Positions 1 to 64,000 of a DNA stretch of 64,000 nt are shown piece by piece. Below the pieces are notes generated by a model. It ran no database searches, had not been told where the DNA came from, and saw only the letters and a program-made list of their open reading frames with translations. The translations under genes were made by a program, and so were the position numbers. Source of the stretch: Saccharibacter sp. EH611 (GTDB lineage: Bacteria; Pseudomonadota; Alphaproteobacteria; Acetobacterales; Acetobacteraceae). The DNA lies in NCBI RefSeq assembly GCF_009834765.1, contig NZ_WVHP01000001.1, forward strand, positions 248,001-312,000, in the 5' to 3' direction. Positions within the stretch are counted from its first letter, which is position 1, and every line of letters starts with the position of its first letter.

Positions 1-165
1 GGGGCCGACAACGCTGATATCATCGCTTCCACACAATATGGGGAGACTGTTCCAGCAATCGTCGCCCGCGGGTCACGCTGTGGCACACAGTTCCACGTTG
101 AAAAAAGCCAAGAGGTTGGTCTCACTATTCTCGGCAACTTCCTACAATGGACGCCCCAATCGTGA
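1..165 (+). CDS. hisH: Imidazole glycerol phosphate synthase glutaminase subunit HisH, C-terminal part
   Basis: The first 54 codons form an open frame entering from outside the window and ending at TGA 163-165. The text matches the HisH C-terminus, with the FHVEKS segment carrying the His and Glu of the Cys-His-Glu glutaminase triad, followed by a [11 protein letters not shown] tail. HisH releases ammonia from glutamine and passes it to HisF in histidine biosynthesis. The N-terminal part with the nucleophilic Cys lies upstream of the window. The next gene overlaps or abuts this stop, and hisF lies about 1.4 kb downstream, so this is the end of a his operon. Confidence 0.9.
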   Translation, partial: GADNADIIASTQYGETVPAIVARGSRCGTQFHVEKSQEVGLTILGNFLQWTPQS

Positions 166-1571
166 CAGAGATGGCGTTCAATCCCTCTCAAAAGCTGTCA
201 ATGACATCTCCTTCCTCTGAGGGTATCAGGATAGACCGCGCCACCTCTCCCCTTAACCAGGAAGATATGGACGCTCTGATTGAAGCCACAACGGCTGCCA
301 TTATCGATGGTGGCACGTTCGGTTGGCTTTACCCGCCCGGCCCTCAGGACATGCAGCGCTTTTTTGAAGGGCTTCTCCTCGTTCCAGAACGTGAGCTCTT
401 TTTGGTGCGTGACCATGAAGGGGTAATTTGCGGTGCCGGCCTGCTCGCTCATCCGACCTCACGTTCTGAGCTCTACAGCCCTAAAGCCTGCCTGTCGTCG
501 CTCTTCATCGCCCCTTATGCACGCCGCCGTGGTTATGGTTTGGCTCTCATCACGACGATGGTCAAACGAGCACAGCGCCGTGGCTCTAAGGTGGTTAATT
601 GCGAAGTTCGAGAAGATCAGCATGCAGCCATCCAACTGATAGCCAAGCTCGGTTTTACCCATTGGGGGACGCATCCCTATTACACACGTATCGAAGGACA
701 AACAGTGCGCGGTCTTTTCTTTTCCAAACTCGTTGTGCCCGAACAAGAAGTCGCTCAATGGCAGCCCGCTGATATGCCTGCTGCTTCAGCAGCATCACAT
801 GATGAACCCGCAGCGTCCCCAGCCCCTTCAGGGTTGACGCTTTACCCGGCCATTGACCTCAAGGGCGGTGCCTGTGTCCGCCTACGACAGGGAGAAATGG
901 ATGACGCCACTCATTACTCCGACAATCCCCCCGCTCAAGCACAGCTTTTTGCTGATGCAGGATGCACTCATCTCCATGTCGTGGATCTCGACGGAGCCTT
1001 TGCCGGCCATTCCGCCAATGCCGATGCAGTAGAAAAAATCGTCGCGAACACAGCCTTGCCTGTGCAGCTAGGCGGTGGCCTGCGTGACATGCGTACCATC
1101 GAACGATGGCTGCAAGCCGGTGTCAGCCGTGTTATCCTCGGCTCTGCGGCGGTGAAAGACCCAGACCTCGTGCGGCAGGCTGCCCGCGCTTGGCCGGGGC
1201 GTGTCGTGGCTGGGATTGATGCGCGCCAAGGACGTGTCGCCACAGAAGGCTGGGCGGAAGTCTCCGAACTAACAGCCACTGATTTGGCAAAACGTATGGA
1301 AGATGCCGGGGTCGCTCGCATTATCTTTACCGAAATTAGCCGTGACGGCATGTTAGAAGGGCTCGACCTTGAGCAGACAGCTGAGCTGGCCCGCAGCGTC
1401 TCTATACCTGTTATCGCTAGCGGTGGTGTGGGTAATCTTGACCACCTTAAAGCTCTCCGTAATGTCGCTCAGGATGTACCAGGGATTGAGGGTGTTATTG
1501 TAGGCCGAGCCCTCTATGATGGACGGATCTCTCTTCCCGACGCCCTTAAGGTGCTGGAGGCTCCATGCTAA
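147..1571 (+). CDS. hisA: GNAT acetyltransferase fused to HisA (ProFAR isomerase)
   Basis: One uninterrupted frame of 474 codons holds two domains. Residues about 25-195 are a GNAT N-acetyltransferase with the acetyl-CoA loop RRRGYG at 126-131. Residues 196-229 are an Ala/Pro/Ser-rich linker. Residues 230-474 are a complete HisA (beta/alpha)8 barrel with the first catalytic Asp in PAIDLKGG (D237), VDLDGAF, GGGLR and the second Asp in AGIDAR (D358). HisA isomerises ProFAR to PRFAR in histidine synthesis; the substrate of the GNAT part is unknown. The start is uncertain because no good Shine-Dalgarno precedes ATG 147, 171 or 201; 147 overlaps hisH by 19 bases. A TTG at 834, where HisA usually begins, could give a separate HisA. 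The stop overlaps hisF by 7 bases. Confidence 0.9.
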
Positions 1572-2326
1572 AACTCCGCGTTATCCCCTGCTTAGATGTC
1601 GCCGATGGCCGCGTCGTAAAGGGTGTTAATTTCGTTTCTCTGCGTGATGCAGGAGACCCCGTTGAGCAAGCCAAACTATACGATAAGGCGGGCGCTGATG
1701 AGCTCACCTTCCTCGACATCACGGCAAGCTCTGATAATCGCGATACGATCTTAGACGTTGTGAAACGCACCGCAGCGGAGGTTTCTCTCCCCCTCACCGT
1801 TGGTGGGGGCGTGCGTCGGTGTGAGGATGTCCGCCGCCTCCTACTGAGTGGAGCCGATAAATGCGCCATCAACTCAGCGGCTATCCGCACACCTGAGCTG
1901 ATTAATGAAGCCTCAGAGCGTTTTGGAAGCCAATGCATTGTAGTGGCCATTGATGCACGCTCTAATGGCAAAGGCGGTTGGGAAGTTTACGCCAAAGGCG
2001 GGCGCGAGCCGACCGGCATAGACGCCGTTGCTTGGGCAGAAGACATGGCTAAGCGCGGCGCTGGAGAGATTTTGCTCACCAGTATGGATCGCGATGGAAC
2101 GCGCTCTGGCTTTGATCTAGAACTCCTGAAAACTGTCTGTAGCCGCGTTTCTGTCCCTGTCATTGCCTCAGGCGGTGTTGGAGAATACGCACATTTTATC
2201 GAAGGAGCACAAGCAGGAGCCAGTGGGTTACTCGCCGCCAGTGTTTTCCATTTCGGGCAATTCCAGATCCATGATGTCAAAGCAGCCCTGCACAACGCAG
2301 GCTTGCCTGTGCGTCTCGGACGATAA
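1565..2326 (+). CDS. hisF: Imidazole glycerol phosphate synthase cyclase subunit HisF
   Basis: 253 residues, the usual family length. The barrel carries both catalytic aspartates, D11 in IPCLDV and D130 in VAIDAR, and the phosphate-binding segments TVGGGVR and IASGGVG. HisF uses ammonia from HisH to cyclise PRFAR to imidazole glycerol phosphate and AICAR in the cytoplasm. GGAGG stands five bases before ATG 1565, inside the end of the preceding GNAT-HisA frame, so translation is probably coupled. hisE follows after a short gap. Confidence 0.97.
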
Positions 2327-2343
2327 TATAAAGTGAGAATGTG

Positions 2344-2688
2344 ATGAGCAAAGATCTTCAAGCCCGCTACGTGCTCGAACGTTTGTTCGATACCGTTGTT
2401 TCGCGTAAAGACGCTTCCCCCTCTTTAAGTCATTCAGCACGACTGATGGCACGAGGTCGGAACAAGATTGCGCAAAAATTCGGTGAAGAAGCCGTTGAAT
2501 GTGTCATTGAGGCTGTCAACGGAGACCGCGATGCCCTCATTAGTGAAAGTGCCGATGTGCTCTATCATCTCGTCGTGATGTGGGTTGATGCTGGGGTGAA
2601 GCCTAGCGATGTCTGGGCAGAGCTTGAGCGCCGTGAAGGCACAAGCGGCATTGAAGAAAAAGCATCACGCCCTAAAAATACGCCCTGA
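2344..2688 (+). CDS. hisE: Phosphoribosyl-ATP pyrophosphatase HisE
   Basis: 114 residues, a stand-alone HisE. It shows the all-alpha MazG-like signature: [12 protein letters not shown], then [13 protein letters not shown], whose acidic residues bind the magnesium ions. It hydrolyses phosphoribosyl-ATP to phosphoribosyl-AMP, the second step of histidine synthesis. A GTG at 2341 directly precedes ATG 2344; I prefer the ATG. The gene lies 17 bases after hisF and is the last biosynthetic gene of this his run. The separate HisI enzyme is not in the window. Confidence 0.93.
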
Positions 2689-2701
2689 GGGGAGAGTTCT
2701 C

Positions 2702-3079
2702 ATGAGCAACGCACAGTACGATCCTAATAACGTCTTCGCCCGCATTCTGCGCGGTGAAATCCCCGCTGAACGTGTCTGCGATAGCAAGTATTCTTTCGCT
2801 TTTTACGATATTTCACCAGCAGCACCAGTACATATCCTCGTCGTCCCTCGCGGTGCTTACACGGACTTCCACGACTTCACCTCTCGGGCATCCAACGACG
2901 AGATCCTTGATTTCTGGAAGCTCGTAGATAAAATTTCTGCTGAGCATTCACTCATTCATCATGGCTTCCGCATTATCAGCAATATTGGGCCTGACAGCGG
3001 TCAAGAAGTCCCACATTTTCATATCCATATGCTGGGTGGGAAAGCTCTTGGCCCGCTTTTAAGCCCTTCAAACACCTAA
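2702..3079 (+). CDS. HIT family nucleotide hydrolase (HinT-like)
   Basis: 125 residues with the histidine triad HFHIH at 105-109 and the typical N-terminal VFARILRGEIPAE segment of bacterial Hint proteins. Members hydrolyse adenosine phosphoramidates and release AMP from lysyl-adenylate in the cytoplasm; the physiological substrate here is unknown. A GGGGAGAG Shine-Dalgarno stands before ATG 2702, which decides the start over a longer in-frame reading inside hisE. The gene is 13 bases after hisE and so is probably cotranscribed with the his genes. A GC-rich hairpin follows the stop. Confidence 0.93.
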   Translation: MSNAQYDPNNVFARILRGEIPAERVCDSKYSFAFYDISPAAPVHILVVPRGAYTDFHDFTSRASNDEILDFWKLVDKISAEHSLIHHGFRIISNIGPDSGQEVPHFHIHMLGGKALGPLLSPSNT

Positions 3080-3086
3080 AATATGA

Positions 3087-3117
3087 CCGGAGTGCCTGTT
3101 TTGCTCTTGCACTCCGG
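3087..3117 (+). terminator. Hairpin after the his-HIT operon
   Basis: A perfect 9-bp stem (CCGGAGTGC at 3087-3095 with GCACTCCGG at 3109-3117) and a 13-base loop follow the HIT stop codon. There is no T-run after it, so it is a weak or factor-assisted terminator candidate, or a stabilising 3' stem. Confidence 0.45.
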
Positions 3118-3150
3118 CGCCAACTCCCCTAAAAGACGCTCACGCCTTTA

Positions 3151-3226
3151 GTCCCGTTCGTCTAGAGGCCTAGGACACCGCCCTCTCACGGCGGCAACAC
3201 GGGTTCGAATCCCGTACGGGACACCA
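3151..3226 (+). tRNA. tRNA-Glu (anticodon CTC)
   Basis: A 76-base cloverleaf with the acceptor stem GTCCCGT paired to ACGGGAC, anticodon stem CCGCC/GGCGG around the loop CTCTCAC (anticodon CTC), a GGTTCGAAT T-loop and an encoded CCA end at 3224-3226. It reads GAG codons. Confidence 0.96.
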
Positions 3227-3570
3227 GCGCAAAGCTGTCATTTTTTGGCTATTCATATAAAAGTACGACGATATAAGACCATTACAAAACCACGTTTTGG
3301 GCTTGTCTGTCGCTGGCGAGCATCGAGCCCCATATCATGATTATCGTGAATGTGCCATTTCAGCAACTTCCAATCTGTTCCTATTATAGCAATATGCTAC
3401 CGTCTCCGTACGACCACACATAGAATAGAACTCATATTAAAAGTAAAAATACCATATATACTTATCCTGATTTCATATTCTGTGAAAACCCCTTCCTCAA
3501 GAAAATCTTTGTCACGACTCAATGGTTCGATTAAAATAGAACAATAACTTTATAAGAAAGGATGAGAACA
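3227..3570. other. AT-rich intergenic region, no gene seen
   Basis: About 340 bases between tRNA-Glu and the nitroreductase gene. The only open frame of note (3350-3547, plus strand) has no ribosome binding site, odd composition and no recognisable protein character, so I leave it out. The last part must hold the nitroreductase promoter, but I cannot point to clear -35 and -10 boxes. Confidence 0.5.
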
Positions 3571-4227
3571 GTGACACTGCTTCATACCCTACAGAAACGC
3601 TACACAACTAAGGCCTATGACAATGACCGTCGTATTCCTGATGAAACGATTGCCCAGCTTCTAGAAGCCTTGCGTTTAAGCCCATCTTCGGTCAATGCAC
3701 AGCCTTGGCATTTTATCGTTGCTGATGATAATGCCGGGAAAGAACGGCTCGCGAAAGCGACCCCTGAGCAGAGCCCATTAGCTTATAATCGCCCTAAAAT
3801 TACCGGTTCCTCCCATGCCGTGCTTCTCTGCGCACGCCAAGAATTGTCCGATACATATCTGACAACACTTCTTGAAAAAGAGAAAGAAGACGGTCGTTTT
3901 GCGACAGAGGAAGCCTTTACAACGTGGAAAGAAGCACTGACGCATTATGTTGGCCTACATCGCCAAGCCGGAGATGTGGAGCATTGGAACCAAAAGCAAG
4001 TGTATCTCGCCCAAGGGTTTTTATTGCTCGCCGCAGCATCAATGGGCATTGATGCAACCCCAATCGAAGGGTTTGATCCCACCATTATGTCGGAGGAATT
4101 CGACCTCACACGACAAAAGCTTACCCCCTTGGTCGTGGTCACACTAGGCTATCATTCAGACGATGATTCCAACGCCAAACGCCCCAAATCTCGTCTGGCA
4201 TATGAAACAGTCTTCTCCAAAGCATAA
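3571..4227 (+). CDS. nfsB: NfsB-type oxygen-insensitive NAD(P)H nitroreductase
   Basis: 218 residues, matching E. coli NfsB (217) nearly end to end: a RY-TTKAYD start, SPSSVNAQPWHFIVAD for FMN binding, DGRFAT, KQVYLAQG, GIDATPIEGFD and a KSRLAYE tail. These flavoenzymes reduce nitro compounds, quinones or dihydropteridines with NAD(P)H in the cytoplasm; the natural substrate here is unknown. I choose GTG 3571 because AAGGA lies eight bases upstream and the N-terminus then aligns exactly with NfsB. An in-frame ATG at 3562 has the Shine-Dalgarno jammed against it. The gene stands alone between a tRNA and a convergent SDR gene. Confidence 0.9.
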   Translation: MTLLHTLQKRYTTKAYDNDRRIPDETIAQLLEALRLSPSSVNAQPWHFIVADDNAGKERLAKATPEQSPLAYNRPKITGSSHAVLLCARQELSDTYLTTLLEKEKEDGRFATEEAFTTWKEALTHYVGLHRQAGDVEHWNQKQVYLAQGFLLLAAASMGIDATPIEGFDPTIMSEEFDLTRQKLTPLVVVTLGYHSDDDSNAKRPKSRLAYETVFSKA

Positions 4228-4584
4228 ACCTTCACAAAAGCCCCTTATCCATGATCCGCACAGGCGCTTTCTTGCCATCAAGGAAAAACGTTCTGTACGG
4301 ATCATGAGCGAAGCCTATCTTACTTTCTTAAAAAACGCTGCCAAATGTGCAATCGCCGAAACCGAAGCGTCGCCATAAAGAACCTCTCAAACAAGTAACA
4401 ACAAAGAGAAGCCTTACTGCTCTCGCTAAATTGGTCGATCCCTACACACAGGTGTCACATAACGGGCAGTACTCTAGACCAGCCTCTCTTCTCTGCCTAC
4501 CTGAGCTCATACACAGAACGGTTGAGAGCATAATACCTTATATTTAGTTGCCACCATGAGCTTCTACTACCGTTATCAGTGTAC
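4228..4584. other. Intergenic region between convergent genes, holds an inverted repeat
   Basis: No gene is supported here. It contains one imperfect inverted repeat, described separately. The short open frames across it have no ribosome binding sites or recognisable protein features. Confidence 0.5.
4250..4306. repeat. 14-bp inverted repeat, 29-base spacer
   Basis: CATGATCCGCACAG at 4250-4263 faces CTGTACGGATCATG at 4293-4306; the arms match at 13 of 14 positions. No T-run follows, so a simple terminator is unlikely. It could be a 3' stabilising stem for the nitroreductase mRNA or an element remnant; function unknown. Confidence 0.5.
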
Positions 4585-5655
4585 CTAGCCCGGAGAGCCG
4601 TCACCTCCCGTAATGCCCCAAACTTGGCCAGTAACATAACTGCTTTCTTGCGATGCAAGCGTTACATACATGGGCGCGATCTCAACAGGTTGACCGGGAC
4701 GATGATACGCTGTTTCAGAGCCAAAATGCTCCACCACAGACTGCGGCTGTGCCCCACACACTTGCAAGGGTGTCCAAAATGGGCCGGGAGCTACCGCGTT
4801 CACACGGATACCACGTGGTAAAAGCTGTCGGGCGAGACTATGCGTCATGTTGGCGATCCCCGCCTTCGTCATAGCGTAGTCAACAAGAATAGGGTTAGGC
4901 GCGTAAGCATTGCGTGATGCTGTATTAATAATCGTAGCCCCTTTAGGAAGATGAGGCACAGCCGCTTTCACCAACCAGAACAACGCATAGATGTTTGTCT
5001 TAAGCGTCCAGTCGAACTCTTCGGTTGTGAGCTCTAAAATATCCTCACAATAATGCTGGCGTCCGGCATTATTGACGAGAATATCAAGGCCTCCCAGCTG
5101 CTTTACAGCATTATGAACCAATGTTTGACAGAATGTTTCTTCACGTAAATCTCCTGGTATCAGCGCAACCTGACGCCCTGCCTTGCGCATAAGAGCCGCA
5201 ACTTCTTGAGCGTCACTTTCTTCTTTCGGCAAATAATTAATGGCGATATCAGCACCTTCTCGCGCATAAGCAATCGCAACAGCACGTCCAATACCGGAAT
5301 CACCCCCTGTAATAAGCGCCTTTCGTCCAGAAAGACGCCCTGCCCCCTTATAGCTCTTCTCTCCACAATCAGGACGAGGGGTCATAGAACTCTGCAGTCC
5401 CGGCCAAGATTGTAGTGGCTGATGAAAAGGTGGCGAAGGATAATGATGAACAGGGTCTTGCAGGGGAGCCGCCTCTGCTGAGGTCGTGCTCACCGCTTTC
5501 TTGGCAGCCTGTGCCGACGACAAGGCTGATAAGGATCCTAACGCAGTCATTCCCGAAAGGAGCGCTCGCCTACCAACAGGCGAAGCCCCTTCTCGTGTCG
5601 TCATCTGGGAAGAAGAGGTCACATCATGGATGTCATCGCGACGTGTATTAGTCAT
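4585..5655 (-). CDS. YghA-like short-chain dehydrogenase with a Tat-type leader
   Basis: 356 residues. From about residue 90 it matches the E. coli YghA family closely: MTPRPDCGEKSYKG, cofactor loop TGGDSGIG (116-123), NNAG (195-198), catalytic S247, Y260 and K264 (YAMTK), and a SSYVTGQV tail. YghA is about 294 residues. The extra N-terminus holds a twin-arginine stretch (GRRALLSG, RR 29-30), a weakly hydrophobic segment and an SAQAA cleavage-like site near 50, so export of a folded cofactor-loaded enzyme is predicted. AAGGA precedes ATG 5655. Substrate unknown. It is convergent with the nitroreductase gene and not in an obvious operon. Confidence 0.88.
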   Translation of the reverse strand: MTNTRRDDIHDVTSSSQMTTREGASPVGRRALLSGMTALGSLSALSSAQAAKKAVSTTSAEAAPLQDPVHHYPSPPFHQPLQSWPGLQSSMTPRPDCGEKSYKGAGRLSGRKALITGGDSGIGRAVAIAYAREGADIAINYLPKEESDAQEVAALMRKAGRQVALIPGDLREETFCQTLVHNAVKQLGGLDILVNNAGRQHYCEDILELTTEEFDWTLKTNIYALFWLVKAAVPHLPKGATIINTASRNAYAPNPILVDYAMTKAGIANMTHSLARQLLPRGIRVNAVAPGPFWTPLQVCGAQPQSVVEHFGSETAYHRPGQPVEIAPMYVTLASQESSYVTGQVWGITGGDGSPG

Positions 5656-5787
5656 GGAGCGTTTTCCTTATATCCATCTCCACGATCCCATTTCCCCATT
5701 AGGAGAACGGAATCGCCAGACTATTCTCCGCTACCCTGACATGCTCTCAAACGTCTCTTCAACCAAACAACGCTTAAACCAGCAATG

Positions 5788-5809
5788 CTGCGGCCTTAGA
5801 AGGCCGCAG
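5788..5809. repeat. Perfect 10-bp hairpin with 2-base loop
   Basis: CTGCGGCCTT at 5788-5797 and AAGGCCGCAG at 5800-5809 are exact inverted copies. On the minus strand the stem straddles the stop codon of the autotransporter remnant, as a 3' end hairpin would. No long T-run follows in either direction. Confidence 0.6.
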
Positions 5810-5933
5810 AAACACTCGCTTGCGCCCCACTATCAACAGAGTGGTTCCCATATTGACCAATATAGGACAGATCAACATTGATACGATCAGTCAGCTTCGC
5901 GATCCCTACAATGTTTCTGTATCTTTTTTCGTC
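5796..5933 (-). pseudogene. Autotransporter beta-barrel C-terminus, remnant
   Basis: On the minus strand a 45-codon open frame, bounded upstream by an in-frame TAG (5934-5936) and ending at TAA (5796-5798), reads like the last strands of an autotransporter barrel: GIAKLTDRINVDLSYIGQYG, a turn, then an alternating strand ending in Phe as its last residue. That C-terminal aromatic is the outer-membrane assembly signal. No start codon, passenger or rest of the barrel is found in the 165 bases between it and the next gene, so it is a decayed end of a once larger gene. It lies between the SDR and DUF475 genes, suggesting a deletion there. Confidence 0.55.
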
Positions 5934-6098
5934 CTAGTTATCCTGTGATGGCTGTGGATGACCATGCCATCAAGAAAAACCATGTCGCACCGTTCTGGTT
6001 CCACCAAAAGCTGACCGTCGAAGCTTAATATGCCTTAGCCATTCCACAGCACACTACATCAAGAACTAACAGCCTCTAGAACAGAACTACCCCCTGCA

Positions 6099-7133
6099 TT
6101 AAGGACTGTGAGCATTTTGCTTATTCTTCCAAACGGAAGCCACAAAACTACCACCAATGAGAACCAATCCAATACTACCTGTTAACCACTCAGGAATATC
6201 ATGAAAAATAGACACAAGCATCAAAATCGCGAGAATTAAAATCGTATAAAAAGCACCATGCTCTACATAAGAAAATTCCGCCAACGTGTCCGATCGCAGC
6301 ATTGCCAATGTCATACAACGCACCACCATCGCCCCAACACCTAGGCCTGCTGCGATAATAACGGGATCATTTGTGATCGCAAACGCAGAAATAACCGAAT
6401 CAAAGCTAAAAGAACCATCAATAAATTCGAGATAGCAAAAGGTCAGAAAACCACCACGCATCGCTGTATTCGTACTCTGAGCATCCCCAATGAGCCAGCT
6501 GAGAACCTCCTTAATGAGGACATAACTCACGATACCGATCCCACCCCACAGCAAAAGATCACAACGTTGCCGAAGATCAGCCACCGCGAAGGACGTGACC
6601 AACAACGCCAAAAGCGTCACCCCTGCTGAAAAACCACTAACGCCCCCTAAACGAGCCGCTTTCGCCTCAACCCATGTCAGCCAATGCTCTTCTTTGTCTT
6701 CATCAATGAAATAAGACAACGCAATCATCAGCAAGAATGTACCACCAAAGGCTGAAATATTATTTTTCGCGCTTGTCATAATCTCAGCGTAATGGTGAGG
6801 CTCCTTAAACGCTAAGGTAATCGCCTCCCAAGGTGTGATCGCCGCAATAGCGGATACAATCACAGCAGGGAAAAGGAAACGCATTCCAAGAACGGCAACA
6901 GGCATTCCAAATGTCAGATAGCGCTTCTGCCATTTCTCCGTCATGGTCTTAAGAATACGGGCATCAACAATGGCATTATCCATTGATTCTGCTGTTTCCA
7001 TGAGCGCTAGAATGATGACAGATTCCGCTCCAAGCAGTGCTCCTGCCACGCTCGGTTGAGTAATATAGCCAAACGCCACACCAATGAGTAATGCCACCAC
7101 AGACACGATGATGGCAGGATAGAAATGCCTCAT
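6099..7133 (-). CDS. DUF475 / TerC-like integral membrane protein
   Basis: 344 residues with about nine hydrophobic segments. The acidic motif in LGAESVIILALMETAESMDNA and the matching second-half motif EFIDGSFSFDSV are typical of the DUF475 branch of the TerC/Alx superfamily, where acidic residues in membrane helices are thought to bind metal ions. TerC-like proteins go with metal export and ter stress systems. AAGGGAAG lies before ATG 7133. It follows the TerD gene by 84 bases in the same direction, and VWA, TelA-like and TerD neighbours support a ter-like role. Transported ion unknown. Confidence 0.88.
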   Translation of the reverse strand: MRHFYPAIIVSVVALLIGVAFGYITQPSVAGALLGAESVIILALMETAESMDNAIVDARILKTMTEKWQKRYLTFGMPVAVLGMRFLFPAVIVSAIAAITPWEAITLAFKEPHHYAEIMTSAKNNISAFGGTFLLMIALSYFIDEDKEEHWLTWVEAKAARLGGVSGFSAGVTLLALLVTSFAVADLRQRCDLLLWGGIGIVSYVLIKEVLSWLIGDAQSTNTAMRGGFLTFCYLEFIDGSFSFDSVISAFAITNDPVIIAAGLGVGAMVVRCMTLAMLRSDTLAEFSYVEHGAFYTILILAILMLVSIFHDIPEWLTGSIGLVLIGGSFVASVWKNKQNAHSP

Positions 7134-7217
7134 AGCTTCCCTTTTCTAATCAACAGTATAATGCCCGTTCCACGCCTATACTCCCTCTTACACAATCATA
7201 ACAGGACGGCAGCGTTT

Positions 7218-7892
7218 CTAGCTCCAATAGGACAAGAAATGCCCTAGACCACTACGGCTACCACTACCAATCGCTTGGAACTCCCATGTCGCTGGCCCAG
7301 TGCGAATAAATGCCCCAACTTGGACAGCCGTATCAGTCGGGAAATCATGCTCCAGCTCATAGCGCGCAATCATACGATCATCTGTCAGATCCGTAATTTC
7401 CAAGACGGCTTCTAGGGCGTTCCAATTCTGGTTCCGTTCCATCCCTTCATAGATCGTGCCAAGTATGGACACTTCCATCACCCCCTCAGGCATTCCTTCA
7501 AAGTTGATATCAACTTGCTCACCATCTACGCCATTAAAGTCACCCCCTGTGCGGTTGTCGCCCCAGTGAACAATTTCTTGCCCCGGTGTCGCCTTAACCG
7601 CTGTGCCATCATCAAGCGTTGTTTGGGGGGAGTTATAATACAGAACCCAGGCCGGGTCAGATGCATAAATCTTACGTTGAGCATCCTTCTGACCTTGTGC
7701 AATGGCTGCGGAATCACTTTCAGCAGCGGCCCGGCTTCCTAACACAACCACCGTCAAGTCTGCATCTGCTTCGGATATACCTTGTTTAACCTTCTTCCAT
7801 TTCAGCGCAACACGAACCTTTTTAAGTCCTGGACGTGCCTTTTCGAGGTCAAATGTCATCCCTTTAGAAAGATTAAACGCTAACTCACTCAT
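7218..7892 (-). CDS. terD: TerD domain protein
   Basis: 224 residues with a full TerD fold: N-terminal LSKGMTFDLEK strand pair, a GLKKVRVALKW strand, and the calcium-binding stretch with GDNRTG at 111-116 followed by acidic residues. TerD proteins bind calcium and act with TerC-type membrane proteins in stress, metal and phage-related phenotypes; the biochemical role is not settled. It is somewhat longer than classical TerD (about 190), mainly through inserts before and after residue 100. It stands 63 bases after the VWA gene and ahead of DUF475. The symbol reflects family, not proven tellurite resistance. Confidence 0.88.
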   Translation of the reverse strand: MSELAFNLSKGMTFDLEKARPGLKKVRVALKWKKVKQGISEADADLTVVVLGSRAAAESDSAAIAQGQKDAQRKIYASDPAWVLYYNSPQTTLDDGTAVKATPGQEIVHWGDNRTGGDFNGVDGEQVDINFEGMPEGVMEVSILGTIYEGMERNQNWNALEAVLEITDLTDDRMIARYELEHDFPTDTAVQVGAFIRTGPATWEFQAIGSGSRSGLGHFLSYWS

Positions 7893-7955
7893 AACTATTA
7901 AACCTTATACTGCATCTATATCGATCACATCTCAACAGGTATGATGAGGAAGACA

Positions 7956-8657
7956 CTACAAAGAATGCAACCATGTTACCAGTTTAGGACTGACTAAAGA
8001 CGCATACAGACGATCATCAGAGACATATGACAATTCTTCAATATGCAATGTTGCAACATTTGTTGAGCACTGAGCATAATATTCCGTACGCTGACGGTTC
8101 GCTTCTGGCCCTGTTGTTACAAAGGTCACGAAAATATTATTTTCTTTTAACGATTGGATAAGGGCCATAGTTTCGTCGTTATCAAAATTACAGCCGTCTG
8201 TTTGCAAAATAATATAGCCTGGATCTTCTGAAGATTCTGTACGTGCTGACGGCGTAAAAAAGCGACGTACAGCTCCCATAATGGAGGTTTTTTTACCCCA
8301 TTCATGAATAAAATACGCCAGTGCTGGTGCAAAATAAGTTGCACCAGACAAACGATAAAAATCGCGCATAATATGATCTGCAATATAAGTTTGATAGTTC
8401 TCAGCCGTCATATCAGGCAAAGCATACGCCACTTTAGAGAACGCGCAGACCTCAAGGGAACGGTTATCATCAAACCGTAAGGCCACCGGCAAAATACGCT
8501 CATTCAAACGCGTCATACGCCCACTCGCATAGTCCTGTTCCATCGAGCTTGAGGCATCAAGAGCGAAGCCAACACGTAACGAAATATTGCGCGATACATC
8601 ATTTTTTTCTAACTGAAACTCGAGCTTTTTGCTGAGATCAAAAACAAGGTCAGACAT
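7956..8657 (-). CDS. VWA domain protein with TerD-like N-terminal strand (TerF/TerY-like)
   Basis: 233 residues. The von Willebrand A domain has a complete MIDAS: DASSS at 34-38, a Thr in SGATYFAP and Asp in LQTDG. The first 20 residues, MSDLVFDLSKKLEFQLEK, copy the start of the neighbouring TerD protein (MSELAFNLSKGMTFDLEK), recalling TerF, where a TerD domain is joined to VWA. I take ATG 8657 because a GAGTGG sequence precedes it and the longer reading from 8681 has no ribosome site. It is the first gene of the minus-strand ter group, divergent from the TelA-like gene, and probably binds a partner through a metal ion. Confidence 0.88.
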   Translation of the reverse strand: MSDLVFDLSKKLEFQLEKNDVSRNISLRVGFALDASSSMEQDYASGRMTRLNERILPVALRFDDNRSLEVCAFSKVAYALPDMTAENYQTYIADHIMRDFYRLSGATYFAPALAYFIHEWGKKTSIMGAVRRFFTPSARTESSEDPGYIILQTDGCNFDNDETMALIQSLKENNIFVTFVTTGPEANRQRTEYYAQCSTNVATLHIEELSYVSDDRLYASLVSPKLVTWLHSL

Positions 8658-8876
8658 GTATCGCATCCACTCTAATGACAACTACATTTTCCATAAGGTG
8701 TTTTTCGCATACTGAAAATAGCGTTTGGACAATATTTTATATAAGACTTAAGGAGCTATTATAACATTATTAAATCCTTTTCATAAAACGAAAAAAGATG
8801 CTTCCCCCCTCGCTTTTCGATATTTTCTTGTTAAGAGAAGATGAGTGATCCGCTCACAGTTTTGAAAGGTTTGGTC

Positions 8877-9905
8877 ATGTCCGATGCTTCTTTAATTCAA
8901 GCCAAGCTGGCCTCGTTAACACTCGACGCCCCGGACAGCATCGACACGATCGACCTCTCCATCCGCCAAAAACGTGCCGATACCTCAAAAGCACTCTTGG
9001 CCTCGTTGATGACCAAAGATACCGGCGAAACCGGTAAATTTCTCACTTCATTGCTCAACACCGTCAATAACGTATCCCCCGGAGAAGAAAAGACCTCCAT
9101 ACTCTCACGCTGGCTGGGCAAAGGAAAAAATAAAATCGAGCTGATCAAGCAGCAATATCGCTCCGTTGAAAGCAACATTCAGCAGCTCGAAAACAACCTC
9201 CGCCAACGTGCAGAAATCCATCGTGATGACGGCATCCGTGCCGAAAAGCGCATTGAGGATATTCGCTCTTTTTACACAGAAGAGCGTCTAAATCTTCAAG
9301 CAATGGAACAGTTTATTGAGAACTCTGAGAAAAAAAGAGCAGAGCTCGAACAAAGCCTTGATACCAATGATCCGCTCGCTGTTGCTACTCTTAAAAAATT
9401 TGACAGCAGCCTCGCACTAGCCCGCCGTAAACGCGACGACATCCAAGATACGCTCGCAGCGCTTAGCCAAGATCTTATGACACAAGAGGGGATTAAAGAT
9501 AATATTCTTGCCCTCTTTCGCGGCATTCACGACGCGCTTTTTTCCCAGTTAACAGAATATCGCAATCTTTTCGCCGATACGCTGTCTATTGAGCGTAGCA
9601 GCGAAACAGTGCGCCAACTTGATGCTGTTGCAGAAAGCACCAATAATTTGCGACAAAAACGTGCGGAAATGCTCAATCAAGCCACACGGCAAGTAGCCCA
9701 ACATCAACAACGTGGCACCATTGATCTCGACCGTCTGATCAAGGCGCAAGAAGCCATGAAAGAAACCATTATCCATGTCCGCCAAATTCAACAAGATGGG
9801 GAACAAAAACGCGCCGCAGATTTGAAACGTTTGCAAGCCGCTCAAGAAGATTACCACAAAACCATTGCCCAACAGGACTCGACATCTCTTAACGCACCGC
9901 GTTAA
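8877..9905 (+). CDS. TelA-like coiled-coil protein (toxic anion resistance family)
   Basis: 342 residues from ATG 8877, chosen because GAAAGG lies seven bases upstream; an in-frame ATG at 8841 would add 12 residues but its Shine-Dalgarno abuts it. Soluble and almost wholly helical, with long heptad stretches. The middle (WLGKGKNKIELIKQQYRSVESNIQQLENNL, read in two parts) and the order of helices resemble TelA/KlaA proteins, which accompany ter and kla genes, though similarity is low by eye. Divergent from the VWA gene, and 11 bases ahead of the next coiled-coil gene. Function not known for the family at the molecular level. Confidence 0.65.
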   Translation: MSDASLIQAKLASLTLDAPDSIDTIDLSIRQKRADTSKALLASLMTKDTGETGKFLTSLLNTVNNVSPGEEKTSILSRWLGKGKNKIELIKQQYRSVESNIQQLENNLRQRAEIHRDDGIRAEKRIEDIRSFYTEERLNLQAMEQFIENSEKKRAELEQSLDTNDPLAVATLKKFDSSLALARRKRDDIQDTLAALSQDLMTQEGIKDNILALFRGIHDALFSQLTEYRNLFADTLSIERSSETVRQLDAVAESTNNLRQKRAEMLNQATRQVAQHQQRGTIDLDRLIKAQEAMKETIIHVRQIQQDGEQKRAADLKRLQAAQEDYHKTIAQQDSTSLNAPR

Positions 9906-9916
9906 TCCATTTTCTT

Positions 9917-10813
9917 ATGGTGTCTTCCTCCAAACGGCCTAGTACCGTACCCCCTCCACAAAACAGCACGACATCGCCTCAAGCGCGCGCCAGCACAGTA
10001 CCGGTGCCACATGCCGAGTCTTCCACTGCCTCAAAAGTGGCACCACGTCCATCAACCGTCGCTGTCCCACCGCCCCCAACAGATCGAACCGTAACAGAAG
10101 CCTCTGTCACAGCCCCCTTACGTACACGCCTTTCGCCCAGCGAGCTCTCCTGCCCTGACTATGAAAAGACCATTCTTTTATCCATTACTCTGAACCACCC
10201 TCACAGCATACGCGCGATTGGCCGCCAAGAAGAAGAAGCCTACCGTCTTATCGCCCACTGGATCGCAACAATCGACCTGCAAGAACGCGACGAGTTTGCC
10301 GCTCTCTCAGAGCACATCACCCTCCTTGCTGACGGGTGGCATCAACCACGCAAACGCAACCGCCTACTCAAAGACCGCCCTTTGGATGTCTATTTGCGTG
10401 ATTACAGCCGACGGATCATAGCCTTACAAGAGAAGCTCACTCAGCAAGACCGCGCATTTGCGGAGAAATACGCCAAAGTACAAGCCAACACCCACACATT
10501 AAAACGCCTTATTGCAGCGCTCCAACAGGCGCATACCCTTTTTCAAAAAAAGCTACCGCCACACGAAGACCGTTTGCTTACACCACTTGCGGAACGTTGC
10601 ACCGTTCTATCGACTCTCCTCAATGATACGCTCTTACAACAGTCTCAGCTAGAGAATCACCGACAGGGTATTAACCGTGAACTTGAAGGATGCGACCGTA
10701 TTCTGACCTTTTTGATTACCCAAATTGAGCAGCTGTCCACACAAACCACCGCCCTAGCACAAGAGAAAGACGCTCACTTCTTTTCAAAAATCAAAGAATT
10801 CCTTTCACGATAA
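9917..10813 (+). CDS. Unrecognised protein, proline-rich N-terminus and coiled-coil C-terminus
   Basis: 298 residues. Residues 1-70 are Pro/Ser/Thr/Val rich with repeated short RPSTV and ASTVPVP-like units and look disordered. Residues about 75-160 are mixed helix with many charged positions. Residues 160-298 form a long coiled coil rich in Gln, Leu and Thr. No signal peptide or membrane segment. I do not recognise a family. It sits 11 bases after the TelA-like gene and 23 before the transporter gene, so it is likely part of the ter-like module. There is no clear Shine-Dalgarno, so it may be coupled to the gene before it. Confidence 0.8.
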   Translation: MVSSSKRPSTVPPPQNSTTSPQARASTVPVPHAESSTASKVAPRPSTVAVPPPPTDRTVTEASVTAPLRTRLSPSELSCPDYEKTILLSITLNHPHSIRAIGRQEEEAYRLIAHWIATIDLQERDEFAALSEHITLLADGWHQPRKRNRLLKDRPLDVYLRDYSRRIIALQEKLTQQDRAFAEKYAKVQANTHTLKRLIAALQQAHTLFQKKLPPHEDRLLTPLAERCTVLSTLLNDTLLQQSQLENHRQGINRELEGCDRILTFLITQIEQLSTQTTALAQEKDAHFFSKIKEFLSR

Positions 10814-10836
10814 GCACCCTTTTCACCGAGCACGTT

Positions 10837-11910
10837 ATGCCCCTCTTATCTTCACACCGCTCCATAAGCGCGCTCATCCTTACCACGGTGACGACATCTC
10901 TCACCGACAATATGATGAAGACGTTTGTTCTCCTTCACCTTATCGGTCATGGCCGCTGGGTAGGTGCCGTGGCTACGCTCTCTTTTGTGCTTCCTTACCT
11001 TATTCTCTCGCCTCTAGCAGGAAGTTTGGGCGATCATTTCCCACGAACGCGCTTATTACAATGCTACAAATATAGTGAGCTCGTTGCAGTGCTTCTCAGC
11101 AGCATCGGCATCCTCACTGACACGATCCCCCTTATGCTCAGTGCCCTTATCGCCTTTGGTGTACAAATCACCTTAATTTCTCCCGTTAAGCTGGGTCTCT
11201 TGCCAGACCTAACGTCTGATGACCATCTTGTTACTGCAAACGGTCTCCTAGACGGCGCCACCTTCATGGCCATCCTTGCAGGCACAGCCCTTGCAAGTCT
11301 GCTTCCACCCATGTGGCTCTGTGTCACTATGCTTGTCATGGCCCTTATCGGAATCAGCTCTAGTTTAGCGATCCGCTCACCCTCTCAAGGCAATGAACCA
11401 ATCAACATTCATTGGCTCTCAAGCCTCCGTCATATGATCCACGTCACCCACCATGCAGGGAAAATGGGCGTTGCGCTCTTACTCAGCCTTTTTTGGGGAG
11501 TGGCTTCAGCATTAGTCACTCTCATCCCCCCTTTTATGCATCAGCTTGCCCAACATGCTGCATTACCCATATCAGAACCACACGCCGCAAGTGTGCTCAT
11601 GCTCAGCACGACGTTAACCCTTGGTGTGGGGGCGCTTTGTGCAGGCCTCATCCCCAACAATCGGCACATCTCCACATCTGTTTTTATCGTTATGCTCCTC
11701 GCTTCTGTCGGTTTCTTTTGTAATCTCTCGTGGAGAACAGACCTGACCTTTCTCATTTTCGGGGGCTTCGCAGCAGGCTTATGTTCCAGCCAGTTTTACG
11801 CACGCCTTATTGAAAGGACACAGGGCGCAACATCCACCATTTCCGCAGGCAATAACATTCTCAACGCCATCGCGATGAGCATCGCTTCTCTCTTGCTCAT
11901 GCTCATATAA
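10837..11910 (+). CDS. MFS transporter, LplT-like, one C-terminal helix short
   Basis: 357 residues with about eleven hydrophobic helices. The early GRWVGAVATLSFVLPYLILS and central LISPVKLGLLPDL ... LVTANGLLDGATFMAILAG match the lysophospholipid transporter LplT branch of MFS, where SPAKYGIL and KANGLMEAST occur. LplT flips lysophospholipids inward for re-acylation. The family runs near 400 residues; this protein stops soon after the GAGNAI-like ISAGNNILNAIA segment, without the last helix, and no hydrophobic continuation is visible downstream. It ends the plus-strand ter-like run. The substrate is inferred only from family. Confidence 0.8.
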   Translation: MPLLSSHRSISALILTTVTTSLTDNMMKTFVLLHLIGHGRWVGAVATLSFVLPYLILSPLAGSLGDHFPRTRLLQCYKYSELVAVLLSSIGILTDTIPLMLSALIAFGVQITLISPVKLGLLPDLTSDDHLVTANGLLDGATFMAILAGTALASLLPPMWLCVTMLVMALIGISSSLAIRSPSQGNEPINIHWLSSLRHMIHVTHHAGKMGVALLLSLFWGVASALVTLIPPFMHQLAQHAALPISEPHAASVLMLSTTLTLGVGALCAGLIPNNRHISTSVFIVMLLASVGFFCNLSWRTDLTFLIFGGFAAGLCSSQFYARLIERTQGATSTISAGNNILNAIAMSIASLLLMLI

Positions 11911-12143
11911 GATCGGATTCTTTTACAACATTTCTACACGCAAGCGGCTCTTAGTAGCCTAGGGACTGAAGACCTCTAACGCCATACATCTCCACACTTC
12001 AGCAACAAGCGTGTACAGTCGGGAACCGTAATTTTTCTCTATGATGGAAGAAATTTAAAATAAAAAACATATCCCTTTTAGTGCGCGCAACCTATCAATG
12101 CCCTATTATAGGAAGCATAAGAAGACACAGAAGAGGAACGAGA
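11911..12143. other. Intergenic region after the ter-like module
   Basis: No recognisable gene. The right part is AT-rich (TTTAAAATAAAAAAC near 12053-12069) and may hold the promoter for the tiny frames at 12144-12273. Confidence 0.4.
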
Positions 12144-12182
12144 ATGACGCAATCTATTATTAAGGTATGTGCTCATGAGTAA
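12144..12182 (+). CDS. Candidate 12-residue leader peptide
   Basis: ATG 12144 follows an AGAGGAACGAGA stretch, the best ribosome site in this gap. The frame codes MTQSIIKVCAHE and stops at TAA 12180-12182, overlapping the start of the small lipoprotein-like frame in the register ATGAGTAA. It may serve to couple translation. Very short, so only a candidate. Confidence 0.3.
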   Translation: MTQSIIKVCAHE

Positions 12183-12273
12183 ATTTTTCTTTTTGCTTTT
12201 ATTCGGCCTCTCCGGTGGATGTAGCGTACACGATACGATCCATAGCATGTCTGTTTTCGGTCATTTATTCTAA
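12175..12273 (+). CDS. Candidate small lipoprotein, 32 residues
   Basis: ATG 12175 has TAAGG nine bases upstream. The product starts MSKFFFLLLFGLSGGC, a short hydrophobic stretch ending in a Cys within a lipobox-like SGGC, followed by 16 polar residues. This resembles entericidin-size lipoproteins. It is not a perfect lipobox, and N-terminal charge is low. It ends before the convergent gldA terminator. Confidence 0.4.
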   Translation: MSKFFFLLLFGLSGGCSVHDTIHSMSVFGHLF

Positions 12274-12311
12274 CATCTATTCTCCATTCGCTATTCGACC
12301 CTACCCTTTAT

Positions 12312-12356
12312 AAAAAAAGCCTGCGGAGCCTCTCTTTTCAGAGAAACCCCACAGGC
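12312..12356 (-). terminator. Rho-independent terminator of gldA
   Basis: On the minus strand a 17-base stem (12340-12356 with 12319-12335, several G-U pairs) closes a GAAA loop and is followed by seven T residues (12312-12318). It sits 36 bases after the gldA stop. Confidence 0.9.
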
Positions 12357-12392
12357 CTCCTAAAACGCCTCAGCGCCTAGCCAAACTATCGT

Positions 12393-13505
12393 TTAGCCTT
12401 CTGCACGATAACGCTCTGCCATCGCATTGGCAGCAACAATCGCGTTATAGACATCTTCTGGCGTTACCGCGAACGGCATATTGCTCATTGTATCGTCTTT
12501 TGCACAGGCCAGCTCGGCCACCTTGCGCCAATCAGCCTCAACAAATTCTTTCAGACCAATTTCCTTCAGCGTCATTGGCAGTGAAGCCGCCTTCAGAACG
12601 CGCACCACATCGTCAATTTCTTCACGAGGAGCTTTTTCCAGAACGAGCTGTGTCAGCAGACCAAAGACCACCTTTTCACCATGTTGAGCATGATGGAGGT
12701 CTTCAATTTCTGTCATCCCGTTATGGATCGCATGGGCAGCAGCCAAACCGCCTGTTTCCGCACCAATACCGCTCAGGTAAATCGTTGCTTCCACAACTTC
12801 CTCAACAGCGCGTGTTGATACCTTATTGCGCACAGCGTCCATGGCTTCCACCACATTTTCACGCAGCAGATCATAGCACATTTTTGCTATGCCAAGCCCC
12901 GTACGAGATGGCTTCTTGTTCATCAAGTTGATGCCATCAGAGTTAAAGCATGCACGAGCTTCAAAATAAGTGGAAAGTGCATCACCCACACCAGCAGCAA
13001 AGAAGCGCACTGGAGCGCCCGCTAGAATGGACGTATCAGCAATAACAGCATCAGGGTTCTGTGGTAGGAAGAGGTAACGGTCAAATGCCCCATCCTTCGT
13101 ATATACAACAGCGAGAGCCGTGCATGGTGCATCACTAGATGCGATAGTTGGGTAAAGTAGCACCGGCATTTTGTAGTAATGCGCCACAGCCTTAGCGGTA
13201 TCAAGCGTTTTACCACCCCCAACACCAACAATCACATTGGCTTTTTGCTGGCCAGCGAGCTCACCAAGACGTTTAATTTCTTCGTCTGTACATTCGTAGT
13301 TAAACTTCTCAGCGGCCCCTTTTAGACCAGCCTTCTCCAGCCCTGGAAGGCACTCTTTTTTCACACGCTCGACGATAAACTCATCACTAATGATAAATGC
13401 ATTATCACCAAAATCATTCACAAAATCGTGCAGCTGAGACAGCAGCCCCATGCCAACAATAAATTTCTTTGGAGAGGTAACGGAGCGAGGTGTCTTTTCG
13501 ACCAT
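12393..13505 (-). CDS. gldA: Glycerol dehydrogenase
   Basis: 370 residues, family III (iron/zinc-type) alcohol dehydrogenase. NAD binding is marked by VGVGGGKTLDTAKA, and the three metal ligands lie in GVGDALSTYFEA (Asp), AAHAIHNGM (His) and HHAQHGEKV (His). It oxidises glycerol to dihydroxyacetone with NAD in the cytoplasm, which fits a sugar- and polyol-oxidising acetic acid bacterium. AGGAGG precedes ATG 13505. It is a single-gene unit with its own terminator; a 190-base leader separates it from panC. Confidence 0.95.
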   Translation of the reverse strand: MVEKTPRSVTSPKKFIVGMGLLSQLHDFVNDFGDNAFIISDEFIVERVKKECLPGLEKAGLKGAAEKFNYECTDEEIKRLGELAGQQKANVIVGVGGGKTLDTAKAVAHYYKMPVLLYPTIASSDAPCTALAVVYTKDGAFDRYLFLPQNPDAVIADTSILAGAPVRFFAAGVGDALSTYFEARACFNSDGINLMNKKPSRTGLGIAKMCYDLLRENVVEAMDAVRNKVSTRAVEEVVEATIYLSGIGAETGGLAAAHAIHNGMTEIEDLHHAQHGEKVVFGLLTQLVLEKAPREEIDDVVRVLKAASLPMTLKEIGLKEFVEADWRKVAELACAKDDTMSNMPFAVTPEDVYNAIVAANAMAERYRAEG

Positions 13506-13698
13506 AAAGGCCTCCTAAAGCATATGGTAAACGCCTAATTCACCGGTTACCCTACGCTTAAAAAATAGTATTGCCTAGGCCATTATACGGTTGATCCGTC
13601 ATGTCTGAATGTATCCATCTGCATAGGTCATAAATAGGATAAAATTATTCCTATTTATCTATATGATAACTACTTGCAACAACGGTTTTTAACATAGT

Positions 13699-14535
13699 CT
13701 ATGCCTGATCTAATGCAATGTTATCAATAAGACGCACATCACCGATCTGAACAGCAAGAAGAGCTAACGCTTCTTCAGAGGCTTCTTTAATGGGCGTGAA
13801 CTGCTCTGGGTCAACCACAACAGCGTAATCAATCCGTGTTAGTCCATGCTGATGGAGTACATCACGCATTGTCTTCTCCAACACACGGCCAGAACGCTCC
13901 CCTGTTTTAAAAAGCGATTGTGCTTTCTGAAGTGCTTTATAAAGGGCCGGGGCCTTCTGCCGTTCTTCCGGCGTTAAGCGAACATTCCGGCTGGAGCAGG
14001 CTAATCCATCAGCTTCACGCCCTGTCGGCACCACGACAATCTCTGTTGGAATATTGAGATCCGTCACAAAACGCCGCACAACAGCGCATTGCTGAGCATC
14101 CTTCTGGCCAAAATAAGCATGCTGTGGCTGCACAATATTAAACAATTTCGTAACCACTGTTGCCACACCCGAGAAATGCCCGGGGCGTGACGCTCCCTCC
14201 ATTTGGGAAGCAATCCCCCCAAGGTCAATTTTGGTTACAAATCCCCGCGGATAGAGCGTCTCAACGTCCGGCGTAAACACCACATCAACGCCTGCCTCCT
14301 TCAGTAAAGAAAGGTCACGTTCTAACGCACGAGGATAATGTGTGAGATCATCACTGGAGCCAAACTGAATGGGATTAACAAAAATACTGACAATAACCGC
14401 ATCATTCTCAGCCTTTGCCCGCTTCACAAGAGAAAGATGCCCTTCATGGAGAAACCCCATTGTTGGCACAAACCCGACAGTTCCCAGTGCTTTTCGGCTC
14501 TGACGCACCTCTTGAACGGTTGTGCAACGTTTCAT
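13699..14535 (-). CDS. panC: Pantothenate synthetase
   Basis: 278 residues. Nucleotidyltransferase signatures are PTMGFLHEGHLSL (HIGH-like), FVNPIQFG, YFGQKDAQQ and SSRNVRLTPEER (KMSKS-like). The enzyme joins pantoate and beta-alanine with ATP to make pantothenate for coenzyme A. AAGGA stands before ATG 14535. Divergent from the flavoprotein gene; panB and panD are not in the window. Confidence 0.96.
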   Translation of the reverse strand: MKRCTTVQEVRQSRKALGTVGFVPTMGFLHEGHLSLVKRAKAENDAVIVSIFVNPIQFGSSDDLTHYPRALERDLSLLKEAGVDVVFTPDVETLYPRGFVTKIDLGGIASQMEGASRPGHFSGVATVVTKLFNIVQPQHAYFGQKDAQQCAVVRRFVTDLNIPTEIVVVPTGREADGLACSSRNVRLTPEERQKAPALYKALQKAQSLFKTGERSGRVLEKTMRDVLHQHGLTRIDYAVVVDPEQFTPIKEASEEALALLAVQIGDVRLIDNIALDQA

Positions 14536-14617
14536 GCGGGTCTTCCTTTTCTAACTACGCTATAAGGCTGGCCAACACACCCTGACAAACCTTTCTTCTC
14601 ATGGCAATAACCGCATT

Positions 14618-15856
14618 ATGACAGACAAAAAAGCTGCTTCTCATCTCTCTTCTGTGATTGTCATCGGAGGAGGGCCTGCTGGTCTCTTTACCGCTGAACG
14701 CTTAGCCCATTACGGCCACAAGGTCACACTTTTCGACCATATGGCACGACCTGGGCGCAAACTTCTTATGGCAGGACGTAGCGGCCTTAATCTAACCCAT
14801 AGCGAGTCTTTGGAGCGTTTTCTCTCACGATATGGAAAAGCTCAATCTTGGCTTGAACCTGCACTACGTCAATTCCCCCCTTCAGCTTTGCAACATTGGG
14901 CAGAAGACCTAGGTCAGCCCTGTTTCAAAGGCAGTTCGGGCCGGATTTTTCTCAAAAGCCTCAAAGCATCCCCGCTGCTCCGCGCGTGGCTCACACGACT
15001 TGAACAGCATGGGGTAAATTTTCAGCCCCATCATCGTCTCACCGCTATCACAGCTCACGAAGCCACGTTCGACACACCTCATGGCCCACATCATGTGCCC
15101 TATAAAGCCTGCGTTCTTGCTTTGGGCGGAGCGAGCTGGTCGCGCTTAGGTAGTGATGGGCAATGGGCCTCCCTTTTTCCCACGCTTTGTGCACCCTTTG
15201 GCCCCTCTAATTGCGGGTTCGTCCCTCATTGGCCACAATCATTAAGCGAGCGTCATGAAGGCGACACACTTCGTGGCATTCGCCTACAGTATGGCACGCA
15301 TCATTATCGCGGCGATCTGATCCTGACCCGCCGCGGCCTTGAGGGCGCTCCTCTCTATACACTTTCGCCGCTTCTGCGGGACGCTTTACAAACGCACGAC
15401 ACCGTTTCATTAACCCTTAATCTCCGCCCGACCTTATCAGCTGAAGCCATTCATAAACGCCTCGCCTCCCAGCGCCCACGTGAAAGCCGTAGCAACCGTT
15501 TGCGCAAAGCTCTCGGGTTGGACCGCTTCTCTCGCGCGCTCCTCTCCGAATACGCGCCCCATGCCCAAACACCGGACGAGCTCACTCGTGCTGTCACGCA
15601 ACTGCCTCTTACATTAACGGCTCCAATGCCCATAGACCGCGCTATTTCTACTTCCGGTGGGCTACAGCATAGCGCCCTAACCGATGAGTTTATGCTCCGT
15701 CATCAGCCAGGCCTTTTTGCCTGCGGGGAAATGCTGGATTGGGAAGCCCCTACGGGAGGGTATCTTCTACAAGGCTGTTTTTCGACTGCTTATACCTGCG
15801 CAGAAGGCGTTCATCGCTGGCTCTTCTCTTCAGAGAACGGTATAACAACGCCATGA
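14618..15856 (+). CDS. HI0933/BaiN-family FAD flavoprotein (PP_4765-type)
   Basis: 412 residues. FAD-binding Rossmann start VIVIGGGPAGLFTAERLAHYG, then ARPGRKLLMAGRSGLNLTH, LALGGASWSRLGSDG and the C-terminal GEMLDWEAPTGGYLLQGCFST, all typical of the HI0933-like family and its PP_4765 branch. These proteins are predicted NAD(P)/FAD oxidoreductases; reaction unknown. No clear Shine-Dalgarno stands before ATG 14618. The stop overlaps the next ATG (ATGA at 15853), so the HerA-like ATPase is translationally coupled to it. Confidence 0.88.
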   Translation: MTDKKAASHLSSVIVIGGGPAGLFTAERLAHYGHKVTLFDHMARPGRKLLMAGRSGLNLTHSESLERFLSRYGKAQSWLEPALRQFPPSALQHWAEDLGQPCFKGSSGRIFLKSLKASPLLRAWLTRLEQHGVNFQPHHRLTAITAHEATFDTPHGPHHVPYKACVLALGGASWSRLGSDGQWASLFPTLCAPFGPSNCGFVPHWPQSLSERHEGDTLRGIRLQYGTHHYRGDLILTRRGLEGAPLYTLSPLLRDALQTHDTVSLTLNLRPTLSAEAIHKRLASQRPRESRSNRLRKALGLDRFSRALLSEYAPHAQTPDELTRAVTQLPLTLTAPMPIDRAISTSGGLQHSALTDEFMLRHQPGLFACGEMLDWEAPTGGYLLQGCFSTAYTCAEGVHRWLFSSENGITTP

Positions 15857-17322
15857 CGTCACCCATGCCTGGATCTATCGTACTCGGCCAGAACAGAACT
15901 GGCACTGAGGCCCTTATTGACCTGCCCGAATTGCTGGCAACACGCCTTCTTGTACAAGGCAACTCTGGCTCAGGGAAATCCCATTTACTACGCCGTCTCT
16001 TGGAACAAACGGCATCTCTCGTCCAACAAGTGATCGTGGACCCGGAGGGGGATTTCGTCACCTTAGCTGAGAAATATAATCATCTCGTCATCGACACTGA
16101 CACCCAAACAGAAGCGAGCCTTCGGACTGCGGGAGAGCGCGCCCGTATGCACCGGGCTTCTGTCATCCTCAATCTGGAGCATTCCGAACCAGACGCCCAG
16201 CTTCGTGCTGTTGGCGCATTTCTTTCCGGCATGTTCGAGACCCCGCGCGCTTATTGGTATCCTGTTCTCATTGTCGTCGATGAAGCCCAACTTTTTGCAC
16301 CGGTTGCAGGTGGCGATACCTCTGATGAAGCCCGCCGCCTTTCACTGAACGCAATGACAAACTTGATGTGTCGTGGCCGTAAACGCGGCATGGCAGGCAT
16401 TATCGCTACGCAGCGTCTTGCCAAACTGGCCAAAAATGTTGCCGCCGAAGCGTCTAACTTTCTGATGGGACGCACTTTCCTTGATATTGATATGAGCCGC
16501 GCTGCTGATTTGCTAGGGATGGAACGTCGCGCTGCTGAAGCTTTTCGCGATCTGGATCGAGGACAATTTATGGCTCTTGGCCCGGCCTTATGCCGCCGGC
16601 CACAACGCATCAAAATAGGCCCCGTTGAAACCGCAAGCCATGCGGGTGGGCCTGAACTTGTCCCTCTCGAACAGCCTAACCTTCCTCCAGAAGAACTGCG
16701 CGAGATAATCCTGCAAGCACCAACGGAACCACCGCCACGCCCACGACGTGAGCCCACAGCCCCTAAGCCAGATCTTATCACGCAGCTTGATCAATATGGG
16801 GCTCAACGCTCTGCCGATGAGCAGGCCGCGCAGGCACCAGAAGAGCATACGCCCGACCCAGCACAACTCTGGCAGATTATTGCCGATATGGTGAATGAAA
16901 CAGACGCTGGATACCGACCTTTCGCCACATTGTATCAGGACTTTCAACTCCGCGCACGGCTTAATGGCTTGCCACGCACGGTGTTAAGTATGGAGCGCTT
17001 CCGTCGTCTTTTAGGGACGATCCGAAGTGGGATCGACCGCGAACGTGCCCAAAGTGCCGAATGGCACGATATTGAAGAACGCGCCAACCGCCTTCCTGAC
17101 GATATGCAAGCCGTTTTCTTTCTGCTCGCCCGCGCTGCAATGGATGGCCTCCCCTGCCCTGATGATGCCGCTCTTGCTCGTGCTTACGGCACACACTCTC
17201 TTGGTCGCGCACGCCGGCAATTACACTATTTAGAAGAATGCGAAGCCATTATTCTCCAAACACAAGGACGGCAACGACGCGTCGCCATTATTGGCCCCGG
17301 CTGGCAAACAGCCGGCGATTAA
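15853..17322 (+). CDS. HerA-like DUF87 ATPase
   Basis: 489 residues. P-loop GNSGSGKSH near residue 40, Walker B VLIVVDEAQLF, and a CRGRKRGMAGIIATQR sensor segment put it in the HerA/FtsK-like DUF87 ATPases. A proline-rich linker (about 275-310) leads to a C-terminal region of unknown fold. HerA helicases pair with NurA nuclease in archaea and in some defence systems, but no nuclease gene adjoins here, and the coupled partner is a flavoprotein. The start is the ATGA overlap with that gene. A conserved solitary alphaproteobacterial form is likely; function open. Confidence 0.85.
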   Translation: MTSPMPGSIVLGQNRTGTEALIDLPELLATRLLVQGNSGSGKSHLLRRLLEQTASLVQQVIVDPEGDFVTLAEKYNHLVIDTDTQTEASLRTAGERARMHRASVILNLEHSEPDAQLRAVGAFLSGMFETPRAYWYPVLIVVDEAQLFAPVAGGDTSDEARRLSLNAMTNLMCRGRKRGMAGIIATQRLAKLAKNVAAEASNFLMGRTFLDIDMSRAADLLGMERRAAEAFRDLDRGQFMALGPALCRRPQRIKIGPVETASHAGGPELVPLEQPNLPPEELREIILQAPTEPPPRPRREPTAPKPDLITQLDQYGAQRSADEQAAQAPEEHTPDPAQLWQIIADMVNETDAGYRPFATLYQDFQLRARLNGLPRTVLSMERFRRLLGTIRSGIDRERAQSAEWHDIEERANRLPDDMQAVFFLLARAAMDGLPCPDDAALARAYGTHSLGRARRQLHYLEECEAIILQTQGRQRRVAIIGPGWQTAGD

Positions 17323-17340
17323 CCTTCAGCGACTTCTGTA

Positions 17341-17378
17341 AAAAAAAAGCGGCAGGGGGCATATCCCTGCCGCTTTTT
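17341..17378. terminator. Bidirectional terminator
   Basis: GCGGCAGGG at 17349-17357 pairs with CCCTGCCGC at 17365-17373, with eight A before and five T after. It serves both the HerA-like gene (+) and gntK (-). Confidence 0.93.
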
Positions 17379-17405
17379 ACAAAAGAGCTCTAAAGCTTAT
17401 TGGCG

Positions 17406-17978
17406 TTACGCCTGCTCCTCTGGCGGTGGCACACGGCGCAAACGCTCTAAAATACGCTGCAACAGAATTTCCGGCCCAGCATCGCCAGGAACGACAATCA
17501 CAGGTTCATCCTCAGTCGGTTCTTCAAGGGTCGCAAACTGGCTGGGGAGCAACGTTGGCGGCATATAATGGCCCGTCCGTGCTTCCAGACGTTCTTTCAC
17601 CACTTCAGGATCCACCTTCAGATACACAAATTGTACCGGTATCCCCTTGTCTAAAATATTACGATAACTACGTTTTAAGGCAGAACAGGTTAAAACAGCG
17701 CCATGACCGCCCTGCACTTGCTTTGCCAACCACTCACGACATAGCTCCAGCCATGGCGCGCGGTCATCATCGTTTAGGGGGTGACCTGAACGCATTTTTT
17801 CAACATTGGCGGGCGGATGAAGAGCATCCCCCTCTTGGAAGGGCCAATTCATTGTATTAGCTAGCATTTCCGCAACCGTTGTTTTTCCCGTTCCGGAAAC
17901 ACCCATAACAACAACATAATGCGGAACAATATCAGACACTGCCTGAGACTTTGTAGACTCTTGAGTCATGGCGTCCAT
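17406..17978 (-). CDS. gntK: Gluconokinase, GntK type
   Basis: 190 residues. P-loop MGVSGTGKTT, then FQEGDALHPPANVEKM for substrate binding, CSALKRSYR and an ARTGHYMP segment are all typical of thermoresistant gluconokinase. It phosphorylates gluconate to 6-phosphogluconate, feeding the pentose phosphate pathway encoded just upstream. GAGAGG lies seven bases before ATG 17978, which overlaps the end of rpiA by 13 bases; ATG 17969 in an ATGA overlap is the alternative. Last gene of the block before the terminator. Confidence 0.95.
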   Translation of the reverse strand: MDAMTQESTKSQAVSDIVPHYVVVMGVSGTGKTTVAEMLANTMNWPFQEGDALHPPANVEKMRSGHPLNDDDRAPWLELCREWLAKQVQGGHGAVLTCSALKRSYRNILDKGIPVQFVYLKVDPEVVKERLEARTGHYMPPTLLPSQFATLEEPTEDEPVIVVPGDAGPEILLQRILERLRRVPPPEEQA

Positions 17979-18652
17979 TGTTCAACCTCTCGTTCTGTTG
18001 CAACCAGCACATCGGTTGCCATCTTTGGAAACAACCCATGCTCCACCACACCCACAGTCCCGTCGATGCGTGTTGCCAAACCTGGCACATCCGCAATCGG
18101 GCCGAAAGCACAGTCGAGTATCATGTTTCCGTTATCTGTGACGAACAGCTCTCCCGCCAAGGTACGGCGTGGCCGAATGATCTGAGCGCCCAATTTTTGA
18201 AGACGTGCCGCCGTGCACTCTGAACCAAATGGGGTAATCTCCACAGGAACAGGAGTACGTTCCCCCAACCGGTCAACCGGCTTTGTTGCATCAATCATCA
18301 CAACAAAGCGCTTTGCTGCTTGAGCAACAATTTTCTCACGCAGCAAAGCACCGCCGAGTCCTTTGATGATATGAAGAGAGCCACGCTCCACTTCATCCGC
18401 CCCATCAATCGCAATATCGAGCTCTGGATGGTCAGCAAAAGTGGTGATCGGAATCCCCACAGCACGTGCAAGCGCTGCCGTGCTTTCAGATGTTGGAATT
18501 CCCCATATCTTCAGCCCCTCTGCAACACGCTCACCCAGACGCTCCACTAAAAAAGCGGCTGTGCTCCCCGTCCCCAAACCAACGACCATGCCGGACCGGA
18601 CGAGGTCTGCAGCGTGACGAGCGGTCATTCTCTTGCAATCATCAACATTCAT
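17966..18652 (-). CDS. rpiA: Ribose-5-phosphate isomerase A
   Basis: 228 residues. VVGLGTGSTAAFLVE, DGADEV, KGLGGALLREKIVA and PVEITPFG match RpiA, including the Asp/Asp/Lys active-site residues. It interconverts ribose-5-phosphate and ribulose-5-phosphate. Its ATG overlaps the pgl stop and its stop region overlaps gntK, so translation through pgl-rpiA-gntK is probably coupled. Confidence 0.96.
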   Translation of the reverse strand: MNVDDCKRMTARHAADLVRSGMVVGLGTGSTAAFLVERLGERVAEGLKIWGIPTSESTAALARAVGIPITTFADHPELDIAIDGADEVERGSLHIIKGLGGALLREKIVAQAAKRFVVMIDATKPVDRLGERTPVPVEITPFGSECTAARLQKLGAQIIRPRRTLAGELFVTDNGNMILDCAFGPIADVPGLATRIDGTVGVVEHGLFPKMATDVLVATEREVEQWTP

Positions 18653-19392
18653 GAAGTGTGTTCTCCGGCGGCTGCTTGATCAGCCAGTACCAGAATTTTA
18701 CCTTCCGAAACAATACGCCCAGATGGAATGCTGCTATCTCCCTCGCGCAGACGTCGCAACATCGGCACCTTATTGTCCCCTGTTACCAAGAAAACAACGT
18801 TACGGCTTGAAGCAATCGCAGGATATGTCAGTGTTAAACGCTCATGAGGTGCTGTCTTTGGATCAGACACAGACACCCATGCCTTCGTCTCATCCAACAC
18901 AGGCTCACCCGGGAACAACGAAGCTGTATGCCCATCTGTACCCAAACCTAGCATCACCACATCGAAGAAAGGCCGACCTTTCTCTAAGGTTGCCGCCCCA
19001 TAGGACGCTTCCATCACCTCTTGATAACGCTGAGCATCATCGCGGGCCTGACCCTGCGTCGGCATTGGATGGATCTGCTCTGCTGGAAGCGGAACTTTCG
19101 ACAGAAGTAAACTTTCCGCCATGCTTTGATTACTGTCAGCATGACCGACTGGTACGTGGCGTTCATCTCCGTAGAAGATTTCAACACGTTTCCAATCGAC
19201 TTTTTGAGCCACTTCCGGACGCGCTAAAATCGCAAATAAGCGCTTAGGTGTTGAACCACCCGACAAAGCAATACGAATACGCTCCCCTGGGCGATTCTGC
19301 ACGGCTTCAATAAACAGCTCAGCCATACGCATGGCGACCGCGTCGACATCCGACAGAACTTCAAATACGGCATGCCGCATATCGGTTGTCAT
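18649..19392 (-). CDS. pgl: 6-phosphogluconolactonase
   Basis: 247 residues, DevB/SOL type. SGGSTPKRLFAIL, FYGDERHVP and LGLGTDGHTASLFPG are the family signatures. It hydrolyses 6-phosphogluconolactone to 6-phosphogluconate. It follows the HAD phosphatase gene by 24 bases and overlaps rpiA by an ATGA. zwf, the enzyme before it in the pathway, is not in this window. Confidence 0.96.
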   Translation of the reverse strand: MTTDMRHAVFEVLSDVDAVAMRMAELFIEAVQNRPGERIRIALSGGSTPKRLFAILARPEVAQKVDWKRVEIFYGDERHVPVGHADSNQSMAESLLLSKVPLPAEQIHPMPTQGQARDDAQRYQEVMEASYGAATLEKGRPFFDVVMLGLGTDGHTASLFPGEPVLDETKAWVSVSDPKTAPHERLTLTYPAIASSRNVVFLVTGDNKVPMLRRLREGDSSIPSGRIVSEGKILVLADQAAAGEHTS

Positions 19393-19416
19393 GTTCCTGC
19401 TCCCGAATCAGTAGAA

Positions 19417-20247
19417 TCAATTATGCACTACGCGGGGCATAATGAACCTTTCAACCGCATCTGCCCAGCCATCCTCTGCATTACTTCCTGTAATATAGGA
19501 TGCTTTTTCTTTCACAGTCTCAGGAGCCTGCCCCATAGCGATGCTCATTCCTGCTTCAGACAGCATAGGAAGATCGTTCTGCGCATCACCCAAGCACGCC
19601 ACCTGCTCAGCTAACACACTGTAGAACGACGCGAGTTTATGAACCGCTTGCCCCTTTGTCGCCTGGGCTGGAGTAATATTAATTTTAGTGGGTGTTGAAC
19701 GCAGCACACTCGCTTGACCTGCAAACTTTTCACCAAGCTCTTGTTCTAAACGTGCTGCTTCTTCAACATTGTCACCAATCGCAATGATACGATTCACTTC
19801 ACTAACTTCAGTGGCGAGATCCTCAACCTCGTAAGGGTGCACCCCGATAATCCGGCTTTCATTAGTAACAAAAGGTCGCGTCGCATCACGCACGCTCCAA
19901 CGATCCTTATTCTGAAACCACACATCACCATCGTGAGCCGTCAAACAGCTCAATAACGCCTGCGCGACAGAACTGGGAAATACAATATTATGCTTAATCG
20001 TGCCGTCAGCATCAAAAATCAGTCCACCATTAAAAGCAGCACATGGGCCTTGAAGCTCTAACTGGTGGATATAGGGCATCATCCCTTGAGGAGGGCGCGC
20101 ACTGACAAGCGCTACAGGAATGCCGACATCTCTTAAATGTCGCACCGCCATCTGAGTTTTGGGCGAAAGAACACGCTCTGACGACAAAATCGTTCCATCC
20201 ATATCAGAGAGAACGAGTCGAATAGAAGAAGCTGAGTCGCTGGTCAT
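19417..20247 (-). CDS. Cof-type HAD-IIB hydrolase
   Basis: 276 residues. Motif I is SDMDGTIL with the nucleophile Asp, motif II VSARPP, and motif IV LGDAQNDLPMLSEAG with a C2B cap between, as in Cof/YidA phosphatases. These remove phosphate from sugar phosphates and related metabolites. Its place between gnd and pgl suggests an overflow or repair role in pentose phosphate metabolism, but the substrate cannot be read from sequence. Confidence 0.9.
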   Translation of the reverse strand: MTSDSASSIRLVLSDMDGTILSSERVLSPKTQMAVRHLRDVGIPVALVSARPPQGMMPYIHQLELQGPCAAFNGGLIFDADGTIKHNIVFPSSVAQALLSCLTAHDGDVWFQNKDRWSVRDATRPFVTNESRIIGVHPYEVEDLATEVSEVNRIIAIGDNVEEAARLEQELGEKFAGQASVLRSTPTKINITPAQATKGQAVHKLASFYSVLAEQVACLGDAQNDLPMLSEAGMSIAMGQAPETVKEKASYITGSNAEDGWADAVERFIMPRVVHN

Positions 20248-20318
20248 AGTTACGCACTCCGATCAAGGAGGGAACCGGGAGCGCGGCGAACCCGGCACGC
20301 TCCCTGATCATCAAGATG

Positions 20319-21320
20319 TTATTTTTTACGTTCGACGTGACCGCCAAAGCCATACCGCATGGCAGACAGTGCTTTTTCAGCAAAATTATTGCCTGTGCGT
20401 GAACGGAAGCGCGTGTATAGCGCCGCTGTCATAACAGGCGCTGGAACGTCTTCTTCAATCGCGGCTTCGATTGTCCAACGTCCCTCACCAGAATCCTGCA
20501 CTTCGCCGCTGAACTCAGACAGATCAGAAGAACGTGTCAGTGCTTCTGCTGTCAAATCAAGCAGCCAAGAGGAGACAACACTCCCTCGACGCCAGACTTC
20601 TGCCACATCCGCCAAGTTCAGATCATAACGCTGATCTTCTGGCATCGCAGGTGAATTCTTAGACTTCAGAACGTCAAACCCTTCAGCAAAAGCCTGCATC
20701 ATACCGTATTCAATGCCGTTATGAATCATCTTCACAAAATGGCCTGAACCGGCTGGGCCACAATAGAGGTACCCTTGCTCAGCACGTGGATCGTGACGGC
20801 CATCGTCACGGTCTGGTGTGCGCTGAATATCACCAATACCGGGTGCCAACGCACTCAAGATCGGGTCAATATAATCCGCAGCAGCGCGCTCACCGCCATA
20901 CATCATGCAATAGCCGCGCTCTAAGCCCCACACACCACCGGATGTACCGACATCAATATAATCAATGCCTTTTTCAGCCAACTCATGTGAACGGCGTACG
21001 TCTTCTTTGTAATAAGTATTACCACCATCAATGATGATATCACCTTTACTCAATAAAGGCGCAAGCTTTTTGATGCAGTTTTCAGTCACCTCGCCAGCTG
21101 GCAACATGATCCAAATAACACGACGCTCTTCATTCTCCAGAAGATGCGCCATGTCTTCAAAAGTAGGAGCCCCCTGCGCGCGTCCCGGCTCACACCGCTC
21201 AACGATCTTATCAATTACAGCAGGAGTACGGTCGAATGTTACAACATCATGCCCATGTCGTGTTAGACGAACCGCAATATTTCCGCCCATACGACCTAGT
21301 CCGATAATTCCGATACGCAT
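20319..21320 (-). CDS. gnd: 6-phosphogluconate dehydrogenase, short decarboxylating type
   Basis: 333 residues, the short GndA/YqeC-like form rather than the 470-residue form. [13 protein letters not shown] starts the Rossmann fold, the second strand ends FDRTP with an acidic residue that favours NAD over [14 protein letters not shown] follows, and [19 protein letters not shown] carries the catalytic Lys and His-Asn. It converts 6-phosphogluconate to ribulose-5-phosphate and CO2. In Gluconobacter the matching enzyme is reported to prefer NAD. It starts three bases after the tal-pgi stop. Confidence 0.94.
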
Positions 21321-21323
21321 TCA

Positions 21324-24173
21324 TTAAGCTCCTTTCACAACATCAGACAGCACCTTGGCGAGGCGTTCGAGACCTTCGCTGAGGGGTCCGGTAATATGCA
21401 CACGCAATGCACGACGGCCACGGGATGCTAATACATCAAAATCCCCGCGCGCTTGCGCTGCTTTCACCACACCAAATGTGTAAGCGTGATGAGGAATTGC
21501 CAGATCAGCAGCATCTTCTGCTGTTATTTGCAAGAACACACCACTATTGGGGCCCCCTTTATAAGCCTGGCCGGTCGAATGAAGGAAACGGGGCCCAAAT
21601 TGGGCAGCCGTCGCCACATGCAGGCGGTCTCTCAACATAAGGCGAACGTCCTGCTCCCACTGAGTGTGAGAACTATTACGCTCAATATAGGCTAACAGAC
21701 CGATATAATCCCCTGCTCCAACACGTTCAAAATGTGCCCCCAGGACTGATGCTGCATCTCCTGTTCCGAGGGCAGCCGCATTTTTGTCATCCGCATAAAA
21801 TGTCAGAGACCCATCCGATGCAAACGGAACCTCTTCCGGCAGATGACCTGTCTCTGCGTAAGCTTCAGTCAGCTTTCGTGTTTCCACTTTGCTGAATTCC
21901 ACATCGGGCTGGTCAAAAGGATCAATCCCGAGAATTGACCCCGCAACCGCCGTTGCAAACTCAAAAGCGAAGAAAGCCTGACCAATCTGTTCCGGTGTCT
22001 GAAGATGAAGCCCCAACACTGGATGACCAGCCTCACGCAGCGCCTTCAAGCGTGAATCTACAGGCTCATGCCCAAGGCGCAACTCTACGAATACACGATC
22101 TTGACCATAAACGCTAGGCTCTCCCAATGTTTCCCCATCAAAGGGGATGAGACCTGTGCCGCGTTTACCCGTACTCTCGGCCAGAAGCTGTTCAAGCCAT
22201 GCCCCTAAAGAAGCAATCTCCGGTGAGGCCACAAAAGTAATTTTATCGCGCCCAAAAGAAGTTGCCGCTACGCCTAGTGCTAACCCTAACTGCACGCCGG
22301 GGTTCACCATCGCTGGTACCGTCGCATCACATGACGCCACCATCAACTGCACATTTTCTAAAAAGGCGCGGACATCGTAGCCAGCTGCTGCTGCGGGCGT
22401 TAGCCCAAAAGGGGACAATACCGAATAGCGGCCACCGATTTCAGGATTGCCATAAAAGATATGACTGAAGCCATGATCTTTGGCTTTCTGCTCCATCGCT
22501 GAGCCTGGATCTGTCACCGCAACAAAACGCTCGCTCGGTTCCCGTCCAAGGGCTTTCTTGGCCTGTTCCCAGAAATAAGCCAACAAGATGTTTGGTTCTA
22601 GCGTGCTGCCAGACTTACTGGAAACAATGAAGAGCGTATTGCCAAGATCGACCGCATCGCGGAACGTCGCAATTTGCTGAGGATCTGTACTATCAAGGAC
22701 ATGCAGCGTAGGGCCACCATCAACACGGCCAAACGTTTTCTCCAACACCTCTGGGCCAAGGCTGGAGCCCCCCATACCGAGCAGCAAAACATCTTTATAA
22801 CCGTGGGTTTTAACGTCCTGTGCAAGGCGGTTATACGCATCAATATTCGCCAAGCCATCTTGCGCAGCGGTCAACCATCCAAGCCACTTGCTCTCTGAGC
22901 CATTCGTCCAGACAGAGGCATCCCGCTCCCACAAGCGGCGTATTTTGTCTTCACGGCTCCATTCTTTCTCAGCCGCTACTACAGAAGCTGCCATATCATC
23001 GGGCAGCGCATTTGATACTGTTAGAAGTTTTTCGCCCAAAACTGCCTCCCGCCGTGCTGCAACCGCGCCCAGAAGCGCGTCAAAGGATAAGCAGAATGCT
23101 GCACATCCTTCAGTTAATAAAGTGTCAGTTATATCACCTAGCTTTAAACCAAGCTGGTCAGCTTGTGTCAAAACATGACGCGCCTCCTCAGCTCCTTTTG
23201 CTAGGCGAGGCTGCGCAACACCATGATCACGAAACGCCTCTAACGTTATTGGAGGCAGCGTATTAACTGTTGCATCACCAATAAGCTCCTCTACATAAAG
23301 CACGTCGCGGTAAGCTTTATCTTTTGTGCTTGTGCTTGCCCAAAGAAGACGTTGCGTCTGAGCGCCTTTGGCAGCTAGCGCCTTCCAACGCTCACTCTCC
23401 GTCACTTCTTTATAATAATGGTAAGCACAGGTGGCATTTGCAATGGCCACCTTACCGCGCAACGCCTGAAGAGCCTCTGCCTGCGGATCGCCATCCGCAA
23501 CACGGCGATCAATCTCGCCATCAATTTTTGTATCAATCCGACTAACGAAGAAAGAGGCCACACCCGCAACGTGGTCAACGGCCTTCCCTTGAGCCGCGCG
23601 CTCTTCTAGCCCGGCGATATAAGCCTCCAGAATGGCCTTATAGCGCTCAATGGAGAAAAGCAGCGTCACATTAACATTAATACCCTCAGCAATCGCCTGA
23701 CGAACAGCATCAACAGCCTCAACCGTTGCTGGGATTTTGATCATGAGATTGTCACGGGCTACAGCCTGCCATAAGCGCCGCGCCTCATGAAGAGTCGCTT
23801 CTTGATCATGAGCAATGTAAGGAGAGACCTCAAAACTTACATATCCGTCTCGCTTATTCGTCTCATTAAAAACAGGTGCTAAAACATCACAAGCTTGTTG
23901 AATGTCCTCAACGGCTAGATGCTCGTACAGCTCCCCAGCTGAAAGCGATTTTTGAGCCAAAAGCGCGCGTGTTTCCTCTTCATACTCCGCCCCATGGCCA
24001 ATCGCTTTCTCAAAAATGGAGGGGTTAGAAGTCACCCCACGCACAACATTACGATCAACCAATTCTTTAAGCGACCCATTCGTCGTGAAATCACGACGAA
24101 TGAAGTCAAGCCAGATCGACTGACCACAACGAGCAAGCTGATTTAGGGGACTTTTCTCTGTATCATTGGCCAT
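21324..24173 (-). CDS. tal-pgi: Bifunctional transaldolase / glucose-6-phosphate isomerase
   Basis: 949 residues. Residues 1 to about 370 are a transaldolase: GVTSNPSIFEKAI near 46-58 and the Schiff-base K146 in DNLMIKIPAT. The rest is a glucose-6-phosphate isomerase with LLGMGGSSLGPEV, VSSKSGSTLEPN and a long C-terminal end. This fusion is known in acetic acid bacteria and some others. It joins the non-oxidative pentose phosphate branch to fructose-6-/glucose-6-phosphate exchange, which allows carbon to cycle. GGGGAGAG precedes ATG 24173 by a few bases; longer readings to 24347 run into tkt and are rejected. Confidence 0.96.
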   Translation of the reverse strand: MANDTEKSPLNQLARCGQSIWLDFIRRDFTTNGSLKELVDRNVVRGVTSNPSIFEKAIGHGAEYEEETRALLAQKSLSAGELYEHLAVEDIQQACDVLAPVFNETNKRDGYVSFEVSPYIAHDQEATLHEARRLWQAVARDNLMIKIPATVEAVDAVRQAIAEGINVNVTLLFSIERYKAILEAYIAGLEERAAQGKAVDHVAGVASFFVSRIDTKIDGEIDRRVADGDPQAEALQALRGKVAIANATCAYHYYKEVTESERWKALAAKGAQTQRLLWASTSTKDKAYRDVLYVEELIGDATVNTLPPITLEAFRDHGVAQPRLAKGAEEARHVLTQADQLGLKLGDITDTLLTEGCAAFCLSFDALLGAVAARREAVLGEKLLTVSNALPDDMAASVVAAEKEWSREDKIRRLWERDASVWTNGSESKWLGWLTAAQDGLANIDAYNRLAQDVKTHGYKDVLLLGMGGSSLGPEVLEKTFGRVDGGPTLHVLDSTDPQQIATFRDAVDLGNTLFIVSSKSGSTLEPNILLAYFWEQAKKALGREPSERFVAVTDPGSAMEQKAKDHGFSHIFYGNPEIGGRYSVLSPFGLTPAAAAGYDVRAFLENVQLMVASCDATVPAMVNPGVQLGLALGVAATSFGRDKITFVASPEIASLGAWLEQLLAESTGKRGTGLIPFDGETLGEPSVYGQDRVFVELRLGHEPVDSRLKALREAGHPVLGLHLQTPEQIGQAFFAFEFATAVAGSILGIDPFDQPDVEFSKVETRKLTEAYAETGHLPEEVPFASDGSLTFYADDKNAAALGTGDAASVLGAHFERVGAGDYIGLLAYIERNSSHTQWEQDVRLMLRDRLHVATAAQFGPRFLHSTGQAYKGGPNSGVFLQITAEDAADLAIPHHAYTFGVVKAAQARGDFDVLASRGRRALRVHITGPLSEGLERLAKVLSDVVKGA

Positions 24174-24196
24174 GTTTTCTCTCCCCATTTTAACCT

Positions 24197-26269
24197 TTAA
24201 TGCTGATCTTTTAGCTGTTCCCGTGCCACTTGATACACAGCATCTTCGGTAAAACCAAAGCGCTCCATCAAGGCACCGGCCGCTCCGGATGCACCAAAAC
24301 CATTCAACGAAATCATGGCACCCTTGAGGCCAAGATAGCGATCCCAACCAAAACCAGACGCCATCTCAATACCAACGCGGTTCGCTACTGAAGGAGGAAG
24401 CACCGTATCACGATATGCTTTATCCTGCTCTTCAAACAGATCCATACTCGGCATTGAAACAACGCGTGCTTTCACACCTTCCGCCGTCAGACGCTCATAT
24501 GCCTTAACCGCCAAAGAAACCTCAGAACCAGAAGCGATCAGAATGAGTTCTGGCGTTCCCTCACAACTTGCCAGCACGTACGCACCCCGTGCGACACCAG
24601 CGGCTGGTGCATAATGCGTCCGATCGATCGTCGGCAGGTTTTGGCGACTCAAGGCTAACGCAACCGGGCCACGACGTGAGACATTCATCGCCACACGCCA
24701 GCTTTCAGCCACTTCATTCGCATCGGACGGACGTAAAAGTGTTAATCCCGGCGTTGCTCGCAGCTGTGCAAATTGTTCAATCGGCTGATGGGTAGGCCCA
24801 TCCTCTCCCACACCAATGGAGTCATGGGTGAATACATACACCACAGGGAGATGCATCAGCGCGGCAAGACGAATAGGAGCCTTCATATAATCAGAAAAGA
24901 TCAAGAAGCCGGCACCAAAGACACGTAATCCTGTCAGAGCCATACCATTGCAAACAGCACCCATCGCATGCTCACGCACACCAAAATGGATATTGCGGCC
25001 TTTGTAAGACCCCATCACACCTCGTATGCCCGGTGCTTGAAAAGCCCCTGATCCTTTGATCGTTGTCCGTGTCGAAGGGGATAAATCCGCCGCCCCGCCA
25101 ATCATCCACGGGATATTCTTCGCTACTGCATTGAGAACCTCACCCGAGCTTTGACGTGAGGCCATTCCTTTCTCATCGGCAGGATAGATCGGAATATCTT
25201 TATCCCACCCCTGCGGTAACTCGTGAGCAAAAAGCGTATCGAGCTCCTCAGCCTCTTGAGGGTATTCCTCATGATAACGGGCAAAAAGCTCTTGCCATTT
25301 TGCATGGGCCTGCTGCCCACGCGCGCCAGACTCTTCCGCAAAATGCTCTTTTACACCATCCGGGATCATGAAATCAGGCGCATCCTCTGGCCAGCCATAG
25401 GCCGCTTTCGCACCAATAATTTCATTTTCACCCAAAGGCTCCCCATGGGCTGAAGCTTTACCCGCTTTATTAGGAGCGCCGTAACCAATTACTGTTGTGA
25501 GGATAATGAGCGTTGGCCTCTCTTGATCCTCTTTCCCTTCTTTAAGGGCCTGCATGATGGCCCCCACGTCATTACCATCTGCGACATAGAGAACCTGCCA
25601 ACCATATGCCTCAAAACGCTTACCGACGTCTTCCGTATGGGCAAGATCAGTCCCACCTTCGATGGAAATACGGTTGGCATCATACACCCACGTGACATTA
25701 CCGAGCTGCAAATGCCCCGCCATGGCCGCGGCCTCACCCGTCACACCTTCCATCAAGTCACCATCACCACAGAAGGCAGTGATATGATAATCGAACAAGG
25801 AAAAACCCGGACGGTTATACGTGGCTGACAGCCAGCGCTGTGCCATGGCCATACCGATTGTATTCGCACAGCCTTGCCCCAACGGGCCAGTCGTAACTTC
25901 CACCCCAGCGGTGAGCCCATATTCAGGATGCCCAGGCGTGCGCGAATCTAAACGCCGGAAAGAGCGTAAATCCTCGAGCGTTAAAGCAGGGCGATCAACC
26001 ACCCTCCCATCTTCAACATCATGTACATCAGCGAGATGCAGAACAGAATACAGCAAAATAGCCGCATGACCGCCTGATAGTACGAATCGATCGCGTGCCG
26101 GCCAAAGGGGGTTTGCCGGATAATAGAGCATATCATACTGCCAAAAAGCGTACATTGCCGGTGCTAGAGCCATGGCGGTTCCTGGATGCCCGGATTTTGC
26201 GCGCTCAACACCATCCATCGACAAGGTGCGAATGGTGTCAATACAGAGTTTTGACAGCGTACTGGTCAC
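24197..26269 (-). CDS. tkt: Transketolase
   Basis: 690 residues. The thiamine diphosphate motif CGDGDLMEGVTGEAA leads to DANRISIEG, with GPLGQGCANTIGMA and HDSIGVGEDGPTHQPIEQ further on. It moves two-carbon ketol units between sugar phosphates with magnesium and thiamine diphosphate. The start is GTG 26269 with AAAGGA about ten bases upstream. First large gene of the seven-gene pentose phosphate block; tal-pgi begins 23 bases after its stop. Confidence 0.97.
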   Translation of the reverse strand: MTSTLSKLCIDTIRTLSMDGVERAKSGHPGTAMALAPAMYAFWQYDMLYYPANPLWPARDRFVLSGGHAAILLYSVLHLADVHDVEDGRVVDRPALTLEDLRSFRRLDSRTPGHPEYGLTAGVEVTTGPLGQGCANTIGMAMAQRWLSATYNRPGFSLFDYHITAFCGDGDLMEGVTGEAAAMAGHLQLGNVTWVYDANRISIEGGTDLAHTEDVGKRFEAYGWQVLYVADGNDVGAIMQALKEGKEDQERPTLIILTTVIGYGAPNKAGKASAHGEPLGENEIIGAKAAYGWPEDAPDFMIPDGVKEHFAEESGARGQQAHAKWQELFARYHEEYPQEAEELDTLFAHELPQGWDKDIPIYPADEKGMASRQSSGEVLNAVAKNIPWMIGGAADLSPSTRTTIKGSGAFQAPGIRGVMGSYKGRNIHFGVREHAMGAVCNGMALTGLRVFGAGFLIFSDYMKAPIRLAALMHLPVVYVFTHDSIGVGEDGPTHQPIEQFAQLRATPGLTLLRPSDANEVAESWRVAMNVSRRGPVALALSRQNLPTIDRTHYAPAAGVARGAYVLASCEGTPELILIASGSEVSLAVKAYERLTAEGVKARVVSMPSMDLFEEQDKAYRDTVLPPSVANRVGIEMASGFGWDRYLGLKGAMISLNGFGASGAAGALMERFGFTEDAVYQVAREQLKDQH

Positions 26270-26290
26270 TTTTTTACAGTCCTTTTATGC

Positions 26291-26419
26291 TCAGAATCTC
26301 CCAAAGGCTGAAGAGATCACCCCTAACCTCTCCATCTTTTGGGAATGACGACCCCACAAGTGGCGCGATCCTTCGTCTGACGCAATGCCTTCTGTAAAGA
26401 AACTGTGCATTTTCGACAT
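26291..26419 (-). CDS. Candidate 42-residue upstream ORF of tkt
   Basis: ATG 26419, with AAGGA about twelve bases upstream, opens a 42-codon frame ending 21 bases before the tkt GTG. The product begins MSKMHSFFTEGIASDEGSR and is polar with several His, Arg and Trp residues. No family is recognised. It could be a regulatory leader peptide or chance. Confidence 0.3.
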   Translation of the reverse strand: MSKMHSFFTEGIASDEGSRHLWGRHSQKMERLGVISSAFGRF

Positions 26420-26529
26420 GATGATCGTTTTTCCTTGTCTCAGAAAGCACAGCCCTCATCTTTCCCTCCCACGCACAACAGGCTAGCCTGACGACCATTA
26501 CCGGCCATTTACACGGATGAGCATCAATC

Positions 26530-27033
26530 ATGACGCAAGCCGACGCTATGCATTTCACACCCGAACAGATCACTGCTCTGTTCATTGACGCTGCTCGCTC
26601 GGGCGAGTGCTCCTTATTGAAGCAATTTTTGGACGCTGGCATGCCAATAAACTGCACGGACAGCCGGGGCTATACTCCACTGATCGTTGCCACGTACAAT
26701 GAGCAAATTGAAGCAGCCCGTCTCCTCCTTGAGCATGGCGCAGACCCCAACGAGATCGACGAAAAAGGAGCCACCGCTCTCTCTGGCGTGGCCTTTAAGG
26801 GGTTTGAAGACATCGCCACATTGTTGATCGACAAAGGTGCGGTGGTTGATAAACCCAACCATGCAGGGCGCACGCCTTTAATGTTCGCCGTTATGTTCGG
26901 GCGCGAAAATATGGCCCGCCTTCTCCTGCATCATGGTGCTAACCCTGAACTCCGCGACGCAGAAGGCATGTCCGCCCGCGAAATGGCCACCCATCAGGGC
27001 CTTACCCTCTTTGATGAAAGCACCCCGTCATGA
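26530..27033 (+). CDS. Ankyrin-repeat protein
   Basis: 167 residues with about four ankyrin repeats from residue 18: SRGYTPLIVATYN with ARLLLEHGADPN, KGATALSGVAFKG with LLIDKGAVVD, AGRTPLMFAVMFG with RLLLHHGANPE, and a degenerate last one. Ankyrin stacks bind proteins; the partner is unknown. No signal peptide is seen, so it is likely cytoplasmic. The stop overlaps the hisC ATG (ATGA at 27030), so it is cotranslated with hisC, which is an uncommon partner. Divergent from tkt. Confidence 0.92.
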   Translation: MTQADAMHFTPEQITALFIDAARSGECSLLKQFLDAGMPINCTDSRGYTPLIVATYNEQIEAARLLLEHGADPNEIDEKGATALSGVAFKGFEDIATLLIDKGAVVDKPNHAGRTPLMFAVMFGRENMARLLLHHGANPELRDAEGMSAREMATHQGLTLFDESTPS

Positions 27034-28103
27034 GCCGTTTGTGGAACCCGAGCGTTCACGCGCTTCAGCCTTATACGCCAGGTGAGCAGCCTAAACTCAC
27101 CAATTTAACAAAGCTCAACACGAACGAATCTCCTTATGGCCCTAGCCCAAAGGCAATTCAGGCTATTAAAGACGCGGCTTCAGGCACGCTTCGTCTGTAT
27201 CCCGATCCAACCTCACAAGGGCTCCGTCAAGCGATTGCTGAGCTCTATAACGTTGGCGTTGAGAATATCTTCCCCGGCAATGGCTCTGATGAAGTGCTTG
27301 CTCATGTCTTCCGCGCTCTGTTCCATCCTGATGAGCCCGTGCTCTTTAGCGATGTCACCTACGGCTTTTACCCTATTTACTGCCAGATGTTCGATCTGCC
27401 GTATCGGATGATCCCCTTACGAGAAGACTTCTCCATTCATCAAGAAGACTATACCGGGCCATGCGGCGGTATCATTCTTGCCAATCCGAACGCCAATACG
27501 GGAATGCTTCTTCCTGTTGAAGATATTGAAGCTCTCGTTCAACGCCACCCAAACCGAACCGTCGTCGTTGATGAGGCCTATGTCGAGTTTGGCGGTCAAA
27601 GCGCCATCCCTCTCATCAAACGCTACGATAACCTGCTTATTGTGCGCACTTTCTCAAAATCGTCTGGCCTCGCTGGGCTTCGCGTAGGGTACGCCATCGG
27701 CTCTGAAGAGCTTATTGATGGGCTCACCCGTGTCAAAGATAGCTTCAACTCCTACCCGCTCTCCCGCCCGGCCCAAGCTGGTGCTGAAGCCTCCATCCGC
27801 GATACAGCATGGCTTGAAGACACAACACGGAAAATTATCAAAACCCGTGATGCCTTGATCGCTGATCTGCGTCAACGTGGGCTCACCGTTCTCCCCTCTT
27901 ATGCGAATTTTATTTTGGCGCATCATCCACAGCATGATGCCGGGAAGCTGGCCAAAGCATTACGGGATCAGGCGATCATTGTACGCTATCAAGGCTCTTC
28001 ACCACGCATTAAGGACTGGCTACGTATTACGATCGGCACAGACCACGATAGCAAACGCCTTCTAGAAGCCCTTGATCTTATAGAGAAAAATACGCTGCGT
28101 TAA
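27030..28103 (+). CDS. hisC: Histidinol-phosphate aminotransferase
   Basis: 357 residues, class II fold-type I PLP enzyme. LNTNESPYGPSPKA opens the protein, GNGSDEVLAHVFRA, NPNANTG, DEAYVEFGG and RTFSKSSGLAGLRVGYAIG (PLP lysine in the SKSSG segment) follow. It converts imidazole acetol phosphate to histidinol phosphate with glutamate. Close relatives accept aromatic amino acids too. It is about 24 kb from the his operon at the left end and is coupled to the ankyrin gene. Confidence 0.95.
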   Translation: MSRLWNPSVHALQPYTPGEQPKLTNLTKLNTNESPYGPSPKAIQAIKDAASGTLRLYPDPTSQGLRQAIAELYNVGVENIFPGNGSDEVLAHVFRALFHPDEPVLFSDVTYGFYPIYCQMFDLPYRMIPLREDFSIHQEDYTGPCGGIILANPNANTGMLLPVEDIEALVQRHPNRTVVVDEAYVEFGGQSAIPLIKRYDNLLIVRTFSKSSGLAGLRVGYAIGSEELIDGLTRVKDSFNSYPLSRPAQAGAEASIRDTAWLEDTTRKIIKTRDALIADLRQRGLTVLPSYANFILAHHPQHDAGKLAKALRDQAIIVRYQGSSPRIKDWLRITIGTDHDSKRLLEALDLIEKNTLR

Positions 28104-28119
28104 CGGCGTCGTAAGCTTT

Positions 28120-28177
28120 CCTCCTGCATGATTGTTGGAGGTTCTACAGCTGTAGATCTTCACAACCATGCAGGAGG
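28120..28177 (+). promoter_or_regulatory. Long hairpin that masks the Shine-Dalgarno of the next small gene
   Basis: CCTCCTGCATG at 28120-28130 is an exact inverted copy of CATGCAGGAGG at 28167-28177, and the pairing continues imperfectly inward (TTGT with ACAA, CTACAG with CTGTAG). The right arm contains the AGGAGG ribosome site for ATG 28183. The mRNA would therefore hide that site unless the stem opens, as in RNA thermometers or other translational switches. There is no T-run, so a plain hisC terminator is less likely. Confidence 0.6.
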
Positions 28178-28182
28178 GTTTC

Positions 28183-28431
28183 ATGATGCGTCCCGCTCAT
28201 CGCACACTTGCCGAACATCGCCCTATTCGGCGTAACAACAATGAAAAGCGCCGCCAGCTTAACGAGCTCTGCAATACGGCCTTACGGTTACGCCCGCAGA
28301 CAACGCCGGCTTTGCGCGCAAGCATTGAGCGCCGTATTCGTGAATTACGCTCAGATTTGCGGCAAAAACCAACGTCTCCTTCCTCACCGCAAGAGCGTCC
28401 ACACCGCTCCTACGTCTTGCACGCCGATTAA
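28183..28431 (+). CDS. Small basic protein, unknown function
   Basis: 82 residues from ATG 28183 (a second ATG follows directly at 28186). AGGAGG lies five bases upstream. About a quarter of residues are Arg or Lys, with a helix-forming core (RRQLNELCNTALRLRP, ASIERRIRELRSDLRQ) and a Pro/Ser/Arg tail. It may bind nucleic acid or a protein partner. No membrane segment or signal peptide. I do not recognise a family. Its ribosome site is inside a long hairpin, and it lies between hisC and the M29 peptidase gene. Confidence 0.65.
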   Translation: MMRPAHRTLAEHRPIRRNNNEKRRQLNELCNTALRLRPQTTPALRASIERRIRELRSDLRQKPTSPSSPQERPHRSYVLHAD

Positions 28432-28527
28432 GCTCACTTTTCTCATCATTAGACCCGTTGCACTTCTGGCGTTCAGCCGTCACGATAGCCTTAATTTCTT
28501 GTCTCCTAACATCAGGGTGCAACGGCT

Positions 28528-29772
28528 ATGTCTCATTCCTCTCTTTCACACGATCAACTCCTTGATCGTCTTGCTGAAACGTCCGTCCGCGTTGGACTAA
28601 ACCTCCAAAAAGGGCAGCAGCTCATCATCACTGCACCGCTTGATGCCGTACCTCTCATACGTCGCATCACCACCCATGCCTATAAGGCTGGGGCTTCCTT
28701 GGTCACAACTTTCTACAATGATGACGAAGCCCTCCTCGCTCGCTTTGCTCATGCGCCTGAAGAGAGCTTCGATACGGCCGCAAATTGGATGGCTGACGGT
28801 ATTGCCAAGGCCTTCCGTGAAGGGGCCGCACGCATGGCCATTACCGGTGGCAATCCAACCCTGCTCAAAGGCCAAAACCCCGACCATGTCTCACGCGTCA
28901 GCCGGGCCGCCTCACGCGCAAACCGCCCCGCGATGGAGATCATTACCCAGTTTGCAACCAACTGGAACATCATCGCCTGCGCAACGCCGGCTTGGGCCCA
29001 GCAAATTTTTCCAGACCTGCCAGAAGCAGAGGCTATGGACGCTCTATGGAAGGGTATCTTTAGTGCGTCTCGCGCCGATACAGAAAACCCCGTTCAGGCG
29101 TGGGCAGACCATAACCGCGTCCTCCATCACCGCTCCACTCTACTCAATAAGCTACGTTTCGATTCGCTCCACTTTAAAGGCCCCGGCACTGATATTGATA
29201 TCGGCCTTGCTGACGGCCATCTTTGGGCTGGTGGGGCCGAAAAGGCTGGCAATGGCGTCGTCTGTAACCCCAACATTCCAACGGAAGAAGTCTTCACAAC
29301 GCCACATTGCGCCCATATCAACGGCACTGTTTCCTCGACTAAGCCCTTGTTTCACCAAGGCTCCCTCATTGATGGAATCACGGTTCGTTTTGAAAATGGC
29401 CGTATTGTTGACGCTCATGCTGACCAAGGTGAAGACGTCCTCAACCGTATTCTTGAAAGCGATCACGGGGCCCGTAGCATTGGCGAAGTCGCTCTTGTGC
29501 CGCACTCATCCCCTATTTCACAAAGCGGAATCCTGTATCGCAACACGCTTTTTGATGAGAACGCGTCCTGCCATATCGCTTTGGGTCAAGCCTACACAAA
29601 ATGCATGACCGATCCCGAAGGTTTGAGTGAAGAAGAACTGATTGCTCGTGGTGCCAACCATTCCATTATCCATATTGATTGGATGATTGGGTCTGACAAA
29701 ATTGATGTTGATGGTATCAAAAACGGACAACGCACGCCCGTTCTCCGCAAAGGTGAGTGGGTGCTGGACTAA
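28528..29772 (+). CDS. M29-family aminopeptidase (AmpS/PepS type)
   Basis: 414 residues. The C-terminal half carries the M29 metal-site pattern: GVVCNPNIPTEEVFTTP, DHGARSIGEVALVPHSSPI, SGILYRNTLFDENASCHIALG and NHSIIHIDWMIGS. These cytoplasmic metallo-aminopeptidases remove N-terminal residues from peptides using two metal ions. Length is normal. CAGGG lies about twelve bases before ATG 28528. The hypothetical gene behind it begins five bases after the stop. Confidence 0.94.
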   Translation: MSHSSLSHDQLLDRLAETSVRVGLNLQKGQQLIITAPLDAVPLIRRITTHAYKAGASLVTTFYNDDEALLARFAHAPEESFDTAANWMADGIAKAFREGAARMAITGGNPTLLKGQNPDHVSRVSRAASRANRPAMEIITQFATNWNIIACATPAWAQQIFPDLPEAEAMDALWKGIFSASRADTENPVQAWADHNRVLHHRSTLLNKLRFDSLHFKGPGTDIDIGLADGHLWAGGAEKAGNGVVCNPNIPTEEVFTTPHCAHINGTVSSTKPLFHQGSLIDGITVRFENGRIVDAHADQGEDVLNRILESDHGARSIGEVALVPHSSPISQSGILYRNTLFDENASCHIALGQAYTKCMTDPEGLSEEELIARGANHSIIHIDWMIGSDKIDVDGIKNGQRTPVLRKGEWVLD

Positions 29773-29777
29773 TATTT

Positions 29778-30206
29778 ATGCCTATTTCGCTTGATCCAGC
29801 TCAGCTACCGGAACTCAACATCCTCACATTGGCTCAATCTGGAGCCATTGTGAGAGCAGAGCGCGAAACACCAGAAGATGGCATTCCCGCTTTCATTACA
29901 CGCTCAGGATGGAATGAGCTGATTAGTCATCACGCTCAAGAACAAGAAACGGTTGCTGACACCGCTACACGTGTTCTCACAGCTCTTGAGAAAAGTATTG
30001 GACTCCTCATGACCCAAGCAGCGAAAGCTGCACAAGAGCATGAACAGAGCACTCCACCCTCTCTCTATAGTCTTGAAACGGATCTCTTCCCGAGCAACAC
30101 GCAGACACGCCTCGTCTTTGTAAAGGACATATCTCACCACGTTGCGTGCGCACTTATCGGAACTCCCGATCAAATTTCGGAAATTATACGGCCTTCTTCC
30201 CCGTAG
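29778..30206 (+). CDS. Hypothetical protein following the aminopeptidase
   Basis: 142 residues from ATG 29778. It has a hydrophilic start (MPISLDPAQLPELNIL), a helical middle with an Ala-rich stretch, and a C-terminal beta-like part (TRLVFVKDISHHVACALIG). No signal peptide, membrane segment or known motif. No clear Shine-Dalgarno; with five bases to the aminopeptidase stop it is probably translated by reinitiation. I do not recognise a family. A strong terminator follows. Confidence 0.7.
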   Translation: MPISLDPAQLPELNILTLAQSGAIVRAERETPEDGIPAFITRSGWNELISHHAQEQETVADTATRVLTALEKSIGLLMTQAAKAAQEHEQSTPPSLYSLETDLFPSNTQTRLVFVKDISHHVACALIGTPDQISEIIRPSSP

Positions 30207-30237
30207 AGTGACGAAACGTCTCTGCAATCTTTTGTCC

Positions 30238-30284
30238 TCGCTCGAATCGATTCGTTTATTATCGATTCGGGCGAGTTTCTTTTC
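30238..30284 (+). terminator. Rho-independent terminator after the hisC-aminopeptidase run
   Basis: CTCGCTCGAATCGAT (30238-30252) pairs with ATCGATTCGGGCGAG (30262-30276), a 15-bp stem with one G-U pair and a 9-base loop, followed by TTTCTTTT. Confidence 0.93.
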
Positions 30285-30586
30285 GTCGAGGTTCCATGAG
30301 AATATGATTTCACCAAATTTGATAGTTATTAAAATAAGTTTTTAAATAAAAACTTCCAAAACAAACGTTATCCCCTTTTTACTTATACGTTATTTTTACC
30401 TTTATTGTTCTTATAATAAACCAGCGTTTCAGCTAGATGCTTACCGACTTTTTGGTTCATCATGTGCGCGATTAGTCGTGACAACGACACACTGTCTGGT
30501 TGTAAAATTCACAAAAAAACAATCTATGGTTGCATTTATCGCTGATACTGCTTCTAATTGTATTTCCACCACAGGAGTTAAAACCT
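30285..30586 (+). promoter_or_regulatory. AT-rich leader/promoter region of the CtrA-like gene
   Basis: About 300 bases without a gene, very AT-rich from 30305 to 30425. A TATAAT hexamer lies at 30412-30417, but no good -35 partner is seen at 17 bases, so the promoter is only suggested. That start would give a leader of roughly 165 bases. The nearest match to a CtrA box has the wrong spacing (TTAA-N9-TTAA near 30329-30345). Confidence 0.35.
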
Positions 30587-31327
30587 ATGCGTGTCTTAAT
30601 CGCGGAAAGTGACCTTTTTATCTCGTCCCCTCTTATTAGAATGTTGCGGAATGCTTCCTATACAGTCGATCATGCGACTTCAGGAAGTGATACGATCAAC
30701 ATGCTAAAATATTATGATTATGACCTCCTCATTACTGAAATGTCTCTTGAGGATATGGAAGGTCATGACATTATTCGTCAAATAAGACGCGCTCAAATCA
30801 CAACACCAATTATGGTCATCTCCACACTCATGCAGCCTCAAGCTAAAGTAATGGCCTTTGCTGCAGGTGCTGATGATTATGTGATTAAGCCTTACGATAA
30901 TGATGAGCTTCTTGCTCGTGTTCAGGCTCTCATGCGTCGCGCCCATGGCTTTGCTGAACCACGCATTAAAGTAGGCCCACTCGAGCTCGATCTTAGCAGT
31001 CGAATGATCAGCATTGATGGACAATTCTTACATCTAACCAGTAAAGAATACGCCATTATGGAACTTTTGATCGTACGTCGGGGCGCTATCCTTACTAAGG
31101 ATACCTTCCTGAACCATCTTTATGGCGGGATTGATGAGCCTGAAATGAAAATTATTGATGTTTTCATCTGTAAACTAAGACGTAAACTTCAACGTTTCGG
31201 AGCCGGTCATATGATCACAACCGTATGGGGTCGTGGCTATATTCTAGCTGAGGAACCAGAACAGCCTGCTTCCCCAGCGTTATCGTCATCGACACATGCA
31301 GCGCCTAACTTACGTGAAGCGATCTAA
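30587..31327 (+). CDS. CtrA-like response regulator with Glu at the phosphoacceptor position
   Basis: 246 residues, receiver domain 1-120 and winged-helix DNA-binding domain about 125-228. The DNA-binding half is nearly that of CtrA: LTSKEYAIMELL, LTKDTFLNHLYGGIDEPEMKIIDVF (in two parts), CKLRRKL, TVWGRGYIL. CtrA is the master cell-cycle regulator of alphaproteobacteria. In the receiver the phosphoacceptor Asp-51 of CtrA is Glu-51 here (LLITEMSLEDM), and the acidic pair reads ESD instead of EDD, while Lys in VIKPYD is kept. A Glu at this site commonly mimics the phosphorylated state. The C-terminus has a 25-residue Ser/Pro extension and no AA degradation end. AGGAG precedes ATG 30587. Confidence 0.88.
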   Translation: MRVLIAESDLFISSPLIRMLRNASYTVDHATSGSDTINMLKYYDYDLLITEMSLEDMEGHDIIRQIRRAQITTPIMVISTLMQPQAKVMAFAAGADDYVIKPYDNDELLARVQALMRRAHGFAEPRIKVGPLELDLSSRMISIDGQFLHLTSKEYAIMELLIVRRGAILTKDTFLNHLYGGIDEPEMKIIDVFICKLRRKLQRFGAGHMITTVWGRGYILAEEPEQPASPALSSSTHAAPNLREAI

Positions 31328-31338
31328 ACCGTTCTCTT

Positions 31339-31390
31339 ACAGCAACACCTCTTTTATGTGGCTTTATCAACGTAAAAGAAGTGTTGCTGT
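31339..31390. terminator. Long hairpin between convergent genes
   Basis: A 20-base arm at 31339-31358 pairs with 31371-31390 (two mismatched or wobble positions, 12-base loop). It lies between the CtrA-like gene (+) and glmM (-). T-richness inside the stem lets it work in either direction, though the outer T-run is weak. Confidence 0.65.
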
Positions 31391-31396
31391 TGTCAT

Positions 31397-32758
31397 TTAC
31401 TCTACGGAGATCACGCGGCAGATTCTCTCACGAACCTGCTGCACCATCTCTCGTACCGTCTCCTCATTTTGAGCTTCGACCATAATACGGATCAACGGTT
31501 CAGTCCCACTGGCACGGAGCACGAGCCGTCCTTGTTCACCTAAAATAGACGCGGCCCATTGGCTAATCTCAGCGACTTCAGAGCTTTTGAGTGGATTTTC
31601 ACCCGAATAGCGCACATTTTCCAAAAGCTGGGGGTAAGGTTCAAAAATCCGGCACACTTGGCTGGCGGTTTGATCTTTCGCCACCATAACCGCTAGAACT
31701 TGTAGGGCTGCAAGCAAACCATCACCCGTCGTTCCATAATCAGACAATACCATATGGCCAGATTGCTCGCCGCCTAAATTTGCCTCCACCTGACGCATAC
31801 GCTCTACCACATAACGATCTCCCACAGCTGTGCGATGCAATGTCAGTCCCATCGTTTGGAGATATTTTTCGAGCCCCATATTGGACATAACAGTTGCGAC
31901 AACTTCCTGCCCTCTCAAGCGGCCCTGCTCATGCCATGATGCCGCAATAAGACCGAGGATCTGGTCGCCATCCACCAAATGTCCTTCTTCATCGGCAAAA
32001 AGAACACGATCCGCATCGCCATCCAAAGCAATCCCACAATGCGCGCCGTGCTCTTTCACCGCCTCGCACATACGCTGCGGATGTGTAGAGCCAACACCAT
32101 CGTTAATATTCACCCCATCTGGATGACAGCCGATGGAAATCACCTCTGCCCCCAGCTCCCACAAAGCAGCAGGGGCAACACGATAAGCAGAACCATTCGC
32201 ACAATCGAGAACAATTTTAAGCCCATCTAAACGCAGCCCACGCGGGAAGGAGAATTTCACATTCTCCACATAACGCCCCGCAGCATCCGTTAGACGAGAC
32301 GCTTTACCGATATGTTCAGGTGTTGCCAATTTCCCCGACAAATCTTGCTGCATTAAGCTTTCAATATCCGCTTCCATCGCATCGGACAACTTGAAACCAT
32401 CAGGGCCAAAAAGCTTAATCCCATTATCCGTAAACGGATTGTGGGATGCAGAAATCATCACGCCCAAATCCGCCCGTAAAGAGCGGGTCAAAAAAGCCAC
32501 GGCTGGCGTCGGAAGGGGGCCAACAAGAATGACATCCATCCCAGCGGCTAAAAAGCCTGACACCAAGGCGCATTCAATCATGTACCCTGAAAGACGCGTA
32601 TCTTTACCGACAATCACCGTATGGCGATGGTTAGACTGCGTTGTGAATTGTATCCCCGCCGCTTGGCCAAGCTTTTGGGCAACCTCTACGGTCATCGGAG
32701 ACGTATTAGCCTGACCGCGAATACCATCTGTACCAAAAAATACTCGCTTACCAGCCAT
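31397..32758 (-). CDS. glmM: Phosphoglucosamine mutase
   Basis: 453 residues. The phosphoserine loop ISASHNPF places the catalytic Ser at 105; DGDADRVLF binds magnesium, GEQSGHM and [15 protein letters not shown] bind sugar and phosphate. It converts glucosamine-6-phosphate to glucosamine-1-phosphate for UDP-GlcNAc, hence peptidoglycan and lipopolysaccharide. A GGGGAA site precedes ATG 32758. It follows ftsH, as in many proteobacteria, but a terminator separates them. Confidence 0.97.
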
Positions 32759-32850
32759 GAATACGTTCCCCTCTCACCCGTCACATCGCGTCGATCCGAC
32801 AATTCAGAATGCAACTTTGTGCATCAATAATAATCTGACGCCTTTAACAT

Positions 32851-32888
32851 AAAACAGGCGTATAACGAACCTTATCGTCATACGCCTG
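32851..32888 (-). terminator. Terminator after ftsH
   Basis: On the minus strand CAGGCGTA (32888-32881) pairs with TACGCCTG (32862-32855) and inner bases also pair, followed by TTTT (32854-32851). It lies about 30 bases after the ftsH stop, between ftsH and glmM. Confidence 0.8.
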
Positions 32889-32919
32889 CCTCGTTAAACG
32901 CCTTTTTAAAAACCGCCCA

Positions 32920-34794
32920 TCAGCCGGGCTGTGGCACCGGTAGGCCCCCCGCAGGAGCCCCACTTGAAGGCACAGAAGGACGGCGACCATTATAAGTGCG
33001 TGTCTCTTCGTCGCGGTTTAATGGCTCACCACGGATGATTTTCCCGACTTCTTCTCCCGTGATGGTCTCATACTCCATCAAGGCATCCGTAATACGGTGC
33101 AACTCATCCAAATGAGACAAGATCAGCTGACGGCATTGCTCATAAGCCGTATCCGACAAACGACGCACTTCTTCATCAATCTGATGATGTGTCTCAGGGG
33201 AAACCATCCGCAAGTCGGCACAATCAATCATACCGATGCGGTCACTCATCCCAAAGCGCATCACCATATTACGAGCAAGCTTTGTCAGAGATTGAATATC
33301 CCCCGCAGCCCCAGCACTCACTTGGTCATGCCCGTAAATGACATCTTCAGCGATACGTCCACCGACACTCACAATAAGATCAGCCATGCAGCGTTGACGC
33401 TTATAAGAAATGTCATCCTTCTCCGGTAGGAAGAACGTCACACCCAAAGCCGGGCCACGCGGCAAGATCGTCACTTTATGAATGGGGACACTCCCCGGCG
33501 TATGATAGCCTGCCAAAGCATGCCCCGCTTCATGATAAGCTGTGGAACGCTTCTCTTCTTCTGTCATGACCATGGAGCGGCGTTCTGCCCCCATCAGCAC
33601 TTTATCGCGTGCTTCTTCAAAATGATCCATCGTGACAGAACGCGCATTTTGACGCGCAGCAAACAAAGCGGCCTCATTCACCAGATTGGCCAATTCAGCA
33701 CCAGAGAAGCCCGGCGTTCCACGCGCAATAATGCGTGGATCCACATCAGATGAAAGCGGCACTTTCTTCATATGAACCTGAAGGATCTTCTCACGCCCAT
33801 CCACATCGGGGTTAGAGACCACCACCTGACGGTCAAAACGACCGGGACGCAACAAGGCGGGATCAAGAACATCAGGACGGTTTGTTGCCGCAATCAGGAT
33901 CACACCCTCATTGCTCTCAAAGCCATCCATTTCGACCAGCATCTGATTAAGCGTTTGTTCGCGCTCATCATTACCGCCGCCAATTCCTGAGCCACGGCTC
34001 CGCCCAACAGCATCAATCTCATCAATGAAGATAATGCATGGAGCAGACTTCTTACCTTGTTCGAACATGTCACGGACACGCGATGCCCCGACACCTACGA
34101 ACATTTCAACAAAGTCTGAACCAGAAACACTAAAGAAGGGTACATTCGCTTCACCCGCGACGGAACGTGCGAGCAAAGTCTTCCCCGTCCCCGGCGGGCC
34201 TGTCAGCAGCACCCCTTTGGGGATTTTCCCACCAAGCTTTGTGAATTTCTGAGGATTTTTAAGAAAATCCACGATCTCCACAAGCTCTTCTTTCGCTTCC
34301 TCAACCCCAGCGACATCATCAAATGTCACACGGCCTTTTTGCTCCGTCATCATCTTGGCACGCGACTTCCCGAAGCCCATCGCACCACGACCTCCCGCAG
34401 CGCCATTTTGCATCTGTCGGAAAATCATAAAGCCAATCCCAAGGATCAGCAAAATAGGCAAATAAGCAGCAACATAGCGGAGGAAAGGACTCTCATCGCT
34501 CTGTGGAGGCTGCGCCTTCACCTCAATCCCTGCCGACGTCAAACGTGGCACCAAAGAAGGATCCGGCGGAGCGTATGTCTCAAAAGACGTTCCGTTTGTC
34601 AGGACACCTGAGATGTTCTGATCACGGATCGCCACAGAACGCACGTCATGCTGGTCCACATCGTGGACAAAATCAGAATAGGCAATCTGTTGGATCGCTT
34701 TATGGCTGCCACCGGGCTGAAACGCTGTCAGCACGACGATGACGGCCATGACGATCACCACCCAGATCGCGGCATTACGACCGATGTTGTTCAT
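32920..34794 (-). CDS. ftsH: ATP-dependent zinc metalloprotease FtsH
   Basis: 624 residues. An N-terminal membrane anchor (about 8-27), a short periplasmic domain, a second membrane segment near 105-125, the AAA module with GPPGTGKT and [11 protein letters not shown], and the M41 protease site HEAGHALAG. It degrades membrane proteins and regulators such as LpxC or sigma factors as a hexamer in the inner membrane. The C-terminal tail is Pro/Gly rich. It follows tilS, the usual ftsH neighbour in many bacteria. Confidence 0.97.
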
Positions 34795-34936
34795 CTTACT
34801 CTCATGATTTCACGAAAGCCGGATGTCCGGCAATCCGTTCTCTTACAACTCATCTCTCTAAAGATAGGCATTTCCTGCAATGATCCTACCCCTTTCATCA
34901 GAGAAAAGCGCTTTTATCGCCCTATGAGGGCCTGTT

Positions 34937-36232
34937 TTAACCAAAAGAACGCTCTCCCGTTGCCGGAACACCGCTCTCCCACACAAAAGAACAGCGTGGT
35001 ATACGACCATCAAGCCCACGTGCTTCTTCTGGGACAGCAATCACCTCTCCCTCACACCACAAGGCTGGAACTGTTTGTAACACAGCAGCCGGCACTTCTC
35101 GCCCCTGTCGTAAAAAACATGTTGCTTTCCCTAAAGCAGCAATCTGGCAAGATATTTGATCAGGGCCCAGATACCGCCACCGACCATCCCATCGCTGGCC
35201 CGTCTGAGCCGCTACGCCCGCAGCAATCCCGCGCCGCTCACGCAAAAGAACGATGTCCTGATGCGCCTCACGCCATGTGACGCGCACACCACTAAGCGTT
35301 CCACAACCCTGTTGCCATAAACGCTGAACGGCTTCTCTATTGGCCTCATAAAGCCGTCCACCGATCAGTTTTATCAATCGCGCAAGACCATCCAACATAC
35401 CGTCCTTATTCATCATCTCCCAAGCAGAGCGGTTGAGGGTCACCCAGCCTTCAGGATGCCAGACTGCCTGTTCTGCTAACCACTGAGACACCTGCTGGTC
35501 GCGCTTCTTTTGGTGAGCAAGCGCCTGACCATTCAACGCTGTCATCTCTTCGCGCTGGGACGACGTCATATCTTGGCGTGTTTGCACACGACGATAATGG
35601 CGTTTGTGATTAGACGGGTCTTCGCACCAATTCACGCCGGCCGCTCGCAAGGTTGCTCGCAAACGTTCGGGCCTTACACTCAGAAGTGGCCGCACGACAG
35701 CGATCCGCTCTCGTACAGCTCGTGGTGCCATACCACACAGCCCAGCAAAACCACTCGCACGCTCCTGACGCATCATCACCGTTTCTTCTTGATCCGCCGC
35801 ATGATGAGCCACCAGCAAAACGCTTCCACCGGCCTGCACACAAGCGCTCTCCAGACATTGAAAGCGCGCTATTCGCGCTCGTTCTTGCGTACTTCCAGTA
35901 GGAAGCGTTCTCAACGTAACAAGCTGTGATGGCACATCTAATGCAGCCAAGCGGGCGCAGGTTTGTTGTGCTTCAGCTTGAGATTCCGACCGCAAACCAT
36001 GATCCACCACAAGAGCCATCACATAACGACGCCAACGACGTGCCATAACAGCCAACGCCATCGAGTCCGCTCCTCCTGACACAGCCAGCATAACGGGCGT
36101 TTCTGGACAGTCAGGCGGAAACGGCCCCAGCGGCTCAATGAGCGCTAAAAATTCGTTCTCACTGACAGGCTGCACGTGCACGGAAAACTTTTTCGGACGC
36201 TTTAACGCGCTCTGATGCATTAGGGAACTCAT
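34937..36232 (-). CDS. tilS: tRNA(Ile)-lysidine synthase
   Basis: 431 residues. PP-loop SGGADS at 52-57, then VVDHGLR, and LVAHHAADQEETVMMR identify TilS, which puts lysidine on C34 of tRNA-Ile(CAU) so it reads AUA. The C-terminal substrate-binding part is less conserved. The start is uncertain: ATG 36232 overlaps cpoB by 74 bases and has no clear Shine-Dalgarno; GTG codons at 36181 and 36175 would shorten the overlap and still keep the whole PP-loop domain. Placed between cpoB and ftsH. Confidence 0.93.
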   Translation of the reverse strand: MSSLMHQSALKRPKKFSVHVQPVSENEFLALIEPLGPFPPDCPETPVMLAVSGGADSMALAVMARRWRRYVMALVVDHGLRSESQAEAQQTCARLAALDVPSQLVTLRTLPTGSTQERARIARFQCLESACVQAGGSVLLVAHHAADQEETVMMRQERASGFAGLCGMAPRAVRERIAVVRPLLSVRPERLRATLRAAGVNWCEDPSNHKRHYRRVQTRQDMTSSQREEMTALNGQALAHQKKRDQQVSQWLAEQAVWHPEGWVTLNRSAWEMMNKDGMLDGLARLIKLIGGRLYEANREAVQRLWQQGCGTLSGVRVTWREAHQDIVLLRERRGIAAGVAAQTGQRWDGRWRYLGPDQISCQIAALGKATCFLRQGREVPAAVLQTVPALWCEGEVIAVPEEARGLDGRIPRCSFVWESGVPATGERSFG

Positions 36233-37043
36233 GTTTCAGGCGTTGCAATGCTTCGCACGCTGAGTTCTTATCCTTCAGCGCAAGCATCGCACCTGAAACA
36301 CCTAACAAGGCTTCAGGAGCACGTTTAGACTGAGGATCTTTGCTGTACGTATCATAGTAAGCAAGTGCTGCTTTTTGATAGGCTTTTTTACCTGCAAGAG
36401 ACTGCGCTAATAAAAATTGAGCTTCAGTCTTACCCCAGCTACTATGGGCTGTTTTTAGTGCTTGCCGCGCAAGTCGCTCCGCCTCATCATAATGATGGGC
36501 TTTGATCGCAAGAGCCGCATCATGAAGATTTTGCTTAGCCGTAGAAGGGTTATCTGATTTACGCTCCTCATTTGCCGGTGCCGGAGCAGCCACGGAAGCC
36601 GCACGACGTGGAGCCGCCCCTTGTTGAGCAAACTGCATATCACTGAGCTGCTTGCTCGTATTCGCCTCATCTTGATGAACTTGGTTCGTGAGTTGATCAA
36701 CATCACCACGCAAGGTTCTTACTTGTCCCTCTAACGCACTGACACGCTCCAATAAACGCGTCACAAGATCACCGCCCGCTTTTTTCGTCACCTGCCCTTG
36801 GGAAGAGCCATTCCCTTCATCTGAAGCTGCAAGAGGTGGTGCCAAGCTTTCTCCACCTACGCTTTCACTCGCCGGCTCATCTCCCCCGCTATTTTGTTGG
36901 GCAAGATGTCTGTGCTGACGCATGATCGCTTCACGCGATAACCCATCATCATCAGCAAAAGCCACAGCACCCACCGTCGAACCACTAAAAACGACTGAAA
37001 GCACCGCCAAACGCAGCATAGAAGACGCAGCTACACGGGACAT
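36159..37043 (-). CDS. cpoB: Tol-Pal system protein CpoB (YbgF)
   Basis: 294 residues. A signal peptide (about 1-30, ending VAFAD), a coiled-coil trimerisation region (about 90-130), a disordered Ala/Pro linker and TPR-like repeats from 165 (KQNLHDAALAIKAHHYDEAERLAR, in two parts). It is periplasmic and couples Tol-Pal with peptidoglycan synthesis during constriction. GAGGG lies eight bases before ATG 37043, so this start is preferred over GTG 37058. A terminator stands between pal and this gene. Confidence 0.93.
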   Translation of the reverse strand: MSRVAASSMLRLAVLSVVFSGSTVGAVAFADDDGLSREAIMRQHRHLAQQNSGGDEPASESVGGESLAPPLAASDEGNGSSQGQVTKKAGGDLVTRLLERVSALEGQVRTLRGDVDQLTNQVHQDEANTSKQLSDMQFAQQGAAPRRAASVAAPAPANEERKSDNPSTAKQNLHDAALAIKAHHYDEAERLARQALKTAHSSWGKTEAQFLLAQSLAGKKAYQKAALAYYDTYSKDPQSKRAPEALLGVSGAMLALKDKNSACEALQRLKHEFPNASERVKASEKVFRARAACQ

Positions 37044-37060
37044 GAACATTTCCCTCACAT

Positions 37061-37098
37061 AAAAAAGTCGGGTTAAGCAATAAGCTGCTCAACCCGAC
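37061..37098 (-). terminator. Terminator between pal and cpoB
   Basis: On the minus strand GTCGGGTT (37098-37091) pairs with AACCCGAC (37074-37067), followed by six T (37066-37061). The T-run ends 18 bases before the cpoB start, so it separates pal from cpoB or lets only part of the transcripts through. Confidence 0.85.
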
Positions 37099-37136
37099 CA
37101 ATCAACCTTTACAGATGAGTATCAAAACTCATGCGC

Positions 37137-37628
37137 TTATCGTACGGACGTAATCGCGTTACGATTCTGTGCCCATGCGTCTTGGCTATCACCATCGACA
37201 GCAGGGCGATCCTTACCATAGGAAATAGTTGAGATACGCTGTGCGTTCACACCTTTGGACTCAAGATATTCACGAGCAGCATTGGCACGGCGCTGACCCA
37301 GAGCAATATTATATTCCTCCGTCCCACGATCATCGCAGTTACCAGCGATCAGCACCTTAACTTGCGGATAACGGGCCAGCCAAGCAGCCTGCTTATCCAA
37401 TGTCACACGTGCTTCACCGCTGATCTGGTTTTGATCTAAAGCAAAGTACACACGGTCACCAGCGCTTGCAACGAGATCTGCCTCACTACCAGGCACAGGG
37501 CCGGCATTATTCACCTGAGGAGCCACATCTTGGCCTGTCCCGCCAACATCATGCTTATCATGATCGCCACTGCATGCTGTCAAAGCTAAAGCAATACCCA
37601 ATGCCGCGCATGTCTTAAAACTTTTCAT
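37137..37628 (-). CDS. pal: Peptidoglycan-associated lipoprotein Pal
   Basis: 163 residues. Lipobox LTAC with Cys-19, a flexible linker, then the OmpA-like peptidoglycan-binding domain: VYFALDQNQIS, GNCDDRGTEEYNIALGQRRA, ISYGKDRP. Anchored in the outer membrane, it binds peptidoglycan and TolB and helps outer-membrane constriction. GAGG precedes ATG 37628. It follows tolB by 71 bases. Confidence 0.97.
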   Translation of the reverse strand: MKSFKTCAALGIALALTACSGDHDKHDVGGTGQDVAPQVNNAGPVPGSEADLVASAGDRVYFALDQNQISGEARVTLDKQAAWLARYPQVKVLIAGNCDDRGTEEYNIALGQRRANAAREYLESKGVNAQRISTISYGKDRPAVDGDSQDAWAQNRNAITSVR

Positions 37629-37699
37629 CTTAACCTCTACGATATTTATAAAATTCTAGAAAAACCTGCGCTTTATTTCCCTAAAACACAAGAACGAAC

Positions 37700-39055
37700 T
37701 CAACGCCGTTTTGGTGACCATGCTGGGTCAGAGGCACCCGTCGCCGTGGGTAAGATATGTTCATTAAACCCTGCAACATCAATAACCCCAATCGTCGATG
37801 TAAAGCCGGCACCTCCAGCACCCGCTTCACTCTGCCGACAAAAGGTCAACGCACGACCATTTGGCGCAAAACTTGGGCTTTCCACCGTAAAGCCTTCTGT
37901 CAGGATACGCTCCCCAGTGCCATCAGGATTCATCACCCCAAGAGAGAAACGCCCTTGGTGAATACGCGTAAAAGCAATCACATCACCACGAGGAGACCAA
38001 ACCGGAGACCCATAGTGCCCCGCCCCATAGGAAATACGACGCGCACCTTCACCTGAAGCGCTCATAACGTAGAGCTGCGGACTACCGCCACGGTCAGAGT
38101 TAAAGACAATTTGCTGACCATCTGGACTGTAGCACGGGCTTGTATCAATAACCCCCGGGGAGCTCGTTAACCGACGCCGCTGCTGACTGGTCAAATCAAC
38201 CTGGAAGAGATCAGCCCCACCATCTGAGGTCGTCGCTGACAAAATAATCGCCTTGCCATGAGGCGCAAAACGCGGGGCAAACGAAATCCCCTCAAACGCC
38301 CCTAACATGCGCTGACGGCCAGAGTTAATATCGTACGTATACACACGAGGGCGGTCTTGCGCATAAGAGAGGAACGCAATTTCCTCACTCACAGGGCTAA
38401 AACGCGGCTCCAACGTCAACCAGCGCCCATCAGTCAACATATGAGGGTTCATCCCGTCTTGGTCCATAATGGCAAGACGGGTAGTCTGGCGCCGCCGTGG
38501 CCCCGTACGCGCGACGTAGGCGATCCGTGTGTCGAAATAGCCTTCTTCACCCATCAAGCGCTGATAAATAACATCAGCAATGATATGGGCAATCCGGCGC
38601 CAATCCGCGACTGGAGCCGTATAAGCCGTCCCTTGGATTTGCTGCCCAACCAACACGTCCCAAAGACGCATTTCAACACGAAGCTGCCCGCTTTCAACCA
38701 CGGTACCAGCTACCGCAGCCCGCGCTCCACGCGCTTTTAAAGCTCTAAAGTCAGGCTGAACATTGGGAGGCACCTCGCCCGGTAAGATCTGAAACAGACC
38801 TGTATTGCCCAAGTCTGCAGCAATCACGCTCGCAATACGCTGCCCCACGCCCGGCCCAAAGTCAGGCACAATGATGGGGATGGGGGCTTGATGCGCATTA
38901 GCGACCGTAATTTCAGGGCTTGAGGCACCGTTTCCTTGGGCCAAAGCGCGCAATGGGGAAGCGATAACGCCGCCCGCCGCTAAGCCACCCAATAAAGAAC
39001 GCCGTGAAAAATGAGCCTTAAGCGCTTCAGCTTCCTTGTTAGAAAAAAAGGACAT
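37700..39055 (-). CDS. tolB: Tol-Pal protein TolB with twin-arginine leader
   Basis: 451 residues. N-terminal TolB domain followed by a six-bladed WD40-like propeller with recurring SPDGQQIVF / SPRGDVIAF / APNGRALTF units. Periplasmic, links Pal with TolA. The leader has RR at 18-19 (FSRRSLLGGLAAGG) and a RALAQG cleavage-like end near 40, so Tat export is predicted where E. coli TolB uses Sec. AAGAGG stands before ATG 39055, 20 bases after tolA. Confidence 0.95.
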   Translation of the reverse strand: MSFFSNKEAEALKAHFSRRSLLGGLAAGGVIASPLRALAQGNGASSPEITVANAHQAPIPIIVPDFGPGVGQRIASVIAADLGNTGLFQILPGEVPPNVQPDFRALKARGARAAVAGTVVESGQLRVEMRLWDVLVGQQIQGTAYTAPVADWRRIAHIIADVIYQRLMGEEGYFDTRIAYVARTGPRRRQTTRLAIMDQDGMNPHMLTDGRWLTLEPRFSPVSEEIAFLSYAQDRPRVYTYDINSGRQRMLGAFEGISFAPRFAPHGKAIILSATTSDGGADLFQVDLTSQQRRRLTSSPGVIDTSPCYSPDGQQIVFNSDRGGSPQLYVMSASGEGARRISYGAGHYGSPVWSPRGDVIAFTRIHQGRFSLGVMNPDGTGERILTEGFTVESPSFAPNGRALTFCRQSEAGAGGAGFTSTIGVIDVAGFNEHILPTATGASDPAWSPKRR

Positions 39056-39075
39056 GTGCAGATACCTCTTGAAAA

Positions 39076-40089
39076 TCAGGGCTTGAAGACAAAACGAAAT
39101 TGCCGCCTTTGCCCCAACATACGGGACGGAATAGGCAAACGTGCACAGACGGGGCTCAAGACAGCCGCACGAGCCCGTTCTGCCTGAACGCGATAAGACG
39201 GGTCTGCCGCCATCCGCGTGGCCGTCTCTGGCGCAAAGGAAACGAGATGCGCCTCACCCGCTCCATCAACAGTCACAATAAGATGCGCCTCAAAATGCGC
39301 ATAATTCCGCGCCGCTGTATCTTCTTGATAACAACGCTGCACGGAGCTTCCAATAGCGTTTTGCTCACCACTGGTCAGCGCACGTGTATCCCCATCAGGA
39401 CGCCCCCCTCCCAAACGCGACCCACCTTGTTGAGGATTAGCCTGCGCGCGCGGTGGGTGATCTTGCTTCTGCTCGGTACGGAAGCTCTCCAATGTCGCAA
39501 GGAGAGAATGACTATCAGCTTGATGCTTCGGCGCCTCGTGGGTTTGATGCGTTTGCGAGGATTGTGGTTTGGCGGGCGGTTTTTCAACCTGATGCTCCGC
39601 TGCCTTAATCTGCGCAGGTTTTGCCTGCATCTTATGAACCGGCTTTGGCTTTTCGCTCACCTCCCCCTTTTCACTTGGTGGCGCTTTTTGCTGAACCGGC
39701 GTTAAAGCCTGTTTAGGTGTTGGCTCTGGCGACGCTTGCGCTTCTGGCGGAGGAGCAGGAACAGGAGGTGTTGGCTCAGGTGGGGCAGGCTTTGGTGGCT
39801 CGGGCGTTGGAGGCGCTTTGACCTCTGTCGGCGATGGAGGTGCCGGCACTTGCGCCTTTTGAGAGGCGCGTGCCGACACGCTGGAAGACGGTGTTGCTTC
39901 ATACACCATCTCAACCGGCTGTTCTGGCTTTGGCTCAGGCAACGGAGGAGAGTTCCAGTGCCAAAGAAGCAGAAACAACCCACCCCCATGAATGAGAGAA
40001 GAAAGGATGACACAGCCCCAGACCGCGCTGCCCTCGTCACGAGGAAGCCGAACCGAAGATGTCTTTGCTGACAGAGGAGAAGACGCCAC
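39076..40089 (-). CDS. tolA: TolA/TonB-like envelope protein
   Basis: 337 residues. One membrane anchor (about 25-45), a Pro/Glu/Lys-rich middle from 50 to 190 that spans the periplasm, and a C-terminal TonB-type domain ending RQFRFVFKP. By position (tolQ-tolR-tolA-tolB-pal) it is TolA, which transmits proton-motive force from TolQR to TolB-Pal. The start is GTG 40089 with GGAGG eight bases upstream. The low-complexity middle differs from the Ala/Lys helix of E. coli TolA. Confidence 0.92.
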   Translation of the reverse strand: MASSPLSAKTSSVRLPRDEGSAVWGCVILSSLIHGGGLFLLLWHWNSPPLPEPKPEQPVEMVYEATPSSSVSARASQKAQVPAPPSPTEVKAPPTPEPPKPAPPEPTPPVPAPPPEAQASPEPTPKQALTPVQQKAPPSEKGEVSEKPKPVHKMQAKPAQIKAAEHQVEKPPAKPQSSQTHQTHEAPKHQADSHSLLATLESFRTEQKQDHPPRAQANPQQGGSRLGGGRPDGDTRALTSGEQNAIGSSVQRCYQEDTAARNYAHFEAHLIVTVDGAGEAHLVSFAPETATRMAADPSYRVQAERARAAVLSPVCARLPIPSRMLGQRRQFRFVFKP

Positions 40090-40102
40090 GAGGGAGACCT
40101 CC

Positions 40103-40540
40103 TTACGGACTGCTCTGGGGTTGTTGGGCTAAAAGCGCGACATGATTAAAGCCACCTGCCGTAATTTGCCCCATCAGCTGCATGACCTGCCCATAATCAA
40201 TTTTGGAATCAGCACGGACAAACACACGCCGTCCCGTTTCATTGCCCGCCAGCTGACGCAAACGACCCAGTAATGCATCACGGCTGACAGCATCATCACC
40301 CAGATACAGCCCGCCATCACTTTTGAGTGATACGGTAATCGGGCGATTATCGCTATTAACTGGCGATGCCGTCGTTTTAGGCAAATCAACATTCACACCG
40401 CTGCTCATCATCGGAGCTGTCACCATAAAGATGATAAGCAGCACCAACATGACATCCACCAGCGGTGTTACGTTAATATCAGATGCTGGGCGATGGCGAG
40501 CTGTCCGCCTCAAGCCTCTTCTTCCTGAAGAAATGACCAT
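40103..40540 (-). CDS. tolR: Biopolymer transporter TolR
   Basis: 145 residues from ATG 40540 (GAAAGG upstream; starts further up run into tolQ). ExbD/TolR family: cytoplasmic Arg-rich start, [21 protein letters not shown] membrane helix in two parts with the proton-carrying Asp-29, then a periplasmic domain. It forms the Tol proton channel with TolQ. Only four bases separate it from tolQ. Confidence 0.96.
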
Positions 40541-40544
40541 GGTT

Positions 40545-41276
40545 TCAGCCTTTCTCGGTATGTCGCTCTTCAGATTGACGAGACAAAATTGCCGCAAACT
40601 CTGTCCCGAAAGCTTCCATGCGGTCAGAGAAATTATCTAACGCACGGCTAATCAAGTTATAGGCAATATAAGCAGGAATAGCGGTAATCAAACCAATCGC
40701 CGTTGCAAAGAGAGCCTCAGAAATACCCGGTGCGACAACAGAGAGATTCGTATTATGCATCGCAGCAATAGATGCGAAGGCATGCATAATGCCCCACACC
40801 GTACCAAACAATCCTACGAAAGGAGCGACCGGCCCAATCGTCGCCAACAACACCACAAAACGACTTAAACGGTCGCTCTCACGCCCGATGGTAATCCCAA
40901 TAGCCCGATCAATACGCTCTTGCGTGCCACCACGGAGGATATCAATCCCTGTAATACGGGATGAACGGCGCCATTCTCCCATAGCCGCCCCAAAAACAGC
41001 CGCTAATGGATGGACAGGACGCGCTCCTTCGCGATCGTACAGCTCATCAAGTGAACCACCTGACCAAAAACGATCCTCAAACGCATTCGCTTCTTTTTTG
41101 ATGCGATGCAGCAGCAGAATTTTTTCGATAATAATGGCCCAAACCAACACGCTACACAGAACCAAACCTATCATGACGAGTTGCACGACAAAGGATGCGT
41201 GCAAAAACAGATGCACCGGCGATAATCCCGTTGCACCAACAGCGCCCAGAGCACTTGATGTCACACCTTGATCCAC
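40545..41276 (-). CDS. tolQ: Proton channel protein TolQ
   Basis: 243 residues from GTG 41276, chosen because AGGAG lies eight bases upstream; a TTG at 41318 would add 14 residues with no ribosome site. ExbB/TolQ family with three membrane helices: [33 protein letters not shown] and [17 protein letters not shown]. It forms the motor of the Tol system with TolR in the inner membrane. First tol gene, 138 bases after ybgC. Confidence 0.95.
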
Positions 41277-41414
41277 TCTGCTCTCTCCTGCTTCCGTTAC
41301 AGCTTTGTTTCTTTGCAAGCATCACTCAACAACGTCATAGAGTGTCGCGTTTCGTACCCTCCTTCATGACATCCTAGAGCCAATGACGAAAGCCTGTTTT
41401 TTCTAACGGTTTAG

Positions 41415-41843
41415 TCAGGGAGAGACGTTTTCCTGCAATGCGGAAAGACAATCATAATAATGTGGCGGAATACGGACAGGACTCATCCGTTCCATGTCCA
41501 GACAACCGAGTTCCACAGTCAAAGACACAGCATGCTGATGATCGCGCGAGAGATTGTAAATCTTCTGCGCTAACACCAGCCGCACACCCGTATTTTTCAA
41601 TAAAATAGTCTCGACAGAGAGTACGTCATCAAGGCGCAAAGGGGCATGATAGTGCGCTTCTAAACGCCGCACAACAAAGCCAATCCCTTCTTGTTGAGCG
41701 AGCGCACCGACTTCCATCCCTAAAGATCGCAAAGCCTCTGCCCGTCCGCGTTCAGCAAAACCAAGATACCGCGCGTGATAGACAATCCCACCCGCATCCG
41801 TATCTTCATAATACACACGAAACTGCGATGTATGTGCCGCCAT
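41415..41843 (-). CDS. ybgC: Acyl-CoA thioesterase YbgC
   Basis: 142 residues, hot-dog fold. YYEDTDAGGIVYHARYLGFAERGR (in two parts) holds the active-site Asp and the YHARYL helix of the YbgC/4-HBT family. It hydrolyses acyl-CoA or acyl-ACP thioesters and goes with tol genes and phospholipid metabolism in many proteobacteria. It follows ruvB by 10 bases. Confidence 0.94.
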   Translation of the reverse strand: MAAHTSQFRVYYEDTDAGGIVYHARYLGFAERGRAEALRSLGMEVGALAQQEGIGFVVRRLEAHYHAPLRLDDVLSVETILLKNTGVRLVLAQKIYNLSRDHQHAVSLTVELGCLDMERMSPVRIPPHYYDCLSALQENVSP

Positions 41844-41853
41844 AATGCCCCCC

Positions 41854-42879
41854 CTAGAACAATGTTGGAGACTGCGTATGCGAGGGAGGGGTTAGCCCTA
41901 AATAACGCCAGCCCGGATCACCCAGCATACGGCCTCGTGATGTTCGTAAAATCAGCCCTTCTTGGATCAAATAAGGCTCAATGACATCTTCGAGGGTATC
42001 ACGTGCCTCCGCTAAAGCGGCAGCCAATGTCTCCACACCAACAGGCCCGCCGCGATGATGGTCTGCGATGCGACGAAGATAGCGACGATCCATGGCATCT
42101 AAACCATGCGAATCGACTTCCAATCGTGATAAGGCCGCATCAGCCAAACGCTGGTCAATCTTCTCCTTCTTCGCCACAAGGGCAAAGTCACGCACGCGAC
42201 GCAAAAGGCGCCCGGCAATACGCGGCGTACCGCGTGAACGTTGCGCAATTTCCTGCGCGCCATCTTCTGTCAGCTGAACGCCCAGCTTCTTTGCTCCACG
42301 TGTAACAATCTGACGCAGCTCATCGGGTGTATAAAAGACTAACCGTAGCGGAATCCCAAAACGATCCCGCAAGGGGGTGGCCAACAAGCCAGAACGAGTC
42401 GTCGCAGCCACGAGCGTGAAGGGAGCCAAATCAATCCGCACAGAGCGCGCAGCGGGCCCTTCACCAATGACGAGATCAAGCTGGAAGTCTTCCATCGCAG
42501 GATAGAGTACTTCCTCAATCGCTGGTTGAAGACGGTGAATCTCATCAATAAACAACACATCACGTGGCTGAAGATTGGTAAGGATGGCCGCTAAGTCACC
42601 AGAGCGTTGGATAACAGGGCCTGATGTTGCCCGGAAGCCAACCCCAAGCTCTTTTGAGACAATCTGCGCTAACGTCGTCTTCCCAAGCCCGGGCGGCCCA
42701 TGCAGCAGGACATGATCTAAGGCTTCCGAACGCGCTTTAGCCGCTTCAATAAAAACAGAGAGATTTTCGCGACTTGCTTTCTGACCTGTAAAATCGGCCA
42801 AACTCTGAGGGCGCAGCCCCACATCCGCTGCATCTTCAGGATAACGGCTTGCGTCCGTTTCCTGTGCTTTATCCATCAT
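41854..42879 (-). CDS. ruvB: Holliday junction branch migration ATPase RuvB
   Basis: 341 residues from ATG 42879. Walker [10 protein letters not shown], Walker [10 protein letters not shown], sensor [10 protein letters not shown], and the C-terminal winged helix with [15 protein letters not shown]. The hexameric motor drives branch migration on RuvA-bound junctions. AAGGAG lies eight bases upstream, and the ATG overlaps the ruvA TGA. A GTG at 42882 and an ATG at 42876 are alternatives. Confidence 0.97.
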
Positions 42880-43499
42880 CACGCAAGCTCCTTAAGAGCG
42901 AGACGCAAAATAAGATCCAACGCCGCACCCTCATTCTCAGCGAGAAGGCGGCTCACAATGGGCCAACTTTCAGCTCGCTTAAAGCCCAGCCCTTCGAGGG
43001 CCAGCAAGGCATCACTTTCCACCCCAGCTACAGCGGAACCACCCTTCTTGCCAACACCCTGCGTAGCCGAGGCCACAGTGCCAACAGGAACAGGCATTTT
43101 TGCGACCTTACTTTTAAGCTCTGTCAGAAGTCGCGTTGCCAAGCGTGGGCCCACCCCACTTGCTTGCGTGAATGGAAGCTTATCCTCAGCCGTTACGGCC
43201 TGCCAAAGCGATGACGGTGTGTTGACGGACAAAATCCCCAACGCCACGCGTGATCCAACCCCTTGCACCGTTGTCAGCAAACGGAACCATGACCGTTCTT
43301 CAGCGTCTGCAAAACCGAAAAGCTGGATGGCATCTTCACGCACAATGGTTTCAATCAACACACGCGCAACCTCTGGTGGATGAGGCAACTGCTCTAACGT
43401 GCGCGTTGAGGCAAACACGACATAGCCCACACCGTTGACATCCACGAGGCAACGATCTGGCTCTATATCTCCCACCAAACCTGTCAGCTGTCCGATCAT
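42879..43499 (-). CDS. ruvA: Holliday junction DNA helicase subunit RuvA
   Basis: 206 residues. It starts [12 protein letters not shown], with HhH motifs [14 protein letters not shown] and [13 protein letters not shown], and the C-terminal domain III that contacts RuvB ([14 protein letters not shown]). It tetramerises on four-way junctions. ATG 43499 overlaps the ruvC TGA (ATGA), which decides this start over a longer reading. Confidence 0.96.
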
Positions 43500-44002
43500 G
43501 CCATCGATACCCCTCTGGCTATGTGCTGAGCACTCGCACGATGATGAGCATGACAAATAGCCATTGCTAAGGCATCAGCGGCATCAGCACGACGCAAATC
43601 TGCCCCTGGCAGAAGCCGGCGCACCATCATGGTGATTTGGTCTTTTGTCGCAGCACCCGTGCCTACCACGGCCCGCTTAACAGCACGTGCCCCATATTCA
43701 TGCACCGCAACCCCCGCCAAGGCAGGCACGAGCAATGCGACACCACGCGCATAACCAAGCTTCAATGTGGAAGAGCCATTGCGGTTGACGTAAGTCTCTT
43801 CCACAGCCGCTTCAGCAGGGCCGTAACGCGTTATCAGCTCTTGTAGCCCGTCATGAAGAGCGCAAAGGCGACGAGGCACATCATCTTTTGCATCTGTCGC
43901 CAACACGCCATCAGCAACATGGCGCAACCGGTTGCCATCCACATCAATGACGCCCCAGCCCATAAAACGCAGGCCGGGGTCAAGGCCAAGCAGACGAATC
44001 AA
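43496..44002 (-). CDS. ruvC: Holliday junction resolvase RuvC
   Basis: 168 residues. RNase H fold with Asp-8 in [13 protein letters not shown], Glu in AAVEETYVN, and the C-terminal [14 protein letters not shown] acidic pair. It nicks junctions symmetrically with magnesium. Overlaps yebC upstream (ATGA at 43999) and ruvA downstream, so ruvCAB is a tightly coupled operon. Confidence 0.97.
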
Positions 44003-44748
44003 GCGCTCAGTGCCTGCGCAACCTCATCAGAGAGGTCAAAGTTCGCATAAACAGCTTGAACGTCGTCATTTTCTTCCAGAACATCAATGAGCTTCAACAC
44101 AGAACGTGCTTTTTCCTCATCCAATGACACGGTCGTTTGAGGGCGCCAATCTAGCTTCGCAGAGCGTGGCTCACCGAAGCGCGCTTCAAGCGCATCACGC
44201 ACGCTCATGAGATCCTGCATAGATGTCACAATCTCATGACCATCGTCGGTCATCTGTACATCATCCGCTCCGGCCTCAATCGCCACGTCCATCATGTCCT
44301 CTTCTGACGCAGCGTCAGCGGGATACATGATCACACCAATATGGTCGAAACCAAAAGAAACGGAGTTTGTTTCCCCAAGCGAACCGCCATGCTTAGAGAA
44401 GGAGGAGCGCACTTCAGCAGCCGTGCGGTTACGGTTGTCGGTCAACCCTTCAATAATGATGGCAACCCCTGCTGGGCCATACCCTTCGTAACGCACTTCC
44501 ACATAATCTTCACCGCCAGCAGCTCCTGACGCTTTTCGGATCGCGCGCTCAACCGTATCCTTTGGCATATTCACTTCACGAGCAGCGAGAATAGCCGCAC
44601 GTAACCGCGGATTCATGGCTGGGTCAGGCAAACCAGAACGCGTTGCCACCGTAATTTCACGAATAACTTTAGCAAATTGCTTAGCACGACGCGCATCCTG
44701 CGCGCCTTTGCGATGCATAATGTTTTTAAATTGTGAATGTCCTGCCAT
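43999..44748 (-). CDS. yebC: YebC/PmpR family regulator
   Basis: 249 residues. [19 protein letters not shown] opens the protein in the standard way, and [22 protein letters not shown] (in two parts) marks the family. Members act as transcription regulators, and some YebC proteins have been linked to translation of proline-rich stretches. It sits before ruvC, the usual place for this gene. The DNA or ribosome target here cannot be read. Confidence 0.96.
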
Positions 44749-44788
44749 GGACTCCCCTTCTCCTTCGTTCGTTTACGGCTTGCTACGT

Positions 44789-47479
44789 TTAGAGCAGCTT
44801 ACCATGACAATGTTTGAATTTGTGAACCGATCCACAGGGGCATGGCGCATTACGGGGCACTTCTGCCCGCCAGCGCGCCAATGTCTCTGCATCAATAACC
44901 CCCTCTTGTTGTGATGACTGCTGAGACGCTTCAACGAAGCGCTCTTCTTCACGAGGGGTAACAGCAGGCTCTTCTGAGGCTGGCGGTGGCTCAGCTGTTG
45001 TTTGTAGATGCGATAAAGTTTGCACCACACGCAAGCGCATATCCGCCAACATCGCACCGAACATCTGGAATGCTTCATGTTTATATTCGTTGAGCGGATC
45101 ACGCTGCCCATAAGCACGCAGACCAATCCCCTGACGCATCTGATCCAAAGCGTGCAGATGCTCCTTCCATGACGCATCAAGTGAAGTCAGCAGGATATGC
45201 TTCTCGACCATCCGCATCATATCCGGCCCCATCGTTGCCGCCTTCGCAGCATGAGCTTTGACCGCTTCGCTATCAATACGCTCAATGATGGTTTCTTCAT
45301 CCACACCATCTTCCTCCGCCCATTGAGCGATAGGCAGATCAAGCGCCAAATTATCCTTCATCTCACGCTGCAAGCCATCCACATCCCATGCTTCCACAAA
45401 GGACTTCTCAGGAATGTGAGCCTGAACCACCTCATCAATGACGTTCAGACGAAGGTCATTCACGACAGAAGACACATCCGTTGCCGCCATATATTCCCGA
45501 CGTTGGGAATACACTTCGCGACGCTGGTCATTCATGACATCATCATATTTCAGCGTGTTTTTACGCATGTCGAAGTTGCGCGCTTCGACCTTCTTTTGGG
45601 CCTTTTCAAGAGCACGGTTCAGCCATGGATGAACAATGGCCTCCCCTTCCTTTAGCCCCATTTTCTGCATCATCCCGCCCATGCGGTTCGTGCCGAAAAT
45701 ACGGATCAGATCATCTTCTAGCGATAGGAAGAAGCGTGAATTACCGGGGTCACCCTGACGACCGGCACGCCCACGAAGCTGATTATCCACACGGCGGCTT
45801 TCATGGCGTTCTGTGCCGATCACATACAAACCACCAGCCTTATAGACGATATCGTGATCACGTTCGACTTGAGCGCGCACCTCAGCAGCCGCCTTCTCAC
45901 GCCCTGCCTCATCATCCTCTGGCAATTGAGCAAGACGTTCGTCGATAAGCATATCGACATTACCACCAAGCTTAATATCCGTCCCACGGCCAGCCATATT
46001 GGTCGCAATGGTAATCGCTCCCGGCGCCCCCGCTTGGGCAATAATACTCGCCTCACGCTCATGCTGGCGTGCATTAAGCACATTGTGAGGGATACGGCGC
46101 TGTGTCAGCAAGTTTGAGAGATACTCACTTTTCTCAATCGACGCTGTCCCAACCAAAATAGGCTGCTGCGTTGCACGCACTTGCTCAATCAGATCAGCAA
46201 CGGCTTTGTATTTTTCAGCGGCGGTCAGATAGACCTCATCATCCGTATCAACCCGCCTTACAGGGAGATTGGTGGGGATCTCGACAACATCCAGCTTATA
46301 AATTTCCGCAAACTCATCAGCCTCGGTCATAGCCGTGCCGGTCATACCAGACAGCTTTGGATAGAGGCGGAAATAATTCTGGAAAGTGATAGAGGCCAGC
46401 GTCTGGTTTTCTTGCTGGATCTCGACCCCTTCCTTCGCTTCCAACGCCTGATGAAGCCCGTCGGAATAGCGACGCCCATCCATCATACGACCGGTGAATT
46501 CATCAACGAGAATAAGCTTACCGTCGCGCACCATATAGTCCACATCGCGCGCAAAGAGCGTGTGGGCACGCAAGGATTGTTGGACGTGATGAACCACCGC
46601 GACATTGTTGATGTCGTACAGCCCACCTTCTTTCAGCACATCTGCTTCACGCAACAGCTCTTCCACACGATCAGACCCCTCTTCTGTCAGGGTGACCGTG
46701 CGCATTTTCTCGTCTTTGTCATACATGTCCGGCTCGTTCACCAAACGTGCGATAACGGCATCAACATGACGATACAGATCTGAGCTATCATCCGCAGGCC
46801 CAGAGATGATCAATGGGGTGCGCGCTTCATCAATGAGGATGCTATCAACCTCATCGACAATGGCGAAATTGAAAGGACGCTGAACCATTTCCTCCAGCGT
46901 ATATTTCATATTATCGCGCAGATAATCGAAGCCAAATTCGTTATTTGTGCCGTAGGTAATGTCAGACTGGTACGCTTCCCGACGCTGATCATCAGAGAGG
47001 TTGGGGACAATGACACCGGTGCTCAACCCCAAAAATCCGTATAAAACGGACATCTCCGCCGCATCACGGCTTGCCAGATAATCATTAACGGTCACAACAT
47101 GCACACCCTTACCCGCTAGGGCATTGAGATACACGGCTAACGTTGCAACGAGCGTTTTCCCCTCACCGGTTCGCATTTCAGAAATACGCCCGTCATGAAG
47201 CACCATCCCGCCGATAAGCTGTACATCAAAATGGCGCATTCCTAGAACACGACGTGACGCCTCCCGACAGACAGCAAAGGCTTCAGGCAGTAGGCTATCA
47301 AGGCTCGCACCGTCAGCAATACGCTGACGAAACTCTTGCGTCTTCTGGCGCAACTGCTCATCACTCAGAGCCTGAACGTCAGGCTCAAGAGCGTTAATCT
47401 CTGGTACGCGTTTTTGATAGCGCTTAAGAGAGCGATCATTAGCGAAGCCGAAGAGGGCGCGAGCAAGGCGTGCAATCAT
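44789..47479 (-). CDS. secA: Preprotein translocase ATPase SecA
   Basis: 896 residues. [12 protein letters not shown] Walker [17 protein letters not shown] Walker [26 protein letters not shown], and the C-terminal zinc motif [17 protein letters not shown] with the CxCx8CH pattern. It drives secreted proteins through SecYEG. CAGGG stands about six bases before ATG 47479. First gene of the long minus-strand block, divergent from the PPIase gene. Confidence 0.98.
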
Positions 47480-47855
47480 GATGAACCCTGAAATGCTGAC
47501 CCCACTGTAACATCATCCAAAACCCCCATCATCGAGGACCCGGCATTGCTACCGCAGGTAGTCACGATTTTTCATGTAAATGCTGGAAATAAGCATCCCT
47601 CCACAAGGGGTCAATGGAAAACCCATATTTCTTCCCTCGCGGCGGAGAGTAAATATGCCAAAATTATGGCTAAATATCAAAGGGTAGAGCCTGTAAAACC
47701 CTTATTTATCGCTTCCAACCTCTCTTCACGGAGTTTTATGACAAAATTGTAGGAAAATACTCACAAACGAGCGCCTCTCACCCCTTGCAGGTCTAGTCAG
47801 GCTTTGTCATGGTACTAAGATAATTCTCATTGATCTAAATGTTTGAGGTAATTCT
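47480..47855. other. Divergent promoter region, secA and PPIase genes
   Basis: About 375 bases with no supported gene. It must contain the promoters of both genes; I see no riboswitch or secM-like arrest peptide, and no -35/-10 pair I would defend. Confidence 0.5.
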
Positions 47856-48755
47856 ATGCGGCTCCCCCGCTCCTTATTCGCCTGCACTACTCTTCTGAGC
47901 GGCTTGGCGTTTGGTACAGCATCCTTCGCAGCTCCAATGCCAGCAGCACCCGTAGCAAAAGCACCAAGCCCCGATTCAGTTATTGCAACGGTTGATAACC
48001 AAAAAATTACCATCTCTGACATTCAACGCGCAGCCAGTGCCCTGCCACAGCAAGCACGTCAGATCCAACCTAAAGTCCTTATTCCTCTCCTCATTAACCA
48101 GTTGATTGACCAAAAAGCGATCCAGATTCTGGCAGAAAAAGAGGGGCTGAGTGCCAAGCCAGACGTAAAGTCTGCGATGGATTCAGCTGCAGGCAATGTG
48201 CTTCAAAATGCATATCTTGAGCAGCAAGTTGCTCCTAGAATTACCGATGCGTCTGTTAAGAGCTACTATCAGTCTCACTACGCCAACCAAAAACCTGAAG
48301 AGGAAGTGCATGCACGCCATATCCTCGTCAGCACAGAAGCGCAGGCCCAAGATCTGATCAAGAAGCTCGACAAGGGTGAAGATTTCGCAAAGCTTTCGTC
48401 CCTGTCCTCGACAGATAAAGCGTCTGCCTCTGCCGGTGGCGATCTTGGCTGGTTCAAACGCGGTGATATGAACCCTGCTTTTTCCAACGCAGCCTTCTCA
48501 CTGAAACCAGGCCCTGTCGCACAAAAACCCATTCATACAGAATATGGTTGGCACGTCATTCAGGTGCTCGGCACACGTATGGCACCTGTTCCAACCCTTG
48601 AAGAAGTGCAGAATACCATCCGCCGTGATATGGTGCGCGAAGAAGTTCGCAAGGTCGTTGAAGCTGCTGAGAAGCAGGTCAAGGTCACGCATTACGATAA
48701 CAACGGGAAGCCAATCTCCAATACGGCAGCCCCTATGCAACACGGAGCTCACTAA
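47856..48755 (+). CDS. Parvulin-type peptidyl-prolyl isomerase (SurA/PrsA-like)
   Basis: 299 residues. Signal peptide 1 to about 27 (LAFGTASFAAPM), an N-terminal SurA-like helical part, then a parvulin domain about 145-250 with VHARHILVSTEAQAQ, GGDLGWFKRGDM, FSLKPGPVAQKPIHTEYGWHVIQ (in two parts). Predicted periplasmic folding helper for outer-membrane proteins. GAGG precedes ATG 47856. It sits three bases before argJ. Confidence 0.93.
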   Translation: MRLPRSLFACTTLLSGLAFGTASFAAPMPAAPVAKAPSPDSVIATVDNQKITISDIQRAASALPQQARQIQPKVLIPLLINQLIDQKAIQILAEKEGLSAKPDVKSAMDSAAGNVLQNAYLEQQVAPRITDASVKSYYQSHYANQKPEEEVHARHILVSTEAQAQDLIKKLDKGEDFAKLSSLSSTDKASASAGGDLGWFKRGDMNPAFSNAAFSLKPGPVAQKPIHTEYGWHVIQVLGTRMAPVPTLEEVQNTIRRDMVREEVRKVVEAAEKQVKVTHYDNNGKPISNTAAPMQHGAH

Positions 48756-48758
48756 CTC

Positions 48759-49997
48759 ATGGCGACGTCACATCCTCGTTCCCCTCTAGCACGGTCTTTA
48801 CCAAACCTGATGCAGGTCGCTGGAGTGCGCCTCAGCGGTGTGGCGGCGCATATCCGTTATGAAGGGCGCAAAGACCTCGCTTTGTTCGAATTTGCGCCCG
48901 GAACGACAGCAGCCGGCGTTTTTACGAAGAATGCCTGCCCAGGGGCACCTATCCCCTGGTGTCGTCAGGCTCTGGCCAACACCACTGAAGCGCGCGCCCT
49001 ACTGGTAAACTCTGGCAATGCCAACGTGTTTACAGGCCGCGCTGGCGATGAAGCTGTGGTGGCCTGTGCCACTGAATTAGCAGACCAACTAGAATGCCCT
49101 GTCGAGGATATTTTCCTCGGCTCAACCGGCGTTATCGGTGAGATCCTTCCTTATCAGCGCATCTTAAAAGCCCTACCAGAAGCCATTGAGGCTTTATCTG
49201 AAGATGGGTGGGAAGATGCGCTCGCCGCCATCATGACGACAGACACCTTCCCCAAGGCAGCCTGTCGTGAAGTCTCCATTGGTGAGACGACCGTCAAAAT
49301 TCAGGGTATCGCTAAAGGCTCCGGCATGATCGCGCCTGATATGGCGACGATGCTGGCCTATATCGCAACCGATGCAAAATTACCTCAACCTGTTTTACAG
49401 TCCCTTCTTCAAGAGGGCATCGGTTCCAGCTTCAATGCGATCACGGTCGATTCGGACACTTCGACCTCTGACATGGTTATGGCTTTTGCGACAGGACAAG
49501 CTGAGCATGCTGAGATTACAGAAGCCGATGATAATGCTCTCGATGACTTCCGCGATGCGTTCCATGACCTGATGAAGGAGCTTGCCCAGCTTGTCATTCG
49601 TGATGGTGAAGGCGCAACAAAGCTTATCCAGGTGGAAGTGCAAGGTGCAGAAAGCAACGAATCGGCCCGCAAGGTCGCGCTTTCTATCGCCAATTCACCA
49701 TTAGTAAAGACCGCTATTGCTGGGGAAGATGCGAATTGGGGCCGAATTGTCATGGCTGTGGGGAAAAGTGGTGAACCCGCCGACCGCGACAAACTCTCTA
49801 TCGCTGTTGGTGATTATTGGGTTGCCCGTAACGGCGCGATCGCAGAAGAGTGCGATGAAGAAGCACTTTCTCGCTACATGCGTGAACAGGAAATTACGCT
49901 CACAGCAGACCTCGGGATTGGCGAAGGTCGCTCCCATGTATGGACCTGCGATCTTACCCACGGCTATATTGACATTAATGGGTCTTATCGGAGCTGA
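48759..49997 (+). CDS. argJ: Glutamate N-acetyltransferase / amino-acid acetyltransferase ArgJ
   Basis: 412 residues. The proenzyme cleaves itself before the nucleophile Thr-197 in PDMATMLAYIATD, giving alpha and beta chains. NSGNANVFTGRAG and FNAITVDSDTSTSD are family marks. It transfers acetyl from N-acetylornithine to glutamate, closing the arginine cycle; forms that also use acetyl-CoA are bifunctional. The gene follows the PPIase by three bases. Confidence 0.97.
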   Translation: MATSHPRSPLARSLPNLMQVAGVRLSGVAAHIRYEGRKDLALFEFAPGTTAAGVFTKNACPGAPIPWCRQALANTTEARALLVNSGNANVFTGRAGDEAVVACATELADQLECPVEDIFLGSTGVIGEILPYQRILKALPEAIEALSEDGWEDALAAIMTTDTFPKAACREVSIGETTVKIQGIAKGSGMIAPDMATMLAYIATDAKLPQPVLQSLLQEGIGSSFNAITVDSDTSTSDMVMAFATGQAEHAEITEADDNALDDFRDAFHDLMKELAQLVIRDGEGATKLIQVEVQGAESNESARKVALSIANSPLVKTAIAGEDANWGRIVMAVGKSGEPADRDKLSIAVGDYWVARNGAIAEECDEEALSRYMREQEITLTADLGIGEGRSHVWTCDLTHGYIDINGSYRS

Positions 49998-50020
49998 TAC
50001 CGCTTGCATTTAGCCCATAA

Positions 50021-50056
50021 GCGGGGGAAGAGATTCTTTTCCCCTGCCGTTTCTTT
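50021..50056 (+). terminator. Terminator after argJ
   Basis: GCGGGGGAA (50021-50029) pairs with TTCCCCTGC (50039-50047) with one G-U pair, followed by CGTTTCTTT. It lies 24 bases after the argJ stop. Confidence 0.65.
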
Positions 50057-50120
50057 ACAAAAGAGCAACAACTAACAGCCTGTTTTTCCTCAATTGACGT
50101 GAAGAAAACCCAGCAGATGG

Positions 50121-50141
50121 GCCCTATTACTCTAATAGGGC
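50121..50141 (+). repeat. Hairpin in the leader of the NADH dehydrogenase gene
   Basis: GCCCTATTA, loop CTC, TAATAGGGC: a perfect 9-bp stem 82 bases before ATG 50223. It is followed by TTGTATG, not a T-run, so it may be a 5' UTR stem or operator. Confidence 0.5.
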
Positions 50142-50222
50142 TTGTATGTAGCAGCGCTCCCCGGTAGCAGAGATATTCTTTTTTCGTAATCTGTTACACT
50201 CAAAAGAACTGAGGAGCGGTCC

Positions 50223-51476
50223 ATGTCTGCTGACAAGCATGTCATCATTCTCGGCGGAGGTATTGGCGGCCTAGAAGCCGCTATTACTCTTTGCCGCCAA
50301 AACACAGCGTCTGTCACCCTAGTCGACCCAAACCCAGTTCACATCTGGAAGCCCTCACTTCATGAATTCGCCTCTGGCACCATTGAGCATGGCGGGAACC
50401 TCTTTTCTTTTATAGAACTCTCCAAACGCTTTGGCTTTGATTTCATTCAAAGTTCACCGGAAAAAGTTGAGCGCGATAAGAAAATTGTGCACCTCAATAA
50501 TGGCCAGCACCTACCCTATGACCGCCTCGTAGTGGCTATTGGGGCCCGCGCAAATGACTTCGGCACACCGGGGGCACAGGAGCATTGCCTGTTCCTGAAC
50601 AACCTCAACGATGCCAACGCTCTTCATGAGCACTTCCGCAACGCCCTCATCACGGCTCAAAAAACGGGGGAACCTCTCACGTTAAGCATTGTTGGTGGTG
50701 GAGCAACAGGCGTTCAACTTGCCGCTGAACTATGCCGCGCCATTGATAGCACGCCCGAACTCGGGGAAAATGCACGCCGTCGTTTGCTCAAACCAACATT
50801 GATTGAAGCAATGCCGCGCCTTCTGCCCGCTTTCCCCGAAAGCGTGTCTGAAGAAGCGAAAAAAGAGCTCGAGAAAATCGGCTTCGATGTCATCACTGAA
50901 GGAATGGTCAGCTCCATTGATGCTCAGACTGTTACCCTCAAAGACGGACGCTCGATTCCCGCTTCTATGCGCATCTGGGCAGCAGGCGTTAAAGCTGGGC
51001 AAGCAACCGATCTATTCGATGGGCTAGAGCGGAGTCGAAGCGGTCAACTTATCGTGACACCAACGCTCCAATCAGTCGATGATGAGAATATTATCGCTCT
51101 GGGTGATTGCTCACGCATTAACACAAATGCCGTCGCCCCAACAGCACAAGCAGCCCGTCAAGAGGGACAATATATAGGACGGATCGCCCTACCCCGCCTT
51201 CTCAAGGGGCAGACCCCACCACCTTTTGCCTATCACGATCGCGGCGCTGTTGTGGCTCTGGCAAACTATAATGCATGGGGCATGTGGCCATCAAAGAAGG
51301 CTTTCGGCGGGCATGGAATCGGCGCATGTTTTGCACGCTTCGTTCATGAAGGATTGTTTCGACAACACCAGCTTTGCCTAAGCGGTATGTTCAAAACGGC
51401 TTTTGTCACTCTACGCGAGCACCTGTCCCCAAATCGCCCAGACTTGGCCGATAAATCCTCTAAAAAGAATTCTTAA
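50223..51476 (+). CDS. ndh: Type II NADH dehydrogenase (NDH-2)
   Basis: 417 residues. FAD motif IILGGGIGGLEAAITL, second dinucleotide fold LSIVGGGATGVQLAAEL, IWAAGVKAG, and the late IALGDCSRI. It oxidises NADH and reduces ubiquinone at the inner face of the membrane without pumping protons. This fits acetic acid bacteria, which rely on fast non-pumping dehydrogenases. GAGGAG lies before ATG 50223. Single-gene unit between argJ and the dioxygenase gene. Confidence 0.93.
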   Translation: MSADKHVIILGGGIGGLEAAITLCRQNTASVTLVDPNPVHIWKPSLHEFASGTIEHGGNLFSFIELSKRFGFDFIQSSPEKVERDKKIVHLNNGQHLPYDRLVVAIGARANDFGTPGAQEHCLFLNNLNDANALHEHFRNALITAQKTGEPLTLSIVGGGATGVQLAAELCRAIDSTPELGENARRRLLKPTLIEAMPRLLPAFPESVSEEAKKELEKIGFDVITEGMVSSIDAQTVTLKDGRSIPASMRIWAAGVKAGQATDLFDGLERSRSGQLIVTPTLQSVDDENIIALGDCSRINTNAVAPTAQAARQEGQYIGRIALPRLLKGQTPPPFAYHDRGAVVALANYNAWGMWPSKKAFGGHGIGACFARFVHEGLFRQHQLCLSGMFKTAFVTLREHLSPNRPDLADKSSKKNS

Positions 51477-51483
51477 TATATCT

Positions 51484-51512
51484 CTATGGAGCGCCTCATA
51501 AGCGCTCCATAG
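51484..51512 (+). terminator. Hairpin after ndh
   Basis: An 11-bp perfect stem, CTATGGAGCGC (51484-51494) with GCGCTCCATAG (51502-51512), loop CTCATAA. Poor T-run; terminator function is likely from position only. Confidence 0.55.
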
Positions 51513-51583
51513 GCTCTCCTCATCATGAATGGCCTATAAAGAACGACGCTTTCCTCTTGCAGAAAGGGCCGTTTCTTTTTCAT

Positions 51584-52354
51584 ATGAGTCTCATGATGAC
51601 CATGACCTCTTCCTCCACCTCGTCATCCGGCCTTATCTCGCTGGATGCTATTAAGAACCGGCTCCAGGCAGAGGGCTTCATGTTCCTCCCTGCCCAACAG
51701 ACGCGAGCCCTCCTTCAGCAGCAACATGCCGCTGATTGGGAGAGCTTTGCGGATAGTTGGAATGATCTCGGCGTAGATCGCTACATGGCGGATGGGGGGC
51801 GCTATCGGCGACGGCGCTATGCGACCTTCTCACTCGCCGATGGCCATATCACCCCTAAGCAACACCAGCCGCATTATCAAAGCCGCGACTATAATCTGCT
51901 CAATGGCGGAATTGAGCGCTGGTTTAGCCCCATCAAAGACGAGATTGTCGAACATCCGACCTTACGCGCTATCCTCGCTATGAGCGCAGACATGGCGTCA
52001 TCACTCACGCCTGCACCACAACAGCCTCATAAATGGCATGCAGAAGTGCATCAATTCCGTATTGAAGCAGACCCTCATACACAAGCAAAACCCACGCCTG
52101 AAGGAATGCACCGTGATGGTGTCGATTGGGTTTTTGTCTTCATGGTAGATCGCGACAATATCCGCGAAGGGGTCACCAGCATTCATGCACTTGACCAAAA
52201 AACCACACTAGGATCATTCACCCTGGCTCAACCGATGGATGCCGCCATTGTCAATGATCACCGCGTGTATCACGGCGTTACGGCTGTGGAGCCTGAAGAC
52301 CCCACCAAACCTGCCCATCGTGATGTCTTAGTCGTCACCTTACGCTACGAGTAA
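51584..52354 (+). CDS. 2OG-Fe(II) dioxygenase family protein (PF10014-like)
   Basis: 256 residues from ATG 51584. HxD iron ligands in GMHRDGVDW (H176, D178), the distal His in HGVTAVEP (H230) and an Arg near 246 (RDVLVVTLRYE) for 2-oxoglutarate match the PF10014 group, which includes free L-isoleucine and other amino-acid hydroxylases. The substrate is not known. The start is unsure: Met codons at 51584, 51593, 51596 and 51602 and a TTG at 51557 are all possible, and none has a strong Shine-Dalgarno. Stands alone before tRNA-Gly. Confidence 0.85.
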   Translation: MSLMMTMTSSSTSSSGLISLDAIKNRLQAEGFMFLPAQQTRALLQQQHAADWESFADSWNDLGVDRYMADGGRYRRRRYATFSLADGHITPKQHQPHYQSRDYNLLNGGIERWFSPIKDEIVEHPTLRAILAMSADMASSLTPAPQQPHKWHAEVHQFRIEADPHTQAKPTPEGMHRDGVDWVFVFMVDRDNIREGVTSIHALDQKTTLGSFTLAQPMDAAIVNDHRVYHGVTAVEPEDPTKPAHRDVLVVTLRYE

Positions 52355-52439
52355 ACACACGCTCACCGGGTTTCAGTCTTACGAAGCTGAGACTCGGTGC
52401 CACACGCACCACGAACACCATGTTATTTTTGGGAAACAT

Positions 52440-52513
52440 TGGAGCGGATGAGGGGAATCGAACCCCCGTATGCAGCTTGGGAAGCTGCCGTTCTACCATT
52501 GAACTACACCCGC
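52440..52513 (-). tRNA. tRNA-Gly (anticodon CCC)
   Basis: 74 bases on the minus strand: acceptor GCGGGTG with CATCCGC, anticodon stem GCAGC/GCTGC around TTCCCAA (anticodon CCC), T-loop GGTTCGATT and an encoded CCA (52440-52442). It reads GGG codons. Confidence 0.95.
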
Positions 52514-52655
52514 ATCTCTTATGTGCCTCTTTTCTTACCCTCCCTTCCCACGTCATGCAAGCCCTTCCTTGGGAGAAAAACCATACTGCTTTTCTTGACG
52601 GCTCTCCCATGGAGCTTCATAGTGAAGGTCTATATTTCCTCTAAACTTTTTGGAG

Positions 52656-52718
52656 GGAACCTCGTGATTTGAGCGGCCGGCTTGCGGCGAGGTTAAAAAA
52701 TTGCGCTAAAGAGGCCCT
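52656..52718 (+). promoter_or_regulatory. SAM-II riboswitch upstream of metZ
   Basis: P1 is AACCTCG (52658-52664) with CGAGGTT (52688-52694). The conserved GTGATTTG follows the 5' arm, GGCTTGC lies in the loop, TTAAA follows the 3' arm, and GCTAAAGAGG (52705-52714) forms the pseudoknot side. This is the SAM-II (metA-type) class typical of alphaproteobacteria. Binding of S-adenosylmethionine is expected to lower metZ expression. It lies about 90 bases before the metZ start. Confidence 0.9.
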
Positions 52719-52805
52719 GTTTCTCCCCTTAAAAGAGCAGGACTTCCACGGCCCACCACAGCGTTTGCGCCTCTCCGCGCGCAGATATTGATGGAGGGAT
52801 CCTCT

Positions 52806-54017
52806 ATGTCATCTCACACGCACTCCTCTTCATGGCGCACAGCGACCCACCTACTCCATGATGCCCGCAACCGCACGCCTCATGGTGAAACATCCGACGG
52901 GCTCTTCCTGACCTCTGGGTTTGTGTACGACAATGCCGAGCAAGCGGCGGCCACGTTTGAAGGCACGATCGATCACCTGCAATATTCCCGATACGGCAAC
53001 CCAACGGTAGATACGTTACAAGAACGCCTCGCTCTGCTCGAAGGGGCGGAAGCCTGCTTAATGACCTCCACCGGCATGGGGGCCGTTTCCTGCGCTCTGC
53101 TTGCCGGGCTCAAAGCTGGTGACCGCGTCGTTGCCTCCTCCGCATTGTTTGGCTCCACCCACTGGCTGCTCAGCCATTTACTCCCGAGCTATGGCATTGA
53201 TACTGTCTTGCTTGATGGACGCGATGATCAGGCATGGGAAGAAGCCCTCTCTCAACCGACATCTGTTGTGCTGATTGAAACACCCTCCAACCCTATGCTG
53301 GATGTACTTGATATTCAGCGTATTGCTGAGCGTGCCCATAAGGCGGGGGCCGTGTTTATGGTCGATAACGTCTTTGCCACCCCTGTTGGTCAACGCCCGC
53401 TAGAGCTGGGAGCAGACGTTGTCATCTACTCCTGTACCAAACACCTAGACGGCCAAGGGCGTGTGATGGGTGGAGCTGTCTTGGGAAGCAAAGAATGGGT
53501 CACTGAAAAATTACAGCCCTTTGCCCGCAATACCGGTAATACGCTTTCCCCCTTTAATGCGTGGGTTCTCCTCAAGGGAATGGAAACACTGGATCTTCGC
53601 GCTCAAAAAATGGCCAGCAATGCAGCCCGTGTTGCTGATGCGCTCGCTGAGCTCCCCGGTGTGACAAAAGTCTTTTACCCAGGCCGAAAAGATCATCCCC
53701 AGGCATCCATTGCCCAACGTCAAATGCGCGATGGCGGTTCTATGATTGCCTTTGAAGTCGCCAATGGCAAAGAGGGCGCTTTTGCCTGCATGAATGCCTT
53801 CTCCATTATCGCCATTTCAAACAATCTTGGTGATGCACGCAGCTTGGTCACTCATCCAGCCACCACAACGCATAAAAAACTGACAGAAGAAGAGCGCGCA
53901 CAGCTTCGTATTACCGACGGTTCCATCCGCTTCTCCGTCGGATTAGAAGACCCAGCAGACCTGATTGACGATCTAACACGGGGTGCTCAGGCCGCTTTAG
54001 CAACAAAAGCCGGCTAA
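52806..54017 (+). CDS. metZ: O-succinylhomoserine sulfhydrylase
   Basis: 403 residues, cystathionine gamma-synthase/Met-Cys PLP family. LFLTSGFVYDNAEQA, SRYGNPTVDTLQERLALLEGA (in two parts), MVDNVFATP and the PLP lysine in SCTKHLDGQGRVMGG. It makes homocysteine directly from O-succinylhomoserine and sulfide. GGAGGG lies seven bases before ATG 52806, which decides the start over 52788. Regulated by the SAM-II riboswitch upstream. apaG follows after 52 bases. Confidence 0.94.
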   Translation: MSSHTHSSSWRTATHLLHDARNRTPHGETSDGLFLTSGFVYDNAEQAAATFEGTIDHLQYSRYGNPTVDTLQERLALLEGAEACLMTSTGMGAVSCALLAGLKAGDRVVASSALFGSTHWLLSHLLPSYGIDTVLLDGRDDQAWEEALSQPTSVVLIETPSNPMLDVLDIQRIAERAHKAGAVFMVDNVFATPVGQRPLELGADVVIYSCTKHLDGQGRVMGGAVLGSKEWVTEKLQPFARNTGNTLSPFNAWVLLKGMETLDLRAQKMASNAARVADALAELPGVTKVFYPGRKDHPQASIAQRQMRDGGSMIAFEVANGKEGAFACMNAFSIIAISNNLGDARSLVTHPATTTHKKLTEEERAQLRITDGSIRFSVGLEDPADLIDDLTRGAQAALATKAG

Positions 54018-54069
54018 GAGCCCCAAAGAAGAACCTGACAAATGGCTGGGATGATTCTAGAAAGGCATC

Positions 54070-54543
54070 ATGTCTGACGATTCATCCCATACAGCCACCA
54101 CAACGCGCCTTGACCTAGACACAGCTGAAGAGTTGAAGGCCCCTCCTTGCTACACCGCAACAACGCACGACGTTGTCGTTAGCGTACGCACCTTTTGGCT
54201 GGAAGAGCATTCCACGCCAGAAGAAAGCCAGTATGCGTGGCTGTACCATGTCGTCATTGACAATGGCAGTTCTGAAAATCTGCAACTCTTGTCACGCAGC
54301 TGGACCACACTTGACGCAAACGGCCAACGGGAAGACACGCAGGGGCTCGGTGTGGTCGGAGAACAGCCCTTTATTGCCGCCAAAGGACAGTACCAATATA
54401 CGTCAGGTGCCGAGCTCAAAACCCCAACCGGGTTTATGAAAGGGCTCTTTCATATGATCGCCCCCGATAGTCGGCAACATTTTGACATCACCATCCCCAC
54501 TGTCAGTCTTGATAGCCCCCATCATGGCGGCCTCATCCATTAA
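54070..54543 (+). CDS. apaG: ApaG family protein
   Basis: 157 residues, a beta-sandwich ApaG domain from about 28: VVSVRTFWLEEHS, YHVVIDNGSSENLQLLSRSW, GVVGEQPFIAAKGQYQYTSG, TPTGFMKG, all family marks. ApaG has been tied to cobalt/magnesium phenotypes; molecular role uncertain. The 25-residue N-terminal extension is polar. Between metZ and ispDF in the same direction. Confidence 0.93.
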   Translation: MSDDSSHTATTTRLDLDTAEELKAPPCYTATTHDVVVSVRTFWLEEHSTPEESQYAWLYHVVIDNGSSENLQLLSRSWTTLDANGQREDTQGLGVVGEQPFIAAKGQYQYTSGAELKTPTGFMKGLFHMIAPDSRQHFDITIPTVSLDSPHHGGLIH

Positions 54544-54561
54544 GAAAAGGACTTTGCTGCC

Positions 54562-55785
54562 TTGAACGCCTCTCCTGCATCCTGTCGTCGTAAACGTGTT
54601 GCAGCCCTCCTCTTGGCCGCTGGTCGTGGGCGCCGTTTTGCTGCGAGCGCCCCGGCGACTACGCACGAAAAAGGTGCATCACAGCCAATCAGCAAACAGT
54701 TCCATACGCTTCGTGGCCTTCCTGTTATTCGCCATGCAGCCCTAAGCCTGCTGCCTCATGTTGACATAGTTCAACCCGTGGGGAATGATCCTCTGCTTGC
54801 TGAAGCGCTTCAAGGGTTAGACGTTCTTCCTCCCGTCAACGGTGGTGCAGAACGTCATGATAGCGTTAGGGCTGGTCTGGACGCGCTCGCTCAATTGCCC
54901 CAGCCACCAGACCTCGTTCTTGTCCATGATGGGGCACGCCCCTATGTCCCAGCCCGCGTCATAACCGATACAATCGCGGCTTTAGAGAAGCATAAGGGTG
55001 TGATCCCTGCCCTTCCAGTGAGCGACACACTCAAGAAGGTCGAGAACGACCTCATCACAGGCACCGTTTCCCGTGCAGGGCTCTGGCGCGCACAAACCCC
55101 ACAGGGTTTTTCCTTCCCTCTTCTACGTGAGCTCCATCATCGCCACCGCACCGCGCTGACAGACGATGCAGGGCTACTGGAACATGCCGGACATCCTGTC
55201 GCCATTGTTATGGGCTCAGAAGATATTATTAAATTGACTGTTTCGGAGGATTTGATGCGTCTCGACCGTGTCATGGACCAAAACCAACTCCCTATGCTGC
55301 CCCGCGTTGGGCTGGGCTACGATGTCCACGCTTTTGCCGAAAATCGTAAGCTTATTCTTTGTGGGATTGATATCCCCCATGAGCGCGGCCTCGCAGGGCA
55401 TTCTGACGCTGATGTGGGCATTCACACACTTTGTGACGCTATCTATGGTGCCCTTGCTGAAGGGGACATTGGGCAGCATTTCCCCCCCAGTGACGACAAA
55501 TGGCGCGACATGGATTCCGCACGTTTCCTTGTCCATGCCGGAGACCTTATCCGCTCCAAGGGTGGCATGTTAGTCAATGCTGACATCACCATCATTTGCG
55601 AACGCCCCAAGATCGGCCCTCATGCCCAAGCTATGCGCGAACGCCTTGCTGAGCTTCTCAAGGTCAATGTAAGCCGTATTTCTGTCAAGGCCACAACCTC
55701 AGAACGTCTGGGCTTTACAGGACGGGAAGAAGGCATTGCCGCAACAGCTGCTGTCAGCCTTATGGTGCCTGACAGCGGAGAATAA
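54562..55785 (+). CDS. ispDF: Bifunctional IspD-IspF
   Basis: 407 residues. IspD 1 to about 240: [41 protein letters not shown]. IspF about 247-407: [11 protein letters not shown] metal site, [39 protein letters not shown]. Together they make CDP-methylerythritol and the cyclic diphosphate in the MEP isoprenoid pathway (IspE acts between). The fusion is common in alphaproteobacteria. The start is TTG 54562, with AAAGGA about eleven bases upstream and no Met before the P-loop-like LLAAGRG. Confidence 0.96.
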
Positions 55786-55799
55786 TCCCTCTCACGCCA

Positions 55800-55832
55800 G
55801 CCCCCTTTTCCCAAAAGGGGGCTTTTGCTTTT
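55800..55832. terminator. Bidirectional terminator
   Basis: GCCCCCTTTT (55800-55809) pairs with AAAAGGGGGC (55813-55822), loop CCC, then TTTTGCTTTT. Between ispDF (+) and the Atp12 gene (-). Confidence 0.9.
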
Positions 55833-55840
55833 GGGGCTGT

Positions 55841-56542
55841 TCAGCCTTGCCGCACGAGCGAGAGAAACTGCATCGCCTCACGAATATCTTGCTCTTTGCG
55901 CTCAAGCGTTTGGGCCATTTCCGCGTCATGCCCCCATTTCTTGAGCTGATAGCGCTCATCAGCTTGTCCAAGTGCTACAGCCTCTTCCAAGCTCAACACG
56001 TCATATATAACCGCAAGTGCGAGCAACAAGCTCCCAAAAACAGGAGCGATAACACCTAATGTTGCCAACGTATCTGCATCGAGGGTGCCTAATAAACGGG
56101 TCAGCCCTTCTTGATACGCCTGGGGATGAGAGAGCGGCATAATCCCTGTTGTGGCATCGGGGGACAAAGCGTGGTGATGCTTCGCCCATGCTAGCACACG
56201 TCCAACAAGCTGTTCATCCTGCGCAGCAGAGCGGTAACATAACGCGTCATCCAATCCATAGGCCAAGAGCTGCTCCCGCATCTCATCCATATATGGTGCC
56301 ACACGCTCAATCCGTGTGCCACTCATACGCGTGAGAGGCAGTTCCTCTGGCGTAAAGGGCGCTTTAGGCTCGATCGCCTGCCACTCCTTTACTAAAGCCT
56401 GCCCTAAAGCCTTAGAGGCTACCGCCAGTGTCGTGCCTTTAGGAAGCTTGACAGGACGGCCATCCAAGGCTGGCGCATATAACCCGCTTTTCTGCGTGTC
56501 TAAGGTCACCTCTTTCCAAAAACGTTTACGTGGCTGGCTCAT
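55841..56542 (-). CDS. ATP12 family F1-ATPase assembly chaperone
   Basis: 233 residues. RKRFWKEVTL, YAPALDGRPVKLPKGTTLAVAS (in two parts), EWQAIEP, LPLTRMSGTRIERV and CYRS match Atp12, the chaperone for the F1 alpha subunit. Found in alphaproteobacteria and mitochondria. The ATG overlaps the asmA stop (ATGA). Last gene of the minus-strand run; the ATP synthase genes are elsewhere. Confidence 0.94.
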   Translation of the reverse strand: MSQPRKRFWKEVTLDTQKSGLYAPALDGRPVKLPKGTTLAVASKALGQALVKEWQAIEPKAPFTPEELPLTRMSGTRIERVAPYMDEMREQLLAYGLDDALCYRSAAQDEQLVGRVLAWAKHHHALSPDATTGIMPLSHPQAYQEGLTRLLGTLDADTLATLGVIAPVFGSLLLALAVIYDVLSLEEAVALGQADERYQLKKWGHDAEMAQTLERKEQDIREAMQFLSLVRQG

Positions 56543-59112
56543 GGCTTTCCTCCAATCCCAAGGGCTTTGAGAATATCACTGGTGCGAGAATGCTCCCCTG
56601 ACAAAGCCGGAATAGGCAAACCATCATGACCATCACGCGCTTTACTAATCACCTCTTGGCAGAGATCCGCCGTTTCTGTGTCTTGGCCAATATCAAGCTG
56701 GTTTTGCCCACCTTCTGTGCGGAGCGACGTTATTTGCGGCGCTGTGATCGTCCCAGCAACACGCACCGGCATGCTCATCTCATTCCCAGCCAAGCTGACA
56801 TGTGGCAGAAGCTGCAATGACAAAGCACCATCATCAAGCTTCACCTGCCCATGCCCCTTCACGAGGAAATGCTTTGTCTGTGCACCGAGCGCTTCCAACA
56901 CGCCCTGCCCTTGATGGAGATTAACCCGAACAGCCGCACAACGCAGGCCCATCGTTCCATTCCCCAGCTTTAAGAACGCTGCGGCAGGGCCTGCCAGAGG
57001 AGCAAGAACAGAGGTATGAATCTGCCCCTTCACCACAGAAAGGCCCATCGCACCTTCTAAGGATGAGAGAAGAGCCTCTTGCGTGTCCCCTCGGGCCTCA
57101 AGCGCACCATCAAGCTGCACAGGCCCTTCAAAAACAGGAGACTGCCCAATAAAATGGAAAAACTGTGTTGACGGCATCATCCATGGGGTTGCTTGCACAC
57201 GCACCGTCATCGGATGCGTGGTGTTATCAACCTCGACTTTTGCTGAGAGCGCCACCCCACCAACATTGGCCTTTAATGGGTCAACCAACAGGCGGCGATC
57301 TCCAAGAGCTAAGGTTATATGAGCGTCGCGGTAATCCATGCCATAAAACGCTAATTGATCAGCCGTTAGATCCAGCAAAATATGATGCGTATCAAGAAAG
57401 GCACGCACGGCCTGAAGGCGATCAGAATGGTCTTGCGATCTTTGTGCCGAAGGGGAAGAAGCCTCCTCTCCCTCTCCTTGCACAGCAGCAGGAAGGAGAG
57501 CATCTCCGTCTGCATGCGTTAAATGAAGATGAGCATCAATAGAAGCCGGTTGGGTGGCAACAGGACGTGTAATAGAAAAGCGCCCATCTCCTCCAACTTC
57601 ACGGCTATCAAAATGCAAATCATGCACATCAAGCTGTTTGAGCCCCTGAGGTGAAAATGCCCCTGCGGATAGCTGCCCGTTTAGCGATAAGCCATGTACA
57701 ATAGTGCCAGAAAGCCCTTGTTCAATCCCCGGAAGCTCCGGTGCCTGCAACATATCGGCTTGTCCATCAAAACTCAGCTGACTGGCTTGACGTCCCAATG
57801 TCCCTTGGGCGTGAAACTGCACACCATCTTGTTCGGCCACTGTTTTATGCTCACGATGGCTTAATAACGTCATGAGGTTACGATCACGCCCTTGTAAGGT
57901 CGCTTCCAGGGGAACGGTGGGCTGATCCGGCTGTTTCCACGCCGCCACGCTTTTTTCCAACGTACCGAGCTGAGCTTGAACCTCCCACGAAAAGCGCCCC
58001 CAATCCGCGTCTCCATGAATGGTAAGTGGCGCAAGAGACGCGTCAGCATCCATTTGTAATTGCCGTAAATGCAACGGAGCTTCAATGCCGAGCGTGCCTT
58101 GTGGGAAATCAACACTGCCAAGCTGGACATGCATCTGGACTGGGTAGAGCTTCCCCGGTAGAGCCGCTAGCCGTTCAAGGAAACCGCCCGCTGGTAACTC
58201 TGATTCATCACGCTCACGCACATCCACCATACCACCGACAGACTGCACCGCTGGCACCCCAATATGAGGGAATAATTGTTCTATGTCGCGCAAATCTGCC
58301 CAATGACCTTGCATGCTGAGGCGTAAACCTTTCAAACGATGAGGGTCTGTAAAAGAACCATCCATCACCATCTGATCCTGCTGGCCTTCTTTTCCGAAAG
58401 TCAGCCCAAGACTAAAGCCCCATGGCTCACCTTGAGGCGTAGACGCCGAAAGAACGCGATGAAAAGAGCCCATACGCCCCTTAAAATTGAAAGGCGTTTC
58501 TCCATGATACGCATGAAGGTCAATCCACGGGCTCACACTATGCATGCCCTGTAAATCCAACGACGCAATCGCGAAACCGCCGCTGCGTTCCTCCCCTTTT
58601 CTTGAATGATCATCACGCCAAGACAGCTGGGCGCTCGTCACATGGAGCGCGTCAAAAGAGACTTTCCAGTGCGCATGTGAGGTGGCTGCTGAGGGAGCAT
58701 CACCCATTTTCCGTGCTGCAGGTTTGTCATCCGCCGCGAAAGGGAGCCAAGAAGAACAAACACCATCATGCGTGCGATGCAGGGTAATCTGGGCATTTTC
58801 AACGGTGAAATCTTGAAACGACACTTCCCGATGGAGCAACGCCAGAAGAGAAATATCCGCATGAACAGATCGAGCTTGCACAAAAGGCGTGCAACCAGAA
58901 CGCGTTAAGACCACCTGACCTGCATGGAAGGACGGCCACGGGAACACCTGGAACGAAGCCGTTTCCATCTTGAGGTCAAGGCCGGTTTGTTCATGAAAAG
59001 CCTGCGTGACATGGTCACGCACAGCCTTTTGGTCAATCAGCATATAAGTTCCGACACTGATGCCCAAAAGCATCACGACCAACATGATCAAAATTCCGAC
59101 CAGCTTTTTCAT
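56539..59112 (-). CDS. AsmA family protein
   Basis: 857 residues. One N-terminal membrane anchor (about 4-26), then an AsmA N-terminal domain (TGLDLKMETASFQVFPWPSF, VHADISLLALLHREVSFQDF) and repeated beta strands to a conserved C-terminus (GNGTMGLRCAAVRVNLHQGQ). AsmA-like proteins form long periplasmic grooves linked with phospholipid transfer to the outer membrane. AAAGG precedes ATG 59112, 27 bases after the RluA gene. The cargo cannot be read from sequence. Confidence 0.9.
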   Translation of the reverse strand: MKKLVGILIMLVVMLLGISVGTYMLIDQKAVRDHVTQAFHEQTGLDLKMETASFQVFPWPSFHAGQVVLTRSGCTPFVQARSVHADISLLALLHREVSFQDFTVENAQITLHRTHDGVCSSWLPFAADDKPAARKMGDAPSAATSHAHWKVSFDALHVTSAQLSWRDDHSRKGEERSGGFAIASLDLQGMHSVSPWIDLHAYHGETPFNFKGRMGSFHRVLSASTPQGEPWGFSLGLTFGKEGQQDQMVMDGSFTDPHRLKGLRLSMQGHWADLRDIEQLFPHIGVPAVQSVGGMVDVRERDESELPAGGFLERLAALPGKLYPVQMHVQLGSVDFPQGTLGIEAPLHLRQLQMDADASLAPLTIHGDADWGRFSWEVQAQLGTLEKSVAAWKQPDQPTVPLEATLQGRDRNLMTLLSHREHKTVAEQDGVQFHAQGTLGRQASQLSFDGQADMLQAPELPGIEQGLSGTIVHGLSLNGQLSAGAFSPQGLKQLDVHDLHFDSREVGGDGRFSITRPVATQPASIDAHLHLTHADGDALLPAAVQGEGEEASSPSAQRSQDHSDRLQAVRAFLDTHHILLDLTADQLAFYGMDYRDAHITLALGDRRLLVDPLKANVGGVALSAKVEVDNTTHPMTVRVQATPWMMPSTQFFHFIGQSPVFEGPVQLDGALEARGDTQEALLSSLEGAMGLSVVKGQIHTSVLAPLAGPAAAFLKLGNGTMGLRCAAVRVNLHQGQGVLEALGAQTKHFLVKGHGQVKLDDGALSLQLLPHVSLAGNEMSMPVRVAGTITAPQITSLRTEGGQNQLDIGQDTETADLCQEVISKARDGHDGLPIPALSGEHSRTSDILKALGIGGKP

Positions 59113-59139
59113 CAGCTGCGACCTTTCGCGTCTTAAAAA

Positions 59140-60111
59140 TTAGGAAATGCGTTTGGGTTTAGGAGCCGCCTGCACCACAAAGCCAAGCATCCGGAATGTA
59201 TCCACCATATGCTTTGGTAACGGCGCTGTCACACTCAGTGTTCCCCCCGCTGGATGCGGGAATGTTAACGTGCGGGCATGAAGATGCAGCCGCTTTGCAA
59301 AACCAGTGGGGTGTGGCGTCTTCGCGCCATAGCGAGGGTCTCCTAAAATAGGCGTCCCGAGGCTTTCACAATGCACGCGAAGCTGATGCGTGCGCCCTGT
59401 CAGCGGAGACAAAGCCAGCCAACTAAAGCGCTTCCCAGCGGCATCAAGCGTCTCATACGCACTTTTGGCCGATTGCGCGTCTTCATCACGACGACCTGCT
59501 GGCACAACGAGTGCCGCGCCACCTGCACCCACCTTAGCAAGAGGCTGATCAATCACCCCATCACCGGGCATCGGACGCCCAACTACAACAGCCCAGTACG
59601 TCTTCTCTACCGAACGGCTACGAAATGCAGCAGCCAGCTTTGCAGCAATCCCCGGTGTGCGTGCTAAAAGCAGCAAGCCCGACGTGTCACGGTCGATCCG
59701 ATGCACCAAACGTGGACGATCCCCGCCCGGCGGACGCAGCCCCTCCAGCATCATATCAATATGTTCATGAATACCCGGCCCACCCTGTGTCGCCAGACCA
59801 GAAGGTTTATTGAGCACAATAAGTTGATCATCTTGATACAAGATCATCGACTCGATTCGCCGCGTTAAATTTGGATCGGGCGGTGGCGGTGGAGCCGGAC
59901 GGCTTTGGTCAGGCAATGGCGGAACACGCACAGTCTGCCCCGGGAAAAGACGATGATTCGCCTGAACACGCTTCCCATCAACACGCACTTGCCCTTTACG
60001 GCACAGCTTCTGCAACGCTCCCTGCGTCAAATTCGGGTAATGACGACGGAACCAACGATCAAGGCGTAGGTCAGCCTCATCTTCGCTTATGATACGGTTT
60101 TCAACACTCAT
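59140..60111 (-). CDS. RluA family RNA pseudouridine synthase (RluC/RluD-like)
   Basis: 323 residues. An S4 RNA-binding domain (about 14-60), then the RluA catalytic domain with LVHRIDRDTSGLLLLAR (catalytic Asp) and GRTHQLRVHCESLGTPILGD (in two parts). It makes pseudouridine in 23S rRNA; the exact position is unclear, but the S4 domain favours the RluC/D group. The ATG overlaps the rarA TGA (ATGA at 60108). Confidence 0.93.
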   Translation of the reverse strand: MSVENRIISEDEADLRLDRWFRRHYPNLTQGALQKLCRKGQVRVDGKRVQANHRLFPGQTVRVPPLPDQSRPAPPPPPDPNLTRRIESMILYQDDQLIVLNKPSGLATQGGPGIHEHIDMMLEGLRPPGGDRPRLVHRIDRDTSGLLLLARTPGIAAKLAAAFRSRSVEKTYWAVVVGRPMPGDGVIDQPLAKVGAGGAALVVPAGRRDEDAQSAKSAYETLDAAGKRFSWLALSPLTGRTHQLRVHCESLGTPILGDPRYGAKTPHPTGFAKRLHLHARTLTFPHPAGGTLSVTAPLPKHMVDTFRMLGFVVQAAPKPKRIS

Positions 60112-61484
60112 GATTGGCGAGATGCCCGTTTCTGAGCCAACATGTCCAGACGTTTTATGATCCTTTCTTCAAATCCACGCTTAACGGGGTGGTAAAGTTG
60201 GACGCGTTCCATCCCATCAGGGAAGTAATTTTGCCCCGAAACGCCGTCTTCATAATTATGATCGTATTCGTACCCTTCCCCATAACCGAGGTCTTTCATC
60301 AACCCCGTCGGCGCATTACGAATATGGGCTGGTGGTATAAGACTTCCCGTCTTTTTAGCCAAAGCCCGCGCCGCCTTATAGCCCGCATACACCCCATTCG
60401 ATTTTGAGGCGACGGCCATATGCACCACCGCTTGTGCAAGGGGAACCTCTCCTTCTGGCGAACCCAAACGCTCATAAGCCTGCGCTGCTGCTTGCGCGAG
60501 AGGCAAAGACGACGGGTCAGCCTCTCCAATATCTTCTGCTGCAAAACGCACCAAGCGGCGCGCAATATAACGCGGGTCTTCCCCACCTTCTAACATACGC
60601 GCAAACCAATACAGGGCCGCGTCTGGGTCACTCCCACGGAGCGATTTATGGAGGGCAGAGATCAGATTATAATGCTCTTCGCGATCTCGGTCATAAAGGA
60701 CAGGGCGCCGCGCAAGCACTTTAGCCAGCTCTTGCGGCCCCAAGTGAGGCGCATCCTCTTGCGTGGTGAATGTGAGGAGCTGCTCCACCATGTTGAGCAA
60801 ATAACGCCCATCCCCATCAGCCATCGCCCGTAAAGATGCTCGCCCTTCACGCGTTAAGGGGAGGGTACGTTCCGTAAGCTGTTCTGCATGGGTCAGGAGG
60901 CCTTCAAGAGCTGCATCATCAAGGCGATTGAGAACAAGCACCTGACAGCGTGACAACAAAGCGGAATTTAGCGCAAAAGAAGGATTTTCCGTTGTGGCAC
61001 CAACCAGTACGACCGTGCCACGCTCCACGTAAGGGAGAAAACTATCTTGCTGCGTGCGGTTAAAACGATGGATTTCATCAACAAAAAGCAGCGTACCCTT
61101 ACCGGTGCTATCAAGGCGTTTATCAGCTTCTTCAAACGCCTTCCGCAAATCCGCAACGCCAGAAAAAACAGCGGAAAGCTGCGCGTAAAACAACCCGGCT
61201 TGTGAAGCTAAAAGATGGGCTATCGTGGTTTTACCACAGCCCGGGCCGCCCCATAAAATCAAGCTCGGCAACGTACCACGCGCAAGCATACGCGTCAGCG
61301 TGCCATCTTCTGCGAGAAGATGCTCTTGCCCCCGCACATCTTCCAGCCGTGTCGGACGGAGACGATCAGCCAACGGTTGCGTCCTCGGGGCAGAACGATG
61401 CCCCTGACCCGAGGAAGTCTGACGAGGCGCCATGTCTGACGAAGGAGAGGAAGACCCAAAAAGATCAGACGTATCGGCTGTCAT
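60108..61484 (-). CDS. rarA: Replication-associated recombination protein RarA (MgsA)
   Basis: 458 residues. The clamp-loader-like AAA core carries GGPGCGKTT, LLFVDEIHRFNRTQQD and TTENPSFALNSALLSRCQV (in parts); the C-terminal MgsA domain has a YKAARA..K stretch. It acts at stalled forks together with SSB. GAGAGGA lies eight bases before ATG 61484; longer readings start before the ribosome site. The stop overlaps the RluA gene. Confidence 0.95.
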   Translation of the reverse strand: MTADTSDLFGSSSPSSDMAPRQTSSGQGHRSAPRTQPLADRLRPTRLEDVRGQEHLLAEDGTLTRMLARGTLPSLILWGGPGCGKTTIAHLLASQAGLFYAQLSAVFSGVADLRKAFEEADKRLDSTGKGTLLFVDEIHRFNRTQQDSFLPYVERGTVVLVGATTENPSFALNSALLSRCQVLVLNRLDDAALEGLLTHAEQLTERTLPLTREGRASLRAMADGDGRYLLNMVEQLLTFTTQEDAPHLGPQELAKVLARRPVLYDRDREEHYNLISALHKSLRGSDPDAALYWFARMLEGGEDPRYIARRLVRFAAEDIGEADPSSLPLAQAAAQAYERLGSPEGEVPLAQAVVHMAVASKSNGVYAGYKAARALAKKTGSLIPPAHIRNAPTGLMKDLGYGEGYEYDHNYEDGVSGQNYFPDGMERVQLYHPVKRGFEERIIKRLDMLAQKRASRQS

Positions 61485-61538
61485 ATCCATATTCCTCTCA
61501 CCACCATAACCTAATGAGCATTCCATCGTTACCGCCAA

Positions 61539-64000
61539 TCAATGCAAGATATGACGTAGCATTCCAGGGAGGAAGACGGAAAGCGGATAAGTCTGAAAGG
61601 TCGGCTTATCAAAAGTGCCGTCCAACGTGTAGGTCAGCGCCATCACACCACTACCCTTTTCTGGGGCAAAAAACGACCGCATCCCAAACAATCCCCCCGC
61701 TGCATGGTTTAATCCAAAAAGCGGTGAAACCGTTCCTTTAAGCAAGAGATGCTGAGCAACAATGTCAATATTCCCCTCAAGGGTGGCCCCAACGATTGCG
61801 TTGCTCAACTGCCCATCTTCAACCGTCATAACGGTATGACTCATTTTAACCGTGGCAGAGCCTGTCAGATTCTCAAACCGGTCACGCTCAATTTGTCCCC
61901 AATGAAGCGGCGCAAACACCGTTGCCGCCGTTAAGGCCGCCGGAGGATGAGCCAACGCGAGATCACGCACACTCACGTGACCTGTAAACGGGCCTAATCC
62001 CAATCCCCACATGCCATAATCATTGTCTGATGATGGAGAAGAAGCTGTAAACCGCCCTTCCAGATAAACATGGCCGCCATCAAGCTGTTGATAACCCTCA
62101 AGCTCTTTGACAAGAGAGCTTAAACTGCTGATATCAACCTTGAACACATGGCTTTGTCTCTCTTGAGGCTCAGGCTCTAGCTGCACAGAAAGAGCTTGCG
62201 GCCCTTTTGCATGAAAAACAGCCTGCTCCAACCGGCGTCCTTTCCATGCGACAGTCGCAGACATATCCGTCAGCGTTTTATCCTGCCGGTAGAACACACG
62301 CCCAGACTGAAGAGAAACAGCCCATTCCCCTGAAGGAAGAAGAGGCTTGGCATAATCCCGATGCGGGGGATGTGAAGAACGCAGCGCCCCTGTGGAAGAT
62401 TGATGAGCTTGAAACCACGGGCTCACATCCAAACTCTCTGCTATCACGTCAATATGGTAGGGTGTGTTGTCTTTTGCCCCTATAGGCCAAGACGCCTGCA
62501 GACGCCCCACATTGCGCCCGAGGGTCATATGATCCACACGCACCCCAAAGACGCGGCCCTTTTTCACCATAGCACCGCCAACGAGAAAGAGCGCAGGCCC
62601 CCGTGCACGCAAATTCGTGACTGCTTGAATACGAGAATCAAGAGTGCGAATATGCGCGCTCAACGATGTCGGCACACCCGCCGGCTTAACCCAAGACGGC
62701 ATACGCAACGCCACGGGGGTAAAGTCTGCATTGATCTGCACCTCTCCCTGACGGTGCTTATGGCCAAGACCTTTTTGCACATAAACAGCCGTGACCGGCG
62801 CAGCACCGCTCATCATCCCAGAAGGAAGAGACAGCCCTATCTTGCGCAAGAGCACCGCATCAAGCGCTGTCTGTGCCCTGACAGACCGCAACACACGCCC
62901 TGGCTCGTTGGCTTGAAAACGTTCTTCTGCAACCACATCAGCAGGAATATGGCGAATATCTGCCTTGCCTTGGAAACGAATTGCCTGTGACGTCACCTGA
63001 AGCTGCCCTTGCCCCCGCTTCACAGCACCAAGAGCAGGTGAGTCAAAAGTAATATTTTGACACTCCGCCTGAGCATCAAAATGAATATCGCCCATCTTCA
63101 CTGATTTATCGAGCGGCAAGCTTACTGACAGTTCACCCGCAACCTTTCCTGCCGGTTGACGTAACGACAGCGGATGATTCGATAACAGATGAAGCCTTGG
63201 ATGAGAGAGCACATTTAAAAATGACGGAAAAGCACCATCTAAACCCAGTTGAATATGAGCAAATTGGCTATGCCGTCGCAAAATACCCGTTAGGGTAATC
63301 CGCCCTCGTGGCACCGCAATCGTCGCATGCTGCCCATCTGAAAGCTGGCCATGAGCAACATCAATCTGCAGCGTATTGGGGTCAAGAAAACGTGCTGATG
63401 CCTCTACATTCGTCACGGGTTGAACAGGACGTAACCATGAGACAGAGAGCGCATGCCCTCTCAACTGTCCCTCTAGGCGCTGAACGCTCAAGCCCTTCAG
63501 CCCTGTCGCACTATGAAGCTGCGTATCAATGGCTAACCCATCACCCCGCCCTTCTGTCATGTTGGTTGTAATCCAACGCCGCGCCCCTTTAGCCATGCCA
63601 TAAGGCCAAATAGAACCCAAAGTCGCAAAATCGAAGGCTGGAATACGGGCTTGCACAGCAATATCAACAGCAGAAGGATGCAGCATATCATCAATCTGCA
63701 CGTGTGATGACAGCATGACGGGCACCATCTGATGATGGCTATCACGCATCACTAAGCGAATACGACCTTGATCCAGCACAACATGCTGCAAAGGCTGGTT
63801 GCCCTGCCATCTAACATCAAAACGCCCATGCCCCTCTTGCACATGAAGAGGATCATGACCTGTTTGTAAAATATCTCCCGCTCCTAAAGAAAACTCTGCT
63901 TGCAAATTTAAGGGCCGCCCGCCCATTCCTTTAGGTTGCACATCACCTTCGGCATGAAGCTGTATAGGCAGCTGCCACCGTTTCACATCATGTGCATCAA
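61539..64000 (-). CDS. YhdP/AsmA-like DUF3971 protein, 5' end outside the window
   Basis: At least 820 residues in an open frame that runs off the right edge, so it is partial at the N-terminus. Long runs of alternating beta strands, a DUF3971-like middle, and a conserved end (GTVSPLFGLNHAAGGLFGMR, then GVMALTYTLDGTFDKPTFQTYPLSVFLPGML, read in parts). It resembles YhdP-type AsmA relatives, which help carry phospholipids between membranes. It heads a run with rarA, RluA, asmA and atp12 in the same direction, 54 bases before rarA. Confidence 0.85.
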   Translation of the reverse strand, partial: DAHDVKRWQLPIQLHAEGDVQPKGMGGRPLNLQAEFSLGAGDILQTGHDPLHVQEGHGRFDVRWQGNQPLQHVVLDQGRIRLVMRDSHHQMVPVMLSSHVQIDDMLHPSAVDIAVQARIPAFDFATLGSIWPYGMAKGARRWITTNMTEGRGDGLAIDTQLHSATGLKGLSVQRLEGQLRGHALSVSWLRPVQPVTNVEASARFLDPNTLQIDVAHGQLSDGQHATIAVPRGRITLTGILRRHSQFAHIQLGLDGAFPSFLNVLSHPRLHLLSNHPLSLRQPAGKVAGELSVSLPLDKSVKMGDIHFDAQAECQNITFDSPALGAVKRGQGQLQVTSQAIRFQGKADIRHIPADVVAEERFQANEPGRVLRSVRAQTALDAVLLRKIGLSLPSGMMSGAAPVTAVYVQKGLGHKHRQGEVQINADFTPVALRMPSWVKPAGVPTSLSAHIRTLDSRIQAVTNLRARGPALFLVGGAMVKKGRVFGVRVDHMTLGRNVGRLQASWPIGAKDNTPYHIDVIAESLDVSPWFQAHQSSTGALRSSHPPHRDYAKPLLPSGEWAVSLQSGRVFYRQDKTLTDMSATVAWKGRRLEQAVFHAKGPQALSVQLEPEPQERQSHVFKVDISSLSSLVKELEGYQQLDGGHVYLEGRFTASSPSSDNDYGMWGLGLGPFTGHVSVRDLALAHPPAALTAATVFAPLHWGQIERDRFENLTGSATVKMSHTVMTVEDGQLSNAIVGATLEGNIDIVAQHLLLKGTVSPLFGLNHAAGGLFGMRSFFAPEKGSGVMALTYTLDGTFDKPTFQTYPLSVFLPGMLRHILH

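Follow-up and report, generated by a model that had tools for sequence, protein, structure and literature searches.

At positions 30587 to 31327 of the window, by which we mean the whole 64,000-nucleotide stretch of Saccharibacter sp. EH611 DNA analyzed here, lies a gene for a protein with the same architecture and well conserved recognition region as CtrA of Caulobacter and Brucella, the OmpR-family cell-cycle response regulator that is phosphorylated through CckA and ChpT. Unlike those proteins, the EH611 protein has no phosphoacceptor Asp, no Mg-binding Asp and no AA end, and neither CckA nor ChpT was found in its genome. The locus raises the question of whether this is a genuine CtrA and, if it is, what takes the place of phosphorylation in its control.

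A CtrA orthologue lacking key phosphotransfer residues

The reading frame opens at ATG 30587, encodes 246 residues and closes with a stop codon ending at 31327. Its features, and the adjoining gene considered below, are as follows.

30573..30577, + strand: AGGAG, likely ribosome-binding site of ATG 30587, inferred from the letters
30587..31327, + strand: ctrA orthologue, 246 aa, with a predicted pseudo-receiver and a winged-helix DNA-binding domain (residues, Pfam, structure alignment)
30608..30610, + strand: codon 8, AGT (Ser), at the Mg-binding Asp site of ChpT-bearing relatives
30737..30739, + strand: codon 51, GAA (Glu), at the phosphoacceptor position
30821..30823, + strand: codon 79, TCC (Ser), conserved switch Ser/Thr retained
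30887..30889, + strand: codon 101, AAG (Lys), conserved switch Lys retained, proposed partner of Glu-51
31022..31246, + strand: winged-helix DNA-binding domain, residues 146-220 (Pfam Trans_reg_C), with segment 170-198 close to that of relatives
31253..31324, + strand: C-terminal tail of CtrA, without AA end and weakly constrained (translation, dN/dS)
31397..32758, - strand: gene that we take to be glmM-like, near ctrA in four acetic-acid-bacterial loci read

Both domains scored over their Pfam cut-offs (receiver Response_reg, 77.4 bits; winged helix Trans_reg_C, 67.1 bits), and the CtrA-type DNA-binding segment NHLYGG(I/M)DEPEMKIIDVFICKLR is present. Residues 170-198 of relatives matched EH611 with a mean identity of 90% in ChpT-less and 88% in ChpT-bearing genomes; an earlier, sequence-only reading of the locus had described the DNA-binding half as almost unchanged from CtrA. 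When the receiver was compared with solved structures, the top match was the Brucella CtrA receiver (4QPJ chain C, 90.4 bits); with the whole protein as query, other OmpR-family chains outscored 4QPJ because the latter comprises the receiver only. In the 4QPJ alignment the Brucella Asp stands opposite Glu-51 of EH611, and the Brucella EDD opposite E-S-D at residues 7-9. Both substitutions named in the sequence-only reading, Glu at the Asp-51 position and ESD in place of EDD, were thus borne out, and the alternative that an alignment would put Asp at position 51 was not. A domain that is recognized as a receiver yet lacks residues on which phosphotransfer depends is, judged by its residues, a pseudo-receiver.

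The EH611 assembly comprises 25 contigs totalling 2.28 Mb, has a stated completeness of 100% and lies near Saccharibacter floricola, with which it shares 96% identity in CtrA. All three Saccharibacter sequences read have AGT as codon 8; for residue 51, EH611 and S. floricola use GAA, and Saccharibacter sp. 17.LH.SD uses GAG. Because Glu-51 is encoded in separate congeners, and by two different codons, the sequencing error considered earlier for the GAA codon is excluded. Compared with S. floricola, dN/dS was 0.01 for the linker plus DNA-binding domain and 0 for the receiver, the latter a weak estimate given a receiver dS of 0.04; outside its tail, EH611 ctrA is under purifying selection.

CckA and ChpT in EH611 and its relatives

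We next turn to the kinase relay. The Pfam ChpT family (PF10090) was over cut-off in 174 of 298 family genomes, with no match in EH611 and two congeners. A family-specific ChpT profile (A3) was run on 80 chosen genomes, mostly Pfam-negative with Pfam-positive controls added, and gave 149–211 bits in eight; none of the remaining 72 exceeded 45 bits, and the three Saccharibacter genomes had no match. The weak matches fell mostly in long frames, many of them coinciding with hybrid kinases matched by the CckA profile. One Pfam-negative genome (G164) was ChpT-positive by A3, and Pfam alone therefore under-counts ChpT. That ChpT had merely been missed by Pfam was rejected as a general explanation, the family profile having recovered G164 alone and left 72 of the 80 genomes without ChpT.

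For CckA, a full-length profile (A2) yielded 509–853 bits in 7 of the 80 genomes; the best match in any other genome reached no more than 378 bits, and Saccharibacter had no match at 1e-40. One genome (G133, 88% complete) has ChpT but no clear CckA. A HATPase search of the EH611 genome returned 10 matches and no CckA-type hybrid kinase; we take the matches to be three OmpR-type kinase pairs, NtrY, CheA, GyrB, ParE, MutL, HtpG and one short fragment, with GyrB, ParE, MutL and HtpG as four non-kinases. Of the 10 matches in the corresponding receiver search, 9 passed the cut-off, and the single-domain ones lay within the chemotaxis region. We also considered a CckA hidden among hybrid kinases, and rejected it: those of about 500–720 aa and longer ones read from ChpT-less genomes fell outside the CckA clade, which in a tree of kinase cores united family CckA with the Caulobacter CckA core (support 0.979). 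One such outside kinase, from G071, reached 407 bits with the CckA profile when its whole frame was scored.

With the phosphoacceptor and Mg-binding Asp gone, and CckA and ChpT not found in EH611 or two congeners, the kinase independence proposed in the sequence-only reading is well supported by the sequences, and the constitutive activity proposed alongside it is plausible.

As a separate observation, EH611 carries what is left of a histidine kinase ATPase domain, 103 residues long (L125, C21:300768-300989) and PhoR-like by reading only; this remnant suggests a broken kinase gene.

The state of the CtrA pocket follows the presence of ChpT

CtrA was read from 186 family genomes among 299 searched, made up of the locatable ChpT-less ones and 86 ChpT-bearing ones, with paralogue loci removed, and the pocket was defined as D8/D51/K101. 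Among the 86 Pfam ChpT-positive genomes the pocket was intact in 83, broken in 2 and unread in 1, and among the 94 Pfam-negative ones it was broken in 79, intact in 12 and unread in 3; genomes with a sub-cut-off Pfam match had 4 intact and 2 broken pockets. Classification by profile A3 gave 68 broken, 3 intact (G030, G013 and G039) and 1 unread pocket in the 72 ChpT-less genomes, and 6 intact, 1 broken (G133) and 1 unread in the 8 ChpT-bearing ones. The ChpT-less status of G039 is doubtful; this genome is 87% complete and has a 22-bit ChpT-profile match in a 219-residue frame. Profile A3 was applied to 4 of the 12 Pfam-negative genomes with an intact pocket, one of which proved ChpT-bearing. 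Position 8 is Asp in 84 of 85 ChpT-bearing sequences.

On the gene tree (180 of the 186 sequences, midpoint-rooted on long degenerate branches, root state unused), parsimony required the pocket state to change 7 times, ChpT 11 times and residue 51 18 times, and the match between pocket and relay is to be read as clade patterns, not as independent events. We take the direction of change to be from Asp to Glu because ChpT-bearing genomes and Brucella CtrA have Asp.

Residue 51 and its pairing with residue 101

We read residue 51 in 79 named loci and found Glu in 44, Asp in 26, Ala in 3, Gly in 1 and Ser in 1, with 4 uncovered. The Glu-51 loci are from acetic acid bacteria, with named members of nine genera: Saccharibacter, Bombella, Gluconobacter, Neokomagataea, Asaia, Swaminathania, Tanticharoenia, Brytella and Acidomonas. 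The changed receiver is a property of the clade, not one restricted to the EH611 protein. The Asp-51 loci are a mixed set: 8 (L053-L060) are close CtrA relatives from metagenome-assembled genomes that mostly carry a Rhodospirillales or Acetobacteraceae label, 2 (L062, L067) are other alphaproteobacterial CtrA relatives, and 16 (L072-L087) are distant matches, mostly not CtrA, 13 of them from Chloroflexi and 2 gammaproteobacterial. In the 72 ChpT-less genomes residue 51 was Glu in 46, Asp in 13, Ala, His and Arg in 3 each, and Asn, Gly and Ser in 1 each, with 1 unread; Asp-8 is gone from 10 of the 13 that have Asp-51.

To define a clade independently of the residues of interest, we cut 66 sequences from a tree built after masking sites 8, 51 and 101. 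In this clade residue 51 is Glu in 48, Asp in 12, Ala in 3, His in 2 and Asn in 1 (acidic in 60 of 66), and Ser/Thr-79 is present in 65 of 66. Ranked by conservation among 118 sites, site 51 came 42nd, site 101 58th and site 8 95th, and the ranks were much alike on 19 genera. A non-acidic residue 51 occurred in 15 of 81 broken-pocket genomes that are ChpT-less or ChpT-weak. Among these broken-pocket sequences, residue 101 is basic in 61 of the 66 with acidic residue 51 versus 3 of the 15 with a non-acidic one (Fisher p 3e-8, kinship ignored). Such a pattern of residues favours a kept acid–base contact over plain decay.

The rule has exceptions. The Ala-51 loci are Bombella sp. ESL0385, B. saccharophila and Parasaccharibacter apium, and in the latter two, both close to Saccharibacter, Lys is retained; taken at the sequence level, Ala-51 with a retained Lys is evidence against a universal acid–base contact, and Ala, His, Arg or Asn at 51 in some relatives likewise indicates that mimicry is not universal. 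The receiver has also diverged faster in ChpT-less genomes: at a DNA-binding-domain identity of 0.7–0.8, mean receiver identity was 0.52 versus 0.71 in ChpT-bearing ones.

Outside the main acetic acid bacterial group, Gly-51 in Plastoroseomonas hellenica (L065/L185) and Ser-51 in L066 hint at further independent receiver losses. Four sequences of genus g69 (L189, L190, L195, L197) have Arg-51 and a replaced switch Lys with the DNA-binding segment largely retained, and appear by sequence to be the extreme of receiver decay.

C-terminal end, CtrA boxes and gene neighbourhood

EH611 CtrA terminates in REAI, confirming that the AA end is missing. The AA end is found in 59 of 86 ChpT-bearing versus 20 of 94 ChpT-less CtrA sequences, and on this evidence degron loss is partial, a trend parallel to relay loss. 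The 25-residue extra tail remarked on earlier is ordinary for the family, long tails occurring in ChpT-bearing relatives too. Tail residues 223-246 are under little constraint (dN/dS 0.98, EH611 versus S. floricola).

A search for targets by the CtrA box TTAA-N7-TTAAC showed no enrichment in the EH611 genome, with 5 sites versus 8 for a reversed control pattern, and the five box neighbourhoods held no clear target. No TTAA-N6-8-TTAA occurred within 300 bases upstream of ctrA at any of four loci. SciP is a partner of CtrA in Caulobacter; as an alternative means of control it was rejected, being absent from 12 of 12 family genomes tested. In a single case (L349, EH611 C22:20297-20312), a complete CtrA box occurs between two frames and closely precedes a gene that is atpI-like by reading.

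In four ChpT-bearing genomes (G166, G230, G204, G021), ctrA adjoins a cheR-cheB-cheY-cheW-cheA-chpT operon with chpT beyond cheA, and fliI lies on the opposite flank in three of the four. This adjacency is not general among ChpT-bearing genomes, as the cheA-chpT cluster and ctrA are on different contigs in G164 and che genes were not found near chpT in G133. Within the window, no che-chpT block stands beside ctrA and fliI does not adjoin it. In Gluconobacter oxydans, G022 and G294, fliI-fliJ adjoin ctrA, a glmM-like gene is near and che-chpT genes were not seen beside ctrA; G060 has glmM and ftsH nearby. The glmM-like gene lies on the side of ctrA that the che-chpT operon occupies in the four ChpT-bearing relatives. 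In G009, fliI is kept and a different che operon, 32–43% identical and without ChpT, lies about 3 kb away. These arrangements give a weak indication that chpT was lost together with its operon in an ancestor. FliM is present in EH611 and absent from 23 of the 72 ChpT-less genomes (22 with a readable CtrA, 1 with a fragment); its absence from genomes that have ctrA suggests that the retained role of CtrA is not flagellar alone.

What controls EH611 CtrA

We consider it likely that the EH611 protein is a genuine CtrA that has become a pseudo-receiver transcription factor, free of the relay, with Glu-51 holding the active state and control exerted through synthesis and turnover. Such a protein would be unable to accept phosphate. 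Contacts of Glu-51 with Lys-101 and Ser-79 would hold the receiver in its active, dimer-competent form, as laboratory CtrA(D51E) is taken to do, and the protein would occupy CtrA sites whenever present, so that control would shift from phosphorylation to synthesis plus turnover and output would track abundance. As far as the residue pattern goes, Glu-51 and a basic residue 101 probably keep EH611 CtrA active.

Against this stands the view that the receiver is simply dead: the switch would be lost, the module would serve dimerization or stability only, Glu-51 would be one tolerated residue among many, and the DNA-binding domain, or a dimer formed without phosphate, would provide the activity. 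The occurrence of A, H, R, N, G and S at position 51 in ChpT-less genomes and the faster receiver divergence (0.52 versus 0.71) speak for it, as do pseudo-receivers that dimerize without phosphate, described in the available part of PMC12632262; yet acidic 51 and basic 101 stay paired in 61 of 66 sequences while site 8 drifts, and Ser/Thr-79 is retained in 65 of 66 members of the tree-defined clade, and we judge a dead receiver unlikely. Regulation by some other input, be it ligand binding, a partner protein or phosphorylation of a different residue, would leave the protein regulated, though not through residue 51. It has a precedent in the ShkA pseudo-receiver of Caulobacter, which binds c-di-GMP according to the portion of PMC7010744 available to us; the absence of SciP from the 12 family genomes tested counts against it, and we regard it as quite improbable. 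The sequence-only reading had offered as one option a paralogue competing with canonical CtrA for its sites. This option found no footing in the EH611 genome, in which no second CtrA with Asp-51 and no other CtrA orthologue was found, the next match being 33% identical and all others that or less; it is very improbable. Fast receiver divergence might also be expected of a decaying gene or a sequencing artefact, an explanation that is scarcely credible given that independent congeners share Glu-51, that dN/dS is far below 1 except in the tail and that the gene is retained across the clade.

A relay-free, Glu-51-activated CtrA also allows a tentative history, which we see as possible but somewhat short of probable. 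A phosphomimetic Asp-to-Glu change would first have freed CtrA, CckA and ChpT would then have been lost, some lineages perhaps losing the neighbouring chemotaxis operon along with them, and the Mg site would have decayed and the degron eroded; much of the clade would now run on a locked-on CtrA, controlled by abundance only, like the form that causes G1 arrest in stressed Caulobacter. One genome, G133 (L272, L371, L380, L400), has Glu-51 with EDD intact and ChpT still present, and is by its sequence a possible intermediate. Glu-51 with Asp-8 retained is found in G009, G294, G271 and G133, and Asp-51 with Asp-8 lost in other genera; both orders of decay therefore exist, and this history is not proven.

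Relation to known systems

In the parts of the sources available to us, Caulobacter CtrA D51E is called phosphomimetic (PMC4241560, PMC12186491), and D51E combined with a blocked C-terminus is described as a stable, active form that gives G1 arrest in ethanol or salt stress (PMC5189948). The laboratory protein CtrA(D51E)delta3-omega shares Glu-51 and a changed C-terminal end with EH611 CtrA, which, by analogy, may resemble this stable, active form; unlike it, EH611 CtrA has lost the Mg-binding Asp and the kinase relay too. Ethanol stress in Caulobacter works on CtrA via CckA, as stated in the same available part of PMC5189948. Acetic acid bacteria grow in the presence of ethanol, and the ones tested yielded no CckA; a tie to the ethanol–CckA–CtrA pathway is speculative.

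ChxR, HP1043, GlnR and Rem are pseudo-receivers in the same sense as EH611 CtrA, with a receiver recognized by profile and the phosphorylation residues missing. By comparison, the EH611-type change affects a class-wide master regulator, extends across a clade and accompanies relay loss. Aspartate-less receivers most often have Glu at the D position, and phosphate mimicry by this residue is a hypothesis that has been disproved in some cases, according to the accessible portion of PMC12632262. The word CtrA is absent from the main text of both PMC12632262 and PMC4395418.

Tomasch 2021 (PMC8116508), in the part available, reports ctrA, gcrA and ccrM in 72–82% of Rhodospirillales genomes and chpT, cckA and divL in only 27–36%, noting that divergence may hide the latter. 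Both Brilli 2010 and Tomasch 2021 describe, in their available parts, ctrA retained where chpT and partly cckA were not found; they propose substitute or hard-to-detect phosphotransferases, and a changed receiver is unmentioned in those parts. We found no report of a CtrA receiver change in the openly licensed PMC literature. Relay loss and pseudo-receivers were already known, and what appears new is a clade-wide conversion of CtrA tied to ChpT loss.

The conversion offers a possible answer to a puzzle in print, namely why ctrA is kept in many Rhodospirillales from which chpT and cckA are missing. It amounts to a natural experiment in which a class-wide response regulator, essential in some orders, has been cut from its kinase yet retained, and, with E, D, A, H, R and N all occurring naturally at a single site, phosphomimicry becomes testable. 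For annotators, the CckA-ChpT-CtrA relay is not to be assumed in vinegar and bee-associated acetic acid bacteria.

Apart from the window gene, EH611 encodes a second, degenerate CtrA-like OmpR protein (L004 1351-2190, contig C21 ~8750-9590) with Gln-51 and the switch Lys lost. Its gene lies about 1 kb from the fliM match, and we presume that the protein may be a Rem/FtcR-like flagellar regulator; Gln-51 copies 46–53% identical to it occur in two other genera (L208, L209).
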